A DNA stretch of 64,000 nucleotides, from assembly GCA_903934795.1 (NCBI GenBank), contig CAIZPE010000060.1:1-64000 (forward strand). Direction: 5' to 3'. A model generated the notes under the pieces. That model was not told the origin of the DNA and did no database searches. It saw only the letters and a program-made list of their open reading frames with translations. Source of the stretch: an uncultured bacterium. Its GTDB lineage: Bacteria; Pseudomonadota; Gammaproteobacteria; Burkholderiales; Burkholderiaceae_E. Numbering within the stretch: position 1 is the stretch's first letter; every line of letters starts with the position of its first letter. The translations under genes were made by a program, and so were the position numbers. Shown here piece by piece: positions 1-64,000 of this stretch.

Positions 1-11
1 GCCGTCCGCCG

Positions 12-1445
12 GTGGGGGTGCGCATGATCCAGGCGTGGTCACGCCTGGGGCCGCGCTATCTGCCCTTCGCTGACGCGGCCAGCGCCGATCTGCCGCTGTC
101 ACGCCTGGTCCGGCTGTCGCTCTTCCAGGTGTCGGTGGGCATGGCCACGGCGCTCATCGTCGGCACGCTCAACCGGGTGATGATCGTCGAGCTCGGCGTG
201 CCGGCCTGGCTGGTGGCCCTGATGGTGGCCCTGCCGCTGCTGGCCGCGCCCTTCCGGGCCTTCACCGGCTTTCGCTCCGATACCCACCGTTCGGCCTTCG
301 GCTGGCGACGCGTGCCCTACATCTGGACCGGCACGATGCTGCAGTTCTTCGGCCTGGCGGTGATGCCCTTCGCGCTGCTGGTGCTCTCCGGCCAGGGCGC
401 GGTGCCGGTGCCGGCCTGGTTCGGCCCGGCCGTGGCAGCCATCGCCTTCCTGGTGGTCGGTGTGGGCCTGCAGACCGCCCAGACGGCGGGCCTCGCGCTG
501 GCCACCGATCAGGCCAGCGACGAGACCCGGCCGCGTGTGGTGGCGCTCATGTACGTGATGCTGCTGGCCGGCATGGTCGGCAGCAGCTTCGTGTTCAGCC
601 TCCTGCTGGCCGACTTCAGTCCCCAGCGGCTGGTGCAGGTGGTGCAGGGCGCCGCGCTGTTCACCCTGGCCCTGAACGGTGTGGCCCTCTGGAAGCAGGA
701 AGCCCGCGATCCCGCGCGCGTGGCGGCCCTGCGCGGTCAGCCCGAGCCCGCCTTCCTGCCGGTGTGGCGCCGCTTCATCCGTAATGGCCGCGCCCGTCGC
801 TTCCTCTGGTCGGTGGGCCTGGGCACCGCCGCCTTCAACATGCAGGACATCGTGCTCGAGCCCTACGGCGGCGAGATCCTGCGCCTGTCGGTCGGGCAGA
901 CCAGCGCGCTCACCGCCTTGCTGGCGGGGGGTTCGCTGATCGGCTTCGCGCTCTCGGGCCGCCGGCTCGCCGCGGGTGTCGACCCCTTGCGGCTTGCGGC
1001 CTATGGCGCGCTTGCCGGCCTGCCGGCCTTCTCGGCGGTGATCTTCGCGGCCCCCCTGGAGGCGCCCTGGCTGTTTCGCCTGGGCGCGCTCGGCATCGGC
1101 TTTGCGGGCGGCGTGTTCTCGGTGGGCACGCTCTCGGCCGCGATGCGCATGGAGCAGCGCGAATTCATCGGTCTGGCGCTGGGCGCCTGGGGCGCGGTGC
1201 AGGCCACCGCCGCCGGGCTGTCGGTGGCCGCGGGCGGCGCCCTGCGCGATCTGATCTCGGGGCTGGCCACGCATGGTGCGCTGGGCACGGCCCTGTCTTC
1301 GCCGGTCACCGGCTACAGCATGGTCTACCACCTCGAGATGCTGCTGCTGTTCATCACCCTGGTTGCCATCGGTCCGCTGGTCGGAAGGCGGTCGGCGGTG
1401 CCCTACACCCCTGGCCGGTTCGGGCTTTCCGATCTGCCGGGTTAG
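12..1445 (+). CDS. lhaA: PucC/LhaA-family light-harvesting assembly MFS protein (start GTG 12 or ATG 24)
   Basis: Polytopic protein with FRAFTGFRSDTHRSAFGWRRVPYIW typical of the PucC/LhaA family; directly precedes puhA. Confidence 0.88.
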   Translation: MGVRMIQAWSRLGPRYLPFADAASADLPLSRLVRLSLFQVSVGMATALIVGTLNRVMIVELGVPAWLVALMVALPLLAAPFRAFTGFRSDTHRSAFGWRRVPYIWTGTMLQFFGLAVMPFALLVLSGQGAVPVPAWFGPAVAAIAFLVVGVGLQTAQTAGLALATDQASDETRPRVVALMYVMLLAGMVGSSFVFSLLLADFSPQRLVQVVQGAALFTLALNGVALWKQEARDPARVAALRGQPEPAFLPVWRRFIRNGRARRFLWSVGLGTAAFNMQDIVLEPYGGEILRLSVGQTSALTALLAGGSLIGFALSGRRLAAGVDPLRLAAYGALAGLPAFSAVIFAAPLEAPWLFRLGALGIGFAGGVFSVGTLSAAMRMEQREFIGLALGAWGAVQATAAGLSVAAGGALRDLISGLATHGALGTALSSPVTGYSMVYHLEMLLLFITLVAIGPLVGRRSAVPYTPGRFGLSDLPG

Positions 1446-1477
1446 TCGCCCTCAAAAAGACGAGAGGAGAAGTCATC

Positions 1478-2245
1478 ATGGAATTCGGCGCGTTCACCGG
1501 TTATGTCGATCTGGCCCAGGTGCTCCTGTACCTGTTCTGGCTGTTCTTCGCCGGCCTGATCTACTACCTGGCCCGCGAGAACCATCGCGAGGGCTATCCC
1601 ATGGAGTCCGACAGCCTGGGCACGGCCACCATCCGTGGCTGGCCGATTCCCGAGCCCAAGACCTTCAAGCTTGCCGACGGTCATGAGGTGACCGTGCCCG
1701 ATCTGACCCGATCCGAGAGCAACTACTCGGCCGCCAGCACCGCCGCCTCGCCCGGATCGCCGATCGAACCCACCGGTGATCCGATGCTCGCCGGCACCGG
1801 CGCCGGCGCCTGGTCCAACCGGGCCGACAAGCCCGACCTCACCGCCCATGGCGAAGTGAAGATCGTGCCGCTGCGGGTGGCCAGCAGCTACCAGGTCTCG
1901 GGCAACGACACCGATCCGCGCGGCCTGCCGGTGATGGGTGCCGACGGCGTGCAGGCCGGCACCGTGCGCGACATCTGGCTCGACCAGTCCGAGATGATGT
2001 TCCGCTACCTCGAGGTCGAGACCTCGGCCGAGAATGGCTCGCGCCGCGTGCTGCTGCCGATCCCCTTCGCCCGCATCCGCCGCGACCGGATCGAGGTCAA
2101 CTCGATCATGGCCCGTCACTTCGCCCAGGTGCCGGCCACCCGCAGCGCCGATCAGGTGACCTTCCTCGAGGAAGACCGGATCTCGGCCTACTACGGCGGC
2201 GGCACGCTGTACGCCGACCCCAAGCGCAGCGAACCGATTCTCTGA
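1478..2245 (+). CDS. puhA: Photosynthetic reaction centre H subunit
   Basis: N-terminal single TM then YYLARENHREGYPMESD and GLPVMGADGVQAGTVRDIWLDQSEMMFRYLEVE, characteristic of PuhA. Confidence 0.97.
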   Translation: MEFGAFTGYVDLAQVLLYLFWLFFAGLIYYLARENHREGYPMESDSLGTATIRGWPIPEPKTFKLADGHEVTVPDLTRSESNYSAASTAASPGSPIEPTGDPMLAGTGAGAWSNRADKPDLTAHGEVKIVPLRVASSYQVSGNDTDPRGLPVMGADGVQAGTVRDIWLDQSEMMFRYLEVETSAENGSRRVLLPIPFARIRRDRIEVNSIMARHFAQVPATRSADQVTFLEEDRISAYYGGGTLYADPKRSEPIL

Positions 2246-2258
2246 ACGCGGAGGCGGC

Positions 2259-2930
2259 ATGAACATCCCGGGTCATCGGCACGAGCATGAACTCGAGCCC
2301 CAGTACGGGCTCCCGGAGCGTCTGCCTGCGGGCGAGCGCATCCTCTGGCAGGGCTCTCCCGACGCCCGGGTGCTGGCGCGTACCGCGTTCCACTGGCGCA
2401 AGCTGGTGGTCTACTTCGCGCTGATGGTCGGCTCGCGCGGCGCGTTCGTGCTGGCCGAGGGCGCAAGCCTGGCCGAGGCGCTGGGCGCGCTGCTCTGGCC
2501 CACGCTCCTGGCCGTGGTGGCGCTGGCCGCCGTGGCGCTGCTCGCCTGGCTGTCGGCCCGCACCACGGTCTACACCCTGACCGACCGCCGGGTGGTCATG
2601 CGCGTGGGCATCGTGCTCACCATGGCCTTCAACCTGCCGCACACCCGCATCGCGTCGGCGGCCTTCCGTGAAGGCCCCGACGGCTGCGGCGACATCGTGC
2701 TCACCCTGGCCGGCACCGACCGCATCGCCTGGCTGCAGCTCTGGCCCCATGCCCGACCCTGGCGGCTCGCCCGACCCGAGCCGATGCTGCGCGCGCTGCC
2801 CGATGCCCGCGCCGTGGCCGCCAGCCTGTCGCAGGCCTGGTCGCAGGCCACCGGCGTGGCCGCGCGCCCGGCCGTCGAGACCGCTGCCGACACCGGTCGC
2901 ACGCCCGACTGGCAGCCGAGCCCGACATGA
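2259..2930 (+). CDS. puhB: Photosynthetic complex assembly protein PuhB
   Basis: [14 protein letters not shown]...[30 protein letters not shown] (PH-domain-like PuhB); position after puhA. Confidence 0.92.
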
Positions 2931-3400
2931 ACAGCCTGCCACATACCCGGATGGTTGCCGGCCGGCCGGCGCCCGACAGCTTTCCGCGCTGGTTCCTCTA
3001 CGGCGCCGGTGCGTTGATCCTGGTTTCGCTGGTCAGCGTGGCCCTGGTGCGCATCACCGGCAACGGGCCCGACCAGCGCGCCGCGCCGGCGGTGCAGGAG
3101 CGGCCGCTGCGATTCATGGACCGGCCCGATGGCGGCATCGCGGTGGTCGATGCGCTCACCGGCCAGCCGGTGGCCGACATCCATGGCGAACAGGGTTTCC
3201 TGCGTGGTGCGCTGCGCGCCCTGGCCCGCGAGCGTCGTGTGCGCGGTCTGGGCAGCGAGCAGCCTTTCCAGCTCATCGCCCGCACCGACGGTCGCCTGAC
3301 GCTCGCCGATCCGGCGACCGGCCAGCGCATCGATCTCGAGTCCTTCGGTCCGGTCAACGCGGGCGCCTTTGCCGCGCTGCTCGAACCGGCTCCCCGCTGA
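2927..3400 (+). CDS. puhC: Photosynthetic complex assembly protein PuhC
   Basis: One N-terminal [21 protein letters not shown]...[18 protein letters not shown]; overlaps puhB stop. Confidence 0.88.
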
Positions 3401-3414
3401 AAGGTCAATCCGAC

Positions 3415-4494
3415 ATGCAGCCCGCCACCGCCACCATCGACTCGCCGCAGGATGTTGCCCAGCGTGCGAAGACCGAGTCGCTGATCAGCCCGCGTTTCTA
3501 CACCACCGACTTCGCGGCCATGGATCGCATCGATGTCTCGTCGATCCGGGCCGAGTGGGACGCGATGATGGCCGAGTACGAGGGCGACAACAACCACGAC
3601 CATTTCCAGCGCGACGAGCAGTTCACGCAGGAGGTGCGCGAGGTGTTCTCGACAGTCTCGCCCGAGCTGCGCCAGGAATTCCTCGACTTCCTGATCACCT
3701 CGGTGACCAGCGAGTTCAGCGGCTGCATCCTCTACAACGAGATCCAGAAGAACGTCAGCAACCCCGACATCAAGGCGCTGATGCGCTTCATGACCCGCGA
3801 CGAGTCACGCCACGCCGGGTTCATCAACCAGAGCCTGAAGGACTTCGGCCTGGGTCTCGATCTGGGCGACCTGAAGCGCACCAAGCGCTACACCTACTTC
3901 CGGCCGAAGTTCATCTTCTACGCCACCTACCTGTCCGAGAAGATCGGCTATGCCCGGTACATCACGATCTTCCGGCAGCTCGAGCGCAACCCCGACAAGC
4001 GCTTCCATCCGATCTTCCGGTGGTTCGAGCGCTGGTGCAACGACGAGTTCCGCCACGGCGAGTCCTTCGCGCTGATCATGCGCGCCAACCCGCACCTGCT
4101 GCGGGGTGCGAACCTGCTCTGGGTGCGCTTCTTCCTGCTGGCCGTCTACGCCACCATGTACGTGCGCGACCACACCCGGCCGATGCTGCATCAGGCCATG
4201 GGCCTCGATTCCACCGACTACGACCACCGGGTCTTCGACATCACCACCGAGATCTCCCGGCAGGTGTTCCCCATCTCGCTCGACACCCGCCATCCCGCCT
4301 TCATGGCCGGGCTGGAGCGCCTGTGCCGCATCCAGATCGGGGTCAACCGCGCCCGTGAGCGTGGCGGCCTCATCGGACGCCTGCAGCAGGCCGGGCTGGC
4401 GGTGGCCGGCGCGCTCACCTTCGCGCGGCTCTACCTGCATCCGGTGAAGCGCCATGACCTGCCGGCCCAGGTCCGGGTGGCACCGGCCTGGTAG
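3415..4494 (+). CDS. acsF: Aerobic Mg-protoporphyrin IX monomethyl ester oxidative cyclase
   Basis: Di-iron protein, [60 protein letters not shown]; the longer upstream ORF extension overlaps puhC and is not used. Confidence 0.95.
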
Positions 4495-4527
4495 GCCGGC
4501 TGCCCAGCCTGCTTCGGAACCGCCCGC

Positions 4528-5379
4528 GTGAACGGCCTGCTGCCCGCCGTTGCCACCGCCGTCTTCGTGTGGTGGTTCAGCACGGGCCTGGTGCTCATCC
4601 TGGTGCGCCTGTCGCGTCGGGCGATCCGCCTGAGCGTGACGCTGGCCACGCTGGTGGGTGTGGCGGCGCTCTACGGCCTGTCCCATACCGCGCGTCAGAC
4701 CGGGCTGGCCGGTGCCTACTGCGCCTTCACCTGTGCGCTGCTGGCCTGGGCCTGGCACGAGCTCACCTTCCTCACCGGCTGGATCACCGGTCCGCGACGC
4801 ACCGCGCTGCCCGCCGGACTGAGCGGCTGGCCGCGCTTCGTGCAGTCGGTGCGCGCCATCCTGTGGCATGAGCTCGGCGTCCTCGCGGTGGGCCTGATCA
4901 TCGTGGCCATCACCTGGCGCCAGCCCAACCAGGTGGGCACCGGCACCTTCCTCGTGCTGTGGGTGATGCGCACCAGCGCCAAGCTCAATCTCTTCCTGGG
5001 CGTGCGCAATCTCAGCGAGCAGTTCCTGCCCGAGCATCTCGCCTACCTGCAGAGCTTCTTCCGCCGGCGGCGCATGAACGGCTTCTTCCCGGTGGCGGTC
5101 AGCCTCTCGATGCTGGCGCTGGTGGCGCTGGTGATGGTCGCGCTGCAGCCTTCCACGCCGGCAGCCACCTCGGTGGGCCACGCTCTGGTGGGCACCATGC
5201 TGGCGCTGGCCATCGTCGAACACGCGCTCCTGGTGTTGCCGGTGGATACCGCCGCGCTGTGGCGCTGGGCGCTGCGATTCTCGGGCGGCGCGCCGGATGC
5301 CGCCGTCCCTTCCGTCCGGGCGGGTCCCGGTACCGATTCACCGGTCCGCGCTGATGAAACACTCCTTCATGCCCGATAG
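4528..5379 (+). CDS. puhE: PuhE family polytopic membrane protein
   Basis: DUF3623-like sequence (VRLSRRAIRLSV...FTCALLAWAWHELTFLTGWITGPRR) directly after acsF. Confidence 0.85.
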   Translation: MNGLLPAVATAVFVWWFSTGLVLILVRLSRRAIRLSVTLATLVGVAALYGLSHTARQTGLAGAYCAFTCALLAWAWHELTFLTGWITGPRRTALPAGLSGWPRFVQSVRAILWHELGVLAVGLIIVAITWRQPNQVGTGTFLVLWVMRTSAKLNLFLGVRNLSEQFLPEHLAYLQSFFRRRRMNGFFPVAVSLSMLALVALVMVALQPSTPAATSVGHALVGTMLALAIVEHALLVLPVDTAALWRWALRFSGGAPDAAVPSVRAGPGTDSPVRADETLLHAR

Positions 5380-6916
5380 TCCGTCGGGCCGTTCCACGGG
5401 CTCTGCGGGCGACGGCCGCGCGCCGCTCGCCCTGGTGATCGGCAGTGGCTTCGGCGGGCTCGCCGCCGCCATCCGGCTGGCCGTGCGCGGCTGGCGGGTG
5501 CAGGTCCTCGAGAAGCTCGATGCGCCCGGCGGCCGGGCCTATGTCTGGAAGCAGGACGGCTTCAGCTTCGACGCCGGCCCGACCATCATCACCGCGCCCT
5601 TCCTGCTCGAGGAGCTCTGGGAGGCCGCCGGCCGGCGCTTCGCCGACGATGTCGAGCTGCGGCTGATGGATCCCTTCTACCGCATCCGCTTCGACGACGG
5701 CACCTGGTTCGACTACTCCGGCGACCCGGAACGCATGCGCGCCGAGGTGGCCCGGTTCAATCCCGGTGACCTGCCCGGCTACGAGGCCTTCCTCGTCGAG
5801 GCGGCCAAGTGCTACCAGCTCGGCTTCATCGAGCTCGGCACCATCGCCTACAACACGCTCGGCGATCTGGTCGGTGCGCTGCCCAACATGGCGCGCATGC
5901 GCGGCTGGCGCAGCATCTGGCAGATGGCCTGCCATCACTTCCACGATCCCAAGCTGCGGATCGTCATGAGCTTCCATCCGCTGCTGATCGGCGGCAACCC
6001 GCTGGCGGTCACCCGCATCTACAGCCTGATCAACACGCTGGAGCGCCGCTTCGGCGTGCACTGGGCCATGGGCGGCACCGGCGCGATCATCCAGGCGATG
6101 GTGAGGCTGCTCGAGAGCCTCGGCGGGCAGATCCGCTACGACGCCGAGGTGGCCCGCATCGACATCGAGGGCCCGGCGGGCGGCCGTGGCCGTGCCACCG
6201 GGGTCACCCTGGCGAGCGGCGAGCGCATCGCCTCCGACATCGTGGTCTCCAACGCCGACACGCTCTGGACCTACCGCCATCTCGTTGCGCCGCAATGGCG
6301 CCGGCGCTGGACCGATCAGCGCATCGAGAAGAGCCGCCACTCGATGAGCCTGTTCGTCTGGTACTTCGGCACCGATCGCCGCTGGGACGAGGTGCCCCAT
6401 CACATGATGGTGCTCGGCCCGCGCTACGAAGGCCTGCTGCGCGACATCTTCAAGCGCCATGTGGTGCCGGCCGACTTCAGCCTGTACCTGCACCGGCCCA
6501 GCGCCAGCGATCCCTCGGTGGCGCCGCCCGGCTGCGACGCCTTCTATGTGCTCAGCCCGGTGTCGCACCTGGCCAGCGGCACCGACTGGCCGGCGCAGGC
6601 CGAGGCGTATCGGCAGTCGATCGAGCAGGCGCTTGAGCGAACCGTGCTGCCCGGGCTGAGCCGGCATGTGGTCACCTCTCGGGTCACCACCCCGCAGGAC
6701 TTCCAGGACCGGCTGCTGGCCTACAAGGGCGCGGCTTTCGGCATGGAGCCGCTGCTGCTGCAGAGCGCCTGGTTCAGGCCGCACAATCGCAGCGAGGATG
6801 TCGACCGGCTGTTCATGGTCGGCGCCGGAACCCACCCGGGCGCAGGCGTGCCCGGTGTGCTCATGTCCGCCAGGACGCTCGAACAGGTGCTTCCCGATGT
6901 CCGCGCCTTCGCGTGA
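5354..6916 (+). CDS. crtI: Phytoene desaturase
   Basis: GSGFGGLAAAIRLAVRGW FAD motif, GGRAYVWKQDGFSFDAGPTIITAP, C-terminal GAGTHPGAGVPGVLMSA. Confidence 0.96.
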   Translation: MKHSFMPDSPSGRSTGSAGDGRAPLALVIGSGFGGLAAAIRLAVRGWRVQVLEKLDAPGGRAYVWKQDGFSFDAGPTIITAPFLLEELWEAAGRRFADDVELRLMDPFYRIRFDDGTWFDYSGDPERMRAEVARFNPGDLPGYEAFLVEAAKCYQLGFIELGTIAYNTLGDLVGALPNMARMRGWRSIWQMACHHFHDPKLRIVMSFHPLLIGGNPLAVTRIYSLINTLERRFGVHWAMGGTGAIIQAMVRLLESLGGQIRYDAEVARIDIEGPAGGRGRATGVTLASGERIASDIVVSNADTLWTYRHLVAPQWRRRWTDQRIEKSRHSMSLFVWYFGTDRRWDEVPHHMMVLGPRYEGLLRDIFKRHVVPADFSLYLHRPSASDPSVAPPGCDAFYVLSPVSHLASGTDWPAQAEAYRQSIEQALERTVLPGLSRHVVTSRVTTPQDFQDRLLAYKGAAFGMEPLLLQSAWFRPHNRSEDVDRLFMVGAGTHPGAGVPGVLMSARTLEQVLPDVRAFA

Positions 6917-7976
6917 ATCCGCTGAACCCGCCGTGCCGGCGGCCGACTTCGATCTGCGGGCCTGCCGCGCGCTGATGCGCGGCGGCTCCAAGACCTTCTT
7001 CGCCGCCTCGCTGCTGCTGCCTCCGCGGGTGCGCGCCCCGGCCACCGCGCTCTATGCCTTCTGCCGGCTGGCCGACGACGCCATCGATCACGGTGCCGAT
7101 CCGGTGGCCGAGATGCACGCGCTGCAGGCGCGGCTCGATGCCATCTACCAGGGTCGGCCGGGCCCCGAGGATGCCGACCGGGCGCTCGCCCAGGTGGTGC
7201 ATGCCTTTGCGGTGCCGCGCGCGCTGCTTGATGCGCTGCTCGAGGGCTTCCTGTGGGACACCCAGGGGCGGCGCTACCACACCCTGTCCGATGTGATGGC
7301 CTATGGCGCCCGTGTGGCGGGCACGGTGGGCGCCATGATGGCGCTGGTGATGGAGACCCGCTCGCCGGCCGCGCTGGCCCGCGCCTGCGAGCTGGGCGTG
7401 GCCATGCAGCTCACCAACATCGCCCGCGATGTCGGTGAAGACGCCCGCAACGGCCGGCTCTATCTGCCGCGAGACTGGCTGGCCCAGGCCGGGGTCGATG
7501 CCGATGCCTGGTTGCGCGAGCCTCGCTTCACCCCGGCGATCGCCGGCGTGATCCGCCGGCTGCTCGACGAGGCCGAACAGCTCTACCGCCGCTCCACCTA
7601 CGGCATCGCCGAGCTGCCGCGCGACTGCCGGCCCGCGATCAACGCCGCCCGCAAGGTCTACGCCGAGATCGGCCACCAGCTGTCGCGCGACGGTCTCGAC
7701 TCCGTCAGCCGCCGCGCGGTGGTGTCGGGCCGGCGCAAGCTGGTGCTCATCGCGGCTTCCACCGGTGCCATGCTGCTGCCCGCGCCGGGTGGGTCCGACG
7801 GGCTGGCGCCGCTGCCCGAGATCGCTTTCCTGGTCGACGCGGTGCAGGCCGGCGGGCTGCCGGCGCGCATCGGGCGTGAGCCCGCGGTGCCCCGGCGCAG
7901 CTTCGATGAACGCATGATCTGGGCGGCCGATCTCTTCGCCCGCCTGGCCGAGCAGGACCAGCGCGGGGCGCGCTGA
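6897..7976 (+). CDS. crtB: Phytoene synthase
   Basis: YAFCRLADDAID, MQLTNIARDVGEDARNGRLYLP motifs; ATG 6897 overlaps crtI end. Confidence 0.96.
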   Translation: MSAPSRESAEPAVPAADFDLRACRALMRGGSKTFFAASLLLPPRVRAPATALYAFCRLADDAIDHGADPVAEMHALQARLDAIYQGRPGPEDADRALAQVVHAFAVPRALLDALLEGFLWDTQGRRYHTLSDVMAYGARVAGTVGAMMALVMETRSPAALARACELGVAMQLTNIARDVGEDARNGRLYLPRDWLAQAGVDADAWLREPRFTPAIAGVIRRLLDEAEQLYRRSTYGIAELPRDCRPAINAARKVYAEIGHQLSRDGLDSVSRRAVVSGRRKLVLIAASTGAMLLPAPGGSDGLAPLPEIAFLVDAVQAGGLPARIGREPAVPRRSFDERMIWAADLFARLAEQDQRGAR

Positions 7977-7996
7977 GCCGCCGCGCAGCAGCCGCC

Positions 7997-8182
7997 ATGA
8001 GCGAGTCGGTGCCCCTGCTCAAGCTGGTCGAGGTGCTGGTGGTGCTGGCCGCCGGGGTGGGCTTTGCCTGGTGGCAGTTCTCGGACCTGGCCCGCGCCCG
8101 GCGGCAGACCGAGCGCGAGCGGGAGCAGGCGGCGGCTCGCGAGCGGGCGCAGTCGGCCGCCGGTCCGGAGAACCCGCCGTGA
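7997..8182 (+). CDS. Small single-TM hypothetical protein (61 aa)
   Basis: MSESVPLLKLVEVLVVLAAGVGFAWWQFSDLARARRQTERER; one TM then charged tail; sits between crtB and the DUF2269-like gene and overlaps the latter's GTG. Confidence 0.6.
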   Translation: MSESVPLLKLVEVLVVLAAGVGFAWWQFSDLARARRQTEREREQAAARERAQSAAGPENPP

Positions 8183-8631
8183 GCGCCACGCTCAAGATCA
8201 TTCATGTGCTCAGCGCCTGCCTGTTCCTGGGCAATGTGATCGTGAGCGGCACCTGGGCGGCGCTCGCCGAGCGCACCCGCAATCACACCATCATCCAGTT
8301 CAGCAACCGCATGGTGCTGATCACCGATGTGCTCTTCACGCTCACCGGCTCGCTCGGCGTGGTGATCACCGGCTACCTGATGGCCGACCGCTGGGGCGGC
8401 GAGGCGCAGCATCCCTGGATCCGCTGGTCCTACCTGCTCTTCGGGCTCTCGGGCCTGATCTGGCTGTTTGTGCTCATGCCCATCCAGCTCAAGCAGCGCC
8501 AGCTGCTGCGCCAGAACGATGTGATCACGCCGCAGTACCTCAGGCTCTCGCGCCAGTGGCAGATCTGGGGCGCCGGGGCCACCATCCTGCCGCTGCCGAT
8601 CCTCTACTTCATGGTCACCAAGGCGGCATGA
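8179..8631 (+). CDS. DUF2269-like integral membrane protein
   Basis: LKIIHVLSACLFLGNVIVSGTWAALAER...LTGSLGVVITGYLMADRWG; GTG start overlapping previous ORF. Confidence 0.8.
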   Translation: MSATLKIIHVLSACLFLGNVIVSGTWAALAERTRNHTIIQFSNRMVLITDVLFTLTGSLGVVITGYLMADRWGGEAQHPWIRWSYLLFGLSGLIWLFVLMPIQLKQRQLLRQNDVITPQYLRLSRQWQIWGAGATILPLPILYFMVTKAA

Positions 8632-9554
8632 GCGCGGCCGGCGCCGGGCTGCGCGGCCAGGTGATCCTGGTGACGGGTGCCGGCGCGGGCATCGGCGCGG
8701 CCGGCGCACGCGAGTTCGCACGCCGCGGCGCCTTCCCGGTGCTGATGGATGTCGATGCGGGCCTCGCCCGGGCCGCAGCCAAGGCCATCGGCCCGCAGGC
8801 CATGGCCGTGGTCGGCGATGTCTGCGAGATGGCCGACTGCGAGGCCGCCGTGGCCGCTGCGCTCGAACGCCATGGCCGGCTGGACGCCGCCTGGGCCAAT
8901 GCCGGCATCGCATCCTTCGGGCCGCTCTCGCACACCGATCCGCAGGCCTGGCGGCGCTGTATCGATGTCAATGTCATCGGCGTGTTCAACACCCTGCGCG
9001 CGGCGCTGCCGCCGGTGCGCGCGCAGCGCGGCTACCTGCTCGCCTCGGCCTCGGCCGCCAGCTTTGCCCACCCGCCGATGATGTCGGCCTACGCGGCCTC
9101 CAAGGCCGCGGTGGAGGCGATGTGCAATGCCTGGCGCATCGAGCTGGCCGCGCACGGTGTGGGCGTGGGCGTCATGCATGCCTCCTGGGTGCGCACGCCG
9201 CTGGTCGAGGAGGGCGAGATGCATCCCGGCTTCCAGCGCCTGCGCGATGCCGCCCCGCCGATGCTGCGCGCGCAGATGAGCGCCGAGGAGGCCGGCCGGC
9301 GCATCGCCGACGCCCTCGAGGTCCGCGCCGACCGTGTATGGGTGCCTGGCTGGGTGCGGCTTCTGCACTGGCTGCGTCCGCTGCTGCACCTGCGCGGCGC
9401 CGAGCGCGAGCTGCGTCGCGCCGCACCGGAGCTCGAGCGCATCTACCTGGAAGGTCTTCAGAGCCACGGCGCGCTCGCCTCGTCCTTCGGGCCGCGCGAG
9501 CACGAGCGAGCGCTGGCGCGGGCCCGCGAAGGAACGGAAGACGACCGGAGCTAG
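8628..9554 (+). CDS. Short-chain dehydrogenase/reductase
   Basis: VILVTGAGAGIGAAGAREFARRG, NAGI, YAASKAAVE motifs of SDRs; ATGA overlap with preceding gene. Confidence 0.88.
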   Translation: MSAAGAGLRGQVILVTGAGAGIGAAGAREFARRGAFPVLMDVDAGLARAAAKAIGPQAMAVVGDVCEMADCEAAVAAALERHGRLDAAWANAGIASFGPLSHTDPQAWRRCIDVNVIGVFNTLRAALPPVRAQRGYLLASASAASFAHPPMMSAYAASKAAVEAMCNAWRIELAAHGVGVGVMHASWVRTPLVEEGEMHPGFQRLRDAAPPMLRAQMSAEEAGRRIADALEVRADRVWVPGWVRLLHWLRPLLHLRGAERELRRAAPELERIYLEGLQSHGALASSFGPREHERALARAREGTEDDRS

Positions 9555-9569
9555 CCTCGCGGACGGCGG

Positions 9570-10586
9570 TCAGGGCCGTCGCGGCATCCGCCAGGGCAGC
9601 ATCAGCCGCACTGGCAGCGAGACCACGCGCGGCACATCCAGGGTCTCGTGGATCGACACCACCGATTCGCCCAGCAGCGAGGATCGGATGGTCGAGCGCA
9701 CATAGAAGGGCGTGTCCTCGAGCGTGTCGATCAGCACGGGCGGGGCTGCAGCATCGCCTCTCGCCTGGCGGCTGATCCGCCAAAGCGATCGGGGCAGCCG
9801 ATGCCGTGGCGGTACCTCGAAGGGCGCGTGGCTGCCATCGGGCCGGAAGCGCTGCGCGATCACGCGCTCGCCGCCACCCAGCGGGCGCACATCGTAGATG
9901 ACGGTGGTGTCGCCGTTGGCCATGCCGGCGCGGGACCAGTCCCAGTCGGCGAAGGCCCGCTCCACCGGTTCGGCGCCGTCATTGGCGTCCATGTAGGCAT
10001 GGCCCGCCCAGCGCAGCGAGGGTTGCTCGAGCGCGACCTCCACCCGCGCACAGGGCGCGATCGGCCCCCAGCGGTGACGACCGGGCGCATCGAGGTCCGC
10101 GACGAAGCGGCACAGCCCTTCCGGCCAGAGGCGGATGCGGCCGCGCAGCGGGAAGGGGATGGGCATGCAGCGCTCGTGGATGTCCACGGTGAGGCAGCGT
10201 CCGTCCCATGACAGGCTGCTCGGGCCGATGTGAAACGATTCGCGCGAGCGCTGGCTGTGGCGGTGTCCGCGCTCGGTCATCGACCAGCGCTTGCCGCCCT
10301 CGCCATAGAGCGCGACATTGAGCGCGCAGTAGTCTTCGGGGTTATCGCGGCCGATGGCCCGTCCGAGCGCGTAGTAGGGCGAGAACACGCTGCCCACGAA
10401 GGCGATCACGGTCAGGCCGTGGCGGCCGTCGTCACTCAGGGCATCGAAGTACCACCAGAGGTAGCCGCCGCGCGGAACGGCCTGGTCGAAACGCGGTGCC
10501 CCATCAGGACCACGCCCGCCGGCCGCAGTGTCGCGATCGGCGGGCGTGTTGCCCGGTGGGGTGAGGCTGACCGGCGGGTCGATCAC
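9570..10586 (-). CDS. crtC: Hydroxyneurosporene synthase / carotenoid 1,2-hydratase
   Basis: GGYLWWYFDALSDDGRHGLTVIAFVGSVFSPYYALGRA; end of the puf operon. Confidence 0.93.
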   Translation of the reverse strand: MIDPPVSLTPPGNTPADRDTAAGGRGPDGAPRFDQAVPRGGYLWWYFDALSDDGRHGLTVIAFVGSVFSPYYALGRAIGRDNPEDYCALNVALYGEGGKRWSMTERGHRHSQRSRESFHIGPSSLSWDGRCLTVDIHERCMPIPFPLRGRIRLWPEGLCRFVADLDAPGRHRWGPIAPCARVEVALEQPSLRWAGHAYMDANDGAEPVERAFADWDWSRAGMANGDTTVIYDVRPLGGGERVIAQRFRPDGSHAPFEVPPRHRLPRSLWRISRQARGDAAAPPVLIDTLEDTPFYVRSTIRSSLLGESVVSIHETLDVPRVVSLPVRLMLPWRMPRRP

Positions 10587-10634
10587 TCGGTATCGACGCG
10601 CCGGCGCGCCCGCCCCGGGAAGGGCGAGGCCTGC

Positions 10635-11789
10635 TTACTTCTTGGCGTCTGCCGCGGGCGCGGCAGGTGCGGCAGCCGGCGCGGCGCCGGGTGCCGCATC
10701 GCTGGCTGCTGGAGCCGCCGGGGCCGCCGCGGCATCAGCCGTGGCCGGCGCGGCCGCTGCTGCCGCACCAGACACCGCCAGCAGCTCGGGATGGTCCTTG
10801 GCCATCTTCGCGCCATACAGGGGCTTGTAGGCGCCCTGGTGGCAGGTGCCGCAGGCCACCTTGGCGACGTCACCCTTCGGCCCCAGCCGTTCAGCCGGGA
10901 AGGTCTTGGTGAGCGGCTCCATGTAGGCGTTGTTGAGGTCACGGGCCATGCGGATGCCGTGCCACGCGGTGACCCGCTGCGGCGGCGCCTCGCTCCAGGA
11001 CTGGAAGCTGCGCGTGTTGTGGCAGTAGGTGCAGTTCACGCCCAGCGACTCGGACATGTGCACCATCAGCGCGTAGGTGTGCTCCGCCTGCTTGGTGGTG
11101 TTGCGGTTGAACGCTGCGCCGGTGTATCGCAGGGCCTGATCGCCATTCACCCGGATGGGCTTGTCGTCCTTCAGGTACGGCGTGAAGGGATCGAAGGGAA
11201 GCGAGCTCAGCGCCACGCTCGGCGCGGCGATGTTCTGCCCGGCGAGGTCACCCATCAGCGAGTTCTCGTGGCGGCGATCCTTCGGCGCGAACCAGACCTG
11301 CGCCGGCACCGGGTTGCCCCGGTGGCAGGTATAGCAGGTGACCCCGGTGTCGCCGACATGCTTCTTCCAGTCGGCGTTCACATGCTGGGTCATCTGGATC
11401 ATGCGTCGGGCGACCACCTTGGTGTACTTGCTGTCGTCGGCCAGGTTCTGCAGGTTGTGGCAGTAGCCGCAGCCCTGCGTGGGCGCCACCCACTGCGTGA
11501 TCGACGTCATGTGACGGGTGAACTCGGCGACGCTGAGGTCGCCGAGCACCTGCACATTCTGGTAGATCTCCTTCGCCTTGGGCCCGTCGGACGCCGCGGC
11601 CGGCTGCGGGGCCGGTGCGGCATTCAGGCTGGCCTGCGTGGCGAGGGTGCGCGGGTTGTAGACCTGCTCCATGCCCGTGCCGCGATAACCGGTCTGGACC
11701 GAGACAACCGGCGGGCGCTCACAGCCGGCCAGCAGCAGGGCTGCCAGCGGCAGGGCGAGCAGCCGGATCGATTTGGCGAACGTGCTCAT
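10635..11789 (-). CDS. pufC: Tetraheme cytochrome c subunit of the reaction centre (lipoprotein)
   Basis: Four CxxCH motifs (CGYCH, CYTCH, CTYCH, CGTCH), lipobox LLLAGC, Ala/Pro-rich C-terminal tail; ATG overlaps pufM stop. Confidence 0.96.
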
Positions 11790-12760
11790 GGTTTGACTCC
11801 CAGCAGGGCAGGGTCGACGCTCAGCGGATAGACGGCGGGGTAGGACGGCACCACGTGATGTTTCATCGCCCACAGGTACCAGTTGTCCACGACAGTGCCG
11901 GTCAGCAGGATGCCGATGCCGCCGGTGAGCGGGCACAGCACCGCGAACCACCAGGCCCAGCGGTGGATGGATTCCATGGTGGCGTTGAAGCCCATGGTCC
12001 AGCGCCAGAACAGCGCCGCGCGTTCCGAGGCCGTGCCGCGATCGACGATCTGCTCGATCTCGCGCTCGCCACCGTAGCGGCCCACCGCGAGGATGGTCGC
12101 GCCGTGCATGGCGAACAGCAGCACCGAGCCGTACAGGAACACGATCGACAGCGCGTGGAACGGGTTGTAGAACAGGTTGCCGTGCCGCAGTGACAGCGCC
12201 GAGACCCAGTCGAGGTGCGGGAAGATCCCGAAGGGCACCGCCTCAGACCAGTTGCCCATCAGCAGGGGCCGGAAGAAGCCGCAGACCAGGTACAGCCAGA
12301 TCGCCGCCGCAAAGGCCCAGGCCACGTGCGTGCCCATGCCGAGCTGCCGCGCTCGCCGGTAGGTGCGCACCCACCAGAGCATCATCGAGACCGTGAGCAG
12401 GAAGCCGGTGATGATCCACCAGCCGCCCTGCGCCAGCGGCGGGATGCTCAGGCCGTAGGCCGGTGCGGGCGGCTCCAGGGCCAGCCAGAAGATCTGGCGC
12501 AGCAACTGGATGGGGCTGAAGTCGACCGCCGCCAGCATGTTGAAGCCGATGATGTTGAAGGCCAGCGTGCCGAAGACCAGCGAGGCCACGCCCAGACCGC
12601 CGAGATACACCGGCCCGATCTGCGCATTGCCGATGCGGCCCAGCAGGTGCCACAGGAAGGGCTTGCCGGTGCGCTGCCAGTCGCCGCGCGGCAGCGCGAC
12701 GCCGTCGTGCAGCGGACCCACCGGCTGCACAGCTGTGAAGAGGTTCTGATATTCCGCCAT
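11786..12760 (-). CDS. pufM: Reaction centre M subunit
   Basis: [11 protein letters not shown]..., [42 protein letters not shown]. Confidence 0.98.
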
Positions 12761-12777
12761 GACTTCCTCCTGAGCGG

Positions 12778-13602
12778 CTAGCGCCAGATCGGCATGTTGA
12801 GCCACCAGCCCCACCACTCGGGCCAGCTGCGTGTCCAGAAAGGTCCGCTCACCACGATGCACAGGGCGGCGAACCACACCGAGGCCAGCGCCAGGAACAG
12901 GCCCAGCCGGTGGATGCCCAGGGTGCCGACCGAATAGCCGATGAAGTCGCGGAAGAAGGTGTCTTCATGCTCCGGGGTCTTCACCACCTCGCCCTTCTTG
13001 GGGTTGGTGGACGACAGCACCAGGCCGCCGTGCATGGACAGCGCCAGGGTGGTCGCGAAGAACAGGCTCGCCGCGATGCAGTGCCACGGGTTGTAGTGGA
13101 AGTGCAGGTACTGGTAGGCGACGTTGCTCACCCAGTCGAGGTGGCTGTAGATGCCGTAGGGGAAGGCATGTCCCCACGCGCCCATCAGCACCGGGCGGAT
13201 CACCTGCAGCGTCACATAGCCGAGGATCGCGAAGCTGAAGGCGACGGGCACATGCAGCCCCATGCCGAGCTTGCGACAGATCTCCACCTCGCGAAGCGCC
13301 CACGAGCAGAAGGCCCCCAGCGCACAGACCGTGATGATCTGCCACAGGCCGCCCTCCATCATCGGCGCGAGGTTCAACCCGTACTTGAGATCGGGCGGCG
13401 CGATGCTGATCTGCCAGAGGTTCCAGGTCGGGCCCATGGCCGCGCCCCAGAGAATCATGGCGGTGCCCACCAGCGTGAAGAACGCGGTGGTGACACCGAA
13501 AAAGCCGACGTAGAACGGTCCGATCCAGAAATCGAACAGGTCTCCGCCGACGAGGGTTCCCCCTCGAACTCGGTACTTTCTCTCGAAGCTCAGCATGGCC
13601 AT
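12778..13602 (-). CDS. pufL: Reaction centre L subunit
   Basis: [57 protein letters not shown]. Confidence 0.98.
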
Positions 13603-13698
13603 GTCGGGTTCTCCAGTTGCTGTGCGCTGCGTGGCGGCCGATCGCGTTCCGGCGTTGTCGCGGAAGGCGGGCGGGGGCCGCAGCCCTGATCCGCCCGC

Positions 13699-13723
13699 CC
13701 GCGCGGCGTCAGACGCCGCGCGG
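13699..13723 (-). other. pufA-pufL intercistronic hairpin
   Basis: Perfect 12-bp inverted repeat (13699-13710 and 13712-13723; CCGCGCGGCGTC / GACGCCGCGCGG) just after the pufA stop; no T-tract. Confidence 0.7.
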
Positions 13724-13726
13724 CCG

Positions 13727-13924
13727 CTACTTGCCCGGGGGCGTCGGCGCGTTCTGCGAAGCCTTCGCAGCCGCGGCCTTGGCCGTGTCGGGGTGCCAGC
13801 TGTTGATGTTGTAACGATCGCCGCTGATCTGGATCAGATGGATGCTCGTCGAGACGAAAGCGATCAGCAGTCCGGTGAGGATGATCGCCTTGCGTGGGTC
13901 GACGATTCGCCAGTAACGCCACAT
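13727..13924 (-). CDS. pufA: LH1 alpha polypeptide with extended C-terminus
   Basis: [40 protein letters not shown]-terminal W..DPRK plus the TM His; upstream AAAGGA. Confidence 0.93.
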
Positions 13925-13939
13925 GTTGGTGTCCTTTCG

Positions 13940-14161
13940 CTAGCTCAGATGGGAGATGACCGTGTAGACGGCAGACTTCACGCCGCTCCAGGTCGATTGC
14001 GCCCCTTCGGCTCCGGGGAGCCAGGTACGCCAGTTCCAATTCAGCAGTTGCCCGACAACAGCGAGCACCAGGAACACGGCGAACAGCGCGAAGAAGATCA
14101 GGTGTAGCCCGTCGAGGGGCTTGCCGATCGCCATCGGCTGGTCAACGGATTTCAGTGCCAT
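13940..14161 (-). CDS. LH1-beta-like 73-aa single-TM protein lacking the BChl-ligand His (candidate novel puf-operon subunit)
   Basis: ATG preceded by AAGGAGG; located between pufB and pufA; GLHLIFFALFAVFLVLAVVGQLLNWNWRTWL aligns without gaps to PufB EFHKYYIQGYLLWAAGAFFAHSLVWIWRPWF. Confidence 0.8.
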   Translation of the reverse strand: MALKSVDQPMAIGKPLDGLHLIFFALFAVFLVLAVVGQLLNWNWRTWLPGAEGAQSTWSGVKSAVYTVISHLS

Positions 14162-14188
14162 GACTGCCTCCTTGGGTTGGGGTCTATC

Positions 14189-14332
14189 TCAGAACCAGGG
14201 GCGCCAGATCCACACCAGGCTGTGCGCGAAGAACGCGCCAGCCGCCCAGAGCAGGTAGCCCTGGATGTAGTACTTGTGGAATTCCTGACACTCCGCGTCC
14301 GTCAATCCGGACGGATTCACCTTGTCAGCCAT
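14189..14332 (-). CDS. pufB: LH1 beta polypeptide
   Basis: MADKVNPSGLTDAECQEFHKYYIQGYLLWAAGAFFAHSLVWIWRPWF, canonical LH1 beta with two His and the WxWRPW terminus. Confidence 0.97.
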   Translation of the reverse strand: MADKVNPSGLTDAECQEFHKYYIQGYLLWAAGAFFAHSLVWIWRPWF

Positions 14333-14477
14333 AGTCGAAGTCCTCGTTGAATTGCCTCGCGGCAACGGCCTTGCCGACCGGCGCGGCCCATAACGCCTGC
14401 GCGTTCCCGCGCCGGCACCCAGACGCCGGGAGAACCCCGACGCATGCCCGACCGACCCTGGGGGAGGGCTCCGCCTG

Positions 14478-15935
14478 TCACGCGGGGCTCCCCATCCGGG
14501 GTCGACCAAACAACCTTGAAAGCTGCTCTTCCTGCACCTGCTCGAGGCCGGCGGCGCGCGCGTCGTGCTCGGCGGCATCGCGCATGCGCTTGGCTGCCGA
14601 GATGCGCACCAGCACCGGTTCGGACTCGAGCAGCTGCTCGAGCAGACGGTGCGCGGCCGGATCCCAGGGCATGGAGCCGGTGCCGCTCGCCCGACTGGGC
14701 GTGGCCTCGATGCGGTCCATGTCGGTGGCCAGCGGCAGGATGTGGAAAAGCGCGTCGAACAGCGCGTTGCACACCTCCTGCACCAGGTAGGTGGCGCCGG
14801 CGTAGCCCATGAAGGGCGTGCCGGTGTGGCGGCGGATGATCGCGCCCGGAAACGAAGCCGGGATATAGGCCGCGCGCCCGCCGCACTCGGCGAGGTACAT
14901 GCGCTCGTTGTAGCTGCCGAACAGCACCAGCGGGGTCTGTTCCTGCACCAGCTGGCGCACCGTGGCGTTATCGGTCTTCTCGCCGGGCTTGCGCGCCACC
15001 GCGAAGCGGCAGGGCAGGCCCATCTCGTCTTCGAGGAAGCGGCGTATGCCCCGGGCGTAGGTGTCGTTGGCCACCACCGCGAAGCTGGCGGTGCCGAAGA
15101 AGTCCTGGGTGACCGAGCGCCAGAGATCCCAGAGCGGCTTGATGGTGGTGTGCTTCTCGCGCTCGATGAAGGGCTCGGGGTCGAGATCGAGCAGTTCGCC
15201 GAGCTTGCGCAGGAAACGGGTGGTGCTGTGCAGGCCCACCGGCGCCTGCAGCCAGGGGCGGTCGAGCGCCTCGCACAGCATCTGGCCGAACTCGCGGTAC
15301 AGGCAGATGTTGGCGTCGGCCTCGACCAGGCGCGAGACATCGGCGAGGTGGCTGCCGAGCGGGAACACCATGTTGATCTCGGCCCCGATGCCCTGCACCA
15401 GGCGGCGGATCTCGGCGAGATCGCTCGGCGCGTTGAAAACGCCGTAGCTCGGGCCGATCAGGTTGACGCGCGGCTTCTCGCCGGGGGCGCGCGGCTTGCG
15501 TGCCGGCACCTTGCGCATGCCGTACTCCGACCACAGCCAGAACATGGCGCGGTTGGCGCACTGCCACTGGTCTTCGTCGATGGTGCGCGGCAGGAATCGC
15601 TTGAGGTTGGTGCCCTCGGGCGTGACGCCGCCACCGATCATCTCGGCGATGGAGCCGGTGACCACCACCGCGGGCAGGTCGGGGTCGAGCACGCTGTGGG
15701 CACGCTTCATGGCGCCCTCGGTGCCCTCGCGGCCGAGCTGTTCCTCGGCCAGGCCGGTGACCACGATCGGCAGCTCGTGCGGCGGCAGCGCGTCGCTGTA
15801 GTGGAGCACCGAGGTGACCGGCAGGTTCTCGCAGCCCACCGGGCCGTCGATGACCACCTGCAACCCCTTGATCGCGGTGAAGACATACACCGCGCCCCAG
15901 TAGCCGCCTGCCCGGTCGTGGTCGAGGACCAGCAT
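14478..15935 (-). CDS. bchZ: Chlorophyllide a reductase subunit Z
   Basis: [56 protein letters not shown]; follows bchY. Confidence 0.95.
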
Positions 15936-17467
15936 CAGATCATCTCCTCGGACTTGAGCTTCTTCTGGAGCTTGATCACCTGGCGACGGGTGTGCTCGCG
16001 GAACTCGGGCCGGTCCTGCGGCACGGCTTCCCAGACCCCCGAGGCATGACCGTGACCGACATCGCCGAAGAAGGCCTTCATGTCATCGAAGCGGGCCTTG
16101 TTGGCGATCGCGGTGTTGATCACCGTGGCGAGCGAGCCAGCACCGGCCGGACCCATCAGCGGCCGGGCCGAGATCAGGTTGGTGAAGTAGAGCGCCGGGA
16201 TGCCCGCCTGCTTGGCGGCCTGCACCACCGGCGTGGTGCCCACCGCGAGGTCGGGCTTGAACTCGCGCATGGCGGCGAGATCGTCTTCGAGCGAGGCGCG
16301 AAAGCGCACCAGCACGCCGCGCGACTCGAGCCACTCGCGGTCGGCCTGCGACCAGGGCGTGCCCGGGCAGGCGCTGCCGACATAGCGCAGGTCGGCGCCG
16401 CTCTCGACGAGCAGCCGCGCCACCAGCAGCTCGCTGCCCTCGTAGCCGCTCAGCGTGATGCGGCCCTGGATGGGCGTGCGCTGCAGCGCTGCACGGATGG
16501 CCGGCAGGAATCGGTTCTTGGCGTCATCGATGCGGGCCTGGGCCACGCCGGCGGCGCTGCCCACGGCCTGCAGCCAGGCCTCGGTGCCGTCATGGCCGAC
16601 CGGCGCGGACCCGACCACCGGCCGTCCGGCGGCCTCGAATTCGCGCACGCTGGCGGTGTAGAAGGGATGCAGTGCCGCGGCCACGCTGCAGTCGAGCGCG
16701 GCATAGAGTTCGCGCCACTCTCGGGTGGGCACCACCGGGCCGGCGGCCAGGCCGAGCGGCTCGAGCATCATGCCGATGCCCACCGGGTCGGCGGGGAAGA
16801 CCTCGCCGATCAGCGCCACCGTGGGCTTTTGCGCACGGCCGGCGCGGGGCGCCTGCACCGGGCCGGCTGCAACCTCGCCACGCGCGAACTTCAGCATCGC
16901 CCCGGCAAGCACATCCTTGGCCTCGGCGTGCGTGGGCACCCCGAAGCCGGGCACATCGATACCGATGATGCGCACGCCGTTGATCTCGCGCGGCAGCAGC
17001 TGCAGCGGCACGCCGCTGGCGGTGGGCACGCACAGGTTGATGATGACGATGGCGTCGAACTGCGCCGGGTCGGCCTGGGCGTGCACCGCCTCGCGGATGT
17101 CCTCGAAGAGCTTGCCGGTGACCAGGGTCTCGGAGTTGAAGGGCACATAGCCCACGCTGCGCCGCGCGCCGTAGAAGTGCGAGGTGAAGGTGAGGCCGTA
17201 GACGCAGCAGGCCGAGCCCGAGAGGATGGTCTGGGTGCGTCGCATGCGCAGACCCACGCGCAGCGAGCCGAAGGCCGGGCACATGCTCTGCGGCTGGTCG
17301 TGCGGGCCCTTGGGGTAGTCGGCGGCGTAGCGCGCCAGGGTGTCGCTCTTGCCGGCCGAGGCGGCGGCCTCGCGCAGCGCCTGGGCGCCGGAATGGCAGC
17401 CCAGCCCGTCGCCCTCGAGGGCCTGCGGATTGGGGACGGGAGCCTGAGCGGGGCTGTCCATGGCCAT
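15935..17467 (-). CDS. bchY: Chlorophyllide a reductase subunit Y
   Basis: [74 protein letters not shown]. Confidence 0.95.
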
Positions 17468-17471
17468 GGTC

Positions 17472-18485
17472 TCAGGCGGCGTCGTAGACGACTTCGAGGG
17501 ACGGGCGCACGGTCTGGGTGCTGCCGGTCATGTCGGCCTGAGTGGCCGGCTCGAGCACCACATCGCGGCCGACCGCCGCACCCGAGAACAGGCCGAGCAG
17601 GCGGTCCTGGGAGAGCGGCGCAGGCCGCACCGGGGGGGCCTCGGCGACATTGACCGCGAGCGTCTCGAACAGCGGCGCCCACTGCGTGCCGGGCCGGCCG
17701 ATGATCTCGTAGCTCGCGCTCTTGCGCCGGATGTCCTCGTGGGCCGGGATGGCCGCGAGCACCGGGATGCCGGCCTCGCGGGCAAAGGCCGCGGCCTCGC
17801 CGGTGCCGTCGTCCTTGTTGATGACCATGCCGGCCACGCCGACATTGCCGCCGAGCTTGCGGAAGTACTCCACCGCCGAGCAGACATTGTTGGCCACATA
17901 CAGCGACTGCAGGTCGTTGCTGCCGACCACGATCACCTTCTGGCACATGTCGCGGGCGATGGGCAGGCCGAAGCCGCCGCAGACCACATCGCCGAGGAAG
18001 TCGAGCAGGACGTAGTCGAAGCCCCAGTCGTGGAAGCCGAGCTTCTCGAGGGTTTCGAAGCCGTGGATGATGCCGCGCCCGCCGCAGCCGCGGCCGACCT
18101 CGGGCCCGCCGAGCTCCATGGCGAACACGCCGTCGCGCTTGAAGCAGACATCGCCGATGGACACTGCCTCGCCGGCGAGCTTCTTGCGCGAGGAGGTCTC
18201 GATGATGGTGGGACAGGCGCGGCCGCCGAACAGCAGCGAGGTGGTGTCGCTCTTGGGGTCGCAGCCGATCAGCAGGACCTTCTTGCCCTGCTGGGCCATC
18301 ATGTAGGAGAGGTTGGCCAGGGTGAAGCTCTTGCCGATGCCACCCTTGCCGTAGATCGCGATGATCTGGGTTTCCTTGGTGGCCGGGGCGGTGCTCACCG
18401 GGTCGGGTTCGATCGCCGCCTCGGCGCGCAGCCGCTCCTTCTGGATGAACTGCACGGTGGCGGTGGACGGGCCGGTCGGGGTCAT
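17472..18485 (-). CDS. bchX: Chlorophyllide a reductase iron protein subunit X
   Basis: IIAIYGKGGIGKSFTLANLSYMMAQQGKKVLLIGCDPKSDTTSLLFGG (NifH-like). Confidence 0.96.
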   Translation of the reverse strand: MTPTGPSTATVQFIQKERLRAEAAIEPDPVSTAPATKETQIIAIYGKGGIGKSFTLANLSYMMAQQGKKVLLIGCDPKSDTTSLLFGGRACPTIIETSSRKKLAGEAVSIGDVCFKRDGVFAMELGGPEVGRGCGGRGIIHGFETLEKLGFHDWGFDYVLLDFLGDVVCGGFGLPIARDMCQKVIVVGSNDLQSLYVANNVCSAVEYFRKLGGNVGVAGMVINKDDGTGEAAAFAREAGIPVLAAIPAHEDIRRKSASYEIIGRPGTQWAPLFETLAVNVAEAPPVRPAPLSQDRLLGLFSGAAVGRDVVLEPATQADMTGSTQTVRPSLEVVYDAA

Positions 18486-19435
18486 GCGCTTTGCCTCCAG
18501 TCGAGAACCATCTTCAGACATGCCGGGTCATCGAACGCCACGGGGTAGGCATGAGCCGCCCGGCTGGCGGGCTCCAGGTGGGTGAGCAGTCCGTCAAGCG
18601 AGAGCTGCCCGCTTTCGATCAGCCACTTGACGGCGAGCAGGTCGGCGCGCTTCCACTCGGCGGCCACGCGCAGATGGGTCTCGCGCATGAAGGCCGGAGC
18701 GAAGGCAAAGGCGATCGGCTGGGTGTAGAAGCCGGCGAGCACGATCTCGCCGCCCGGCGCGGTGCGCGCCACCAGGGAGTCGAGCAGCGAGGCGTCGCCG
18801 CTCACGTCGTAGATGACGCGGTAGTTGCGCCGGTCATCGTCCTCGGGACGGATCACCGGATAGCCGATCGCGCCGGCGGCGCGCTGCGGGTTGCGCTCCC
18901 AGACCACCGGGGCGGGCGCGCCGGAGAGCACGGTGAGGCGCGCCAGCAGGCGACCGAGCACGCCATGACCGACGATGAGTTCGGGCGGCTGATGCGGGCC
19001 GTGCGGTGCGCTGCCTGCGACCGCGTGGTAGGCGGTGGCGGCCAGCGCGAGCAGCACGCTGCGCTCGCCGAGCTGGTCGCTGATCGGCACCACCCGGTCG
19101 CCAGGGACCACCACGCGGGAGGCGGCGCCGCCGAACAGCCCGCGGATCTCGCCGAAGCAGCGTGCGCCGGGCACGAACACGGTCTGGCCTTCGCGCAGGC
19201 CCGAGGCGGCGCCGGCCTGGCGCACGCGGCCCACGGATTCATAGCCGGGCACCAGCGGATAGCCCATGCCGGGGAAGAACGGCATGCTGCCGCTCCAGAG
19301 GAGTTTCTCGGTGCCGGTGCTGATGCCGCTGAACTCGATGTCGACCACGACATCGGTCTCGGCCGGCGGCGTGATGCCGATCTGGCCGAAGCGGATGTGC
19401 CCGGGCTGCTCGAGCACGACAGCCATGGTGTTCAC
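18482..19435 (-). CDS. bchC: Bacteriochlorophyllide a dehydrogenase (BchC)
   Basis: MDR-type protein, FSGISTGTEKLLWSGSMPFFPGMGYPLVPGYESVGRV; ATGA overlap with bchX. Confidence 0.95.
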   Translation of the reverse strand: MNTMAVVLEQPGHIRFGQIGITPPAETDVVVDIEFSGISTGTEKLLWSGSMPFFPGMGYPLVPGYESVGRVRQAGAASGLREGQTVFVPGARCFGEIRGLFGGAASRVVVPGDRVVPISDQLGERSVLLALAATAYHAVAGSAPHGPHQPPELIVGHGVLGRLLARLTVLSGAPAPVVWERNPQRAAGAIGYPVIRPEDDDRRNYRVIYDVSGDASLLDSLVARTAPGGEIVLAGFYTQPIAFAFAPAFMRETHLRVAAEWKRADLLAVKWLIESGQLSLDGLLTHLEPASRAAHAYPVAFDDPACLKMVLDWRQSA

Positions 19436-19533
19436 CGGTTTCCTCCCTGGTTTATGCGGCTGGCCGGGTGCGCTGGTGTGGCGCCGGCAGGCCGGGCAGA
19501 CGGTCTGGTGACACGCCGCCGATCTTGTCTGAG

Positions 19534-19551
19534 TGTCATCTTAGCCTTACA
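19534..19551. promoter_or_regulatory. PpsR/CrtJ site 1 upstream of bchC (TGT-N12-ACA)
   Basis: TGTCATCTTAGCCTTACA, exact match to TGTN12ACA. Confidence 0.8.
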
Positions 19552-19565
19552 GCGAAGGGTGTCAA
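19538..19565 (-). promoter_or_regulatory. Candidate sigma70 promoter of bchC
   Basis: Minus strand TTGACA (19560-19565) - 16 bp - TAAGAT (19538-19543), interleaved with the PpsR sites. Confidence 0.7.
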
Positions 19566-19577
19566 GAAAAAATGACT
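19560..19577. promoter_or_regulatory. PpsR/CrtJ site 2 upstream of bchC (one mismatch)
   Basis: TGTCAAGAAAAAATGACT; TGT-N12-ACT, 8 bp from site 1. Confidence 0.65.
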
Positions 19578-19626
19578 TCATCGGGCCGGAGTTGTAAGGA
19601 ATGAATTCGGGGTTGCGGCTGATGAA

Positions 19627-20784
19627 TCAGCCGCGCCGGCCGCGGGCCAGCATCACCCGGGTCTGCAGCGGCAGCCGGGTGGGCAGCAGGCGGGCTTCGG
19701 CGAAGCCCGCGGCGAGCAGCAGCTCGCGGATGCGCTCGGGCGTGCGCGAGCGGCCGCGGCCCATGGCGAGCAGGTACAGCCCGTAATAGGCGTCGCCGAT
19801 GGCTTGTGCGCCCGGCGTGCCCGACATGGGCTCGCTGACCAGCAGCACCCCCTCGGGCGGCAGGGCGGCGCGTGCGGCCCGCAGGATGGTCAGCACGCGC
19901 TCGTCGGGGTGATCGAAGAGCACCCGGACCAGGGTGATGATGTCGGCGCCGGTGGGCAGCGGGTCGGTGAAGAAGCTGCCGCCGTGGGTGCGTACCCGGG
20001 AGGCGAGGCCGCGCTCGCCGAGCCGCTCGCGGGCGCGCTCGGCCACCGCCGGGAGGTCGAAGAGCATGAGCTCCAGGTGCGGGGCGCGCTCGGCCACCGC
20101 GGCCAGGAAGGTGCCCTCGCCGCCGCCGACATCGAGCAGCCGGCGATGCCCGCGCAGCGGGTAGGCGTCGAGCACCTGCTCCGAGACCAGCGGCTGCGAG
20201 GCCGACATCAGGGTGGAGTACTCGGCCACCTTGTCGAGGGCCAGCGCCTCGGGGCGTGCGCCCGGGTCGGTGTCGGCATAGGGCCAGTAGCCCGAGAGCG
20301 CGGTGGCCGGGCGTTCGCCGCGCAGCAGCGCCACCGGGTCGGCGAGATCCTGGTAGAGCGCGGCATGGTGCTCGACCATGGCTGCCACGGCGGGCAGCGC
20401 GACCATCGGCGCGCCCAGTGGGCCAAGGCCCCAGCGGCCGTCATCGTGGCGCTCGAGCAGACGCAGCGAGGCCGCGGCATGCAGCAGGCGCAGGGCGTTG
20501 TCCTCGGGCATGGCCAGGCGGTGAGCCAGCGCCGTGGCGGTTTCGGGGCCCCGGGCGAGCAGCTCGAACAGCCGCAGCCGCACGCAGGCGAACAGCACCT
20601 GCGAGTAGGTGAAGCCGGCGACGATGTCGAACAGCGCCCGTGACTCGCGGCGGGCCATCGGCCGGGTGAGCGGGAAGGCCGCCGCCCAGCGATGGAAGCG
20701 CGGGCTGCTGAACAGGCGGTTGCGCAGGCCGCGCCAGCGATCGCGCAGGCTCAGCGGGCCGGGCGAGGGCAGGCCGGCGCCCAT
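19627..20784 (-). CDS. crtF: Hydroxyneurosporene O-methyltransferase
   Basis: SAM-dependent O-methyltransferase (LLDVGGGEGTFLAAVAERAPHLELMLFDLPAV); between bchC and crtE. Confidence 0.9.
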   Translation of the reverse strand: MGAGLPSPGPLSLRDRWRGLRNRLFSSPRFHRWAAAFPLTRPMARRESRALFDIVAGFTYSQVLFACVRLRLFELLARGPETATALAHRLAMPEDNALRLLHAAASLRLLERHDDGRWGLGPLGAPMVALPAVAAMVEHHAALYQDLADPVALLRGERPATALSGYWPYADTDPGARPEALALDKVAEYSTLMSASQPLVSEQVLDAYPLRGHRRLLDVGGGEGTFLAAVAERAPHLELMLFDLPAVAERARERLGERGLASRVRTHGGSFFTDPLPTGADIITLVRVLFDHPDERVLTILRAARAALPPEGVLLVSEPMSGTPGAQAIGDAYYGLYLLAMGRGRSRTPERIRELLLAAGFAEARLLPTRLPLQTRVMLARGRRG

Positions 20785-20842
20785 CGGGGCGTGGTCGAGC
20801 GGCGGTGAGCCGGACACGGCGTGTTCCGGGCGGGCCGCGGCG

Positions 20843-21727
20843 TCAGGCGGCGACCCGGCGGGCCACGTCCTCGCACCAGGCGCGGGGCACGAGGCGCTCG
20901 GACTCGGCGCGCACCATCGCGCGCAGCAGCGGCGCGCCCGGGCACTCCGGCACCGCGGCGATCGCCCCGGCGACCAGGCCGTCGAAGTGCCGGATGGCGC
21001 CGTCGAGCCCGAGCTGGTGGGCGGCGCTGGGCCGGCCGAGGGCGGCGTCCTGGCCGACCGGCTTGCCCAGCACATCGGGTTCGCTGAGCACATCGCGGAT
21101 GTCGTCGGCCACCTGATAGGCCTCGCCCAGGCGCTCGCCGAGCGGGCGCCAGGCCTGGGCATCGGCCCCGGCGGCGAGCGCGCCTGCGGCGGTGGCGGCG
21201 GCGAAGAGCGCCCCGGTCTTGGCGCGCTGGTAATCGGCGAGCGCCACCCGCGGCTCGCACTCCCAGGCCTGGCCGGCCACGATGCCGGCCGGCATGCCGG
21301 TGGCCGAGGCGACCGTGGCCAGCAGGGGCGCCAGGCGCTGCGGCGAGCGGCCTGCGGCGTAGCCCAGCGCCTGGAAGGCCATGACGATCAGCGCATCGCC
21401 GGCCAGCACCGCCAGCGGCTCGCCGAAGGCGGCCTGCACCGAGGGCCGGCCGCGGCGCACGGCGGCGTCGTCGAAGCAGGGCAGGTCATCATGGACCAGC
21501 GAGGCGCAGTGCAGCAGCTCGAGGGCGCTGGCGGCGGCATCGGCCAGCGCCGGGTCATCGTCACCGCAGGCCATGGCCACGGCCAGGCAGAGCTGCGGCC
21601 GGATGCGCGCACCGCCCGGGAAGACCGCGTGGCGCACCGCGGCGGCCAGGCGAGGCGGGGCGCCGGGCACATCATGCTGGTTGATGATGGCCGACAGGGA
21701 CTGCTCGATCCGGTTCAGGATGTCCAT
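20843..21727 (-). CDS. crtE: Geranylgeranyl diphosphate synthase
   Basis: GGARIRPQLCLA, LVHDDLPCFDD, YQVADDIRD prenyltransferase motifs. Confidence 0.94.
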   Translation of the reverse strand: MDILNRIEQSLSAIINQHDVPGAPPRLAAAVRHAVFPGGARIRPQLCLAVAMACGDDDPALADAAASALELLHCASLVHDDLPCFDDAAVRRGRPSVQAAFGEPLAVLAGDALIVMAFQALGYAAGRSPQRLAPLLATVASATGMPAGIVAGQAWECEPRVALADYQRAKTGALFAAATAAGALAAGADAQAWRPLGERLGEAYQVADDIRDVLSEPDVLGKPVGQDAALGRPSAAHQLGLDGAIRHFDGLVAGAIAAVPECPGAPLLRAMVRAESERLVPRAWCEDVARRVAA

Positions 21728-21762
21728 GGGTCGTCTCCTCCCCGGATGTCGGCCGGCGCGAG

Positions 21763-21780
21763 TGTCACGCCGATAGGACG
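21763..21780. promoter_or_regulatory. PpsR/CrtJ-like site upstream of crtE (one mismatch)
   Basis: TGTCACGCCGATAGGACG; TGT-N12-ACG. Confidence 0.6.
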
Positions 21781-21788
21781 GTCTGGAG

Positions 21789-21806
21789 TGTAAGGGACGA
21801 TAGACA
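21789..21806. promoter_or_regulatory. PpsR/CrtJ site upstream of crtE
   Basis: TGTAAGGGACGATAGACA, exact TGTN12ACA, 8 bp from the other site. Confidence 0.75.
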
Positions 21807-21874
21807 GTTCCGTACCGAGCGTCAACCGTCGGCCTGGCAGCCTTCGTGAATTCAGTCCGCCGGCGCGTGGTCGG

Positions 21875-22819
21875 TCAGTCGGCGGCGTCCAGGAAGGCCA
21901 GGATGCGATCGGCGATGGGCTGCGGCTGCTCCTCGTGGGCGAGATGGCCCAGTCCGGCGAGCCGTTCGAGCCGTGCGCCGGGCACCGCGCGGGCCGCCCG
22001 CTCGGACTGGGCGCAGGGCACCGTGAGGTCGGCGCTGCCGGCAAGCAGCAGCAGCCGCGGCCGCAGCGCGGGCAGCGCCTCGAGCAGGCCCTCCAGCTGC
22101 CAGCGGGCCATCATCGAGAGCGCGGCCGCCACATGGTCCGGACTGCGCAGCAGCCGCGCGTAGGCCTGCTCGCCCAGTTCATCGATGCGCGAGCCGGTGC
22201 CCGCGAGCAGCCGCCGGGCAAGCGCCGGATCGCGGGCCAGGCGCGCGAACAGCCAGGGCGCTGCGCCGCTGGACGCGAGCAGGCGCGCCGCTGGCGAGAA
22301 CAGCCGGCTGGCCGGCCCGCCGAAAGGCAGCCACGCGCCGTTGATGCCGATCAGCGCCTGCGGGCTCACCAGGCCCGACAGGCACATCCGGGCGCCGATC
22401 GCCGCGCCGGCGGAGTGGCCGACCACGGCGGTGGGCCGCACCGCGAGGACGCGCAGCAGCGCGCCGATCGCCGCGGCCATGCCGGGCAGCGAGAAGGTCT
22501 GGGCCGCCGGCATGCCCGAGAAGCCGTGTCCGGGCAGATCGGGGGCGATCACTTCCGCGTGGCCGGCCAGCCGCGGCGCGAGTTCGCGCCAGGAATGGGT
22601 GCTGGCGCCAGTGCCATGCAGCAGCAGCACGCGGTGCCGCGCCGCGGGCGGACCGGGGAATCGCTGCACATGCCAGCGCAGGCCGCCGGCCTCGATGAAG
22701 ACGCTGCGTTCGGCGTGCGGCCAGGCAGCGCCGTCGCGCGCCCAGCGCATCGGTCCGCTGTCAGGCCAGGCGTCGGCGGCCGGGGCTGCCGCGGGGGTCG
22801 CCGGGGAACCCGGTGGCAT
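21875..22819 (-). CDS. bchO: Alpha/beta hydrolase, BchO-like
   Basis: HRVLLLHGTGASTHSWRELAPRLAG...VGHSAGAAIGARM; directly downstream of bchD. Confidence 0.85.
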   Translation of the reverse strand: MPPGSPATPAAAPAADAWPDSGPMRWARDGAAWPHAERSVFIEAGGLRWHVQRFPGPPAARHRVLLLHGTGASTHSWRELAPRLAGHAEVIAPDLPGHGFSGMPAAQTFSLPGMAAAIGALLRVLAVRPTAVVGHSAGAAIGARMCLSGLVSPQALIGINGAWLPFGGPASRLFSPAARLLASSGAAPWLFARLARDPALARRLLAGTGSRIDELGEQAYARLLRSPDHVAAALSMMARWQLEGLLEALPALRPRLLLLAGSADLTVPCAQSERAARAVPGARLERLAGLGHLAHEEQPQPIADRILAFLDAAD

Positions 22820-22823
22820 GGGC

Positions 22824-24728
22824 TCAGCCCCGGCGGGCGCCGCGGGCCGCGATCGCCTGCACCGCGCCCGAGACGCTGGCCGCGTCGGCCCGCGGCAGCG
22901 GCAGGTAGGCCGCGCCCATCTCGGCGGCGAGCTCGCGGGCCGCGGCCTGGGGCTGCGGCGAGGTGTCGATCAGCAGGCTGACCTGGCCGTCGGCGCGCAG
23001 GTGGCGGGCGGCGGTTCGGGCATCGGCTGCGGCGCGTTCGCGGCCACCGGCCCCGTCGCGGGCGACATTGGCGCGACCATCGGTGAGCACCACCAGCACC
23101 GGCGTGCCGCCACGGCGGCGTACCGCGCCGGCGAGCGCGGCGGCGGTCTCCAGGCCGGCGGCGAGCGGCGTGCCGCCGCCACCGGGCAGGCCGGCGAGCT
23201 GGCGGCGTGCCCGCACCAGCGAGCGGGTGGGCTCGAGCAGGACCTCGGCGCCGCGGCCGCGGAAAGCCACCACCGCCACCCGGTCGCGGCGCACATAACA
23301 GTCGGCGAGCAGCAGCTCGATCGCGCCCTTGGCCTCGGCCAGCCGGTGCAGCGCCGAGGAGCCGGAGGCATCGACCGCGAAGATGGTGGTGGTCTCGGTG
23401 CGCTGCTGCAGCCGGGCGACCCGGAAGTCGCTGGCCCGCACCGCGATCCGCTGCCTGCCCGCGGCGCCCGCGGTGCCGGCGGTCGCGGGCTGGCGCAGCC
23501 GCTGCCAGGGCGCGGCGGCACGCAGGGTGTCGATCAGCGCCAGCCGGGCGCCGTCGCGCGGCAGCCCGGGGCGGGCGCCGGTGGGACGACCGCGCAGGCG
23601 GTTCTCGCGCTGCGCCCCGGCTCGGCCACCCGCGCCGCCGCGCGCGGCCTGCGCCCGTTCCAGGGCGAGCGTGGCCAGCAGGCCGGCCGGCACTGCGGCG
23701 CGCGCGGCTTCGAGGATTCGCTCGGGCAGGCCGTCGTCGGGAACGGGCGGCGGCGGTGTTGCGGGCGTGTCTTCGGCTTGCCGGTCTGCCTGCGGTCCGT
23801 CGGCGGGCGGCGGCGACGCGTCGGAGGGTGTCGGGGGTTCCGGCGGCCTGGATGGGTCGGCGGGCGGCGCCGGGCCGTCATCGGCATCATCGGGTGCGGC
23901 GTCAGGCTCGGCCGGTGTCGGCAGCCGGGTGGCCCTGGGCGCCAGCACCAGCCGGGCGGCGAGTTCGAGGTCGTCGGTGTCGAGCGCGGTCCGTCCGGCC
24001 AGGGCGGCGGCGGCGCGTGCGGCGCGCAGGGCCAGCAGTTCGGCCCGTGGTGAGCCGGCACCGAGCGCGAGTGCGGTGGCCGAGAGCGCCGTCAGCGCCT
24101 CGTCGGTGGCCTCGGCGACGGCTTCGGCGGCAGCGGTGACGGCCGCAACGACGGGCGCATCGCCCTTGTCGCCCTCCCCCAGCCCCGGCAGCGCGGCGAG
24201 CTCGGCCAGCCCCACCGATCGCAGATCGAGGCGGAAGGCGAGCCGTTCCAGCAGGCGCGCCGGCGGCGGTGTCTCGTCGCCGGCGTGCTCGTCCAGGGCC
24301 ACCACCGCAAGGCGGGCGGGGCGCCGGTCGCGCAGGCCCTCGCGCTCCAGATGCACCTCGCCGGTGTCCAGCGTGGCGCACAGCCGCGCCGCCCCGGCGT
24401 CGGAGAGCCGTTCGGCCATGGCCACCACCAGCACCCCGCCGTCGGTCTCGGCGAGCAGCCCGGGCTGGGCCACCGGGCGGCCGCTGGCCAGGGTGGCGGC
24501 CAGATCGAGCCCGCCGAGCAGCCGGTCATCGCCGGCATGCAGCGGCAGCTTGCGCATGGGTGCTGCGGCGGGCAGCGCCTGGCGCAGTGCCGCCAGCCAA
24601 CGCTCGCGGGCCGGGCCGTGCCCGGCGGTGAGCACGGCCCCGCCCAGCCCGACCGGGTCGGCGGCCAGCAGGGCGGCGGCGCGCAAGGCGTCGGCCCAGA
24701 CCGCCAGTGCGGCGGGCGAACCGCTCAT
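22824..24728 (-). CDS. bchD: Magnesium chelatase subunit D
   Basis: AAA-like N-terminus, Pro/acidic linker, C-terminal VWA domain (FAVDASGSSALHRLAEAKGAIELLLADCYVRRDRVAVVAFRG). Confidence 0.95.
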   Translation of the reverse strand: MSGSPAALAVWADALRAAALLAADPVGLGGAVLTAGHGPARERWLAALRQALPAAAPMRKLPLHAGDDRLLGGLDLAATLASGRPVAQPGLLAETDGGVLVVAMAERLSDAGAARLCATLDTGEVHLEREGLRDRRPARLAVVALDEHAGDETPPPARLLERLAFRLDLRSVGLAELAALPGLGEGDKGDAPVVAAVTAAAEAVAEATDEALTALSATALALGAGSPRAELLALRAARAAAALAGRTALDTDDLELAARLVLAPRATRLPTPAEPDAAPDDADDGPAPPADPSRPPEPPTPSDASPPPADGPQADRQAEDTPATPPPPVPDDGLPERILEAARAAVPAGLLATLALERAQAARGGAGGRAGAQRENRLRGRPTGARPGLPRDGARLALIDTLRAAAPWQRLRQPATAGTAGAAGRQRIAVRASDFRVARLQQRTETTTIFAVDASGSSALHRLAEAKGAIELLLADCYVRRDRVAVVAFRGRGAEVLLEPTRSLVRARRQLAGLPGGGGTPLAAGLETAAALAGAVRRRGGTPVLVVLTDGRANVARDGAGGRERAAADARTAARHLRADGQVSLLIDTSPQPQAAARELAAEMGAAYLPLPRADAASVSGAVQAIAARGARRG

Positions 24729-24761
24729 GGCGGCGACCCCGACGGGCGCTGGCGCACCGGT

Positions 24762-25787
24762 TCAGGCCCCGAGGATCTCGACCACTGCCCGTGCCACCCG
24801 CGCGCCCGACCCGGTGTCGTCGAGCGGGTTGCGCCGCAGGCGATGGCGCAGTGCCGGCGGCGCCACCTGGCGCAGTTCGGCATCGGTCACGAGCTTGCGG
24901 CCCTCGAGTGCGGCCAGGGCACGGGCGGCGCGCATCAGGGTGAGCTCGCCGCGCAGCCCGTCGGTGCCCAGTGCAAGGCACAGGCGGGCGGCCTGCTCGA
25001 GCACGGCATCGGGCGTCTCGACCTCGGCCAGGCGCTGGCGGGCCCGCACGATGCGACGGCGCAGGCGTTCGTCTTCCTTGCGCCAGCGCTCGGTGAAGCC
25101 GGCCGGGTCGCGCTCGAAGGCGTCACGGCGCTTCACGACTTCCACGCGCTGCGGCAGCTCGGTGGGTGTGCTCACCTCCACCGACAGCCCGAAGCGGTCG
25201 AGCAGCTGGGGCCGCAGTTCGCCCTCCTCGGGGTTGCCGCTGCCGACCAGCACGAAGCGCGCCGGGTGACGCACGCTCAGGCCCTCGCGCTCGACCAGGT
25301 TCTCGCCCGAGGCGGCGACATCGATCAGCAGGTCGACCAGGTGGTCCTCCAGCAGGTTGACCTCGTCGACATAGAGAAAGCCGCGATGCGCCCGCGCGAG
25401 CAGGCCCGGCTCGAAGGCCTTGACGCCCTGGCTGAGCGCCTTCTCGAGGTCGAGCGCACCGACCACCCGGTCTTCGGTGGCGCCCAGCGGCAGATCGACC
25501 ACCGGCACCGGCACCTCGCGCACCCGCGGCCGGCGTGCGGCGCGCAGCGCGGCGCAGTCTTCGCAGGCGCCGGGCGGCGCGGCCGGGTCGCAGCCATAGC
25601 GGCACTCGGCCACCGCGCGCATCGGCGGCAGCAGCGCCGCCAGCGCCCGCACCGCGGTGGACTTTCCGGTGCCCCGGTCGCCGAGCACCAGCACCCCGCC
25701 CACCGAGGGATCGACCGCGGCGATCAGGATCGCGAGCTTCATCTCGTCCTGGCCGACGATCGCGGAGAACGGAAACGGGATGGCCAT
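24762..25787 (-). CDS. bchI: Magnesium chelatase ATPase subunit I
   Basis: [50 protein letters not shown]. Confidence 0.97.
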
Positions 25788-25804
25788 GTCAGCTGCCTGT
25801 GACG
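25787..25804. promoter_or_regulatory. PpsR/CrtJ-like site at the bchI start (one mismatch)
   Basis: TGTCAGCTGCCTGTGACG; a weaker half-similar copy (TGTCAGACGGATTCTAAG) lies 8 bp away at 25813-25830. Confidence 0.4.
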
Positions 25805-26011
25805 GTTGGGGGTGTCAGACGGATTCTAAGCCGAGGGATGCACCGGCTGCGCGCCGATCGTCCCGCTGCCGCGCCATGCGCACGCGCCACGAGGCCGCCC
25901 GGGTGCCCGGCGCGCTGCCCTGCGCCGGCTCAAACGCCTGCGGCCCCGGACGGGTCAATCTGGGCCATGGCCGTTGTCGCGGCCACCCCATCCCACCCGA
26001 AAGGAACGCCC

Positions 26012-26959
26012 ATGACCCCCATCCCGGCATCCGCCGATCGGGCCGCCGCCGGTGGCCGCACGCTCGCCCGCCTTGCCACCCGCGCCCCTGCCCGCCATGC
26101 CGCCCTCGCGCTGGGCGGCATACTCGCCGGCGCCGCCGCCCAGGCCGGGCCGATCCTGCCCCCGCCGGGCACGGCCTCCGAGCGCCTCGATGATTTCTAC
26201 CTCTACGCCACCCGGGTGCTCGACCATCTCGAGCCGGCGGTGGGCTGGAGCGCCCAGGCCGGCACGGGGCAGCTGGATGTGATCATCACCACCCGGTCCT
26301 CGGGACAGACCAATGCCGGCGCGCCGCTGGCACCCTACGCCATGCCCGATCCGGTCACCAACAGGAATGCCGGCGCGATCGACGATCAGTGGGGCGAGTC
26401 GCCGGGCATGCGCGTGGCCGATCTCTATCGCTACCTGCGGCGGAACTTCAGTGCCAATGTGCCCACCTTCGCCTTCGACATGAACGAGACCGGCGGCAAC
26501 CCCGACCTGCGCCTGGGCCTGAGGGTGGACATCATCGACGGGCCGGGCGGCGCGGTGCTGCGCACCTGGGCGATGGACGGGGTGGAGAACACCGCCTCGC
26601 TCAACGACGACGGCGTCTACGATCCCGACGCCCTGGTCCCCATGACCGGCATCGCCTGCGCGCCCGGCGGCAGTCCCTGCTTCGACAACAACGTCGGCTC
26701 CGGCAAGTTCGACTTCCTGCTGTTCGCCCCCGAGATGAACCTCGGGCCCTGGGCCGACAGCGACAACCTGCTGCGCGTGGCCTGGCGGCTGCGTGATGTG
26801 GACGACGGCGGCGAGGAGATCACCATCGCCGGCCGCTTCTCGCCCGACCCGCCGGGTGTGGACGAGACCCCGGTGCCGCTGCCCGCTACGCTTGCGCTGG
26901 GGGTGATGGGGGCGCTGGCGGGCGGCGCAGGCCGAAGAGCGCGAGCGCGCCGCCGATGA
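26012..26959 (+). CDS. Secreted protein with PEP-CTERM/VPLPA-type sorting signal
   Basis: N-terminal signal-like segment; C-terminal VPLPATLALGVMGALAGGAGRRARARRR (motif, TM, Arg cluster); AAGGAA upstream of ATG. Confidence 0.75.
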   Translation: MTPIPASADRAAAGGRTLARLATRAPARHAALALGGILAGAAAQAGPILPPPGTASERLDDFYLYATRVLDHLEPAVGWSAQAGTGQLDVIITTRSSGQTNAGAPLAPYAMPDPVTNRNAGAIDDQWGESPGMRVADLYRYLRRNFSANVPTFAFDMNETGGNPDLRLGLRVDIIDGPGGAVLRTWAMDGVENTASLNDDGVYDPDALVPMTGIACAPGGSPCFDNNVGSGKFDFLLFAPEMNLGPWADSDNLLRVAWRLRDVDDGGEEITIAGRFSPDPPGVDETPVPLPATLALGVMGALAGGAGRRARARRR

Positions 26960-27986
26960 GCAGCTGCGGCAGCACCACCCAGCCGGTGTAGATCAGCGAC
27001 GCGGCCAGCGCCGGCTCAGGCGCGGTGCCGACCAGCCCGAGGCCGATCTGGAAGGCGAGCTGGGTGGTGCCCAGCTGCGCCGGCGCCGAGGGCAGGGTGA
27101 GTCCCAGCACCATCAGCGCGAACACCGCCAGTGCCGCGCCCGGGGACACGGGCAGGCCCACTGCCGCGGCGCTGGTGGCCACCGCCACGGCGATCGCCAG
27201 CCATTGCAGCAGCGACAGCGCCAGGCTGGCAAGGGCGGTGCGCGGGCTGATCAGGCCGAGCAGTCCGTCGCGCCAGCCGCGGCTCTGGGCGGCCAGCCAG
27301 TCGGGCAGCCCGCGCCGCCGCGCAACCGGGCCCTCGCCGTTGCCCGCGCCTGCCCCTGCGCCCATGTCCGCACCCGCGACCGCGCCGCGCCTGCGGGCCA
27401 GCCGCCAGACCAGAGCCAGCCCGGTCAGCACCACCGCCAGTCCGACCGCGCCGATGCCGATCAGGCGTGAGGACACCCGCGGATCGAGTGCGATGGCCAG
27501 TGCGCTCAGCACGGCGAGCGCCGCGAAGTCGAACACCCGCTCCACCGCGATCGAGGCCAGCGCTGCCCCGCTGCTGGCCGCGCTGCCGCGGCCGACCAGA
27601 CCGGCGCGCAGCAGCTCGCCGCTGTGGGCCACCACCAGATTGGCCGCGCCGCCCGCCCAGACCGCGCGGTGCACCAGCAGGGCCGGCACCGGCGCGACCG
27701 GCCGCAGCAGCAGCGCCCAGCGCCAGGCCTTCAGGGCCATGTAGACCCCGCCCGCTGCCGCGGTGGCCGCCACCCAGACCGGCTCGGCGCGGCCGGCGGC
27801 GGCCAGAATCGGTCCGGGCGCGGCATCGCGCAGCGCCAGCCACAGCCAGAGCGCGCCGAGCACCAGGCCGGCGGCCATCCATCTGTATTGCTGCTTCACC
27901 GAGGGGGTCCCGAGGGTCGGCCGGGCGGCCGGGCCGGCGGCGCCGGCGGACAGGGGGTTCGTGTCGAACCCTAGCACGCAGCGCAA
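26886..27986 (-). CDS. Flippase-like / lysylphosphatidylglycerol synthase TM-region family protein
   Basis: Polytopic; ALKAWRWALLLRPV...VAHSGELLRAGLVGRG...ASIAVERVFDFAALAVL; overlaps the convergent PEP-CTERM gene by 74 bp. Confidence 0.75.
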   Translation of the reverse strand: MRCVLGFDTNPLSAGAAGPAARPTLGTPSVKQQYRWMAAGLVLGALWLWLALRDAAPGPILAAAGRAEPVWVAATAAAGGVYMALKAWRWALLLRPVAPVPALLVHRAVWAGGAANLVVAHSGELLRAGLVGRGSAASSGAALASIAVERVFDFAALAVLSALAIALDPRVSSRLIGIGAVGLAVVLTGLALVWRLARRRGAVAGADMGAGAGAGNGEGPVARRRGLPDWLAAQSRGWRDGLLGLISPRTALASLALSLLQWLAIAVAVATSAAAVGLPVSPGAALAVFALMVLGLTLPSAPAQLGTTQLAFQIGLGLVGTAPEPALAASLIYTGWVVLPQLLIGGALALFGLRRPPAPPSPPAQA

Positions 27987-27996
27987 GGGCGGCGGC

Positions 27997-28890
27997 TCAG
28001 TACTCGTTCATCGTCGAGCCGAGGACATTCACCCCGGCGGTGGCGAAGTCGCCCGACAGGCGTGCCAGCTCCGGCACCCGGGTGTGGTGCTTGCGCGCGA
28101 GCAGCAGCGCCGCGCCGGCGCGCACCGCCACCCCGTGGACATCGGAGGCGGTCTGCGCGGCTGGCGTGTCGATCAGGATCACGCCGAAGTGCTGGGAGAG
28201 CTCGGTGAGCAGCCGGCGGAAGGCGTTGCCGGCGAGCAGCTCCTGCGGGTTGGGCGGCGTTGCGCCCGCGGGCAGCACCGACAGGCCGGGCAGATCCTGG
28301 ATCCGCCGCACCTGGCTCAGGCCGGCTCGACCGGCGAGCACGCCCGACAGGCCCATGCGCTCGCGCAACCGGAAGAAGTGATGCTGGCTCGGATCGCGCA
28401 GATTGGCGTCGATCAGCAGGGTGCGCTCGCCGAGCTGCGAGAACGCCACCGCGAGATTGGCGCAGACGAAGCTCTTGCCGTCACCGGGGTCGACGCTGGC
28501 CAGCGCCATCGCGCGTTCATGCGGCGATCCGGTGAACCAGCGCTGCGCGAGCTGGCCGCGCAGCGCCCGCATCGATTCGGCGAAGGGCGCGCCGGGCTCG
28601 CGGGCCGACACCAGCACCTCGGGCAGCCGCTCGCGCTGGTGCGCCAGGCCGGCGTGGTAGCTGAACTGACGGGCGAGCGCGGCATCGATCGCCTGCTGGG
28701 AGACGAACTTCAGCTTGACCGCGAGCTCGCCGAAGCGGCCGCGCCGCCGCTTCTGGGCGATCAGCACCTGTTCGAGCTGAGCCTGGGTGAGATGGCCCTC
28801 CTGCAGCAGCAGGGCGCCGATCGCCTCCGAGGCGCTTTCCACCTCGTCGACGATTTCCGGTTCGGGCTGGCGGGCGAGTGCGGCTCTCAT
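27997..28890 (-). CDS. EPS chain-length determinant tyrosine kinase-like (EpsG/CpsD type)
   Basis: ALASVDPGDGKSFVCANLAVAFSQLGERTLLIDANLRDPSQHHFF...GVILIDTPA (P-loop BY-kinase fold). Confidence 0.8.
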   Translation of the reverse strand: MRAALARQPEPEIVDEVESASEAIGALLLQEGHLTQAQLEQVLIAQKRRRGRFGELAVKLKFVSQQAIDAALARQFSYHAGLAHQRERLPEVLVSAREPGAPFAESMRALRGQLAQRWFTGSPHERAMALASVDPGDGKSFVCANLAVAFSQLGERTLLIDANLRDPSQHHFFRLRERMGLSGVLAGRAGLSQVRRIQDLPGLSVLPAGATPPNPQELLAGNAFRRLLTELSQHFGVILIDTPAAQTASDVHGVAVRAGAALLLARKHHTRVPELARLSGDFATAGVNVLGSTMNEY

Positions 28891-29930
28891 GCCGTCCCCG
28901 CGGAGCGGCCGAGTGCGCGCAGCCCTCCGGGCGCCACCCGGGTGAGCACCGGCAGGTCGGGTGCGACCGGCGCCGCGGCTTCCACCAGCGAGCGGCTGCG
29001 CTGCGAGCCGGCCTCGCACAGCGCGCCCAGCACCGGCACGCCGGCCGCCCGGGCAAGATCGAGACTGTCGCGCACCGGCTGCTGGATGCGCTCGGCCAGC
29101 ACCACCGCCATCAGGCCCACGCCCAGGCCGGCGCCCAGGCCGATCAGGGCCAGCAGCCAGGCCGCGGGCCGCGACGGGCCGTCGGGTGTCTGCGCCGGGC
29201 TGAGCAGGCTCAGCCGGGGACGGGCGGGCGCGCCGGCAGGGTTGCCGGCGAGGCGCCCCGGCAGGGTTTCGAGTGCCCGCTGTGCCTGCTCCAGGCTGCG
29301 CTGCAGTTCGGCAAGCTGTTCGCGATGGCGCACGGTCTGAGCCGAGGCCTCGGCGCGCTGGCCCTCGACGGCCGTCGTGCGGTTTGTGCCGGCTTCGTTG
29401 CCGGCCTCAGGCTCCCGGTGCAGACGGGCGAGCCGCTCCCGGACCTCGGCCAGCCGGCGTCGCGGCTCGGCGATCGCCTCGGCGCTGCCGGTGCCTGGCG
29501 CCGCGGCCAGGCTGGCGCCCAGGGCGTTCACCACGGCATTGGCCGCGCGCGCGGCAAGCTCGGGGTCGCCCGCCTCCACGCCCAGGCGCAGCACCGGCGC
29601 CTCGCTGATGTCCACCCGCAGGCCGTTGCGCAGCCAGCGCACCCGCGGCGAATCGGTCGCGCCGCGCTCGCCCGTGGCATCGAGCTCGGCGGCGGCTCGC
29701 GCCAGCACGGCATCGCTGCCAGCCAGACCGGCCACCAGTCCGGCCTGCGCAGCGGCATCGCCATGGCCGGCGTCGCGGACCGGCGGTTCGACCAGCAGGC
29801 TGGCGGTGGCGGTGTAGCGCGCCGGTGCGGCCAGCGGCAGGGCAATCGTGGCGGCGCAGACCAGGGCCGCGGTCAGACCGAGGAGGCGGATGCGGCTGCC
29901 CAGCACATTCAACAGGCGTCGAGCGATCAT
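28887..29930 (-). CDS. EPS chain-length determinant protein (Wzz/EpsF-like)
   Basis: MIARRLLNVLGSRIRLLGLTAALVCAATIALPLAAPARYTATASLLVEPPV; two terminal TMs, coiled middle; overlaps the kinase start. Confidence 0.75.
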   Translation of the reverse strand: MIARRLLNVLGSRIRLLGLTAALVCAATIALPLAAPARYTATASLLVEPPVRDAGHGDAAAQAGLVAGLAGSDAVLARAAAELDATGERGATDSPRVRWLRNGLRVDISEAPVLRLGVEAGDPELAARAANAVVNALGASLAAAPGTGSAEAIAEPRRRLAEVRERLARLHREPEAGNEAGTNRTTAVEGQRAEASAQTVRHREQLAELQRSLEQAQRALETLPGRLAGNPAGAPARPRLSLLSPAQTPDGPSRPAAWLLALIGLGAGLGVGLMAVVLAERIQQPVRDSLDLARAAGVPVLGALCEAGSQRSRSLVEAAAPVAPDLPVLTRVAPGGLRALGRSAGTA

Positions 29931-30089
29931 GGGACGGGGATCCAGGCAGCAATCCGGGAAGCGGAGGCCGAAGGGTGGCATGCCGCCCCGGCGCCCGGGA
30001 ATGAAATAGTGCACGGCTGGCGCCAGTGCCGCGGCCGGTTCCGCCGCGGGACGCTGCGTTATCCTCGCGGCTCGCCAGCGAGGGGAAAC

Positions 30090-30725
30090 ATGTCGAGCGT
30101 TCAGGCAGTGATCTGGGATTTCGGTGGTGTCATCTCCTCCAGCCCTTTCGAGGCCTTCGCCCGCTTCGAGGCCGAGCGCGGCCTGCCGGCCAACTTCCTG
30201 CGCACGGTCAACGCCACCAACCCGCACGACAACGCCTGGGCCAGGCTCGAGCGCAGCGAGTTCGACCACCACGCCTTCGACGCCGCATTCGCGCAGGAGA
30301 GCCGCGCGCTCGGCCACGAGGTGCGCGGCCGGGATGTGCTGCCGCTGCTCTCCGGCCAGATCCGCCCCGAGATGGTCGAGGCCCTGCGTCGCATCGGCCA
30401 GCGCCTGAAGACCGGCTGCATCACCAACAACTTCACCGCGATGGGCGCCAGCCCCATGGGCAGTCTGTACAAGGGCGAGATCATGGCGCTGTTCCACCAT
30501 GTCATCGAGAGCGCCAAGACCGGCCTGCGCAAGCCCGATCCGCGCATCTACCTGCTGATGACCGAGGCACTCGGCGTTGCGCCCTCGGACTGCGTGTTCC
30601 TCGATGATCTCGGCATCAACCTCAAGCCGGCGCGCGAACTCGGCATGCGCACCATCAAGGTCGGCGAGGCGCGCCCCGCCCTGCTCGAGCTGCAGGCTCT
30701 GGTCGGATTCCCCCTCCTGGACTGA
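30090..30725 (+). CDS. HAD-superfamily hydrolase
   Basis: IWDFGGVISSSPFEAFARFE, TGCITNNF, FLDDLGINLKPARELGM motifs. Confidence 0.88.
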   Translation: MSSVQAVIWDFGGVISSSPFEAFARFEAERGLPANFLRTVNATNPHDNAWARLERSEFDHHAFDAAFAQESRALGHEVRGRDVLPLLSGQIRPEMVEALRRIGQRLKTGCITNNFTAMGASPMGSLYKGEIMALFHHVIESAKTGLRKPDPRIYLLMTEALGVAPSDCVFLDDLGINLKPARELGMRTIKVGEARPALLELQALVGFPLLD

Positions 30726-30832
30726 GGATTCTGCGGCGGCTCGCGCAGGCCGTGCCACCGGGCCGGACGCCCGTGCGCGAACCGTGTCCTGCGCGAACGA
30801 CACGCGCGACCTGGTTCGCCGATTGACGAATC

Positions 30833-30848
30833 CTGACATGACTGTCAG
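30833..30848. promoter_or_regulatory. Inverted repeat upstream of peptide ABC operon
   Basis: CTGACA-TGAC-TGTCAG; flanked by direct repeats TGGTTCGC at 30812 and 30851. Confidence 0.45.
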
Positions 30849-30889
30849 ATTGGTTCGCACAACCACAACAGCATCCGCAGGAGACAGGC

Positions 30890-31828
30890 TTGGGCCCGCA
30901 GATCATCCGCCGGCTGATCATCTCGTTGCCCGCGCTCGTCGGCGTGCTGTTCCTGTGCTTCTGCCTGCTGCAGGTGGTGCCCACCGATCCGGCGCGCATC
31001 ATCGCCGGGCCCGACGCCAAGCCCGAGGAGGTGGCGGCGGTGCGCGAGGAGCTCGGGCTCGATCGCCCGATCATCGTCCAGTTCGTCGAGTACATCACCC
31101 GCGTGGCGCGAGGTGATCTCGGCCGCTCGATCATCTCCAACAAGCAGGTGCTCGAGGAACTCGCCGAGACCATCGGGCCCACGGCCGAACTCATGATCGG
31201 CGCCATGGTGCTGGCGGTGCCCATCGGCCTGCTGCTGGGCACGCTGGCGGCGGTGCGCCGCGGCAGCGTGCTCGACCGCTGCATCATGGCCATCTCGGTG
31301 GCGGGCGTGTCGATGCCGGTGTTCTTCATCGGCCTGCTGCTCATCCAGTATGTGGGCTTCCAGTGGGATCTGCTGCCCTTCACCGGTCGTATCGGGCCGG
31401 TGTGGGCCGGCGGTCTGCCGGCGCTGGTGCTGCCCGCGCTCACCCTGGGCAGCGTGCTCATCGGCCCCATCGCCCGCATCACCCGCACCGCGGTGCTCGA
31501 GGTGCTCGGCGCAGACTTCGTCCGTACCGCGCGTGCCAAGGGCCTGACCGAGCGCGTGGTCATCATCCACCACGCGCTGCGCAACGCCCTCATTCCGGTG
31601 GTCACGCTCATCGGTCTGCAGGCGGCCTTCCTGCTCGGCGGCGCAGTGGTCACCGAGACCATGTTCTCGTGGCCGGGGGTGGGCCGCCTGGCAGTGGGCG
31701 CGATCATCTCCAGCGATTTCCCCACCGCGCAGGGCGCGATCATGATCCTGGCCATGGCCTTCCTGCTCATCAACCTGCTGGTTGATGTGCTCTACGTGTA
31801 CCTCGATCCGCGGGTGGCCCGGTCATGA
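30890..31828 (+). CDS. Peptide-type ABC transporter permease (DppB-like)
   Basis: IIRRLIISLPALVGVLFLCFCLLQVVPTDPARIIAGPDA; EEL(G)LDRPIIVQF; TTG start. Confidence 0.92.
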   Translation: MGPQIIRRLIISLPALVGVLFLCFCLLQVVPTDPARIIAGPDAKPEEVAAVREELGLDRPIIVQFVEYITRVARGDLGRSIISNKQVLEELAETIGPTAELMIGAMVLAVPIGLLLGTLAAVRRGSVLDRCIMAISVAGVSMPVFFIGLLLIQYVGFQWDLLPFTGRIGPVWAGGLPALVLPALTLGSVLIGPIARITRTAVLEVLGADFVRTARAKGLTERVVIIHHALRNALIPVVTLIGLQAAFLLGGAVVTETMFSWPGVGRLAVGAIISSDFPTAQGAIMILAMAFLLINLLVDVLYVYLDPRVARS

Positions 31829-32697
31829 GCGGCGCGATCGCCACGCCGGCCGCTGCCGGCCTGCAGGGCCGCGCTGGCGTGATCGCCCGGCTGGCCCGCG
31901 ACCGGGTGGCGCTGGTGGCGGCGGTGGTCCTGGCCGCGCTGGTGCTGGCGGCCATTGCCGCGCCGCTGATCGCGCCCTACGACCCCTATTACACCGACCT
32001 GGCCAAGACCATGGCCCCGCCCGACGCCGAGCACTGGTTCGGCACCGACAACACCGGCCGCGACATCCTCAGCCGGGTGCTCTACGGCACCCGCAACACC
32101 CTGATGATGGGCCTGGCCGGCGTGCTGATCGGCGGCCTGATCGGCGCGGCGCTGGGCATCGTCGCCGCGTTCTATCGCCGGCTCGATCCCTGGATCATGC
32201 GCCTGGTGGACATCATGCTCGCCTTCCCGGCCATCCTCATCGGCCTGGCGGTGGCCGCCATTTTCGGCGCCGGCCTCACCGCCGTGATCGTGGCGCTGGT
32301 CGTGTCCACCGTGCCCGATGTGGCCCGGGTCTCGCGCGGCTCGGCCATCGGCATCATGGGCCAGGAGTTCATGGAAGCCGGTCGCGCGGTGGGCGTGTCC
32401 AACCGCACCCTGATCCTGCGCTACCTCACGCTCAACTGCATCTCCACCATCTCGGTGTTCCTCACCCTGCGCTTTGGCCAGGTGATCCTGGTGGGCTCGG
32501 CGCTCGGCTTTCTCGGCATGGGGGCGCAGCCGCCCGAGGCCGAGCTCGGCATGATGGCCGCGCAGGGCCGCGATTTCCTGCTGATGGCGCCGCATATCGC
32601 GACCATCCCCAGCCTGTTCATCTTCGTCATCGTGCTGGCCGCCAATCTGCTGGGCGACGCGGTCCGCGATGTGCTCGATCCCCGGCTGCAGCAGTGA
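31825..32697 (+). CDS. Peptide-type ABC transporter permease (DppC-like)
   Basis: HWFGTDNTGRDILSRVLYGTRNTLMMGLAGV. Confidence 0.92.
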   Translation: MSGAIATPAAAGLQGRAGVIARLARDRVALVAAVVLAALVLAAIAAPLIAPYDPYYTDLAKTMAPPDAEHWFGTDNTGRDILSRVLYGTRNTLMMGLAGVLIGGLIGAALGIVAAFYRRLDPWIMRLVDIMLAFPAILIGLAVAAIFGAGLTAVIVALVVSTVPDVARVSRGSAIGIMGQEFMEAGRAVGVSNRTLILRYLTLNCISTISVFLTLRFGQVILVGSALGFLGMGAQPPEAELGMMAAQGRDFLLMAPHIATIPSLFIFVIVLAANLLGDAVRDVLDPRLQQ

Positions 32698-32747
32698 GCC
32701 GTCCAGGAAATTCCCCGACAAGAACCGACCCCGACAGGCAGGAGACC

Positions 32748-34316
32748 ATGATGAAACCCTTCCTACGCGCCGCCGCGCTCGCGCTGGCGGTGGTGGCCGC
32801 ACCGGCCGCACAGGCGCAGACCCTGAACATGATGAAGTCGCTGGATGCGCCGCACTACGACGGCCACCGCACCACCTGGTCGCCCACCTCCGACATCGTC
32901 AACATGATCCAGGACACCCTCGTGGCGCTGGACTGGGACGGCAAGACGGCGATTCCGCTGCTGGCGAAGTCCTGGACGGTCAGCCCCGATGGCAAGGTCT
33001 ACACCTTCAAGCTGCGCGACGATGTCCAGTTCTGCAGCGGCAAGAAGTTCACCGCCGCCGATGTCGTCTACAGCTTCAACCGGCAGCGCGAGGTCAAGGG
33101 CCCGTACAGCTGGCGTGGCGGCAAGCTCAAGGCGGTCACCGCGTCCGATCCCTACACCGTGGTCTATGAGCTGCAGGAGCCGTACTCCGACCTGCTGGTG
33201 CAGCTCACCATGTTCAATCACGCCATCCACAACAAGGAGAGCGTCGACGCGCTGGGCAAGGACTACGGCATCAAGGGCGTGGACGGCACCGGGCCGTGGT
33301 GCTTCGTGAGCTGGCAGCCGCGCACCGAGGTCGTGCTCAAGCGCCATGACGCCTACAAGTGGGGCCCCTCGATGTACAAGAACCCGGGGCCGGTGAAGTT
33401 CGAGCGGCTGTCCATCAAGACCGTGCCCGAAGACTCCAGCCGGCTGGCGGCCATGCTCGGCGGTCGCTTCGACATCACCACCCACTTCCCCACCCAGTTC
33501 ATCGACCAGGCGAAGAAGTCGCCGATGCTCAATGTGGAGGAGGCCAAGCCCAACTTCCAGCTGATGTACTTCGGCTTCAAGTCCGACCGGCCGCTGGTCA
33601 ATGACAAGCGTGTGCGCGAGGCGATGAGCATCGCCATCAACCGCGCCGAGCTCGCCAAGGCGGTCATGCTCGGCCAGGCCGATCCGGCCTACACCTACAT
33701 CGATCCCAGCGCCCTCGACTTCGCAGCCTCCACCAAGGGCATCATCAAGGAGGATGTGGCGCGCGCCAACAAGCTGCTCGACGAGGCCGGCTGGAGCAAG
33801 CGCGGCCCTGACGGCATCCGCGTGAAGGACGGCGTGCGGCTGGCACCCATCGTCTACATCCCGCAGGTGTCGTACTTCCCGCGCATGACCGAGGCCATCC
33901 AGGGCTACATGCGCAAGATCGGTGTCGACTGGCGGATCACCGCCCTCGATTCGACCATCATGCCCGCCAAGCTGAGCGGCCAGGACTTCGACCTCTGGAC
34001 CGTGACCGTGCCCTACCTGTCGGCCGGCGAGCTGATGAACTTCTACTTCGATTCGGCGCAGATCCCGGTGCCCAACCGCATGAACTACAAGGACGCGCAG
34101 GTCGACGAGTGGATGCGCCAGGGCCGCGTCGCCACCACCGACGCCGATCGTGCCAAGGCCTACGCCCAGGTCCAGGAGAAGGTGATGAAGGAGCACCTCT
34201 GGATCCCGGTCATGAACGTCAAGATGTACCAGACCAGCAACAAGAAGCTGAAGGGCGCTCGCGCCCACATGCTGTTCCAGTACACCTTCTACAAGGGCCT
34301 GGACGTCTCGCCGTGA
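32748..34316 (+). CDS. ABC transporter extracellular solute-binding protein, family 5
   Basis: Signal peptide; [39 protein letters not shown]. Confidence 0.93.
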
Positions 34317-35365
34317 CCGGTTCGCCCGCTCCCGCCGCAGGCCCTGCCGGCGATGCCGGCGGGCCGCTCCTCGAGGTACGCGGCCTGCGCACCTGGTTCC
34401 AGACCGACCGCGGCCTGTTTCGCGCCGTCGACGGCATCAGCTTCGATGTCGGCCGTGGCCGCACCGTGGGTCTGGTGGGCGAGTCGGGCTGCGGCAAGAG
34501 CGTCACCTCGCTCTCGCTGATGGGCCTGGTGGCCTCGCCCCCGGGCACGGTCAGTGCCGAGGCCATCCGCTTCGAGGGTGACGACCTGCTCGGCATGTCG
34601 CCGCAGGCCCGTCGGCTGCTGCGTGGCGGGCGCATGTCGATGATCTTCCAGGAGCCCATGACCTCGCTGAATCCGGTGCACAGCATCGGGCGGCAGATCG
34701 TCGAGGCCATCCGCGCCCACACCAGCCTGAGCCCGGAGCAGGCCCGCGCCCGTGCCATCGAGGTGCTCGAACTGGTGCGCATCCCGTCGGCCGCGCAGCG
34801 CTTCGATGACTTCCCCCACCATCTCTCGGGCGGCATGCGCCAGCGGGTGATGATCGCCATGGCGCTGGCCTGCGAGCCGGCGCTGCTGATCGCCGACGAA
34901 CCCACCACGGCGCTCGATGTCACCATCCAGGCGCAGATCCTCGAGCTGCTGCGCGACCTGCAGCAGCGCCTGGGCATGGCCATCCTGATCATCACCCACG
35001 ATCTCGGCGTGATCGCCGAGCTCGCCGACGAGGTGATCGTCATGTACGCGGGCAAGATCGTCGAGAGCGCATCGGTCGATGCGCTGTTCCGTGATCCCCA
35101 GCACCCCTACACCATCGGCCTGCTCGGCTCGATCCCGCGCCTCGATGTCGATCGCGAGCGGCTCTCCACCATCGAGGGCACCGTGCCCAGCCCGGCCAAT
35201 CAGCCGGCCGGCTGCCGCTTCGCGCCGCGATGCCCCTTCGCCGACGCCCGATGCCACGCCGAGGAGCCGCCGCTGCGGGCCCTGGGCGAGGCCCATCAGG
35301 TGGCCTGCTGGAAGGCACCGGTCGAGGCGCTTGCCGATGCCGCCGTGGCCGGCGCGCGCGCCTAG
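34313..35365 (+). CDS. ABC transporter ATP-binding protein (DppD-like)
   Basis: [52 protein letters not shown] start. Confidence 0.92.
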
Positions 35366-35377
35366 AGAGCCCACCCC

Positions 35378-36457
<1,080 letters not shown>

Positions 36458-36496
36458 GAAGGCGCTACCCCGCGCATCGCGGGGTATGCTCGCGCG

Positions 36497-37291
36497 ATGA
36501 CCGACATCCGCTACGACATGCACGGCCCGGTGTGTCTGATCACCATCGACCGGCCGCAGAAGATGAACTCGCTGGACTTCGAGGCCAACGACCGGCTGGT
36601 GGAGGCCTGGCGCCGCTTCGATGCCGATGAGAACGCCCGCGTGGCGGTGATCACCGGCGCCGGCGACAAGGCCTTCTGTGCCGGCGCCGACCTGAAGACC
36701 TACACCATGAACTTCGCGCGCCGGCCAGCGCCGGAGTTTCGCAGCCGCTTCACCAACGGTCCGGGCTTTGGCGGCATCACCCGCAACCTGGACATCTTCA
36801 AGCCGATCGTGGCCGCGATCAACGGCTTCGCGATCTCGGGCGGCTTCGAGCTGGCCCTGGCCTGCGACATCCGCTTCTGCTCGCCCAACGCCGAGTTCGC
36901 GCTGCAGGACGCGAAGTGGGGCTTCCATGCCTGCGATGGCGGGCTGATCCGCCTGCCGCAGATCGTCGGCATGGGCCACGCCATGGAGATCATTCTCTCG
37001 GGCGAGCGGGTCGATGCCGAGCACGCGTATCGCATCGGGCTGGTCAACCGGGTGATCCCGCAGGAGCGGCTGCTGCAGGCCACCCTCGATTACGCGCAGA
37101 TGCTGGCCAGCCGTTCGCCGCTGTCGCAGCGCTTCGCCAAGGAGGTGGTCAAGCGCTCGGTGGGCATGCACATGGACGAGGCGCTGCGGCTCGAGTCGCG
37201 CTCCTTCCATGATGTCGGCATGAGCGAAGACCTCGCCGAGGGCACCACCGCCTTCCGCGAGCGCCGCGACGCCCGGTTCACCGGCCGCTGA
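36497..37291 (+). CDS. Enoyl-CoA hydratase/isomerase family protein
   Basis: VCLITIDRPQKMNSLDFEAND...AFCAGADLK...NGFAISGGFELALACDIRF. Confidence 0.92.
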   Translation: MTDIRYDMHGPVCLITIDRPQKMNSLDFEANDRLVEAWRRFDADENARVAVITGAGDKAFCAGADLKTYTMNFARRPAPEFRSRFTNGPGFGGITRNLDIFKPIVAAINGFAISGGFELALACDIRFCSPNAEFALQDAKWGFHACDGGLIRLPQIVGMGHAMEIILSGERVDAEHAYRIGLVNRVIPQERLLQATLDYAQMLASRSPLSQRFAKEVVKRSVGMHMDEALRLESRSFHDVGMSEDLAEGTTAFRERRDARFTGR

Positions 37292-38732
37292 GCGCGGCGG
37301 GCCGTCGGGCCGTGGCGCTGCCGGCCGGGCGTGCGGCCGGCGCCGCCACGGGCCCTGGAGCAGACTCATCCGCGCCCGGCCCGGCATCGGCTGCCCGCAC
37401 TGCGCGTGCCCAGTGCCAGGACTCCTCCGCGCAGGTGCTCACCCAGTCGATGCCGCCATAGAGCTCGGCCAGTTCGGTGGCCGCCTGCATGTCGCGCTTC
37501 TCGAGGCGGCGAACCAGGTCGAGCATCGGATGCCACGGGCCGTCTCCGTTCACCAGCGCACGGGTGGCTGGCTGGGGCAGGTGCAGCGGTGCCAGCGCCT
37601 CGCCGATCGGCGTGCGCAGCATCACATCCAGTAGTGACAGCAGGCCGGTCGTGAAAAGCGGCGTAGCCGGGATCGACTGCGCCTCGCCGAGCAGCTCCAT
37701 CAGCCGGGCGCGGGCGAGCGCCACCTCCTGCAGCGCGCGCGAGCTCGGCCGCTGCGCCGCCTGCGCCATGAGCAGCTGGGTGAGCCAGCGGAACAGCCCG
37801 TCGCGCCCGATCATCATCACCGCGTCGTCCACCGAGTGCGCGGTGCGCGGCAGCGCGTACCAGGCGCTGTTCACATGCCGCAGCAGCTGGTAGCTCAGCC
37901 CGATGTCGGCGCGCAGCTCGGCCGAGATCTCGGACAGCTCGGCATCGCGCAGCACCTGATTGATCAGCGCGCACACCCGTTGCACCTGGGGCGGCAGCGC
38001 CCGGCTGGGCTGCGGTCCGCGGCCGGCCTGCAGCGAGCCGGCAGCGAGATCGACCGTGCTGTTCAGCGCATCTTCCACCGAGTCGATGTCCGGCAGGCCC
38101 ACCGCCACCAGCAGCAGCCCGGCGGTGTCACGGCGGCAGTCGGCGGCGGCCGCGGCCAGCCCGTCGGCATCCAGTCCGCTGCAGTCCAGCAGGGTGAAGG
38201 CGGTGCCGGTCAGCGCATGCCCGCAGCCGCCCAGCTGCGCGCCACGGCTGCGCAGGGCTGCCATGGCCGCGCTGGCCGACTTCAGGTCGCGCGGCAGCAC
38301 GTCGTCGAGCGCGAGCAGGGCGCCCTCGGGCACCGCGGGCAGCACCGCGGGTTGGCCGAGCACCGACAGCGGCAGTGCGGCGAGCGCGAGTTGTCCCTGC
38401 GCGATCGTGGTGCGCATGGCCTCCAGCACGGCCAGGGCGTCGGCCACCGGGCTGGCTGCCGTGCGCCGCCCGGACTCCCGACCGCGGCGGGGCGGGGTCA
38501 GGCTGAATTCGAAGCCGGCCACCTCTCCCTGGCGATTGAGCAGCGGGCGGCGGGCCACGCCCGCGGGCTTTCCGGGCCCGCTCTCGGCGGGCGCTGCGAC
38601 GCCGGCTGGCCGGGCGGAGGGATCGGCGGGACGGGGCTGCGATGGCGTGCCGGCATCGGTCGCGACGGCGGCGCGACCGACCAGGCGACGCCACCACGAC
38701 AGCACGGAGCCCATGGGGCCGGGTCGGTTCAT
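37278..38732 (-). CDS. HDOD-domain protein with degenerate EAL-like N-terminal region
   Basis: LPPQVQRVCALINQVLRDAELSEISAELRADIGLSYQLLRHVNSAWYALPRTAHSVDDAVMMIGRDGLFRWL (HDOD). Confidence 0.8.
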   Translation of the reverse strand: MNRPGPMGSVLSWWRRLVGRAAVATDAGTPSQPRPADPSARPAGVAAPAESGPGKPAGVARRPLLNRQGEVAGFEFSLTPPRRGRESGRRTAASPVADALAVLEAMRTTIAQGQLALAALPLSVLGQPAVLPAVPEGALLALDDVLPRDLKSASAAMAALRSRGAQLGGCGHALTGTAFTLLDCSGLDADGLAAAAADCRRDTAGLLLVAVGLPDIDSVEDALNSTVDLAAGSLQAGRGPQPSRALPPQVQRVCALINQVLRDAELSEISAELRADIGLSYQLLRHVNSAWYALPRTAHSVDDAVMMIGRDGLFRWLTQLLMAQAAQRPSSRALQEVALARARLMELLGEAQSIPATPLFTTGLLSLLDVMLRTPIGEALAPLHLPQPATRALVNGDGPWHPMLDLVRRLEKRDMQAATELAELYGGIDWVSTCAEESWHWARAVRAADAGPGADESAPGPVAAPAARPAGSATARRPAALSGR

Positions 38733-38940
38733 GGCAGTGTCCTGGTTCGGTGCGGCATGGAAGCTGGGGAGTGTCATGGTCCCCGGTGCCCCTCGGGATG
38801 GGGATCTCCATCCGCTGTCTGGCCGATTGTCGACGCCCCAGCGGCCGCCCGCCATGCGAAATGCCCGGTACGGCCGCTCATGGTTCGTCCCCCCGGCGAG
38901 ATCGATTCCGGCTAACCTGCCGGTTTTGCCGGAGGGACCG

Positions 38941-40196
<1,256 letters not shown>

Positions 40197-40200
<4 letters not shown>

Positions 40201-41468
40201 GCGTCACGGTTTCCACCGCGGGCGGGCCCGCGGCGCCCGAGGCCATTGCCGCGGCCGCGCTGCTGCGCCGGACGACCACCGTGCGCCAGCGTGCGGGTGC
40301 GCTGCTGGCGCGCGCCCGCGAGGGCCGCAGCGAGGGCTTCCGGGTGGATGACGCCGCGCTCGAGGCCGCCGCCGCGCAGGTCGCCGAGGTCACCTGCCGC
40401 CGCTACCCCGATCTGCGCATCCCCTACCACAGCCGCTGGCGGCACTTCGAGTCAGGCGGGGTCTCGCGTCTGGCCTGGCTCGACGAGGTCCTGGCGGCCA
40501 GCGGTGCCGCGCCCGACGCCGCCGAGCGCGCCCGCGCGCAGATCGATCTGGTGGTGGTGAGCGTGCTGCTCGATGCCGGTGCGGGGCCGCGCTGGATCTG
40601 GCGCGAGGCGCGCACCGGTCTGGCGCTTGGCCGCTCCGAGGGGCTGGGCCTGGCCAGCCTGCAGGCCTTCCTCGACGGCCTGTTCTCCAGCGACCCGGCG
40701 TGCCCGGCGCGCTGCGACGCCGCCGGCCTGGCGGCGCTCCAGCCCGGCGCGCTGGCCGCGGCCTTTCAGGCCGGCCCCGACAACCCGCTGGTGGGCCTGG
40801 AAGGCCGTGCCGCGCTGCTGCATCGGCTCGGGCAGGCCCTGCGGGCGCGCCCCGATGTCTTCGGCCCGCTCGGCCGCCCGGGCGCACTCTTCGATCATCT
40901 CTGCCCCGCCGGCCATGGCCGCGTGGCCGCCCACGACATCCTCTCGCTGCTGCTCGACACCCTCTCGGGGATCTGGCCGGCGGGTAACCGGGTGGGCGAT
41001 GTCCCGCTCGGCGACTGCTGGCCGCATCCCGAGGCGCGCGGTCCCGGCGCCTCCGATGGCTGGATGCCCTTCCACAAGCTGTCGCAGTGGCTCAGCTACT
41101 CGCTGCTCGAGCCCTTCGAGTGGGCCGGTGTCCCGGTCACCGGCCTGGCTGAGCTCACCGGCCTGCCCGAGTACCGCAACGGCGGCCTGCTGCTCGACCA
41201 CGGCGTGCTGCGCCTGCGTGACCCCGCGCAGGCGGCGCACCGCCACCCCGCCGGCTCGCCGCTGATCGTCGAGTGGCGGGCGCTCACCGTGGCGCTGCTC
41301 GACGAGCTCGCCCCGCGCGTGCTGGCCCGTCTGGGCCCGGCCGCCGCCGGCCTGCCGCTGGCCTGCGTGCTGGAGGGCGGCACCTGGGCCGCCGGCCGCG
41401 AAATGGCACGCGACTTGCGTGACGGAAGCCCGCCGCTGGACATCGACAGCGACGGCACCGTCTTCTAG
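40197..41468 (+). CDS. DUF1688 / Urc4-like protein
   Basis: [24 protein letters not shown]...[28 protein letters not shown]...[19 protein letters not shown] overlap with the Urc1-like gene. Confidence 0.85.
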
Positions 41469-41499
41469 ACCTGCCCCGATACCCCTCCGGAATCCACCG

Positions 41500-42141
41500 A
41501 TGACCTCCGTTCCCCCCAATGTCCACCTGATCGACCATCCGCTGGTGCAGCACAAGCTCACCCTGATGCGCAAGAAGGAGGCCAGCACCAACAGCTTCCG
41601 CCGGCTGCTCAACGAGCTCGCCATGCTGATGACCTACGAGGTCACCCGCGATGTGCCGATGCAGGCCGTGACCATCGAGACCCCCCTCGAGACCACCACC
41701 GCCCGCGTGATCGACGGCAAGAAGCTGGTGTTCGTGTCCATCCTGCGGGCAGGCACCGGCATCCTCGACGGCATGCTCTCGGTGGTGCCCGGCGCGCGCG
41801 TCGGCCACATCGGCCTGTACCGCGACCCGGCCACGCTGGTGGCCGTCGAGTACTACTTCAAGATGCCGCAGGACATGCACGAGCGCGATGTCATCGTGGT
41901 CGATCCCATGCTCGCCACCGGCAACTCGGCCATCGCCGCGGTCGACCGCATCAAGGAGCTCTCGCCGCGCTCGGTCAAGTTCGTGTGCCTGCTCACCTGC
42001 CCCGAGGGCATCGCCGCCATGACCGCCGCCCACCCCGATGTGCCGATCTTCACCGCGGCCATCGACCGGCAGCTCAACGACCACGGCTACATCCTGCCCG
42101 GGCTGGGCGATGCCGGCGACCGCATCTTCGGCACCAAGTGA
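41500..42141 (+). CDS. upp: Uracil phosphoribosyltransferase
   Basis: [54 protein letters not shown]. Confidence 0.96.
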
Positions 42142-43223
42142 TTCCGTCACCCCGTCCGCGGGCGCTTGCGTCCGCGACGGGCCCTTCTTCGTTCCTCATC
42201 GCCAACCCGCAACCCGTCAGGGAGATTCCATGAGCAAGTCCACCCGTGTCCATCCCCTCAGCCGCCGCCAGCTGCTCGGCGGCGCCGCCGCCGTTGCCGT
42301 GGCCGCCGCCGCGCTCGGGCCCCTGCCCGCCGCCGCCCAGGCGAAGATCAAGGTCGCCGCGATCTACACCGTGCCCTTCGAGCAGCAGTGGGTGAGCCGC
42401 ATCCACAAGGCCCTGAAGGCCGCCGAGGCCCGCGGCGAGATCGAGTACAAGGCCTCCGAGAATGTCGCCAATGCCGACTACGAGCGGGTGATGCGCGAGT
42501 ACGCCAACGGCGGCAACCAGCTGATCGTGGGCGAGGCCTTCGCGGTCGAGGCCGCGGCCCGCAAGGTGGCCAAGGACTTCCCGAACATCTCCTTCCTGCT
42601 CGGCTCCTCGGGCAAGCCGCAGGCGCCCAACTTCAGCGTCTTCGACAACTACATCCAGGAACCGGCCTACCTCACCGGCATGGTCGCCGGCGGCATGACC
42701 AAGTCGAACAAGATCGGCATGGTCGGCGGCTTCCCGATCCCCGAGGTCAACCGGCTGATGCATGCCTTCATGGCCGGCGCCAGGGAGACCAACCCCAAGG
42801 TCGAGTTCACCGTCACCTTCATCAACAGCTGGTTCGATCCGCCCAAGGCCAAGGAGGCGGCGTTCGCGATGATCGATAAGGGTGCCGACGTGATGTATGC
42901 CGAGCGCTTCGGCGTGAGCGATGCCGCCAAGGAGCGCAAGGTCCTGGCCATCGGCAATGTGATCGACACCCAGCCGCAGTATCCCGAGACCGTGGTGGTG
43001 TCGGCGCTCTGGCACATGGAGCCGAGCATCGACCGCGCGCTCAAGCTGGTGAAGGAGGGCAAGTTCACCCCCGAGGACTACGGCCCCTTCTCGATGATGA
43101 AGCACAAGGGGTCCGAGATGTCCAAGCTCGGCACCTTCGAGGGCAAGGTGCCGGCGGCGATCATGACCCGGGTCAAGGCCCGCGAGGCCGACATCCTGTC
43201 GGGCAAGTTCGTCGTGAAGGTCG

Positions 43224-44790
<1,567 letters not shown>

Positions 44791-44801
<11 letters not shown>

Positions 44802-45852
44802 GAAGCGCGACGGCACTTCGCTGGCAGCGCTGCTCGCCGCGCCGCTGGGCGCGGTGGCCTTCACCCTGCTGGCGGCCACCGGGCTGGTGCTGTGGGCCGG
44901 CGCGCCGGTGGGCCGCACCTGGCTGCTGATGCTGCAGGGCGGCTTCGGCTCGGCCTTCGCGCTCACCGAGACCCTCACCCGCGCCACGCCGCTGATGCTC
45001 ACCGGCCTGGCCGCCACCGTGGCCTTTCGCGCCCGGCTCTACAACATCGGCGCCGAGGGCCAGCTCTACGCCGGCGCGATCGCCGCGGTGGCGGTGGGCG
45101 GCCTGCATGGCGGCAGCGGCTTCGATGCGCCGCCGGCGCTGGTGCTGGCGGGCGCGATGCTCGCGGCGGCGCTGGCCGGCGCGCTGCTGCTGCTCGGCCC
45201 GGCGCTGCTCAAGTCGCGGCTGGGGGTCGACGAGGTGGTCACCACCCTGCTGCTGAACTTCATCGTGCTGCTCGGGGTGTCGGCCCTGCTCGACGGCCCG
45301 ATGAAGGACCCGCTCGCGATGGGCTGGCCGCAGAGCGTCGGCCTGAACCCCGCGATCGAGCTCTCGCGGCTGGTCGAGCGCACCCGGCTGCACAGCGGGC
45401 TGCTGGCGGCGCTCGCCGCCGCGGTGGCGCTCTGGGGCCTGCTGCGCTTCACGGTCTGGGGCTTCGACATCCGGGCCACCGGCGCCAATGCCCGCGGCGC
45501 GGCCTTCGCCGGCGTACCGGTGGGCCGCACGGTGGTGCTGGTGGCGCTGCTCTCGGGCGCGCTGGCCGGCCTGGCCGGGGCCATCGAGGTGGCCGGCCGC
45601 ACCGGCTATGTCACGCTCGACATGTCGCCCGGCTACGGCTACAGCGGCATCGTGGTGGCCATGCTCGCCGGCCTGCATCCGCTGGGCGTGGTCGGCGCCA
45701 GCGTCTTCGTGGCCGGCATCCTGGTCGGCGCTGACTCGATGAGCCGCGCGGTGGGCGTGCCCACCTACCTTGCCGACGCCATGGTCGCCATCGCGCTGAT
45801 CGCGGTCCTGGTCGCCGGCCTGCTCACGCGCTACCGGGTGCGCTGGCGATGA
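44791..45852 (+). CDS. ABC transporter permease (nucleoside type)
   Basis: LYNIGAEGQLYAGAIAAVAVGG...ATGANARGAAFAGVPVGRTVVLVALLSGALAGLAGAIEV. Confidence 0.92.
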
Positions 45853-46772
45853 GCGAACTCGCCGACCTGCTGGGCAATGCCGCCTTCTGGGTGGCGGTGC
45901 TGCGCATTGCCACGCCGCTGGTGCTCGGCACCCTGGGCGTGCTGCTGTGCGAGCGCGCCGGGGTGCTCAACCTGGGCATCGAGGGCATCATGGTCGCCGG
46001 CGCCTTCACGGGCTGGCTGGCGGTGCATGCCGGGCTGCCGCTGTGGGGCGGGGTGGCGGTGGCTGCGGGGGTGGGTGCGCTGCTCGGCCTGCTGCATGCC
46101 GGGCTCACCGTGGGGCTGGCGCTCTCCCAGCATGTGGCCGGGCTGGGCATCACGCTGCTGGCCACCGCGCTCAGCCACTTCGGCTACCGGGTGAGCTTTC
46201 CCAAGGTGAACACCCCGCCAACCATCACGCCCTTTGCCGAGATGAGCTGGCTGCCGGTGCCGGTGCTTTCGGCCCAGACCCCGCTCACCCTGCTCGCGCT
46301 GCTGCTGGTGCCGGCGATCGCCTGGCTGCTCTACCGCACGCCGGCCGGGCTGGCGCTGCGCATGGTGGGCGAGAACCCGCAGGCCGCCGAGGCCCAGGGC
46401 ATCGGCGTGCTGGCCACCCGCACCACGGCGGTGGTCGCCGGCTCGGCCCTCATGGGCGTGGCCGGGGCCTTCCTGACCCTGGCCGCGTTCAACTCGTTCT
46501 ACTTCAACATGGTCAACGGCCGCGGCTGGATCTGCGTGGCCCTGGTGGTGTTCGCGTCGTGGCGGCCGGGCAAGGCGCTGGTCGGCGCGCTGCTGTTCGC
46601 GTTCTTCGACGCCCTGCAGCTGCGGCTGCAGCAGGCCGGCGGCGCCGCGCTGCCCTTCCAGCTCTACCTGATGCTGCCCTACCTGCTGTCGATCCTCGCG
46701 CTGGTGCTGGTCGCCCGCCGCGCCGCCTACCCGCAGGCGCTGATGAAGCCCTATCGCAAGGGCGAGCGCTGA
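45849..46772 (+). CDS. ABC transporter permease (nucleoside type)
   Basis: RIATPLVLGTLGVLLCERAGVLNLGIEGIMVAGAF...VGENPQAAEAQGIGV. Confidence 0.92.
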   Translation: MSELADLLGNAAFWVAVLRIATPLVLGTLGVLLCERAGVLNLGIEGIMVAGAFTGWLAVHAGLPLWGGVAVAAGVGALLGLLHAGLTVGLALSQHVAGLGITLLATALSHFGYRVSFPKVNTPPTITPFAEMSWLPVPVLSAQTPLTLLALLLVPAIAWLLYRTPAGLALRMVGENPQAAEAQGIGVLATRTTAVVAGSALMGVAGAFLTLAAFNSFYFNMVNGRGWICVALVVFASWRPGKALVGALLFAFFDALQLRLQQAGGAALPFQLYLMLPYLLSILALVLVARRAAYPQALMKPYRKGER

Positions 46773-46809
46773 GTCGCGCCACGCCTCACCCGAGTCCCGG
46801 AGATTGCCC

Positions 46810-48129
46810 ATGAGCCAGCCCGACCTGATGCTGCGTCACGTCAACCTGCCCGATGGCCGTGTCGATGTCGATGTCGCGGTGCGCGACGGGCGCATCGTCG
46901 GCATCGGCCCGGCGCTGCCCGGCGAGGCGCGAGAGACCGTCGATGGCGGCGGCATGCTGCTCAGTCCGCCCTTCGTCGATGTCCACTTCCACATGGACGC
47001 CACGCGCTCCTACGGCCTGCCGCGGGTGAATGCCTCGGGCACGCTGCTGGAGGGCATCGCGCTGTGGGGCGAACTCAAGCCGCTGCTCACGCAGGAGGCG
47101 CTGATCGAGCGGGCCATGGCCTACTGCGACTGGGCGGCGGCCCGCGGCCTGCTCGCGATCCGAACCCATGTCGACACCTGCGATCCGCGGCTGCTCGCGG
47201 TCGAGGCCCTGCTCGAGGTCAAGCGGCGGGTCGCGCCCTGGATCGACCTGCAGCTGGTGGCCTTCCCGCAGGATGGCGTGCTGCGCTACGACCCCGCGCG
47301 CGATCACCCCGGCTGTCGCGACAGCGCGTTCGACCTGCTGCGCAAGGCCCTCGACCTGGGCGTCGATGTGGTCGGCGGCATTCCGCACTTCGAGCGCACC
47401 ATGGACGCCGGGCGCGAGTCGGTGCGCCTGCTGGCCGAGGAGGCGGCACGCCGCGGCCTGCGCATCGACATGCACTGCGACGAGACCGACGACCCGATGT
47501 CGCGGCACATCGAGACCCTCGCCTTCGAGACCCGCCGGCTGGGCCTGCAGGGCCGGGTCAACGGCTCGCACCTCACCTCGATGCACTCGATGGACAACTA
47601 CTACGTGTCCAAGCTGATCCCGCTGATCGCCGAGTCGGGGGTGTCGGCCACCGCCAATCCGCTGATCAACATCACCATCCAGGGCCGGCACGACACCTAC
47701 CCGAAGCGCCGCGGCATGACCCGCGTGCCCGAACTGCTGGCCGCCGGCGTGACCGTGGCCTTCGGCCACGACTGCGTGATGGATCCCTGGTACAGCCTGG
47801 GCAGCGGCGACATGCTCGAGGTGGCCCACATGGGCCTGCATGTGGCGCAGATGACCGGCCAGCAGGCCATGCGCCAGTGCTTTGCCGCGGTCACCGAGGC
47901 GCCGGCGGCGATCATGGGCCTGGAAGGCTACGGCCTCGCCGAGGGCTGCCACGCCGACTTCGTGCTGCTGCAGGCCCGCGACCCGATCGAGGCCATTCGT
48001 CTGCGTGCTGCCCGTCTGGGGGTGTGGCGCCGTGGCCGGCTGATCAGCAGCACCGCGCCGGCCACCGCGCAGCTGCATCTGCCCGGCCGGCCCTCTCAGG
48101 TGGACTGGCTGGCCGCGTGGCGCGGCTGA
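46810..48129 (+). CDS. codA: Cytosine deaminase / amidohydrolase
   Basis: PPFVDVHFHMDATRSYGLPRVNASGTLLEGIALW...THVDTCDP...DMHCDETDDPMSRHIETLA...HLTSMHSMDNYYVSKLI. Confidence 0.85.
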   Translation: MSQPDLMLRHVNLPDGRVDVDVAVRDGRIVGIGPALPGEARETVDGGGMLLSPPFVDVHFHMDATRSYGLPRVNASGTLLEGIALWGELKPLLTQEALIERAMAYCDWAAARGLLAIRTHVDTCDPRLLAVEALLEVKRRVAPWIDLQLVAFPQDGVLRYDPARDHPGCRDSAFDLLRKALDLGVDVVGGIPHFERTMDAGRESVRLLAEEAARRGLRIDMHCDETDDPMSRHIETLAFETRRLGLQGRVNGSHLTSMHSMDNYYVSKLIPLIAESGVSATANPLINITIQGRHDTYPKRRGMTRVPELLAAGVTVAFGHDCVMDPWYSLGSGDMLEVAHMGLHVAQMTGQQAMRQCFAAVTEAPAAIMGLEGYGLAEGCHADFVLLQARDPIEAIRLRAARLGVWRRGRLISSTAPATAQLHLPGRPSQVDWLAAWRG

Positions 48130-48204
48130 CCTGGCGCGACGCGTCGTCCGCGGCTCGGCCGCGTGTTTATCCGCCGGCCGGGATCGCGGGGTTGCTGCGG
48201 CCGG

Positions 48205-49245
48205 TCAGTCGGCGCGGATGCCGGCTTCGGCGATCAGCCGCCGCCAGCGTTCGGTCTCCTCGCGCAGGAAGCGGCCGAAGGCCTCGGGGCCGGTGGGCTT
48301 CGGGTCGATGCCCAGGGTCTCCAGGCGCCCCCGCAGCTCGGGCTCGGCCAGCGTCGCGGCCAGCTCGCGGCTGAGCCGGGCCAGCGCCGGCGCGGGCGTG
48401 CCGGCCGGCGCCAGCACGCCATACCAGCTCACCGACTCGAACTCCGGCAGCGCCGACTCGGCCAGGGTGGGCACCTCGGGCAGCAGCCGGTTGCGCTCGA
48501 TCGAGGTCACCGCCAGCGCGCGCACCTTGCCGGCGCGGATCATCGGCAGCGCCACCGTCACGCTGGTGAGGGCCACCGGCACGGCGCCGCCCACCAGATC
48601 GGCCAGCGCCGGCGCCTCGCCCTTGTAGGGCACATGCACCAGGTCCAGTCGGGCCCGTCGCTTGAGCAGTTCGGTGCTCAGGTGCGAGCCGGTGGCATTG
48701 CCGGCCGAGGCATAGGCGAGCGGCGGCGAGGCCGCGCGTGCGGCCTCCAGGAACTCGGTCGCGGTGCGCGCCCGAACCGACGGGTTGACCAGCATCACGA
48801 AGGGAAAGCTCCCCACGCCGCCCACCGGTACGAAGTCGCGCCCGATGTCATAGGGCAGGTTGGGCAGCAGCGAGGGGTTGACCGCGGCCACGCCCTGGTA
48901 GACCAGCACCAGGCTGTGGCCGTCGGCGGGGGCGCGCGCGGCGGCCTGCATGCCGATGACGCCACCGGCGCCCGGGCGGTTCTCCACCACCATCGGCTGG
49001 CCGAGCCTTTCGCCGAGCCGGCTGGCGAGAGCGCGCGCCAGCGAGTCGGTCAGGCCGCCCGCGGCGATCGGCACCAGCAGGCGCATCGGTCTGGTCGGGA
49101 AGTCCTGGGCCTGCGCGGCGCGGCTCAGGCCGAGGGCGAGCGGCGCGGCGAGCGCGCGGGTGAGCCGGCGGCGGGTCGGATCGGCCGGATCCGGACCGGT
49201 CAGGGTCGGGCGGGTCACCAGCGGATCGGTCAGGGTCGGGCGCAT
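48205..49245 (-). CDS. Bug/TTT-family solute-binding protein
   Basis: PTRPMRLLVPIAAGGLTDSLARALASRLGERLGQPMVVENRPGAGGVIG. Confidence 0.9.
   Translation of the reverse strand: MRPTLTDPLVTRPTLTGPDPADPTRRRLTRALAAPLALGLSRAAQAQDFPTRPMRLLVPIAAGGLTDSLARALASRLGERLGQPMVVENRPGAGGVIGMQAAARAPADGHSLVLVYQGVAAVNPSLLPNLPYDIGRDFVPVGGVGSFPFVMLVNPSVRARTATEFLEAARAASPPLAYASAGNATGSHLSTELLKRRARLDLVHVPYKGEAPALADLVGGAVPVALTSVTVALPMIRAGKVRALAVTSIERNRLLPEVPTLAESALPEFESVSWYGVLAPAGTPAPALARLSRELAATLAEPELRGRLETLGIDPKPTGPEAFGRFLREETERWRRLIAEAGIRAD
49197..49242. repeat. 16-bp direct repeat pair at the Bug gene 5' end
   Basis: CGGTCAGGGTCGGGCG at 49197-49212 and 49227-49242, 30-bp period; encodes RPTLTD...RPTLTG. Confidence 0.6.
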
Positions 49246-49356
49246 GGGGCGACCTCGTGGAGGCGGTCGCAGCCGACCGATGCCGAATCATGCCGCAGGC
49301 GCCACGCCCGGGCCGGTCGATTCGGGTACATTTCGACGCCCCCTCCGGAGATCGCC

Positions 49357-50346
49357 GTGCCCTCCCATTCCCCCCTCGATGTCTCCCGCCGTCAGGCCTG
49401 CGCAGCGCTGTCCGTGCTCGGCATGGCCGGTCTCACCGGTGCTGGCGCGCAGGCCCAGGGCTTCCCCACGCGCACCGTCACGCTGATGGTGCCCTTCCCC
49501 CCGGGCAGCGCCACCGACGCGGTCGCCCGCGCGCTCGCGCCGCAGGCCTCCAAGGCGCTCGGGCAACCGGTGGTGGTCGAGAACCGCCCCGGCGCAGCCG
49601 GCACCATGGCCGCCAGCATCGTGGCGCAGTCCAACTCGCCCGATGGCCACACCATCGCGATCGCCCCGGCCTCCATCTTCCGGGTGCCGCATGTGCAGAA
49701 GGTCAACTACGACCCCCTGCGCGACCTGACCTACATCATGGGCTTCTCGGCCTATACCTTCTCGCTGGTGGTGCCCGAGAGCTCGCCCTGGAAGACCATG
49801 GCCGACTTCATCGCCTTCGCCAAGGCGAATCCCGGCCGCATCCAGATCGGCGCGAGCGGCACCGGCAGCACCGGCCATGTGGTCACCCATTTCCTGAGCC
49901 TGAAGACCGGCGCCGAGCTCACCTTCGTGCCCTTCAAGGGCGGCTCCGAGGTGCTGCAGGCCTTCATCGGCGGCCATATCAACGCGGTCATCGATGGCGG
50001 CTGGGCCCAGATCGAGAAGCAGGGCAAGGGCCGGGTGCTGGTCACCTTCCAGGACAAGCGCGTGCCGCGCCTGCCTGATGTGCCCACCGCGCGCGAGGCG
50101 GGCTTCGATCTGGTCGCCAGCAGCCCGATCGGTCTGGTCGGCCCCAAGGGCATGGACCCGCGGGTGGTCAAGGTGCTGCACGACGCCTTCAGAGGCGCGC
50201 TCGCCGATCCCACCTACCGCAAGTTCCTCGAGACCTACGATCTGGTTGACGCCTACCTGCCGGGCGACGAATACCAGAAGCTGGGGGCGAGACTGTGGGT
50301 CGAGGAAAAGCGCAACTTCGACGCGCTGGGCTTCAAGGCCCAGTGA
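49357..50346 (+). CDS. Bug/TTT-family solute-binding protein
   Basis: PTRTVTLMVPFPPGSATDAVARALAPQASKALGQPVVVENRPGAAG; GTG start. Confidence 0.9.
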   Translation: MPSHSPLDVSRRQACAALSVLGMAGLTGAGAQAQGFPTRTVTLMVPFPPGSATDAVARALAPQASKALGQPVVVENRPGAAGTMAASIVAQSNSPDGHTIAIAPASIFRVPHVQKVNYDPLRDLTYIMGFSAYTFSLVVPESSPWKTMADFIAFAKANPGRIQIGASGTGSTGHVVTHFLSLKTGAELTFVPFKGGSEVLQAFIGGHINAVIDGGWAQIEKQGKGRVLVTFQDKRVPRLPDVPTAREAGFDLVASSPIGLVGPKGMDPRVVKVLHDAFRGALADPTYRKFLETYDLVDAYLPGDEYQKLGARLWVEEKRNFDALGFKAQ

Positions 50347-50389
50347 GTCGCCGGCGCCGCGCCCGCGCGGCCCGCCGGTCGCCCGCGCC

Positions 50390-52084
50390 ATGAGCGGCTC
50401 GCGGCCGGTGCCGGCCGAGATCGCGCGCGAGGTCTTCCGCCAGCTGGCGCGCATGCGTCGGCCGCCCACGCCCGAGAACTACACCCGGGTCTACGCCCAG
50501 CAGGCCGGGCTCACGATGGCCCAGGTGCAGCCCGCCGCTGCCGCCATGGAGGCACTGGCCCGTGGCCTGCTCGCTGACGCGCCGCGGGCCGAGTTCAGCC
50601 GCGAACTGCGGCAGGCCCTCGAGGCCGGCCAGTGGGCGCAGGCGCAGCGCGCCATCCGCAGCGCGCTGTTGCGGGCAGGGCCGGCCGATTCGGCCGCTCA
50701 CGCGGGCGGCGTGGTCCAGGCCGCGGGTGCTGCTGCCGCGGGCGGCGAGCCTGCCGGTGCTGTGGACGGGGCCGGCGCCGCCGCCGGAGCGCCCGCCTCG
50801 CCATCCCCGATCCATCGCCCCGAGGTCCTGCTCGAGCTGCTTGCCCAGGCGCTGTCGGCGCTCATCGACCAGCGCACCGGCTATCCCCCCGAGGTGGCGG
50901 TCGAGGCCTCGCTGCTGGCCGACGCGCTTCGTCTGGCGCAGACACCCGAGGCGTTCGATGAGGCCGCCTCACGCCTGGCCGAGTTCTGGCCTGCGCTGGC
51001 CGGGCGGGCGGACGGCCCCGCGCCCACGCTGCGCGCCCTGCATGATCTCGCCCGGCTGATGGTGCGCAACATGGGCGATCTGGTGGTCGATGACGACTGG
51101 GTGCGCGAGCAGACCGTGGCGCTGCAGGCGCTGCTCGAGCGGCCGCTCGGTCCCGAGGTGCTGGCCCAGGCCGCGCAGAGCTATCGGGAATTCGTGTTCC
51201 GTCAGGGCACCGTCAAGCACGCGGTCGATGGCGCGACCCGCTCGGTGCGCGAGCAGACCGCCTCGCTGGTCGACCGGGTGGGCGCCTTGTCGGCACGCAC
51301 CGGCGAGTATCCCGGGCGCATCGCCGGCTATGCGCGGCAGATCCGCGAGGCCGACGGGCTGCCGCAGCTCAGCGGCCTGCTCGATGCGCTGCTGGCCGAG
51401 CTCGAGGCCATGCAGGCTGGCTTCGCGCAGGCGCAGCGCGAACTGCTCGAGACCGGCGAGCAGATGCTGCGCCAGGAGCAGCAGGTGCGCGCGCTGCAGG
51501 CCGAGCTCTCGCGCGGCGAACTGCTGCCTGCCGACCCGGTCACCGGCTCGCTCAATCGCCAGGGTTTCGAGCGGCAGGCGGCGCTCGAACTGGCGCGTGC
51601 CGATCGTCACGAGGCCCCGATGTGCCTGGCGGTGCTCGATGTCGATTCCCTGCGCGAGCTCGATGCGCGGGTCGGCCCCGGCGCCAGCGACGAGGCGCTG
51701 CGCGAACTCGCCGTGGGCGCGCGCGAGACCCTGCGTCCCACCGACACCCTGGCCCGCTGGAGCGATCAGGAGTTCCTGATCCTCATGCCCGACACCGCTC
51801 CCGACGAGGGCGAGCGGCAGATGGTGCGCGTGCAGCGCGAGCTCACCAAGCGCCTGTTCCTGCGCCATCGCGAGCGGGTGCTGATCACCTTCTCGGCGGG
51901 CGTTGCTGCGCGAGGCCCTGGCGAGAGCCGCGAGTCGCTGGTGACCCGTGCCGAGCAGGCGATGGCCGCGGCCCGCCAGTCGGGCCGCAACCGCGTGCAG
52001 CGGGCGCCCGATCGGGAGCCGCCCGCCGATGCGGGCGCGTCAGCCTCCAACGCACCAAGCCCCGACGCACCGCCGCCCGGCTGA
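50390..52084 (+). CDS. GGDEF-domain protein with degenerate signature (SDQEF)
   Basis: DPVTGSLNRQGFERQAALELARADR...LAVLDVDSLRELDARVGPGASDEALRELA...LARWSDQEFLILMPDT...ITFSAGVAA. Confidence 0.85.
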   Translation: MSGSRPVPAEIAREVFRQLARMRRPPTPENYTRVYAQQAGLTMAQVQPAAAAMEALARGLLADAPRAEFSRELRQALEAGQWAQAQRAIRSALLRAGPADSAAHAGGVVQAAGAAAAGGEPAGAVDGAGAAAGAPASPSPIHRPEVLLELLAQALSALIDQRTGYPPEVAVEASLLADALRLAQTPEAFDEAASRLAEFWPALAGRADGPAPTLRALHDLARLMVRNMGDLVVDDDWVREQTVALQALLERPLGPEVLAQAAQSYREFVFRQGTVKHAVDGATRSVREQTASLVDRVGALSARTGEYPGRIAGYARQIREADGLPQLSGLLDALLAELEAMQAGFAQAQRELLETGEQMLRQEQQVRALQAELSRGELLPADPVTGSLNRQGFERQAALELARADRHEAPMCLAVLDVDSLRELDARVGPGASDEALRELAVGARETLRPTDTLARWSDQEFLILMPDTAPDEGERQMVRVQRELTKRLFLRHRERVLITFSAGVAARGPGESRESLVTRAEQAMAAARQSGRNRVQRAPDREPPADAGASASNAPSPDAPPPG

Positions 52085-52114
52085 GCCGTCGTCGCGCCGA
52101 GCCTCCAGCACTGC

Positions 52115-53803
52115 TCAGGGCCGGCGCGCCTCGGGCAGAAACCGCACGCCCGCGCGGGCCAGCCCGCCGCCCACGCCCACCGGCGTCCCATCGGCACGCC
52201 AGCAGGCTGCGCCCTGCAGGCTGCCATCGGGCAGGAAGGCGATGGCATTCAGGCCGCCGCCCACATTGGGCACCCGCTGCACCGAGTGGCCGCGGCCGGC
52301 CAGCGCCTGGCCCAGCGCCTCGGAGATCTGCGGCTCGAGCTCCAGCGCATAGCCCTGGGTCCAGATGCGCGGCGCCTCCACCGCCTCCTGCAGGCTCATC
52401 TCGTGGTCGATCAGGTTGATCACGGCCTGCAGCGCCGAGGGGAAGATGCGCAGGCCGCCCGGCAGGCCGAGCGCGAAGCGTGGCTGGCCGTCGCGCAGCA
52501 CGATCAGCGGCGACATCGACGAGGTCACCCGCTTGCCCGGCGCCATCGAGTTGGCACGGCCGGGGTGCGGGTCGAACACATAGAGGTAGTTGTTCGGGAT
52601 GGCGCCGGTGCCCGGCACCATGTAGCGGGCGCCGAACAGCGAATTGATGGTCTGGGTGGCGCTGACGATCCGGCCATCGCGATCGGCCACGGTGAGGTGG
52701 GTGGTGTTGGCGCCCTCGGCCGGCACCACACCCGGCGACCAGTCGCGGCTGCGCAGCGGGTCGATCTGCGCGCGCCGTTGCGCCGCGTACTCGGCCGACA
52801 GCAGCCGGGCCACCGGCACCGGCACGAAGTCGGGGTCAGCGGTGGCCGCGGCCCGGTCGGCGAAGGCGATGCGCATCACCTCCGCGATCAGGTGCAGGGT
52901 CTGCTCGCTGCCGAAGCCGCTGGCGCGCAGGTCGAAGCCCTCGAGGATGTTGAGCATCTGGCCGATGTGCAGCGGCCCGGCGCAGGGCGGCGGCGGCCCC
53001 GTGATCTCGAAGCCCCGATAGGCGGTGCGCAACACCGGCAGCCGGTGGGTGCGGTAGGCAATCAGGTCGGACTCGGCCAGGAAGGCCTCGTGGCGGCGCA
53101 TGTCGTCGGCCAGGCGGACACCCAGGGCGCCGCCGTAGAGCAGCGCCGGCCCCTCGCGCACCACCGCGCGCAGCGTGTCGGCGTAGGCGCCGTTGCGCAC
53201 CCGCTCGCCGGCCTTCACCGGCGTGCCGGCCGGCAGGAACACCCGTGAGATCTCCGGGTCGGCGAGCATGTCGGCCGCGCAGTCGGTGACGCAGTCCGAC
53301 AGGAAGGGCGTGGCCGCGAAGCCGCGCTCGGCATGGCGGATCGCCGGCTCGACCACATCGGCCAGCGACAGCGTGCCGTGCTCGCGCAGCATCTCGCACC
53401 AGGCCATCAGGTTGCCCGGCGTGCCCACCGCGCTGCGGCCCACCGCGTTGCGCCGGCCCACGGTGTCGAGCACGCCTGGCGGCGCCTCGGGGTCGGGCGT
53501 GAAGCTGTCGGGGCGGATCGCCGCCGGGCAGCGGGCCTGGCCCTCCAGGATGGTCTGGCTGCCGTCGGCCAGGCGGATGTTGGCGAAGCCCCCGCCCAGG
53601 ATGCCGACCATCATCGGCTCGACCACCGTCAGCGTGAACAGCGCCGACACCGCCGCATCCACCGCGTTGCCGCCCGCGGCGAGCATCTCCGCGCCGGCCG
53701 CGCTGGCCAGTGGATGGTTGGTGACCACCATGCCGCGCGACCCGGTGGCCGGCTGTTTCTCGTTGCTGAAGGGCGTTCCCGCCCGCGCTCGCCAGTGGCT
53801 CAT
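52115..53803 (-). CDS. Gamma-glutamyltransferase family protein
   Basis: GMVVTNHPLASAAGAEMLAAGGNAVDAAVSALFTLTVVEPMMVGILGGGF...NTTHLTVADRDGRIVSATQTINSLFGARYMVPGTG. Confidence 0.93.
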   Translation of the reverse strand: MSHWRARAGTPFSNEKQPATGSRGMVVTNHPLASAAGAEMLAAGGNAVDAAVSALFTLTVVEPMMVGILGGGFANIRLADGSQTILEGQARCPAAIRPDSFTPDPEAPPGVLDTVGRRNAVGRSAVGTPGNLMAWCEMLREHGTLSLADVVEPAIRHAERGFAATPFLSDCVTDCAADMLADPEISRVFLPAGTPVKAGERVRNGAYADTLRAVVREGPALLYGGALGVRLADDMRRHEAFLAESDLIAYRTHRLPVLRTAYRGFEITGPPPPCAGPLHIGQMLNILEGFDLRASGFGSEQTLHLIAEVMRIAFADRAAATADPDFVPVPVARLLSAEYAAQRRAQIDPLRSRDWSPGVVPAEGANTTHLTVADRDGRIVSATQTINSLFGARYMVPGTGAIPNNYLYVFDPHPGRANSMAPGKRVTSSMSPLIVLRDGQPRFALGLPGGLRIFPSALQAVINLIDHEMSLQEAVEAPRIWTQGYALELEPQISEALGQALAGRGHSVQRVPNVGGGLNAIAFLPDGSLQGAACWRADGTPVGVGGGLARAGVRFLPEARRP

Positions 53804-53850
53804 GCCGTTCTCCCTGGGGATGGTCCGACGCTGTATGGGGTGCCCGCGCT

Positions 53851-54345
53851 TCAGCGCTGGCGGGTGAACTTCAGCACGCCCTCGGGGGTTTCGATCAGCA
53901 GCCAGGGCTCTTCGAGCCGGATGCCGCTGGCCTGACCGAGCAGCCCCAGGAAGCGCTGCTCCTGGGTCATGGCCGCCGGCGCGCAGGCCATGCGGGTGGT
54001 GACCAGCGGGCCGATCGTCAGCCGCCCCTCGCTCACGCGCACCGGACCCATGAACCGGTTGCAGCCGCCCGAGCCGCCGAGCTGTCCGGCCTGCGGGAAG
54101 CCCAGGGTGGACTGCAGGCGATCGATCACGCCGCGGCCGGTGATGTCCTCGAGCAGCCACTGCGAGCCCTGCAGCGACGCGAGCAGGGCGGTGGTATCGG
54201 GCCGCGCCGCGGGGGCCGCGGGCGCGCCCGCACCCGTGCCCGCACCCGTGCCCGGCGAGGCGGCCCGCTCCAGCGGCGTGCAGGCGGCCGGCAGGGCCGC
54301 CGCGAGGAGAAGAAGCGCGAACATCCGGGTGAGGCGCAGGGGCAT
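53851..54345 (-). CDS. META-domain (HslJ-like) lipoprotein
   Basis: Lipobox LPAAC; GSQWLLEDITGRGV...LGGSGGCNRFMGPVRVSEGRLTIGPLVTTRMAC. Confidence 0.85.
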   Translation of the reverse strand: MPLRLTRMFALLLLAAALPAACTPLERAASPGTGAGTGAGAPAAPAARPDTTALLASLQGSQWLLEDITGRGVIDRLQSTLGFPQAGQLGGSGGCNRFMGPVRVSEGRLTIGPLVTTRMACAPAAMTQEQRFLGLLGQASGIRLEEPWLLIETPEGVLKFTRQR

Positions 54346-54413
54346 GGGGATTCTCCGGGTATCGGGCCAGTCTAGAGCAAAGCCCTCACCCGGCCCGGCG
54401 CGCCGGGCTTAAC

Positions 54414-54442
54414 TTGACACCCGCAGGCCCCCTCCTTAGGCT
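54414..54442 (+). promoter_or_regulatory. Candidate metX promoter
   Basis: TTGACA (54414-54419) - 17 bp - TAGGCT (54437-54442), a few bases upstream of the riboswitch. Confidence 0.6.
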
Positions 54443-54448
54443 GGCGGC

Positions 54449-54505
54449 CTGCGCCGATTTGACGATCAGCTTGCGGGCGCATAACAAATACGGCTAAAGC
54501 GGCGT
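54449..54505 (+). ncRNA. Candidate SAM-II (SAM_alpha) riboswitch
   Basis: TGCGCC-GATTTGA...GCTTGCG-GGCGCA-TAACAAATACGGCTAAAGC: P1 TGCGCC(54450-54455)/GGCGCA(54476-54481), GATTTRA and AAATNNNGCTAAA signatures; upstream of metX. Confidence 0.8.
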
Positions 54506-54527
54506 GGGAAGTCAGTCTTCCCACCAG

Positions 54528-54567
54528 CCCGACCCGGCCGGATCAGCAAGCGGGTCGGGTTTTTTTT
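54528..54567 (+). terminator. Rho-independent terminator in metX leader
   Basis: CCCGACCCG (54528-54536) / CGGGTCGGG (54551-54559) followed by T8. Confidence 0.9.
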
Positions 54568-54568
54568 C

Positions 54569-55765
54569 GTGCAGTCGCGCCGCGTGTCCCAAGCCCCAGC
54601 CCCTTCCCCTGCTGCACAGACCGACGCTGCGTCGGTCGGCGTGGTCATGCCCCGGCGCATGCGCTTTGCGCAGCCGCTGGCGCTGGCCAGCGGGGCCAGT
54701 CTGGCCGACTACGAACTGGTCTACGAGACCTACGGCGAGCTCAACGCCAGCCGCTCCAATGCGGTGCTGGTGTGCCACGCGCTCAATGCCTCGCACCATG
54801 TGGCGGGTGTGCATGCCGACACCCCCGGCAACGAGGGCTGGTGGGACAACATGGTCGGGCCGGGCAAGCCGCTCGACACCCGCCGCTTCTTCGTGGTGGG
54901 CATCAACAATCCCGGCAGCTGCTTCGGCTCCACCGGGCCGATGTCGATCAACCCGGCCACCGGCCGGCGCTATGGCCCGGACTTCCCGGTGGTCACCGTG
55001 GAAGACTGGGTCCATGCCCAGGCCCGACTGGCCGATGCGCTGGGCATCGAGCGCTTTGCCGCGGTGATGGGCGGCAGCCTCGGCGGCATGCAGGCGCTGG
55101 CCTGGGCCACCCTGTACCCGCAGCGGGTGGCCCACTGCATCGCGATCGCCTCCACCCCGCGGCTGTCCGCGCAGAACATCGCCTTCAACGAGGTGGCACG
55201 GCGCGCGATCATCACCGATCCCGAGTTCCACGGCGGTCGCTTCTACGACCATGGCGTGGTGCCGCGGCGTGGCCTGCAGGTGGCGCGCATGATCGGCCAC
55301 ATCACCTACCTGTCCGATGACACCATGGCCGAGCGCTTCGGCCGCGCCCGTCGTGGCCGCGCCGAGGGCGACGGCTACGACTTCGGCTTCGAGGTCGAGT
55401 TCGAGATCGAGTCCTACCTGCGCTATCAGGGCGAGAAGTTCTCGGCCTACTTCGACGCCAACACCTATCTGCTGATCACCCGGGCGCTCGACTACTTCGA
55501 CCCGGCCGCGGCCCATGGTGGCGATCTCGCGGCGGCGCTGGCGCCGGCCACCGCTGACTTCCTGATCGCCTCGTTCACCACCGACTGGCGTTTCTCGCCC
55601 GCGCGCAGCCGCGAGATCGTGCACGCGCTGCTCGCCAACCGCCGCGCGGTCACCTACGCCGAGATCGACGCGCCGCATGGCCACGATGCCTTCCTGCTCG
55701 ACGACCCGCAGTACCACTCGGTGGTGCGGGCCTACTTCGAGCGCATCGCGCAGGGGCTGACATGA
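54569..55765 (+). CDS. metX: Homoserine O-acyltransferase (start uncertain: GTG 54569 or internal)
   Basis: [65 protein letters not shown]; followed by metW. Confidence 0.93.
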
Positions 55766-56361
55766 GCGCGCTGCGCCCTGACCTCGCCCTGATCGCCGGC
55801 TGGATCGCGCCCGGCTCGCGGGTGCTCGACCTGGGCTGCGGTGATGGCGCCCTGCTCGACCATCTTCGGCGCGACAAGGGCTGCCAGGGCTATGGCGTGG
55901 AGATCGACGATGCCGCGGTGCTTGCCTGCGTGCGGCGCGGCGTCGATGTCATCCAGCGCGACATCGAGGCCGGGCTCGACATGTTCGCCGCCGCGCAGTT
56001 CGACCTCGTGGTGTCCTCGATGGCCATCCAGGCCACCCACCGCACCGCCGATGTCCTGCGCGACATGAGCCGCGTGGCCCGCGAGTGCGTGGTCTCGTTC
56101 CCCAACTTCGGCCACTGGCGTCATGCCTGGTCGCTGCTGCGCGGCCGCATGCCGATGTCGAGCGAGATGCCCTACCAGTGGTACGACACCCCCAACCTGC
56201 ATCTGGCCACGCCCCGCGACTTCGAGGACCTGCTCGGCAGTCTCGGGCTGGTGGTGCGGGCCCGTGCCTTCCTGGCCGATGGCCAGCCGGTCAGCGGTCT
56301 CGCCGGCTGGCGCGCCACCCAGGCGATCTACCGCTTCTCGTGCGCGCCGGAGGCGGCATGA
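55762..56361 (+). CDS. metW: Methionine biosynthesis protein MetW
   Basis: [18 protein letters not shown]...[39 protein letters not shown]. Confidence 0.95.
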
Positions 56362-56816
56362 CCCTGCAGCGCTGGCGCGCCGTGCTCGGCTATGGCGGTC
56401 TGGTGCCGTTCGTGAGCCTGGCGCTGCTGGTCTGGCTCACCCCGCAGCCGGTGGCCCGCTTCCTGGTCGCCATGCAGCTTGCCTACGGCGCCATGATCCT
56501 GTGCTTCGTCGGCGCGGTGCACTGGGGCCGCAGCCTCGGGCCCGACACCGGCCGGGTTGGTGTCGCCACCCTGGTCTGGAGCGTGCTGCCCTCCCTGTGG
56601 GCCTGCCTGGCGCTGCTGCTCTCGTACTCGAACCGGCTCGGGCTGATCATGATCGCCGCGGGTCTGGTCCTGGCCTGGCTGCTCGACCGTTTCGTGCTTT
56701 TCAAGGCCGAGCGCGAGGCCGACTGGCTTGCCGATTTCATGCGGCTGCGCGCCCGCCTGAGCGCAGTGGCCGTGCTCTGCCTGCTGACCACGCTGGCCTC
56801 GCCGGCCTCGGCCTGA
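56358..56816 (+). CDS. DUF3429-like membrane protein
   Basis: LGYGGLVPFVSLALLVW...AYGAMILCFVGAVHWGRSLG...WSVLPSLWAC; ATGA overlap with metW. Confidence 0.75.
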   Translation: MTLQRWRAVLGYGGLVPFVSLALLVWLTPQPVARFLVAMQLAYGAMILCFVGAVHWGRSLGPDTGRVGVATLVWSVLPSLWACLALLLSYSNRLGLIMIAAGLVLAWLLDRFVLFKAEREADWLADFMRLRARLSAVAVLCLLTTLASPASA

Positions 56817-57065
56817 GTCGAGCATCCGCGTCGGCGTCACCGGGACGGGGCGGATTACCCCTCAAGATGCACCGAAAGCGGGTTTCGTGCACCATCGCGG
56901 GCCTGCCAGGTCCCGTTCTGGTGCGTGCGGCCGTCCCGCACCGGGTTGGCGGGGTCGGCCGATGGATGTCCGCAGCAAAATCCCCGCCGTCTCTCCGTGG
57001 CATGCCACTTGCATCGGGGTCGTGTCTTCACTACCGCCGGCCTTGCCGGGAAGGAGTCTGAGTTC

Positions 57066-58724
57066 ATGAATCGTTCCGTCGTTTCGCGCCCGATGGCGGC
57101 GCTCGGTGCCGCGTTCGCGCTGGGCGCTTCGCTGCTGGCCGCGCCGGCCCTCGCCCAGGAGAAGGTCCTGCGCATCGCCATGACCGCCGCCGACATTCCG
57201 CGCACCCTCGGCCAGCCAGACCAGGGCTTCGAGGGCAACCGGTTCACCGGCATCCCGATGTACGACGCGCTCACGCAGTGGGACCTCAGCAAGACCGATG
57301 CGCCCAGCGTGGTGATTCCGGGCCTGGCCCTCTCCTGGGCGGTCGATGCCAAGGAAAAGACCAAGTGGGTGTTCAAGCTGCGCCCCGGCGTGAAGTTCCA
57401 TGACGGCTCGGCAGTGAACGCCGATGCCATCGTCTGGAATGTCCGCAAGGTGCTCGACAAGGAGGCGCCGCACTTCGACGCCAGCCAGGTGGGCGTCACC
57501 GCATCGCGCATGCCCACCCTGCGCAGCGCCCGCAAGATCGATGACCTCACGGTCGAGCTCACCACCAGCGAGCCCGACTCCTTCCTGCCGCTGAACCTCA
57601 CCAACCTGTTCATCGCGTCGCCGACGCACTGGCAGAAGAAGTTCGACGCCGCCGCCGGCGCCACCCCGGCCGACAAGGCCAAGACCGCCTGGACCGCGTT
57701 TGCCGCCGATGCCTCGGGCAGCGGCCCGTTCCGCATGGCCCGCTTCGTGCCGCGCGAGCGTCTCGAGGTGGTGGCCAACAAGGCCTACTGGGATCCCAAG
57801 CGCGTGCCGAAGATCGACCGCGTGGTGATGGTGCCCATGCCCGAGGCCAACGCCCGCACTGCGGCCCTGCTCTCGGGTCAGGTCGACTGGATCGAGGCGC
57901 CGGCGCCCGACGCCATGCCCACCATCCAGCAGCGCGGCTTCAAGATGTACTTCAACCCGCAGCCGCATGTGTGGCCGTGGCAGCTGTCCTTCGCCGACGG
58001 CTCGCCCTGGCTCGACAAGCGGGTGCGCCACGCCGCCAACCTGTGCGTCGACCGCACCGGCCTGCTCAAGCTGCTCGGCGGCATGATGGGCGTGCCCAAG
58101 GGCACGGTGCCTCCCGGCCACCCCTGGTGGGGCGACCCGAAGTTCGATATCCGCTATGACCCCGAAGCCGCCCGCAAGCTGATGACCGAAGCGGGTCACA
58201 GCGCCGCCAAGCCGCTCAAGGTCAAGGTGCAGATCTCGGCCTCGGGTTCGGGCCAGATGCAGCCGCTGCCGATGAACGAGTTCGTGCAGCAGTCGCTGAA
58301 GGCCTGCCACTTCGATGTCCAGTTCGATGTCATCGAGTGGAACACGCTGTTCACCAACTGGCGCAAGGGCGCGAAGGATCCGTCGGCCAACGGCGCCAAC
58401 GCGATCAATGTCAGCTTCGCCACCATGGACCCGTTCTTCGCGATGGTGCGCTTCACCAGCACCAAGGCCTTCCCGCCGGTCTCGAACAACTGGGGCTATT
58501 TCGGCAACGCCGAGATCGACAAGATGATCGCCGACGCCCGCACCAGCTTCGACGAGAAGGCGCGCAACGCGGCCCTGGCCAAGCTGCATGCCCGCATCGT
58601 CGAGGAAGCGCCCTTCGTCTGGATCGCCCATGACGTGGGTCCGCGCGCGATGTCGGCCAAGGTCAAGGGCGTGGTCCAGCCCAAGAGCTGGTTCATCGAC
58701 ATCGCCACCATGTCGCTGGACTGA
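57066..58724 (+). CDS. ABC transporter extracellular solute-binding protein, family 5
   Basis: Signal peptide, KWVFKLRPGVKFHDGSAVNADAIVWNVRKVLD. Confidence 0.93.
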   Translation: MNRSVVSRPMAALGAAFALGASLLAAPALAQEKVLRIAMTAADIPRTLGQPDQGFEGNRFTGIPMYDALTQWDLSKTDAPSVVIPGLALSWAVDAKEKTKWVFKLRPGVKFHDGSAVNADAIVWNVRKVLDKEAPHFDASQVGVTASRMPTLRSARKIDDLTVELTTSEPDSFLPLNLTNLFIASPTHWQKKFDAAAGATPADKAKTAWTAFAADASGSGPFRMARFVPRERLEVVANKAYWDPKRVPKIDRVVMVPMPEANARTAALLSGQVDWIEAPAPDAMPTIQQRGFKMYFNPQPHVWPWQLSFADGSPWLDKRVRHAANLCVDRTGLLKLLGGMMGVPKGTVPPGHPWWGDPKFDIRYDPEAARKLMTEAGHSAAKPLKVKVQISASGSGQMQPLPMNEFVQQSLKACHFDVQFDVIEWNTLFTNWRKGAKDPSANGANAINVSFATMDPFFAMVRFTSTKAFPPVSNNWGYFGNAEIDKMIADARTSFDEKARNAALAKLHARIVEEAPFVWIAHDVGPRAMSAKVKGVVQPKSWFIDIATMSLD

Positions 58725-58757
58725 CGCAGGCCCTGCCGCCCGCCTGTCGCCACGCCG

Positions 58758-59711
58758 ATGCTTGCCTATCTCGGTCGCCGCGCGTTCTACGCGCTGCCCA
58801 TCATGCTCGGCGTGGCGCTCTTCTGCTTCCTGCTGGTCCATCTCGCGCCCGGCGATCCGCTGGTGTCGGTGCTGCCGCCCGATGCCTCGGTGGAGCTGCA
58901 GCGCCAGCTGATGACCCTCTACGGCTTCGATCGTTCCCTGCCCGAGCAGTTCGTGCGCTGGCTGTGGCGGGCGCTGCAGGGCGATCTCGGCACCTCGATC
59001 GCCAGCGGCCGTCCGGTGACCTCCGAGGTCACCAAGGCGGTGGGCAACACCCTCATGCTGGCGGTCTTCGCCACCGCCATCGGCTTCCTGCTCGGATCGC
59101 TGTTCGGTTTCGTGGCCGGCTACTTCCGCGACTCCTGGGTCGATCGCGCCGCCTCGGCGCTGTCGGTGCTCGGGGTCAGCGTGCCGCACTACTGGCTGGG
59201 CATGGTCCTGGTCATCATCTTCTCGGCCCAGCTCAACTGGCTGCCGGCCACCGGCGCCGGACCTGGCGGCTCGGATGCCTGGGTCTGGAACTGGGAGCAC
59301 ATGCGTCATCTCGTGCTGCCCGCCATCACCATGTCGGTGATCCCCATGGGCATCATCGCGCGCACCGTGCGCGCGCTGGTTGCCGAGATGCTGGCCCAGG
59401 AGTTCGTGGTCGGCCTGCGCGCCAAGGGCCTCACCGACCTCGGCGTGTTCCTGCATGTGGTCAAGAACTGCGCGCCCACCGCGCTGGCGGTCATGGGCCT
59501 GCAGCTCGGCTACCTGCTCGGTGGCTCCATCCTCATCGAGACCGTGTTCTCCTGGCCGGGCACCGGCTTCCTGCTGAACTCGGCCATCTTCCAGCGCGAC
59601 CTGCCGCTGCTGCAGGGAACCATCCTGGTGCTGGCGATGTTCTTCGTGCTGCTCAATCTGCTGGTCGATGCGCTGCAGTCGTCGCTCGACCCGAGGATGG
59701 CCCGTGGCTGA
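58758..59711 (+). CDS. Peptide-type ABC transporter permease (DppB-like)
   Basis: MLAYLGRRAFYALPIMLGVALFCFLLVHLAPGDPLVSVLPPDA. Confidence 0.93.
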   Translation: MLAYLGRRAFYALPIMLGVALFCFLLVHLAPGDPLVSVLPPDASVELQRQLMTLYGFDRSLPEQFVRWLWRALQGDLGTSIASGRPVTSEVTKAVGNTLMLAVFATAIGFLLGSLFGFVAGYFRDSWVDRAASALSVLGVSVPHYWLGMVLVIIFSAQLNWLPATGAGPGGSDAWVWNWEHMRHLVLPAITMSVIPMGIIARTVRALVAEMLAQEFVVGLRAKGLTDLGVFLHVVKNCAPTALAVMGLQLGYLLGGSILIETVFSWPGTGFLLNSAIFQRDLPLLQGTILVLAMFFVLLNLLVDALQSSLDPRMARG

Positions 59712-60605
59712 GTCGGTGGTGAGCGTGCCTGGCGCCGCGGGCGCAACGGCGGCGCCCATGCCCGCGGGCGGCGCGGGCTACTGGACCGGCGTGCTGCGCC
59801 GGCTGCTGCGCGACCCGGTCGCGATGGGCGCGCTGCTGGTGATCGCCGCACTGGTGATCATGGCGGTGTTCGCACCCTGGCTCTCGCCGGCCGATCCCTT
59901 CGCCTCGGCCATGCTCAAGCGCCTCAAGCCGATCGGCAGCGAGGGCTTCCTCCTCGGCTCCGACGAGCTCGGCCGCGACATGCTCTCGCGCCTCATGCTC
60001 GGCGCGCGCCTGTCGCTCTTCATGGGCATCACGCCGGTGATCGCGGCCTTCGTGATCGGCTCGACCATCGGCATCGTGGCCGGCTACGCAGGTGGCGCCG
60101 TGAACAGCGTGATCATGCGCACCATCGATGTCTTCTACGCCTTCCCGTCGGTGCTGCTGGCGATTGCCCTGTCGGGCGCGCTCGGCGCGGGCATCGGCAA
60201 CGCGCTGCTCTCGCTCACCGTGGTGTTCGTGCCGCAGATCGCGCGGGTGGCCGAAAGCGTCACTACCCAGGTGCGCAACCGCGACTTCGTCGAGGCCGCG
60301 CGCGCCTCGGGCGCCGGTGCGCTCACCATCGTGCGGGTGCATGTGCTGGGCAATGTGCTCGGGCCGATCTTCGTGTACTCCACCAGCCTCATCTCGGTGT
60401 CGATGATCCTCGCCTCGGGCCTGTCCTTCCTGGGCCTGGGCGTGAAGCCGCCGGAGCCGGAGTGGGGCCTGATGCTCAACACCCTGCGCACCGCGATCTA
60501 CACCCAGCCCTGGGTGGCGGCGCTGCCCGGCGCGATGATCTTCATCACCTCCATCTCCTTCAACCTGCTCTCCGACGGCCTGCGCTCGGCCATGGATGTG
60601 AAGCG

Positions 60606-60609
<4 letters not shown>
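59704..60609 (+). CDS. Peptide-type ABC transporter permease (DppC-like)
   Basis: FLLGSDELGRDMLSRLMLGARLSLFMGI; GTG start overlapping previous gene. Confidence 0.92.
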
Positions 60610-61641
<1,032 letters not shown>

Positions 61642-61649
<8 letters not shown>

Positions 61650-62631
61650 GTCCACCGATATTCCCGCGGTCGAGATCAGCGGCCTTACCGTGCGCTTCCT
61701 CACCGGGGGCGCGCCGATCGATGCGGTCAACGGCGTGGACCTCTCGGTGCGCCGTGGCGAGGTGGTCGCCCTGATCGGCGAGTCGGGCTCGGGCAAGTCG
61801 GTCACGCTGCGCTCGGTGATGGCGCTGCACGCTGCAGCCCGCACCCGCATCGGCGGTTCGGTGAAGGTGGCCGGCCGCGAGGTGCTGACCATGGCTCGAC
61901 GCGAGCTCGCCGATCTGCGCGGCGCCACGGTGTCCATGATCTTCCAGGAGCCGCTGCTGGCCTTCGACCCGGTCTACACCGTGGGCGAGCAGATCATCGA
62001 GACCATCCTGCGCCACGAGAAGGTCGGCCGCGAGGCGGCGCGCGCGCGGGCGCTCGCGCTGTTCGAGCGGGTGCGCATCCCGAGCCCCGAGCGGCGGCTG
62101 CAGAACTATCCGCACGAGATGTCGGGTGGCATGCGTCAGCGGGCCATGATCGCGCTCGCGCTGGCCTGCAATCCGCAGGTGCTGCTGGCCGACGAGCCCA
62201 CCACCGCGCTCGATGCCACGGTGCAGATCCAGATCCTGCTGCTGCTGCGCGAACTGCAGCGCGACCTCGGCCTGGCGATCGTTTTCGTCACCCACGATAT
62301 CGGCGCGGCGGTGGAGGTGGCCGACCGGGTGGCGGTGATGTATGCCGGCCGTATCGTCGAGACCGGCCCGGTGCGCGAGGTGCTGCGCGCGCCGCGCCAT
62401 CCCTACACGGTGGCGCTGCTCGGCAGCCGCGTGCACGGCGGCTTCGATCCCGATGCCCGCCTGCCGGTCATCCCGGGCTCCCCGCCCGATTGCTCGGCGC
62501 TGCCGCCGGGTTGCGCCTTTGCCGAGCGCTGCTCGCAGGCCCAGGCCGAGTGCCGCACGCGCCAGCCCGAGCCGGTGAGCGTGGGGCCTCAGCATCAGGC
62601 CCGCTGCCTGCGGATCAGTGCCGTGGCCTGA
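61642..62631 (+). CDS. ABC transporter ATP-binding protein (DppD-like)
   Basis: [49 protein letters not shown]. Confidence 0.92.
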
Positions 62632-62682
62632 GCGCGGCGGGCTGCGGCCCTAGCGCTGGCGCGTGTCGGCCGGGCACGGCAT

Positions 62683-62700
62683 GCTGGGGTCGACCCCAGC
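62683..62700. repeat. 18-bp perfect palindrome downstream of ABC operon
   Basis: GCTGGGGTCGACCCCAGC; could form a hairpin with TCGA loop; no T-tract. Confidence 0.6.
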
Positions 62701-62839
62701 AAGGGTTTGCCCGCACTAGGGCACGCCCCATCTCGTGGCCGCCCGCTCAGGCGGTGATATTTCACACATCCTGCGCCGCCTGCGGCCTTGCCCGTCGCGC
62801 GCTGCGTCGTCGCAGGCTTCCCCTGACGAGGTCTTCGCC

Positions 62840-63940
62840 ATGTCTCTTGCCGCACTCGATCGCAGCGCGATCGACCTGCAACGCTTCCAGCCCGCCTGGC
62901 TCGACACCCCGGCCGCGAACCCTGCCGGCGAAGCCCAGGAGCCGCCGCTGCAGCCGTTGATGTCCGGGCGCAGCTTCGAGGAGATCTTCGGTCCGCCCTC
63001 GCCGCTGCTGCTGGCCAAGGCGGTGCCGCCGTCCGGGGGCAAGGCCCCGCCTGCGCCGCCGCCTGGGGTCAAGGCCGGCACGGTCCCTGATCCGGCAGCG
63101 GGTAACTGGTTCGTGGGCGTCAAGCTGGGCGCTCAGGACCAGAAGTTCATGATCCCCTGGATCAATCGCAAGCTGGATCTGAACGGATTCGGGCCGGCGC
63201 TTGCGGTCTACTTCCCCGAGGCCAAGACCGCCTTCATCACCTCGACCGGCAGCGTCGCGGCTCCCCTCGTCGGCAATGGCATCAGCAAGGGCGCGAGCGC
63301 CCTGGGCCTGGACCCGGCACTGGGTCGGCTGAAGTATGTCGCCACCTACAACCATGAGATGAACACCTGGCAGCTCGGTGTCGGCAACAGCGTCATGCAC
63401 CAGGGTTACGGCTACTTCTACAACGCCAGGGTCAGCCCTGACGGGCTTGCTGCGGCGACTGCCAAGTCCCTGAAGTCGCAGGGCAAGGACATCCCGGTTG
63501 GCACCCTCAATTTCGGCGTCATCCAGAGCCCTCGCTGCGACGAGAAGACCACATCGCCCATCCTGAACAGCCGCGGCCAGCGGACCGGGACCACCATGGA
63601 GCCCGGCGTCCTTTCGCGCGCCGCCACCGGTGTGGGTCTGCAGGCCCAGCTTGTCGCGCGCGACGGCCAGCTCGGTGTCAAGTTCGGGCGGTTCGACAAC
63701 GTCATGCCATTGGCGATTTTCGAGGGGGCCACGGCAGCGGCTTCCTCGCTGCTCAGCAACAGCGACAACATTGCCTGCAAGGCCAAGCAGACCGTCAGCG
63801 AGTCGGCGACCGCCATCCATCAGGCACTCGCTTCACGGCTCAAGCCTGACCAGATCGTCACCTTCGGCGCTGGGGCGGCGGGCCTGGTCTGGGCCATCAT
63901 GCAGGCAGTGGGCAGCGGCGAGCTGCGGCATGGACTCTGA
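62840..63940 (+). CDS. Hypothetical protein without recognised family
   Basis: 367-aa ORF from ATG 62840 with GAGG upstream; no motif I recognise. Confidence 0.65.
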   Translation: MSLAALDRSAIDLQRFQPAWLDTPAANPAGEAQEPPLQPLMSGRSFEEIFGPPSPLLLAKAVPPSGGKAPPAPPPGVKAGTVPDPAAGNWFVGVKLGAQDQKFMIPWINRKLDLNGFGPALAVYFPEAKTAFITSTGSVAAPLVGNGISKGASALGLDPALGRLKYVATYNHEMNTWQLGVGNSVMHQGYGYFYNARVSPDGLAAATAKSLKSQGKDIPVGTLNFGVIQSPRCDEKTTSPILNSRGQRTGTTMEPGVLSRAATGVGLQAQLVARDGQLGVKFGRFDNVMPLAIFEGATAAASSLLSNSDNIACKAKQTVSESATAIHQALASRLKPDQIVTFGAGAAGLVWAIMQAVGSGELRHGL

Positions 63941-64000
63941 GTGATCCAGGCAGTGCGCTCCCCGGGCCTCCTGCCGCCCGCGCGCAGATGGTCAGATCTC

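Follow-up and report, generated by a model that had tools for sequence, protein, structure and literature searches.

A paralogue of the LH1 beta polypeptide without the bacteriochlorophyll-ligating histidine, encoded between pufB and pufA in most phototrophic Burkholderiales

The window, i.e. the whole stretch of 64,000 nucleotides analyzed here, contains on its minus strand a puf operon with the gene order bchZ-pufB-mid-pufA-pufL-pufM-pufC, where ‘mid’ is a working name for a 73-aa open reading frame (ORF; 13940..14161) and for its orthologues. The ORF of bchZ (14478..15935), placed as in annotated bchZ-puf clusters, is followed by pufB (14189..14332), which encodes a canonical, tail-less LH1 beta polypeptide with both His residues present, and, beyond mid, by pufA for LH1 alpha (13727..13924), pufL (12778..13602; PF00124, E 1.9e-95), pufM (11786..12757, with the start at about 12757; PF00124, E 2.9e-105) and pufC for the cytochrome subunit of the reaction center (RC; 10635..11864; PF02276, E 1.9e-144; the 5' limit follows the search, which used the ORF 10635-11951, and the start position is approximate). 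As read from the sequence, mid is preceded by the Shine-Dalgarno sequence AAGGAGG (14167..14173), 5 nt 5' of the ATG at 14161. The ORF coordinates, the neighbors, the sequence and the strong Shine-Dalgarno sequence are all as given in a preliminary description of this DNA. An ORF in the PufQ position was not detected in the 145-bp gap between bchZ and pufB. The search of the whole genome (G000) revealed a single pufB and a single pufA, with no other LHC gene at or near the Pfam cut-off and no LH2 genes detected. In Rhodobacter, the Trp at alpha His+11, which most alphas carry (FNW), hydrogen-bonds BChl; the window pufA has Ile40 at this position, and the resulting YNIN is common to the genus of the window and related genera. 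Given this replacement, the LH1 of the window organism is expected, by analogy, to be blue-shifted.

Among the PDB chains, a phmmer search with mid matched LH beta polypeptides only, the best being 8z81 chain B (1.2e-9), with 7xxf chain B of Rhodopila globiformis at 6.1e-9, and the alignments extend into the tails of the LH1 betas. The same is seen with a profile of 13 mid sequences, for which the PDB matches up to E 10 are solely LH beta chains (best 1.8e-15), with no PufX, protein-W or PufY among them and no deposited chain that equals mid itself; the identification of mid with PufX, W or Y was rejected on this ground. In profile-profile comparisons, mid is closest to tailed PufB (HH probability 98.8%, E 1.3e-16), followed by short PufB (97.1%), against a baseline of 20% for PufA. 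By these sequence comparisons, mid is shown to be a paralogue of the beta polypeptide, which bears out the identification of the ORF as a puf-encoded beta paralogue that had been proposed from the DNA letters; profile similarity to LH beta, named beforehand as a test that could refute this proposal, is significant by both measures (1.2e-9; HH 98.8%). In Pfam and NCBIfam, nothing matches mid above the cut-off: the window ORF is not listed for the Pfam LHC family and the NCBIfam pufB model scores mid at 18.7 bits, with a cut-off of 61. Weak matches to Imm17 and similar families were taken as chance. Relative to the tailed LH1 betas in the PDB (8z81 chain B, 7xxf chain B and 6z5s chain 2 of Rps. 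palustris), mid is homologous along the transmembrane (TM) helix, the W-R-x-W-L-P segment and the tail, and belongs to the same operon, but lacks the BChl-His and the N-terminal SGLTxxEAxEFH, mostly carries S or T in place of the P of WRPW, and sits beside a normal PufB.

The replacement of the BChl-ligating His by Gln, reported for the window ORF, turns out to be part of a family-wide pattern. The site is non-His in 106 of the 107 operons with distinct PufB sequences, the residues being Gln in 88, Ser in 6, Thr in 5, Ala in 2, Lys in 2 and His, Glu, Gly and Leu in one each. His occupies the BChl site only in the mid sequences of two loci of uncultured Curvibacter (L091 and L092), as a result of either reversion or retention of the ancestral state. 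The preliminary description also attached meaning to the alignment of the first His with that of PufB; this part did not hold up, as the His20 column contains 16 residue types, with His in 11 of the 107 sequences, and the match is, judging from the family alignment, a coincidence of the window sequence. The N-terminal motif SGLTxxEAxEFH, near-invariant in PufB, is variable or lost in mid. Conservation across 80 mid sequences is concentrated instead in F23, F27, A34, the segment W44-R45-x-W47-L-P-G-A-E-G and, within the tail, V61, AVYT, Y66 and S70, with W47 and Y66 being invariant.

The AlphaFold2 model of mid, derived from 43 sequences (mean pLDDT 66, a modest value; 76-80 for residues 21-40), together with the column profile, predicts a TM helix at about residues 15-40 (14042..14119), in which A34 is kept and Q38 replaces the ligating His. 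The C-terminal part, residues 44-73 (13943..14032), comprises W44-R-x-W-L-P-G-A-E-G and then a predicted helix 57-72 with AVYTxxS[HQ]L. In a fold search, nothing matched this model significantly, which is unsurprising for a single helix at pLDDT 66. From the homology to beta, the topology of mid is inferred to be N-in, C-out. The prevalence of Gln (88/107), the retention of A34 from the A-x-x-x-H motif and that of W44, R45 and W47 would all fit an atypically liganded beta, in which Gln38 ligates BChl in a tuned pigment site, and Gln does ligate some chlorophylls in plant LHCII. Such a role is nonetheless improbable because S, T, A, K, G, L or E occupies the site in 18 operons where the rest of the protein is still conserved, which suggests that a ligand is unnecessary for the conserved function.

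Most photosynthetic Burkholderiales, including Rubrivivax gelatinosus, carry mid between the two core antenna genes. In an order-wide sample of 400 Burkholderiales genomes, mid is present in 41 of the 49 with RC genes and in one of the 351 without detected RC genes, the latter (G1158) being a draft with a contig that stops just past pufA. Among the 8 RC-bearing genomes that lack mid, 5 have a tailed PufB and 3 have an ORF in the PufQ position instead. All three RC-bearing genomes from the genus of the window carry mid, and the orthologues in the two other phototrophs (G001 and G007) are 97% and 73% identical to the window ORF and occupy the same position. In addition to a family search, one genome per species was scanned, which produced 206 loci; the 80 that were kept are betaproteobacterial as far as the record titles say. 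The carriers of mid include R. gelatinosus DSM 1709, with the order pufB-mid-pufA-pufL-pufM-pufC, R. benzoatilyticus, Limnohabitans, Piscinibacter aquaticus and Rubrivivax pictus, as well as metagenome-assembled genomes named Rhodoferax and Curvibacter. Conservation in relatives had likewise been set in advance as a refutation test for the proposed role of the ORF, and mid is found throughout the phototrophic Burkholderiales (41/49). In one draft genome (G042), two differing pufB-mid-pufA copies (L030 and L044) reside on two contigs, reflecting a recent duplication or a mixture of strains. No mid was found in viral contigs or plasmids, where the sole match, on the plasmid side, was to a tailed Methylobacterium PufB.

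Median pairwise dN/dS values are 0.21 for mid, 0.11 for pufB and 0.18 for pufA; by this estimate, mid is under purifying selection. Its small size and the lack of a curated family that matches it above the cut-off could point to a chance or decaying ORF without a protein function; however, with the dN/dS of about 0.21, the invariant residues over 80 sequences and the near-fixed presence in phototrophs, the probability of this explanation is negligible.

The tail is the second feature, after the ligand site, by which the window ORF had originally been told apart from beta, and here the picture changed. The 25-residue tail had been described as absent from canonical beta, but several LH1 betas of known structure have tails of about this length, as does PufB in some of the related Burkholderiales. 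Some of the Burkholderiales without mid possess a single PufB with both His and a tail, e.g. locus L301 (WRPWLPGSEGYTSMYEGIKAAVYNVVPYAFMG). When compared alone with the mid profile, the PufB tails of L300, L301, L309 and L311 score 20.7-25.5 bits, and all other PufB tails at most 9.7 bits. As far as sequence goes, the tail of mid is shown to be homologous to that of the single, His-bearing PufB in relatives that lack mid. Across 165 pufB loci, the two arrangements are mutually exclusive: PufB is tail-less in all 107 operons with mid, and none of the at least 26 operons with tailed PufB has mid (26 is the number of loci classed as tailed by pattern; a few more tailed PufBs that escaped the pattern are likewise without mid). 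In the PufM tree, the carriers of mid form one group with moderate support (80/82, 81% of bootstraps), and the Burkholderiales with tailed PufB or with an ORF in the PufQ position fall outside of it, so that a single origin of mid within the phototrophic Burkholderiales appears to be the simplest reading.

In the simplest history suggested by these sequences, an ancestral tailed pufB would have been duplicated once, and the two copies would then have divided the labor. Under this scenario, the upstream copy would have kept the pigment site and the N-terminal motif and lost the tail, giving rise to the present PufB, and the downstream copy, mid, would have retained the TM helix, W-R-x-W-L-P-G-A-E-G and the C-terminal helix while losing both the BChl ligand and the N-terminal motif. 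One locus (L093), with FHGIF and Glu at the site, resembles an intermediate form. Three loci from the window's own family (L040-L042, genus g12) have no mid and a PufB with a different tail (PPLEGASLIHGVKVALQEALPIAFSV).

The ORFs located between bchZ and pufB, i.e. in the PufQ position, are denoted QL here. They are 70-98 aa long, often end with EAKAxAxxxxPFAFMG, and are found in many alpha- and gammaproteobacteria, including Candidatus Thiodictyon syntrophicum and Methylobacterium aquaticum; unnamed QL ORFs are present in alpha-, beta- and gammaproteobacteria (L142:2960-3184; L198, L204, L230, L235-L239 and L297-L299). The three QL ORFs scanned with PF05398, the PufQ family, had no match; one of them comes from a member of Chromatiaceae, a family described as having no pufQ (PMC8877833). 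No match to PF05398 up to E 10 was listed for the window ORF, for five other mid proteins or for two proteins in the Q position; true PufQ proteins match it at 3e-39 and 3e-16. Profile-profile comparison connects QL to mid (97.5%, E 6.9e-12), PufB (95.8%) and PufQ (74%); as a lead, QL may be distantly related to all three. In one locus (L302, genome G957), the end of mid (VRKAANSVIPLMFM) resembles QL and tailed PufB, not AVYTFMSHL.

In Rhodobacter sphaeroides, PufQ is a ferrochelatase-binding protein that directs porphyrin toward BChl (PMC5725709), and mid could be its counterpart, acting through ferrochelatase from another position in the operon. This notion draws on the presence of PufQ (PF05398) or QL in alpha- and gammaproteobacteria, on the absence of QL from every operon with mid among the 165 pufB loci, and on the mid-QL-PufQ chain of profile similarities; like mid, PufQ and QL are small single-TM puf products, and QL is weakly beta-like. 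The link between the ends of the chain is much weaker, with HH probability of just 42% for mid and PufQ and no listed PF05398 match. Furthermore, mid is not located between bchZ and pufB, the mid profile gives the isolated QL tails no more than 4.3 bits, and elsewhere QL coexists with tailed PufB. The nearest relative of the mid tail is that of PufB, and in the established LH1 topology the C-terminus of PufB is periplasmic, away from ferrochelatase. A PufQ-like function of mid is therefore a long shot, and PufQ was rejected as its primary identity given the 42% probability and the match of the mid tails to PufB rather than to the QL tails.

Other non-antenna and small proteins of RC-LH1 differ from mid as well. 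PufX of Rhodobacter is, similarly, a small single-TM puf product without an LH1 BChl ligand, but its gene follows pufM, and it is linked to the N-terminus of PufC rather than to beta (PMC9640540); mid does not follow pufM, which is followed by pufC in this operon. Protein-W of Rps. palustris is a non-antenna protein of the LH1 ring, a description that may fit mid too, but it has three TM helices compared with one in mid and is encoded by rpa4402/pufW (PMC7806223). The LH1 gamma and gamma-like polypeptides of Blastochloris and Rhodopila are also extra small TM subunits of LH1; these are, however, peptides of 36 and 22 aa, in contrast to the 73-aa, beta-homologous mid, and the gene of the Rhodopila gamma-like polypeptide lies outside puf, with its product in the opposite orientation to beta (PMC9640540, PMC9788563).

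Taken together, the sequence evidence indicates that mid is probably an accessory part or a builder of the light-harvesting core, not a pigment carrier. The leading interpretation, with a probability of roughly 0.45, is that of a stable, pigment-free accessory subunit of RC-LH1. With one TM helix in a beta-like orientation, such a subunit would expose the conserved C-terminal helix on the periplasmic face of the membrane and perform in trans the function that the tail of beta has in cis elsewhere; the candidate targets of the helix are the closure of the ring or a gap in it, the docking of PufC and the packing of neighboring betas. The tight association of mid with the RC (41/49 vs 1/351) supports a subunit, and the place of mid in the operon, together with the Shine-Dalgarno sequence, favors a stable one. 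The share of Gln at the ligand site exceeds what would be expected under fully relaxed constraint, which counts against this interpretation. Across the TM helix, conservation in mid and conservation in beta show no significant correlation by position (Spearman 0.14-0.33, p >= 0.11), so this comparison lends no support to beta-like packing of mid in the ring.

Mid might act instead as a transient assembly factor that binds nascent alpha and beta or the RC while the ring is being built, in which case it would be absent from the finished complex or present in traces, with the tail serving transiently, like the beta tail before trimming. Such a function is possible, if on the unlikely side. Trimming removes the beta tail from mature LH1 in Rps. 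palustris (PMC7806223), which favors a role in assembly for the tails; the loss of both the N-terminal motif and the pigment site suits a protein outside the ring, and PufQ, another small puf protein, is regulatory, not structural (PMC5725709). The position between pufB and pufA and the strong Shine-Dalgarno sequence argue the other way, as they would suit synthesis at the level of ring components.

A more specific version of the stable accessory subunit, in which the pigment-free beta paralogue interrupts or organizes the LH1 ring on the periplasmic side as a third puf polypeptide besides alpha and tail-less beta, is rather doubtful. If true, it would represent a lineage-specific, independently evolved route to ring opening or quinone exchange, the role suggested in the preliminary description, built from beta as opposed to PufC, in the case of PufX, or to unrelated proteins, in those of W and Y.

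No description of mid was found in the curated families, the PDB chains or the open literature searched, although older papers on Rubrivivax puf may mention the ORF. Few operons in photosynthesis have been studied as thoroughly as puf, and R. gelatinosus is a standard organism in the field, yet a conserved third gene of the pufBA type in this operon has neither a family name in Pfam or NCBIfam nor a deposited structure. If beta did split into one half that binds pigment and another that is tailed and ligand-less, this would provide a natural test of the role of the beta tail and may inform how the betaproteobacterial RC-LH1 is built.
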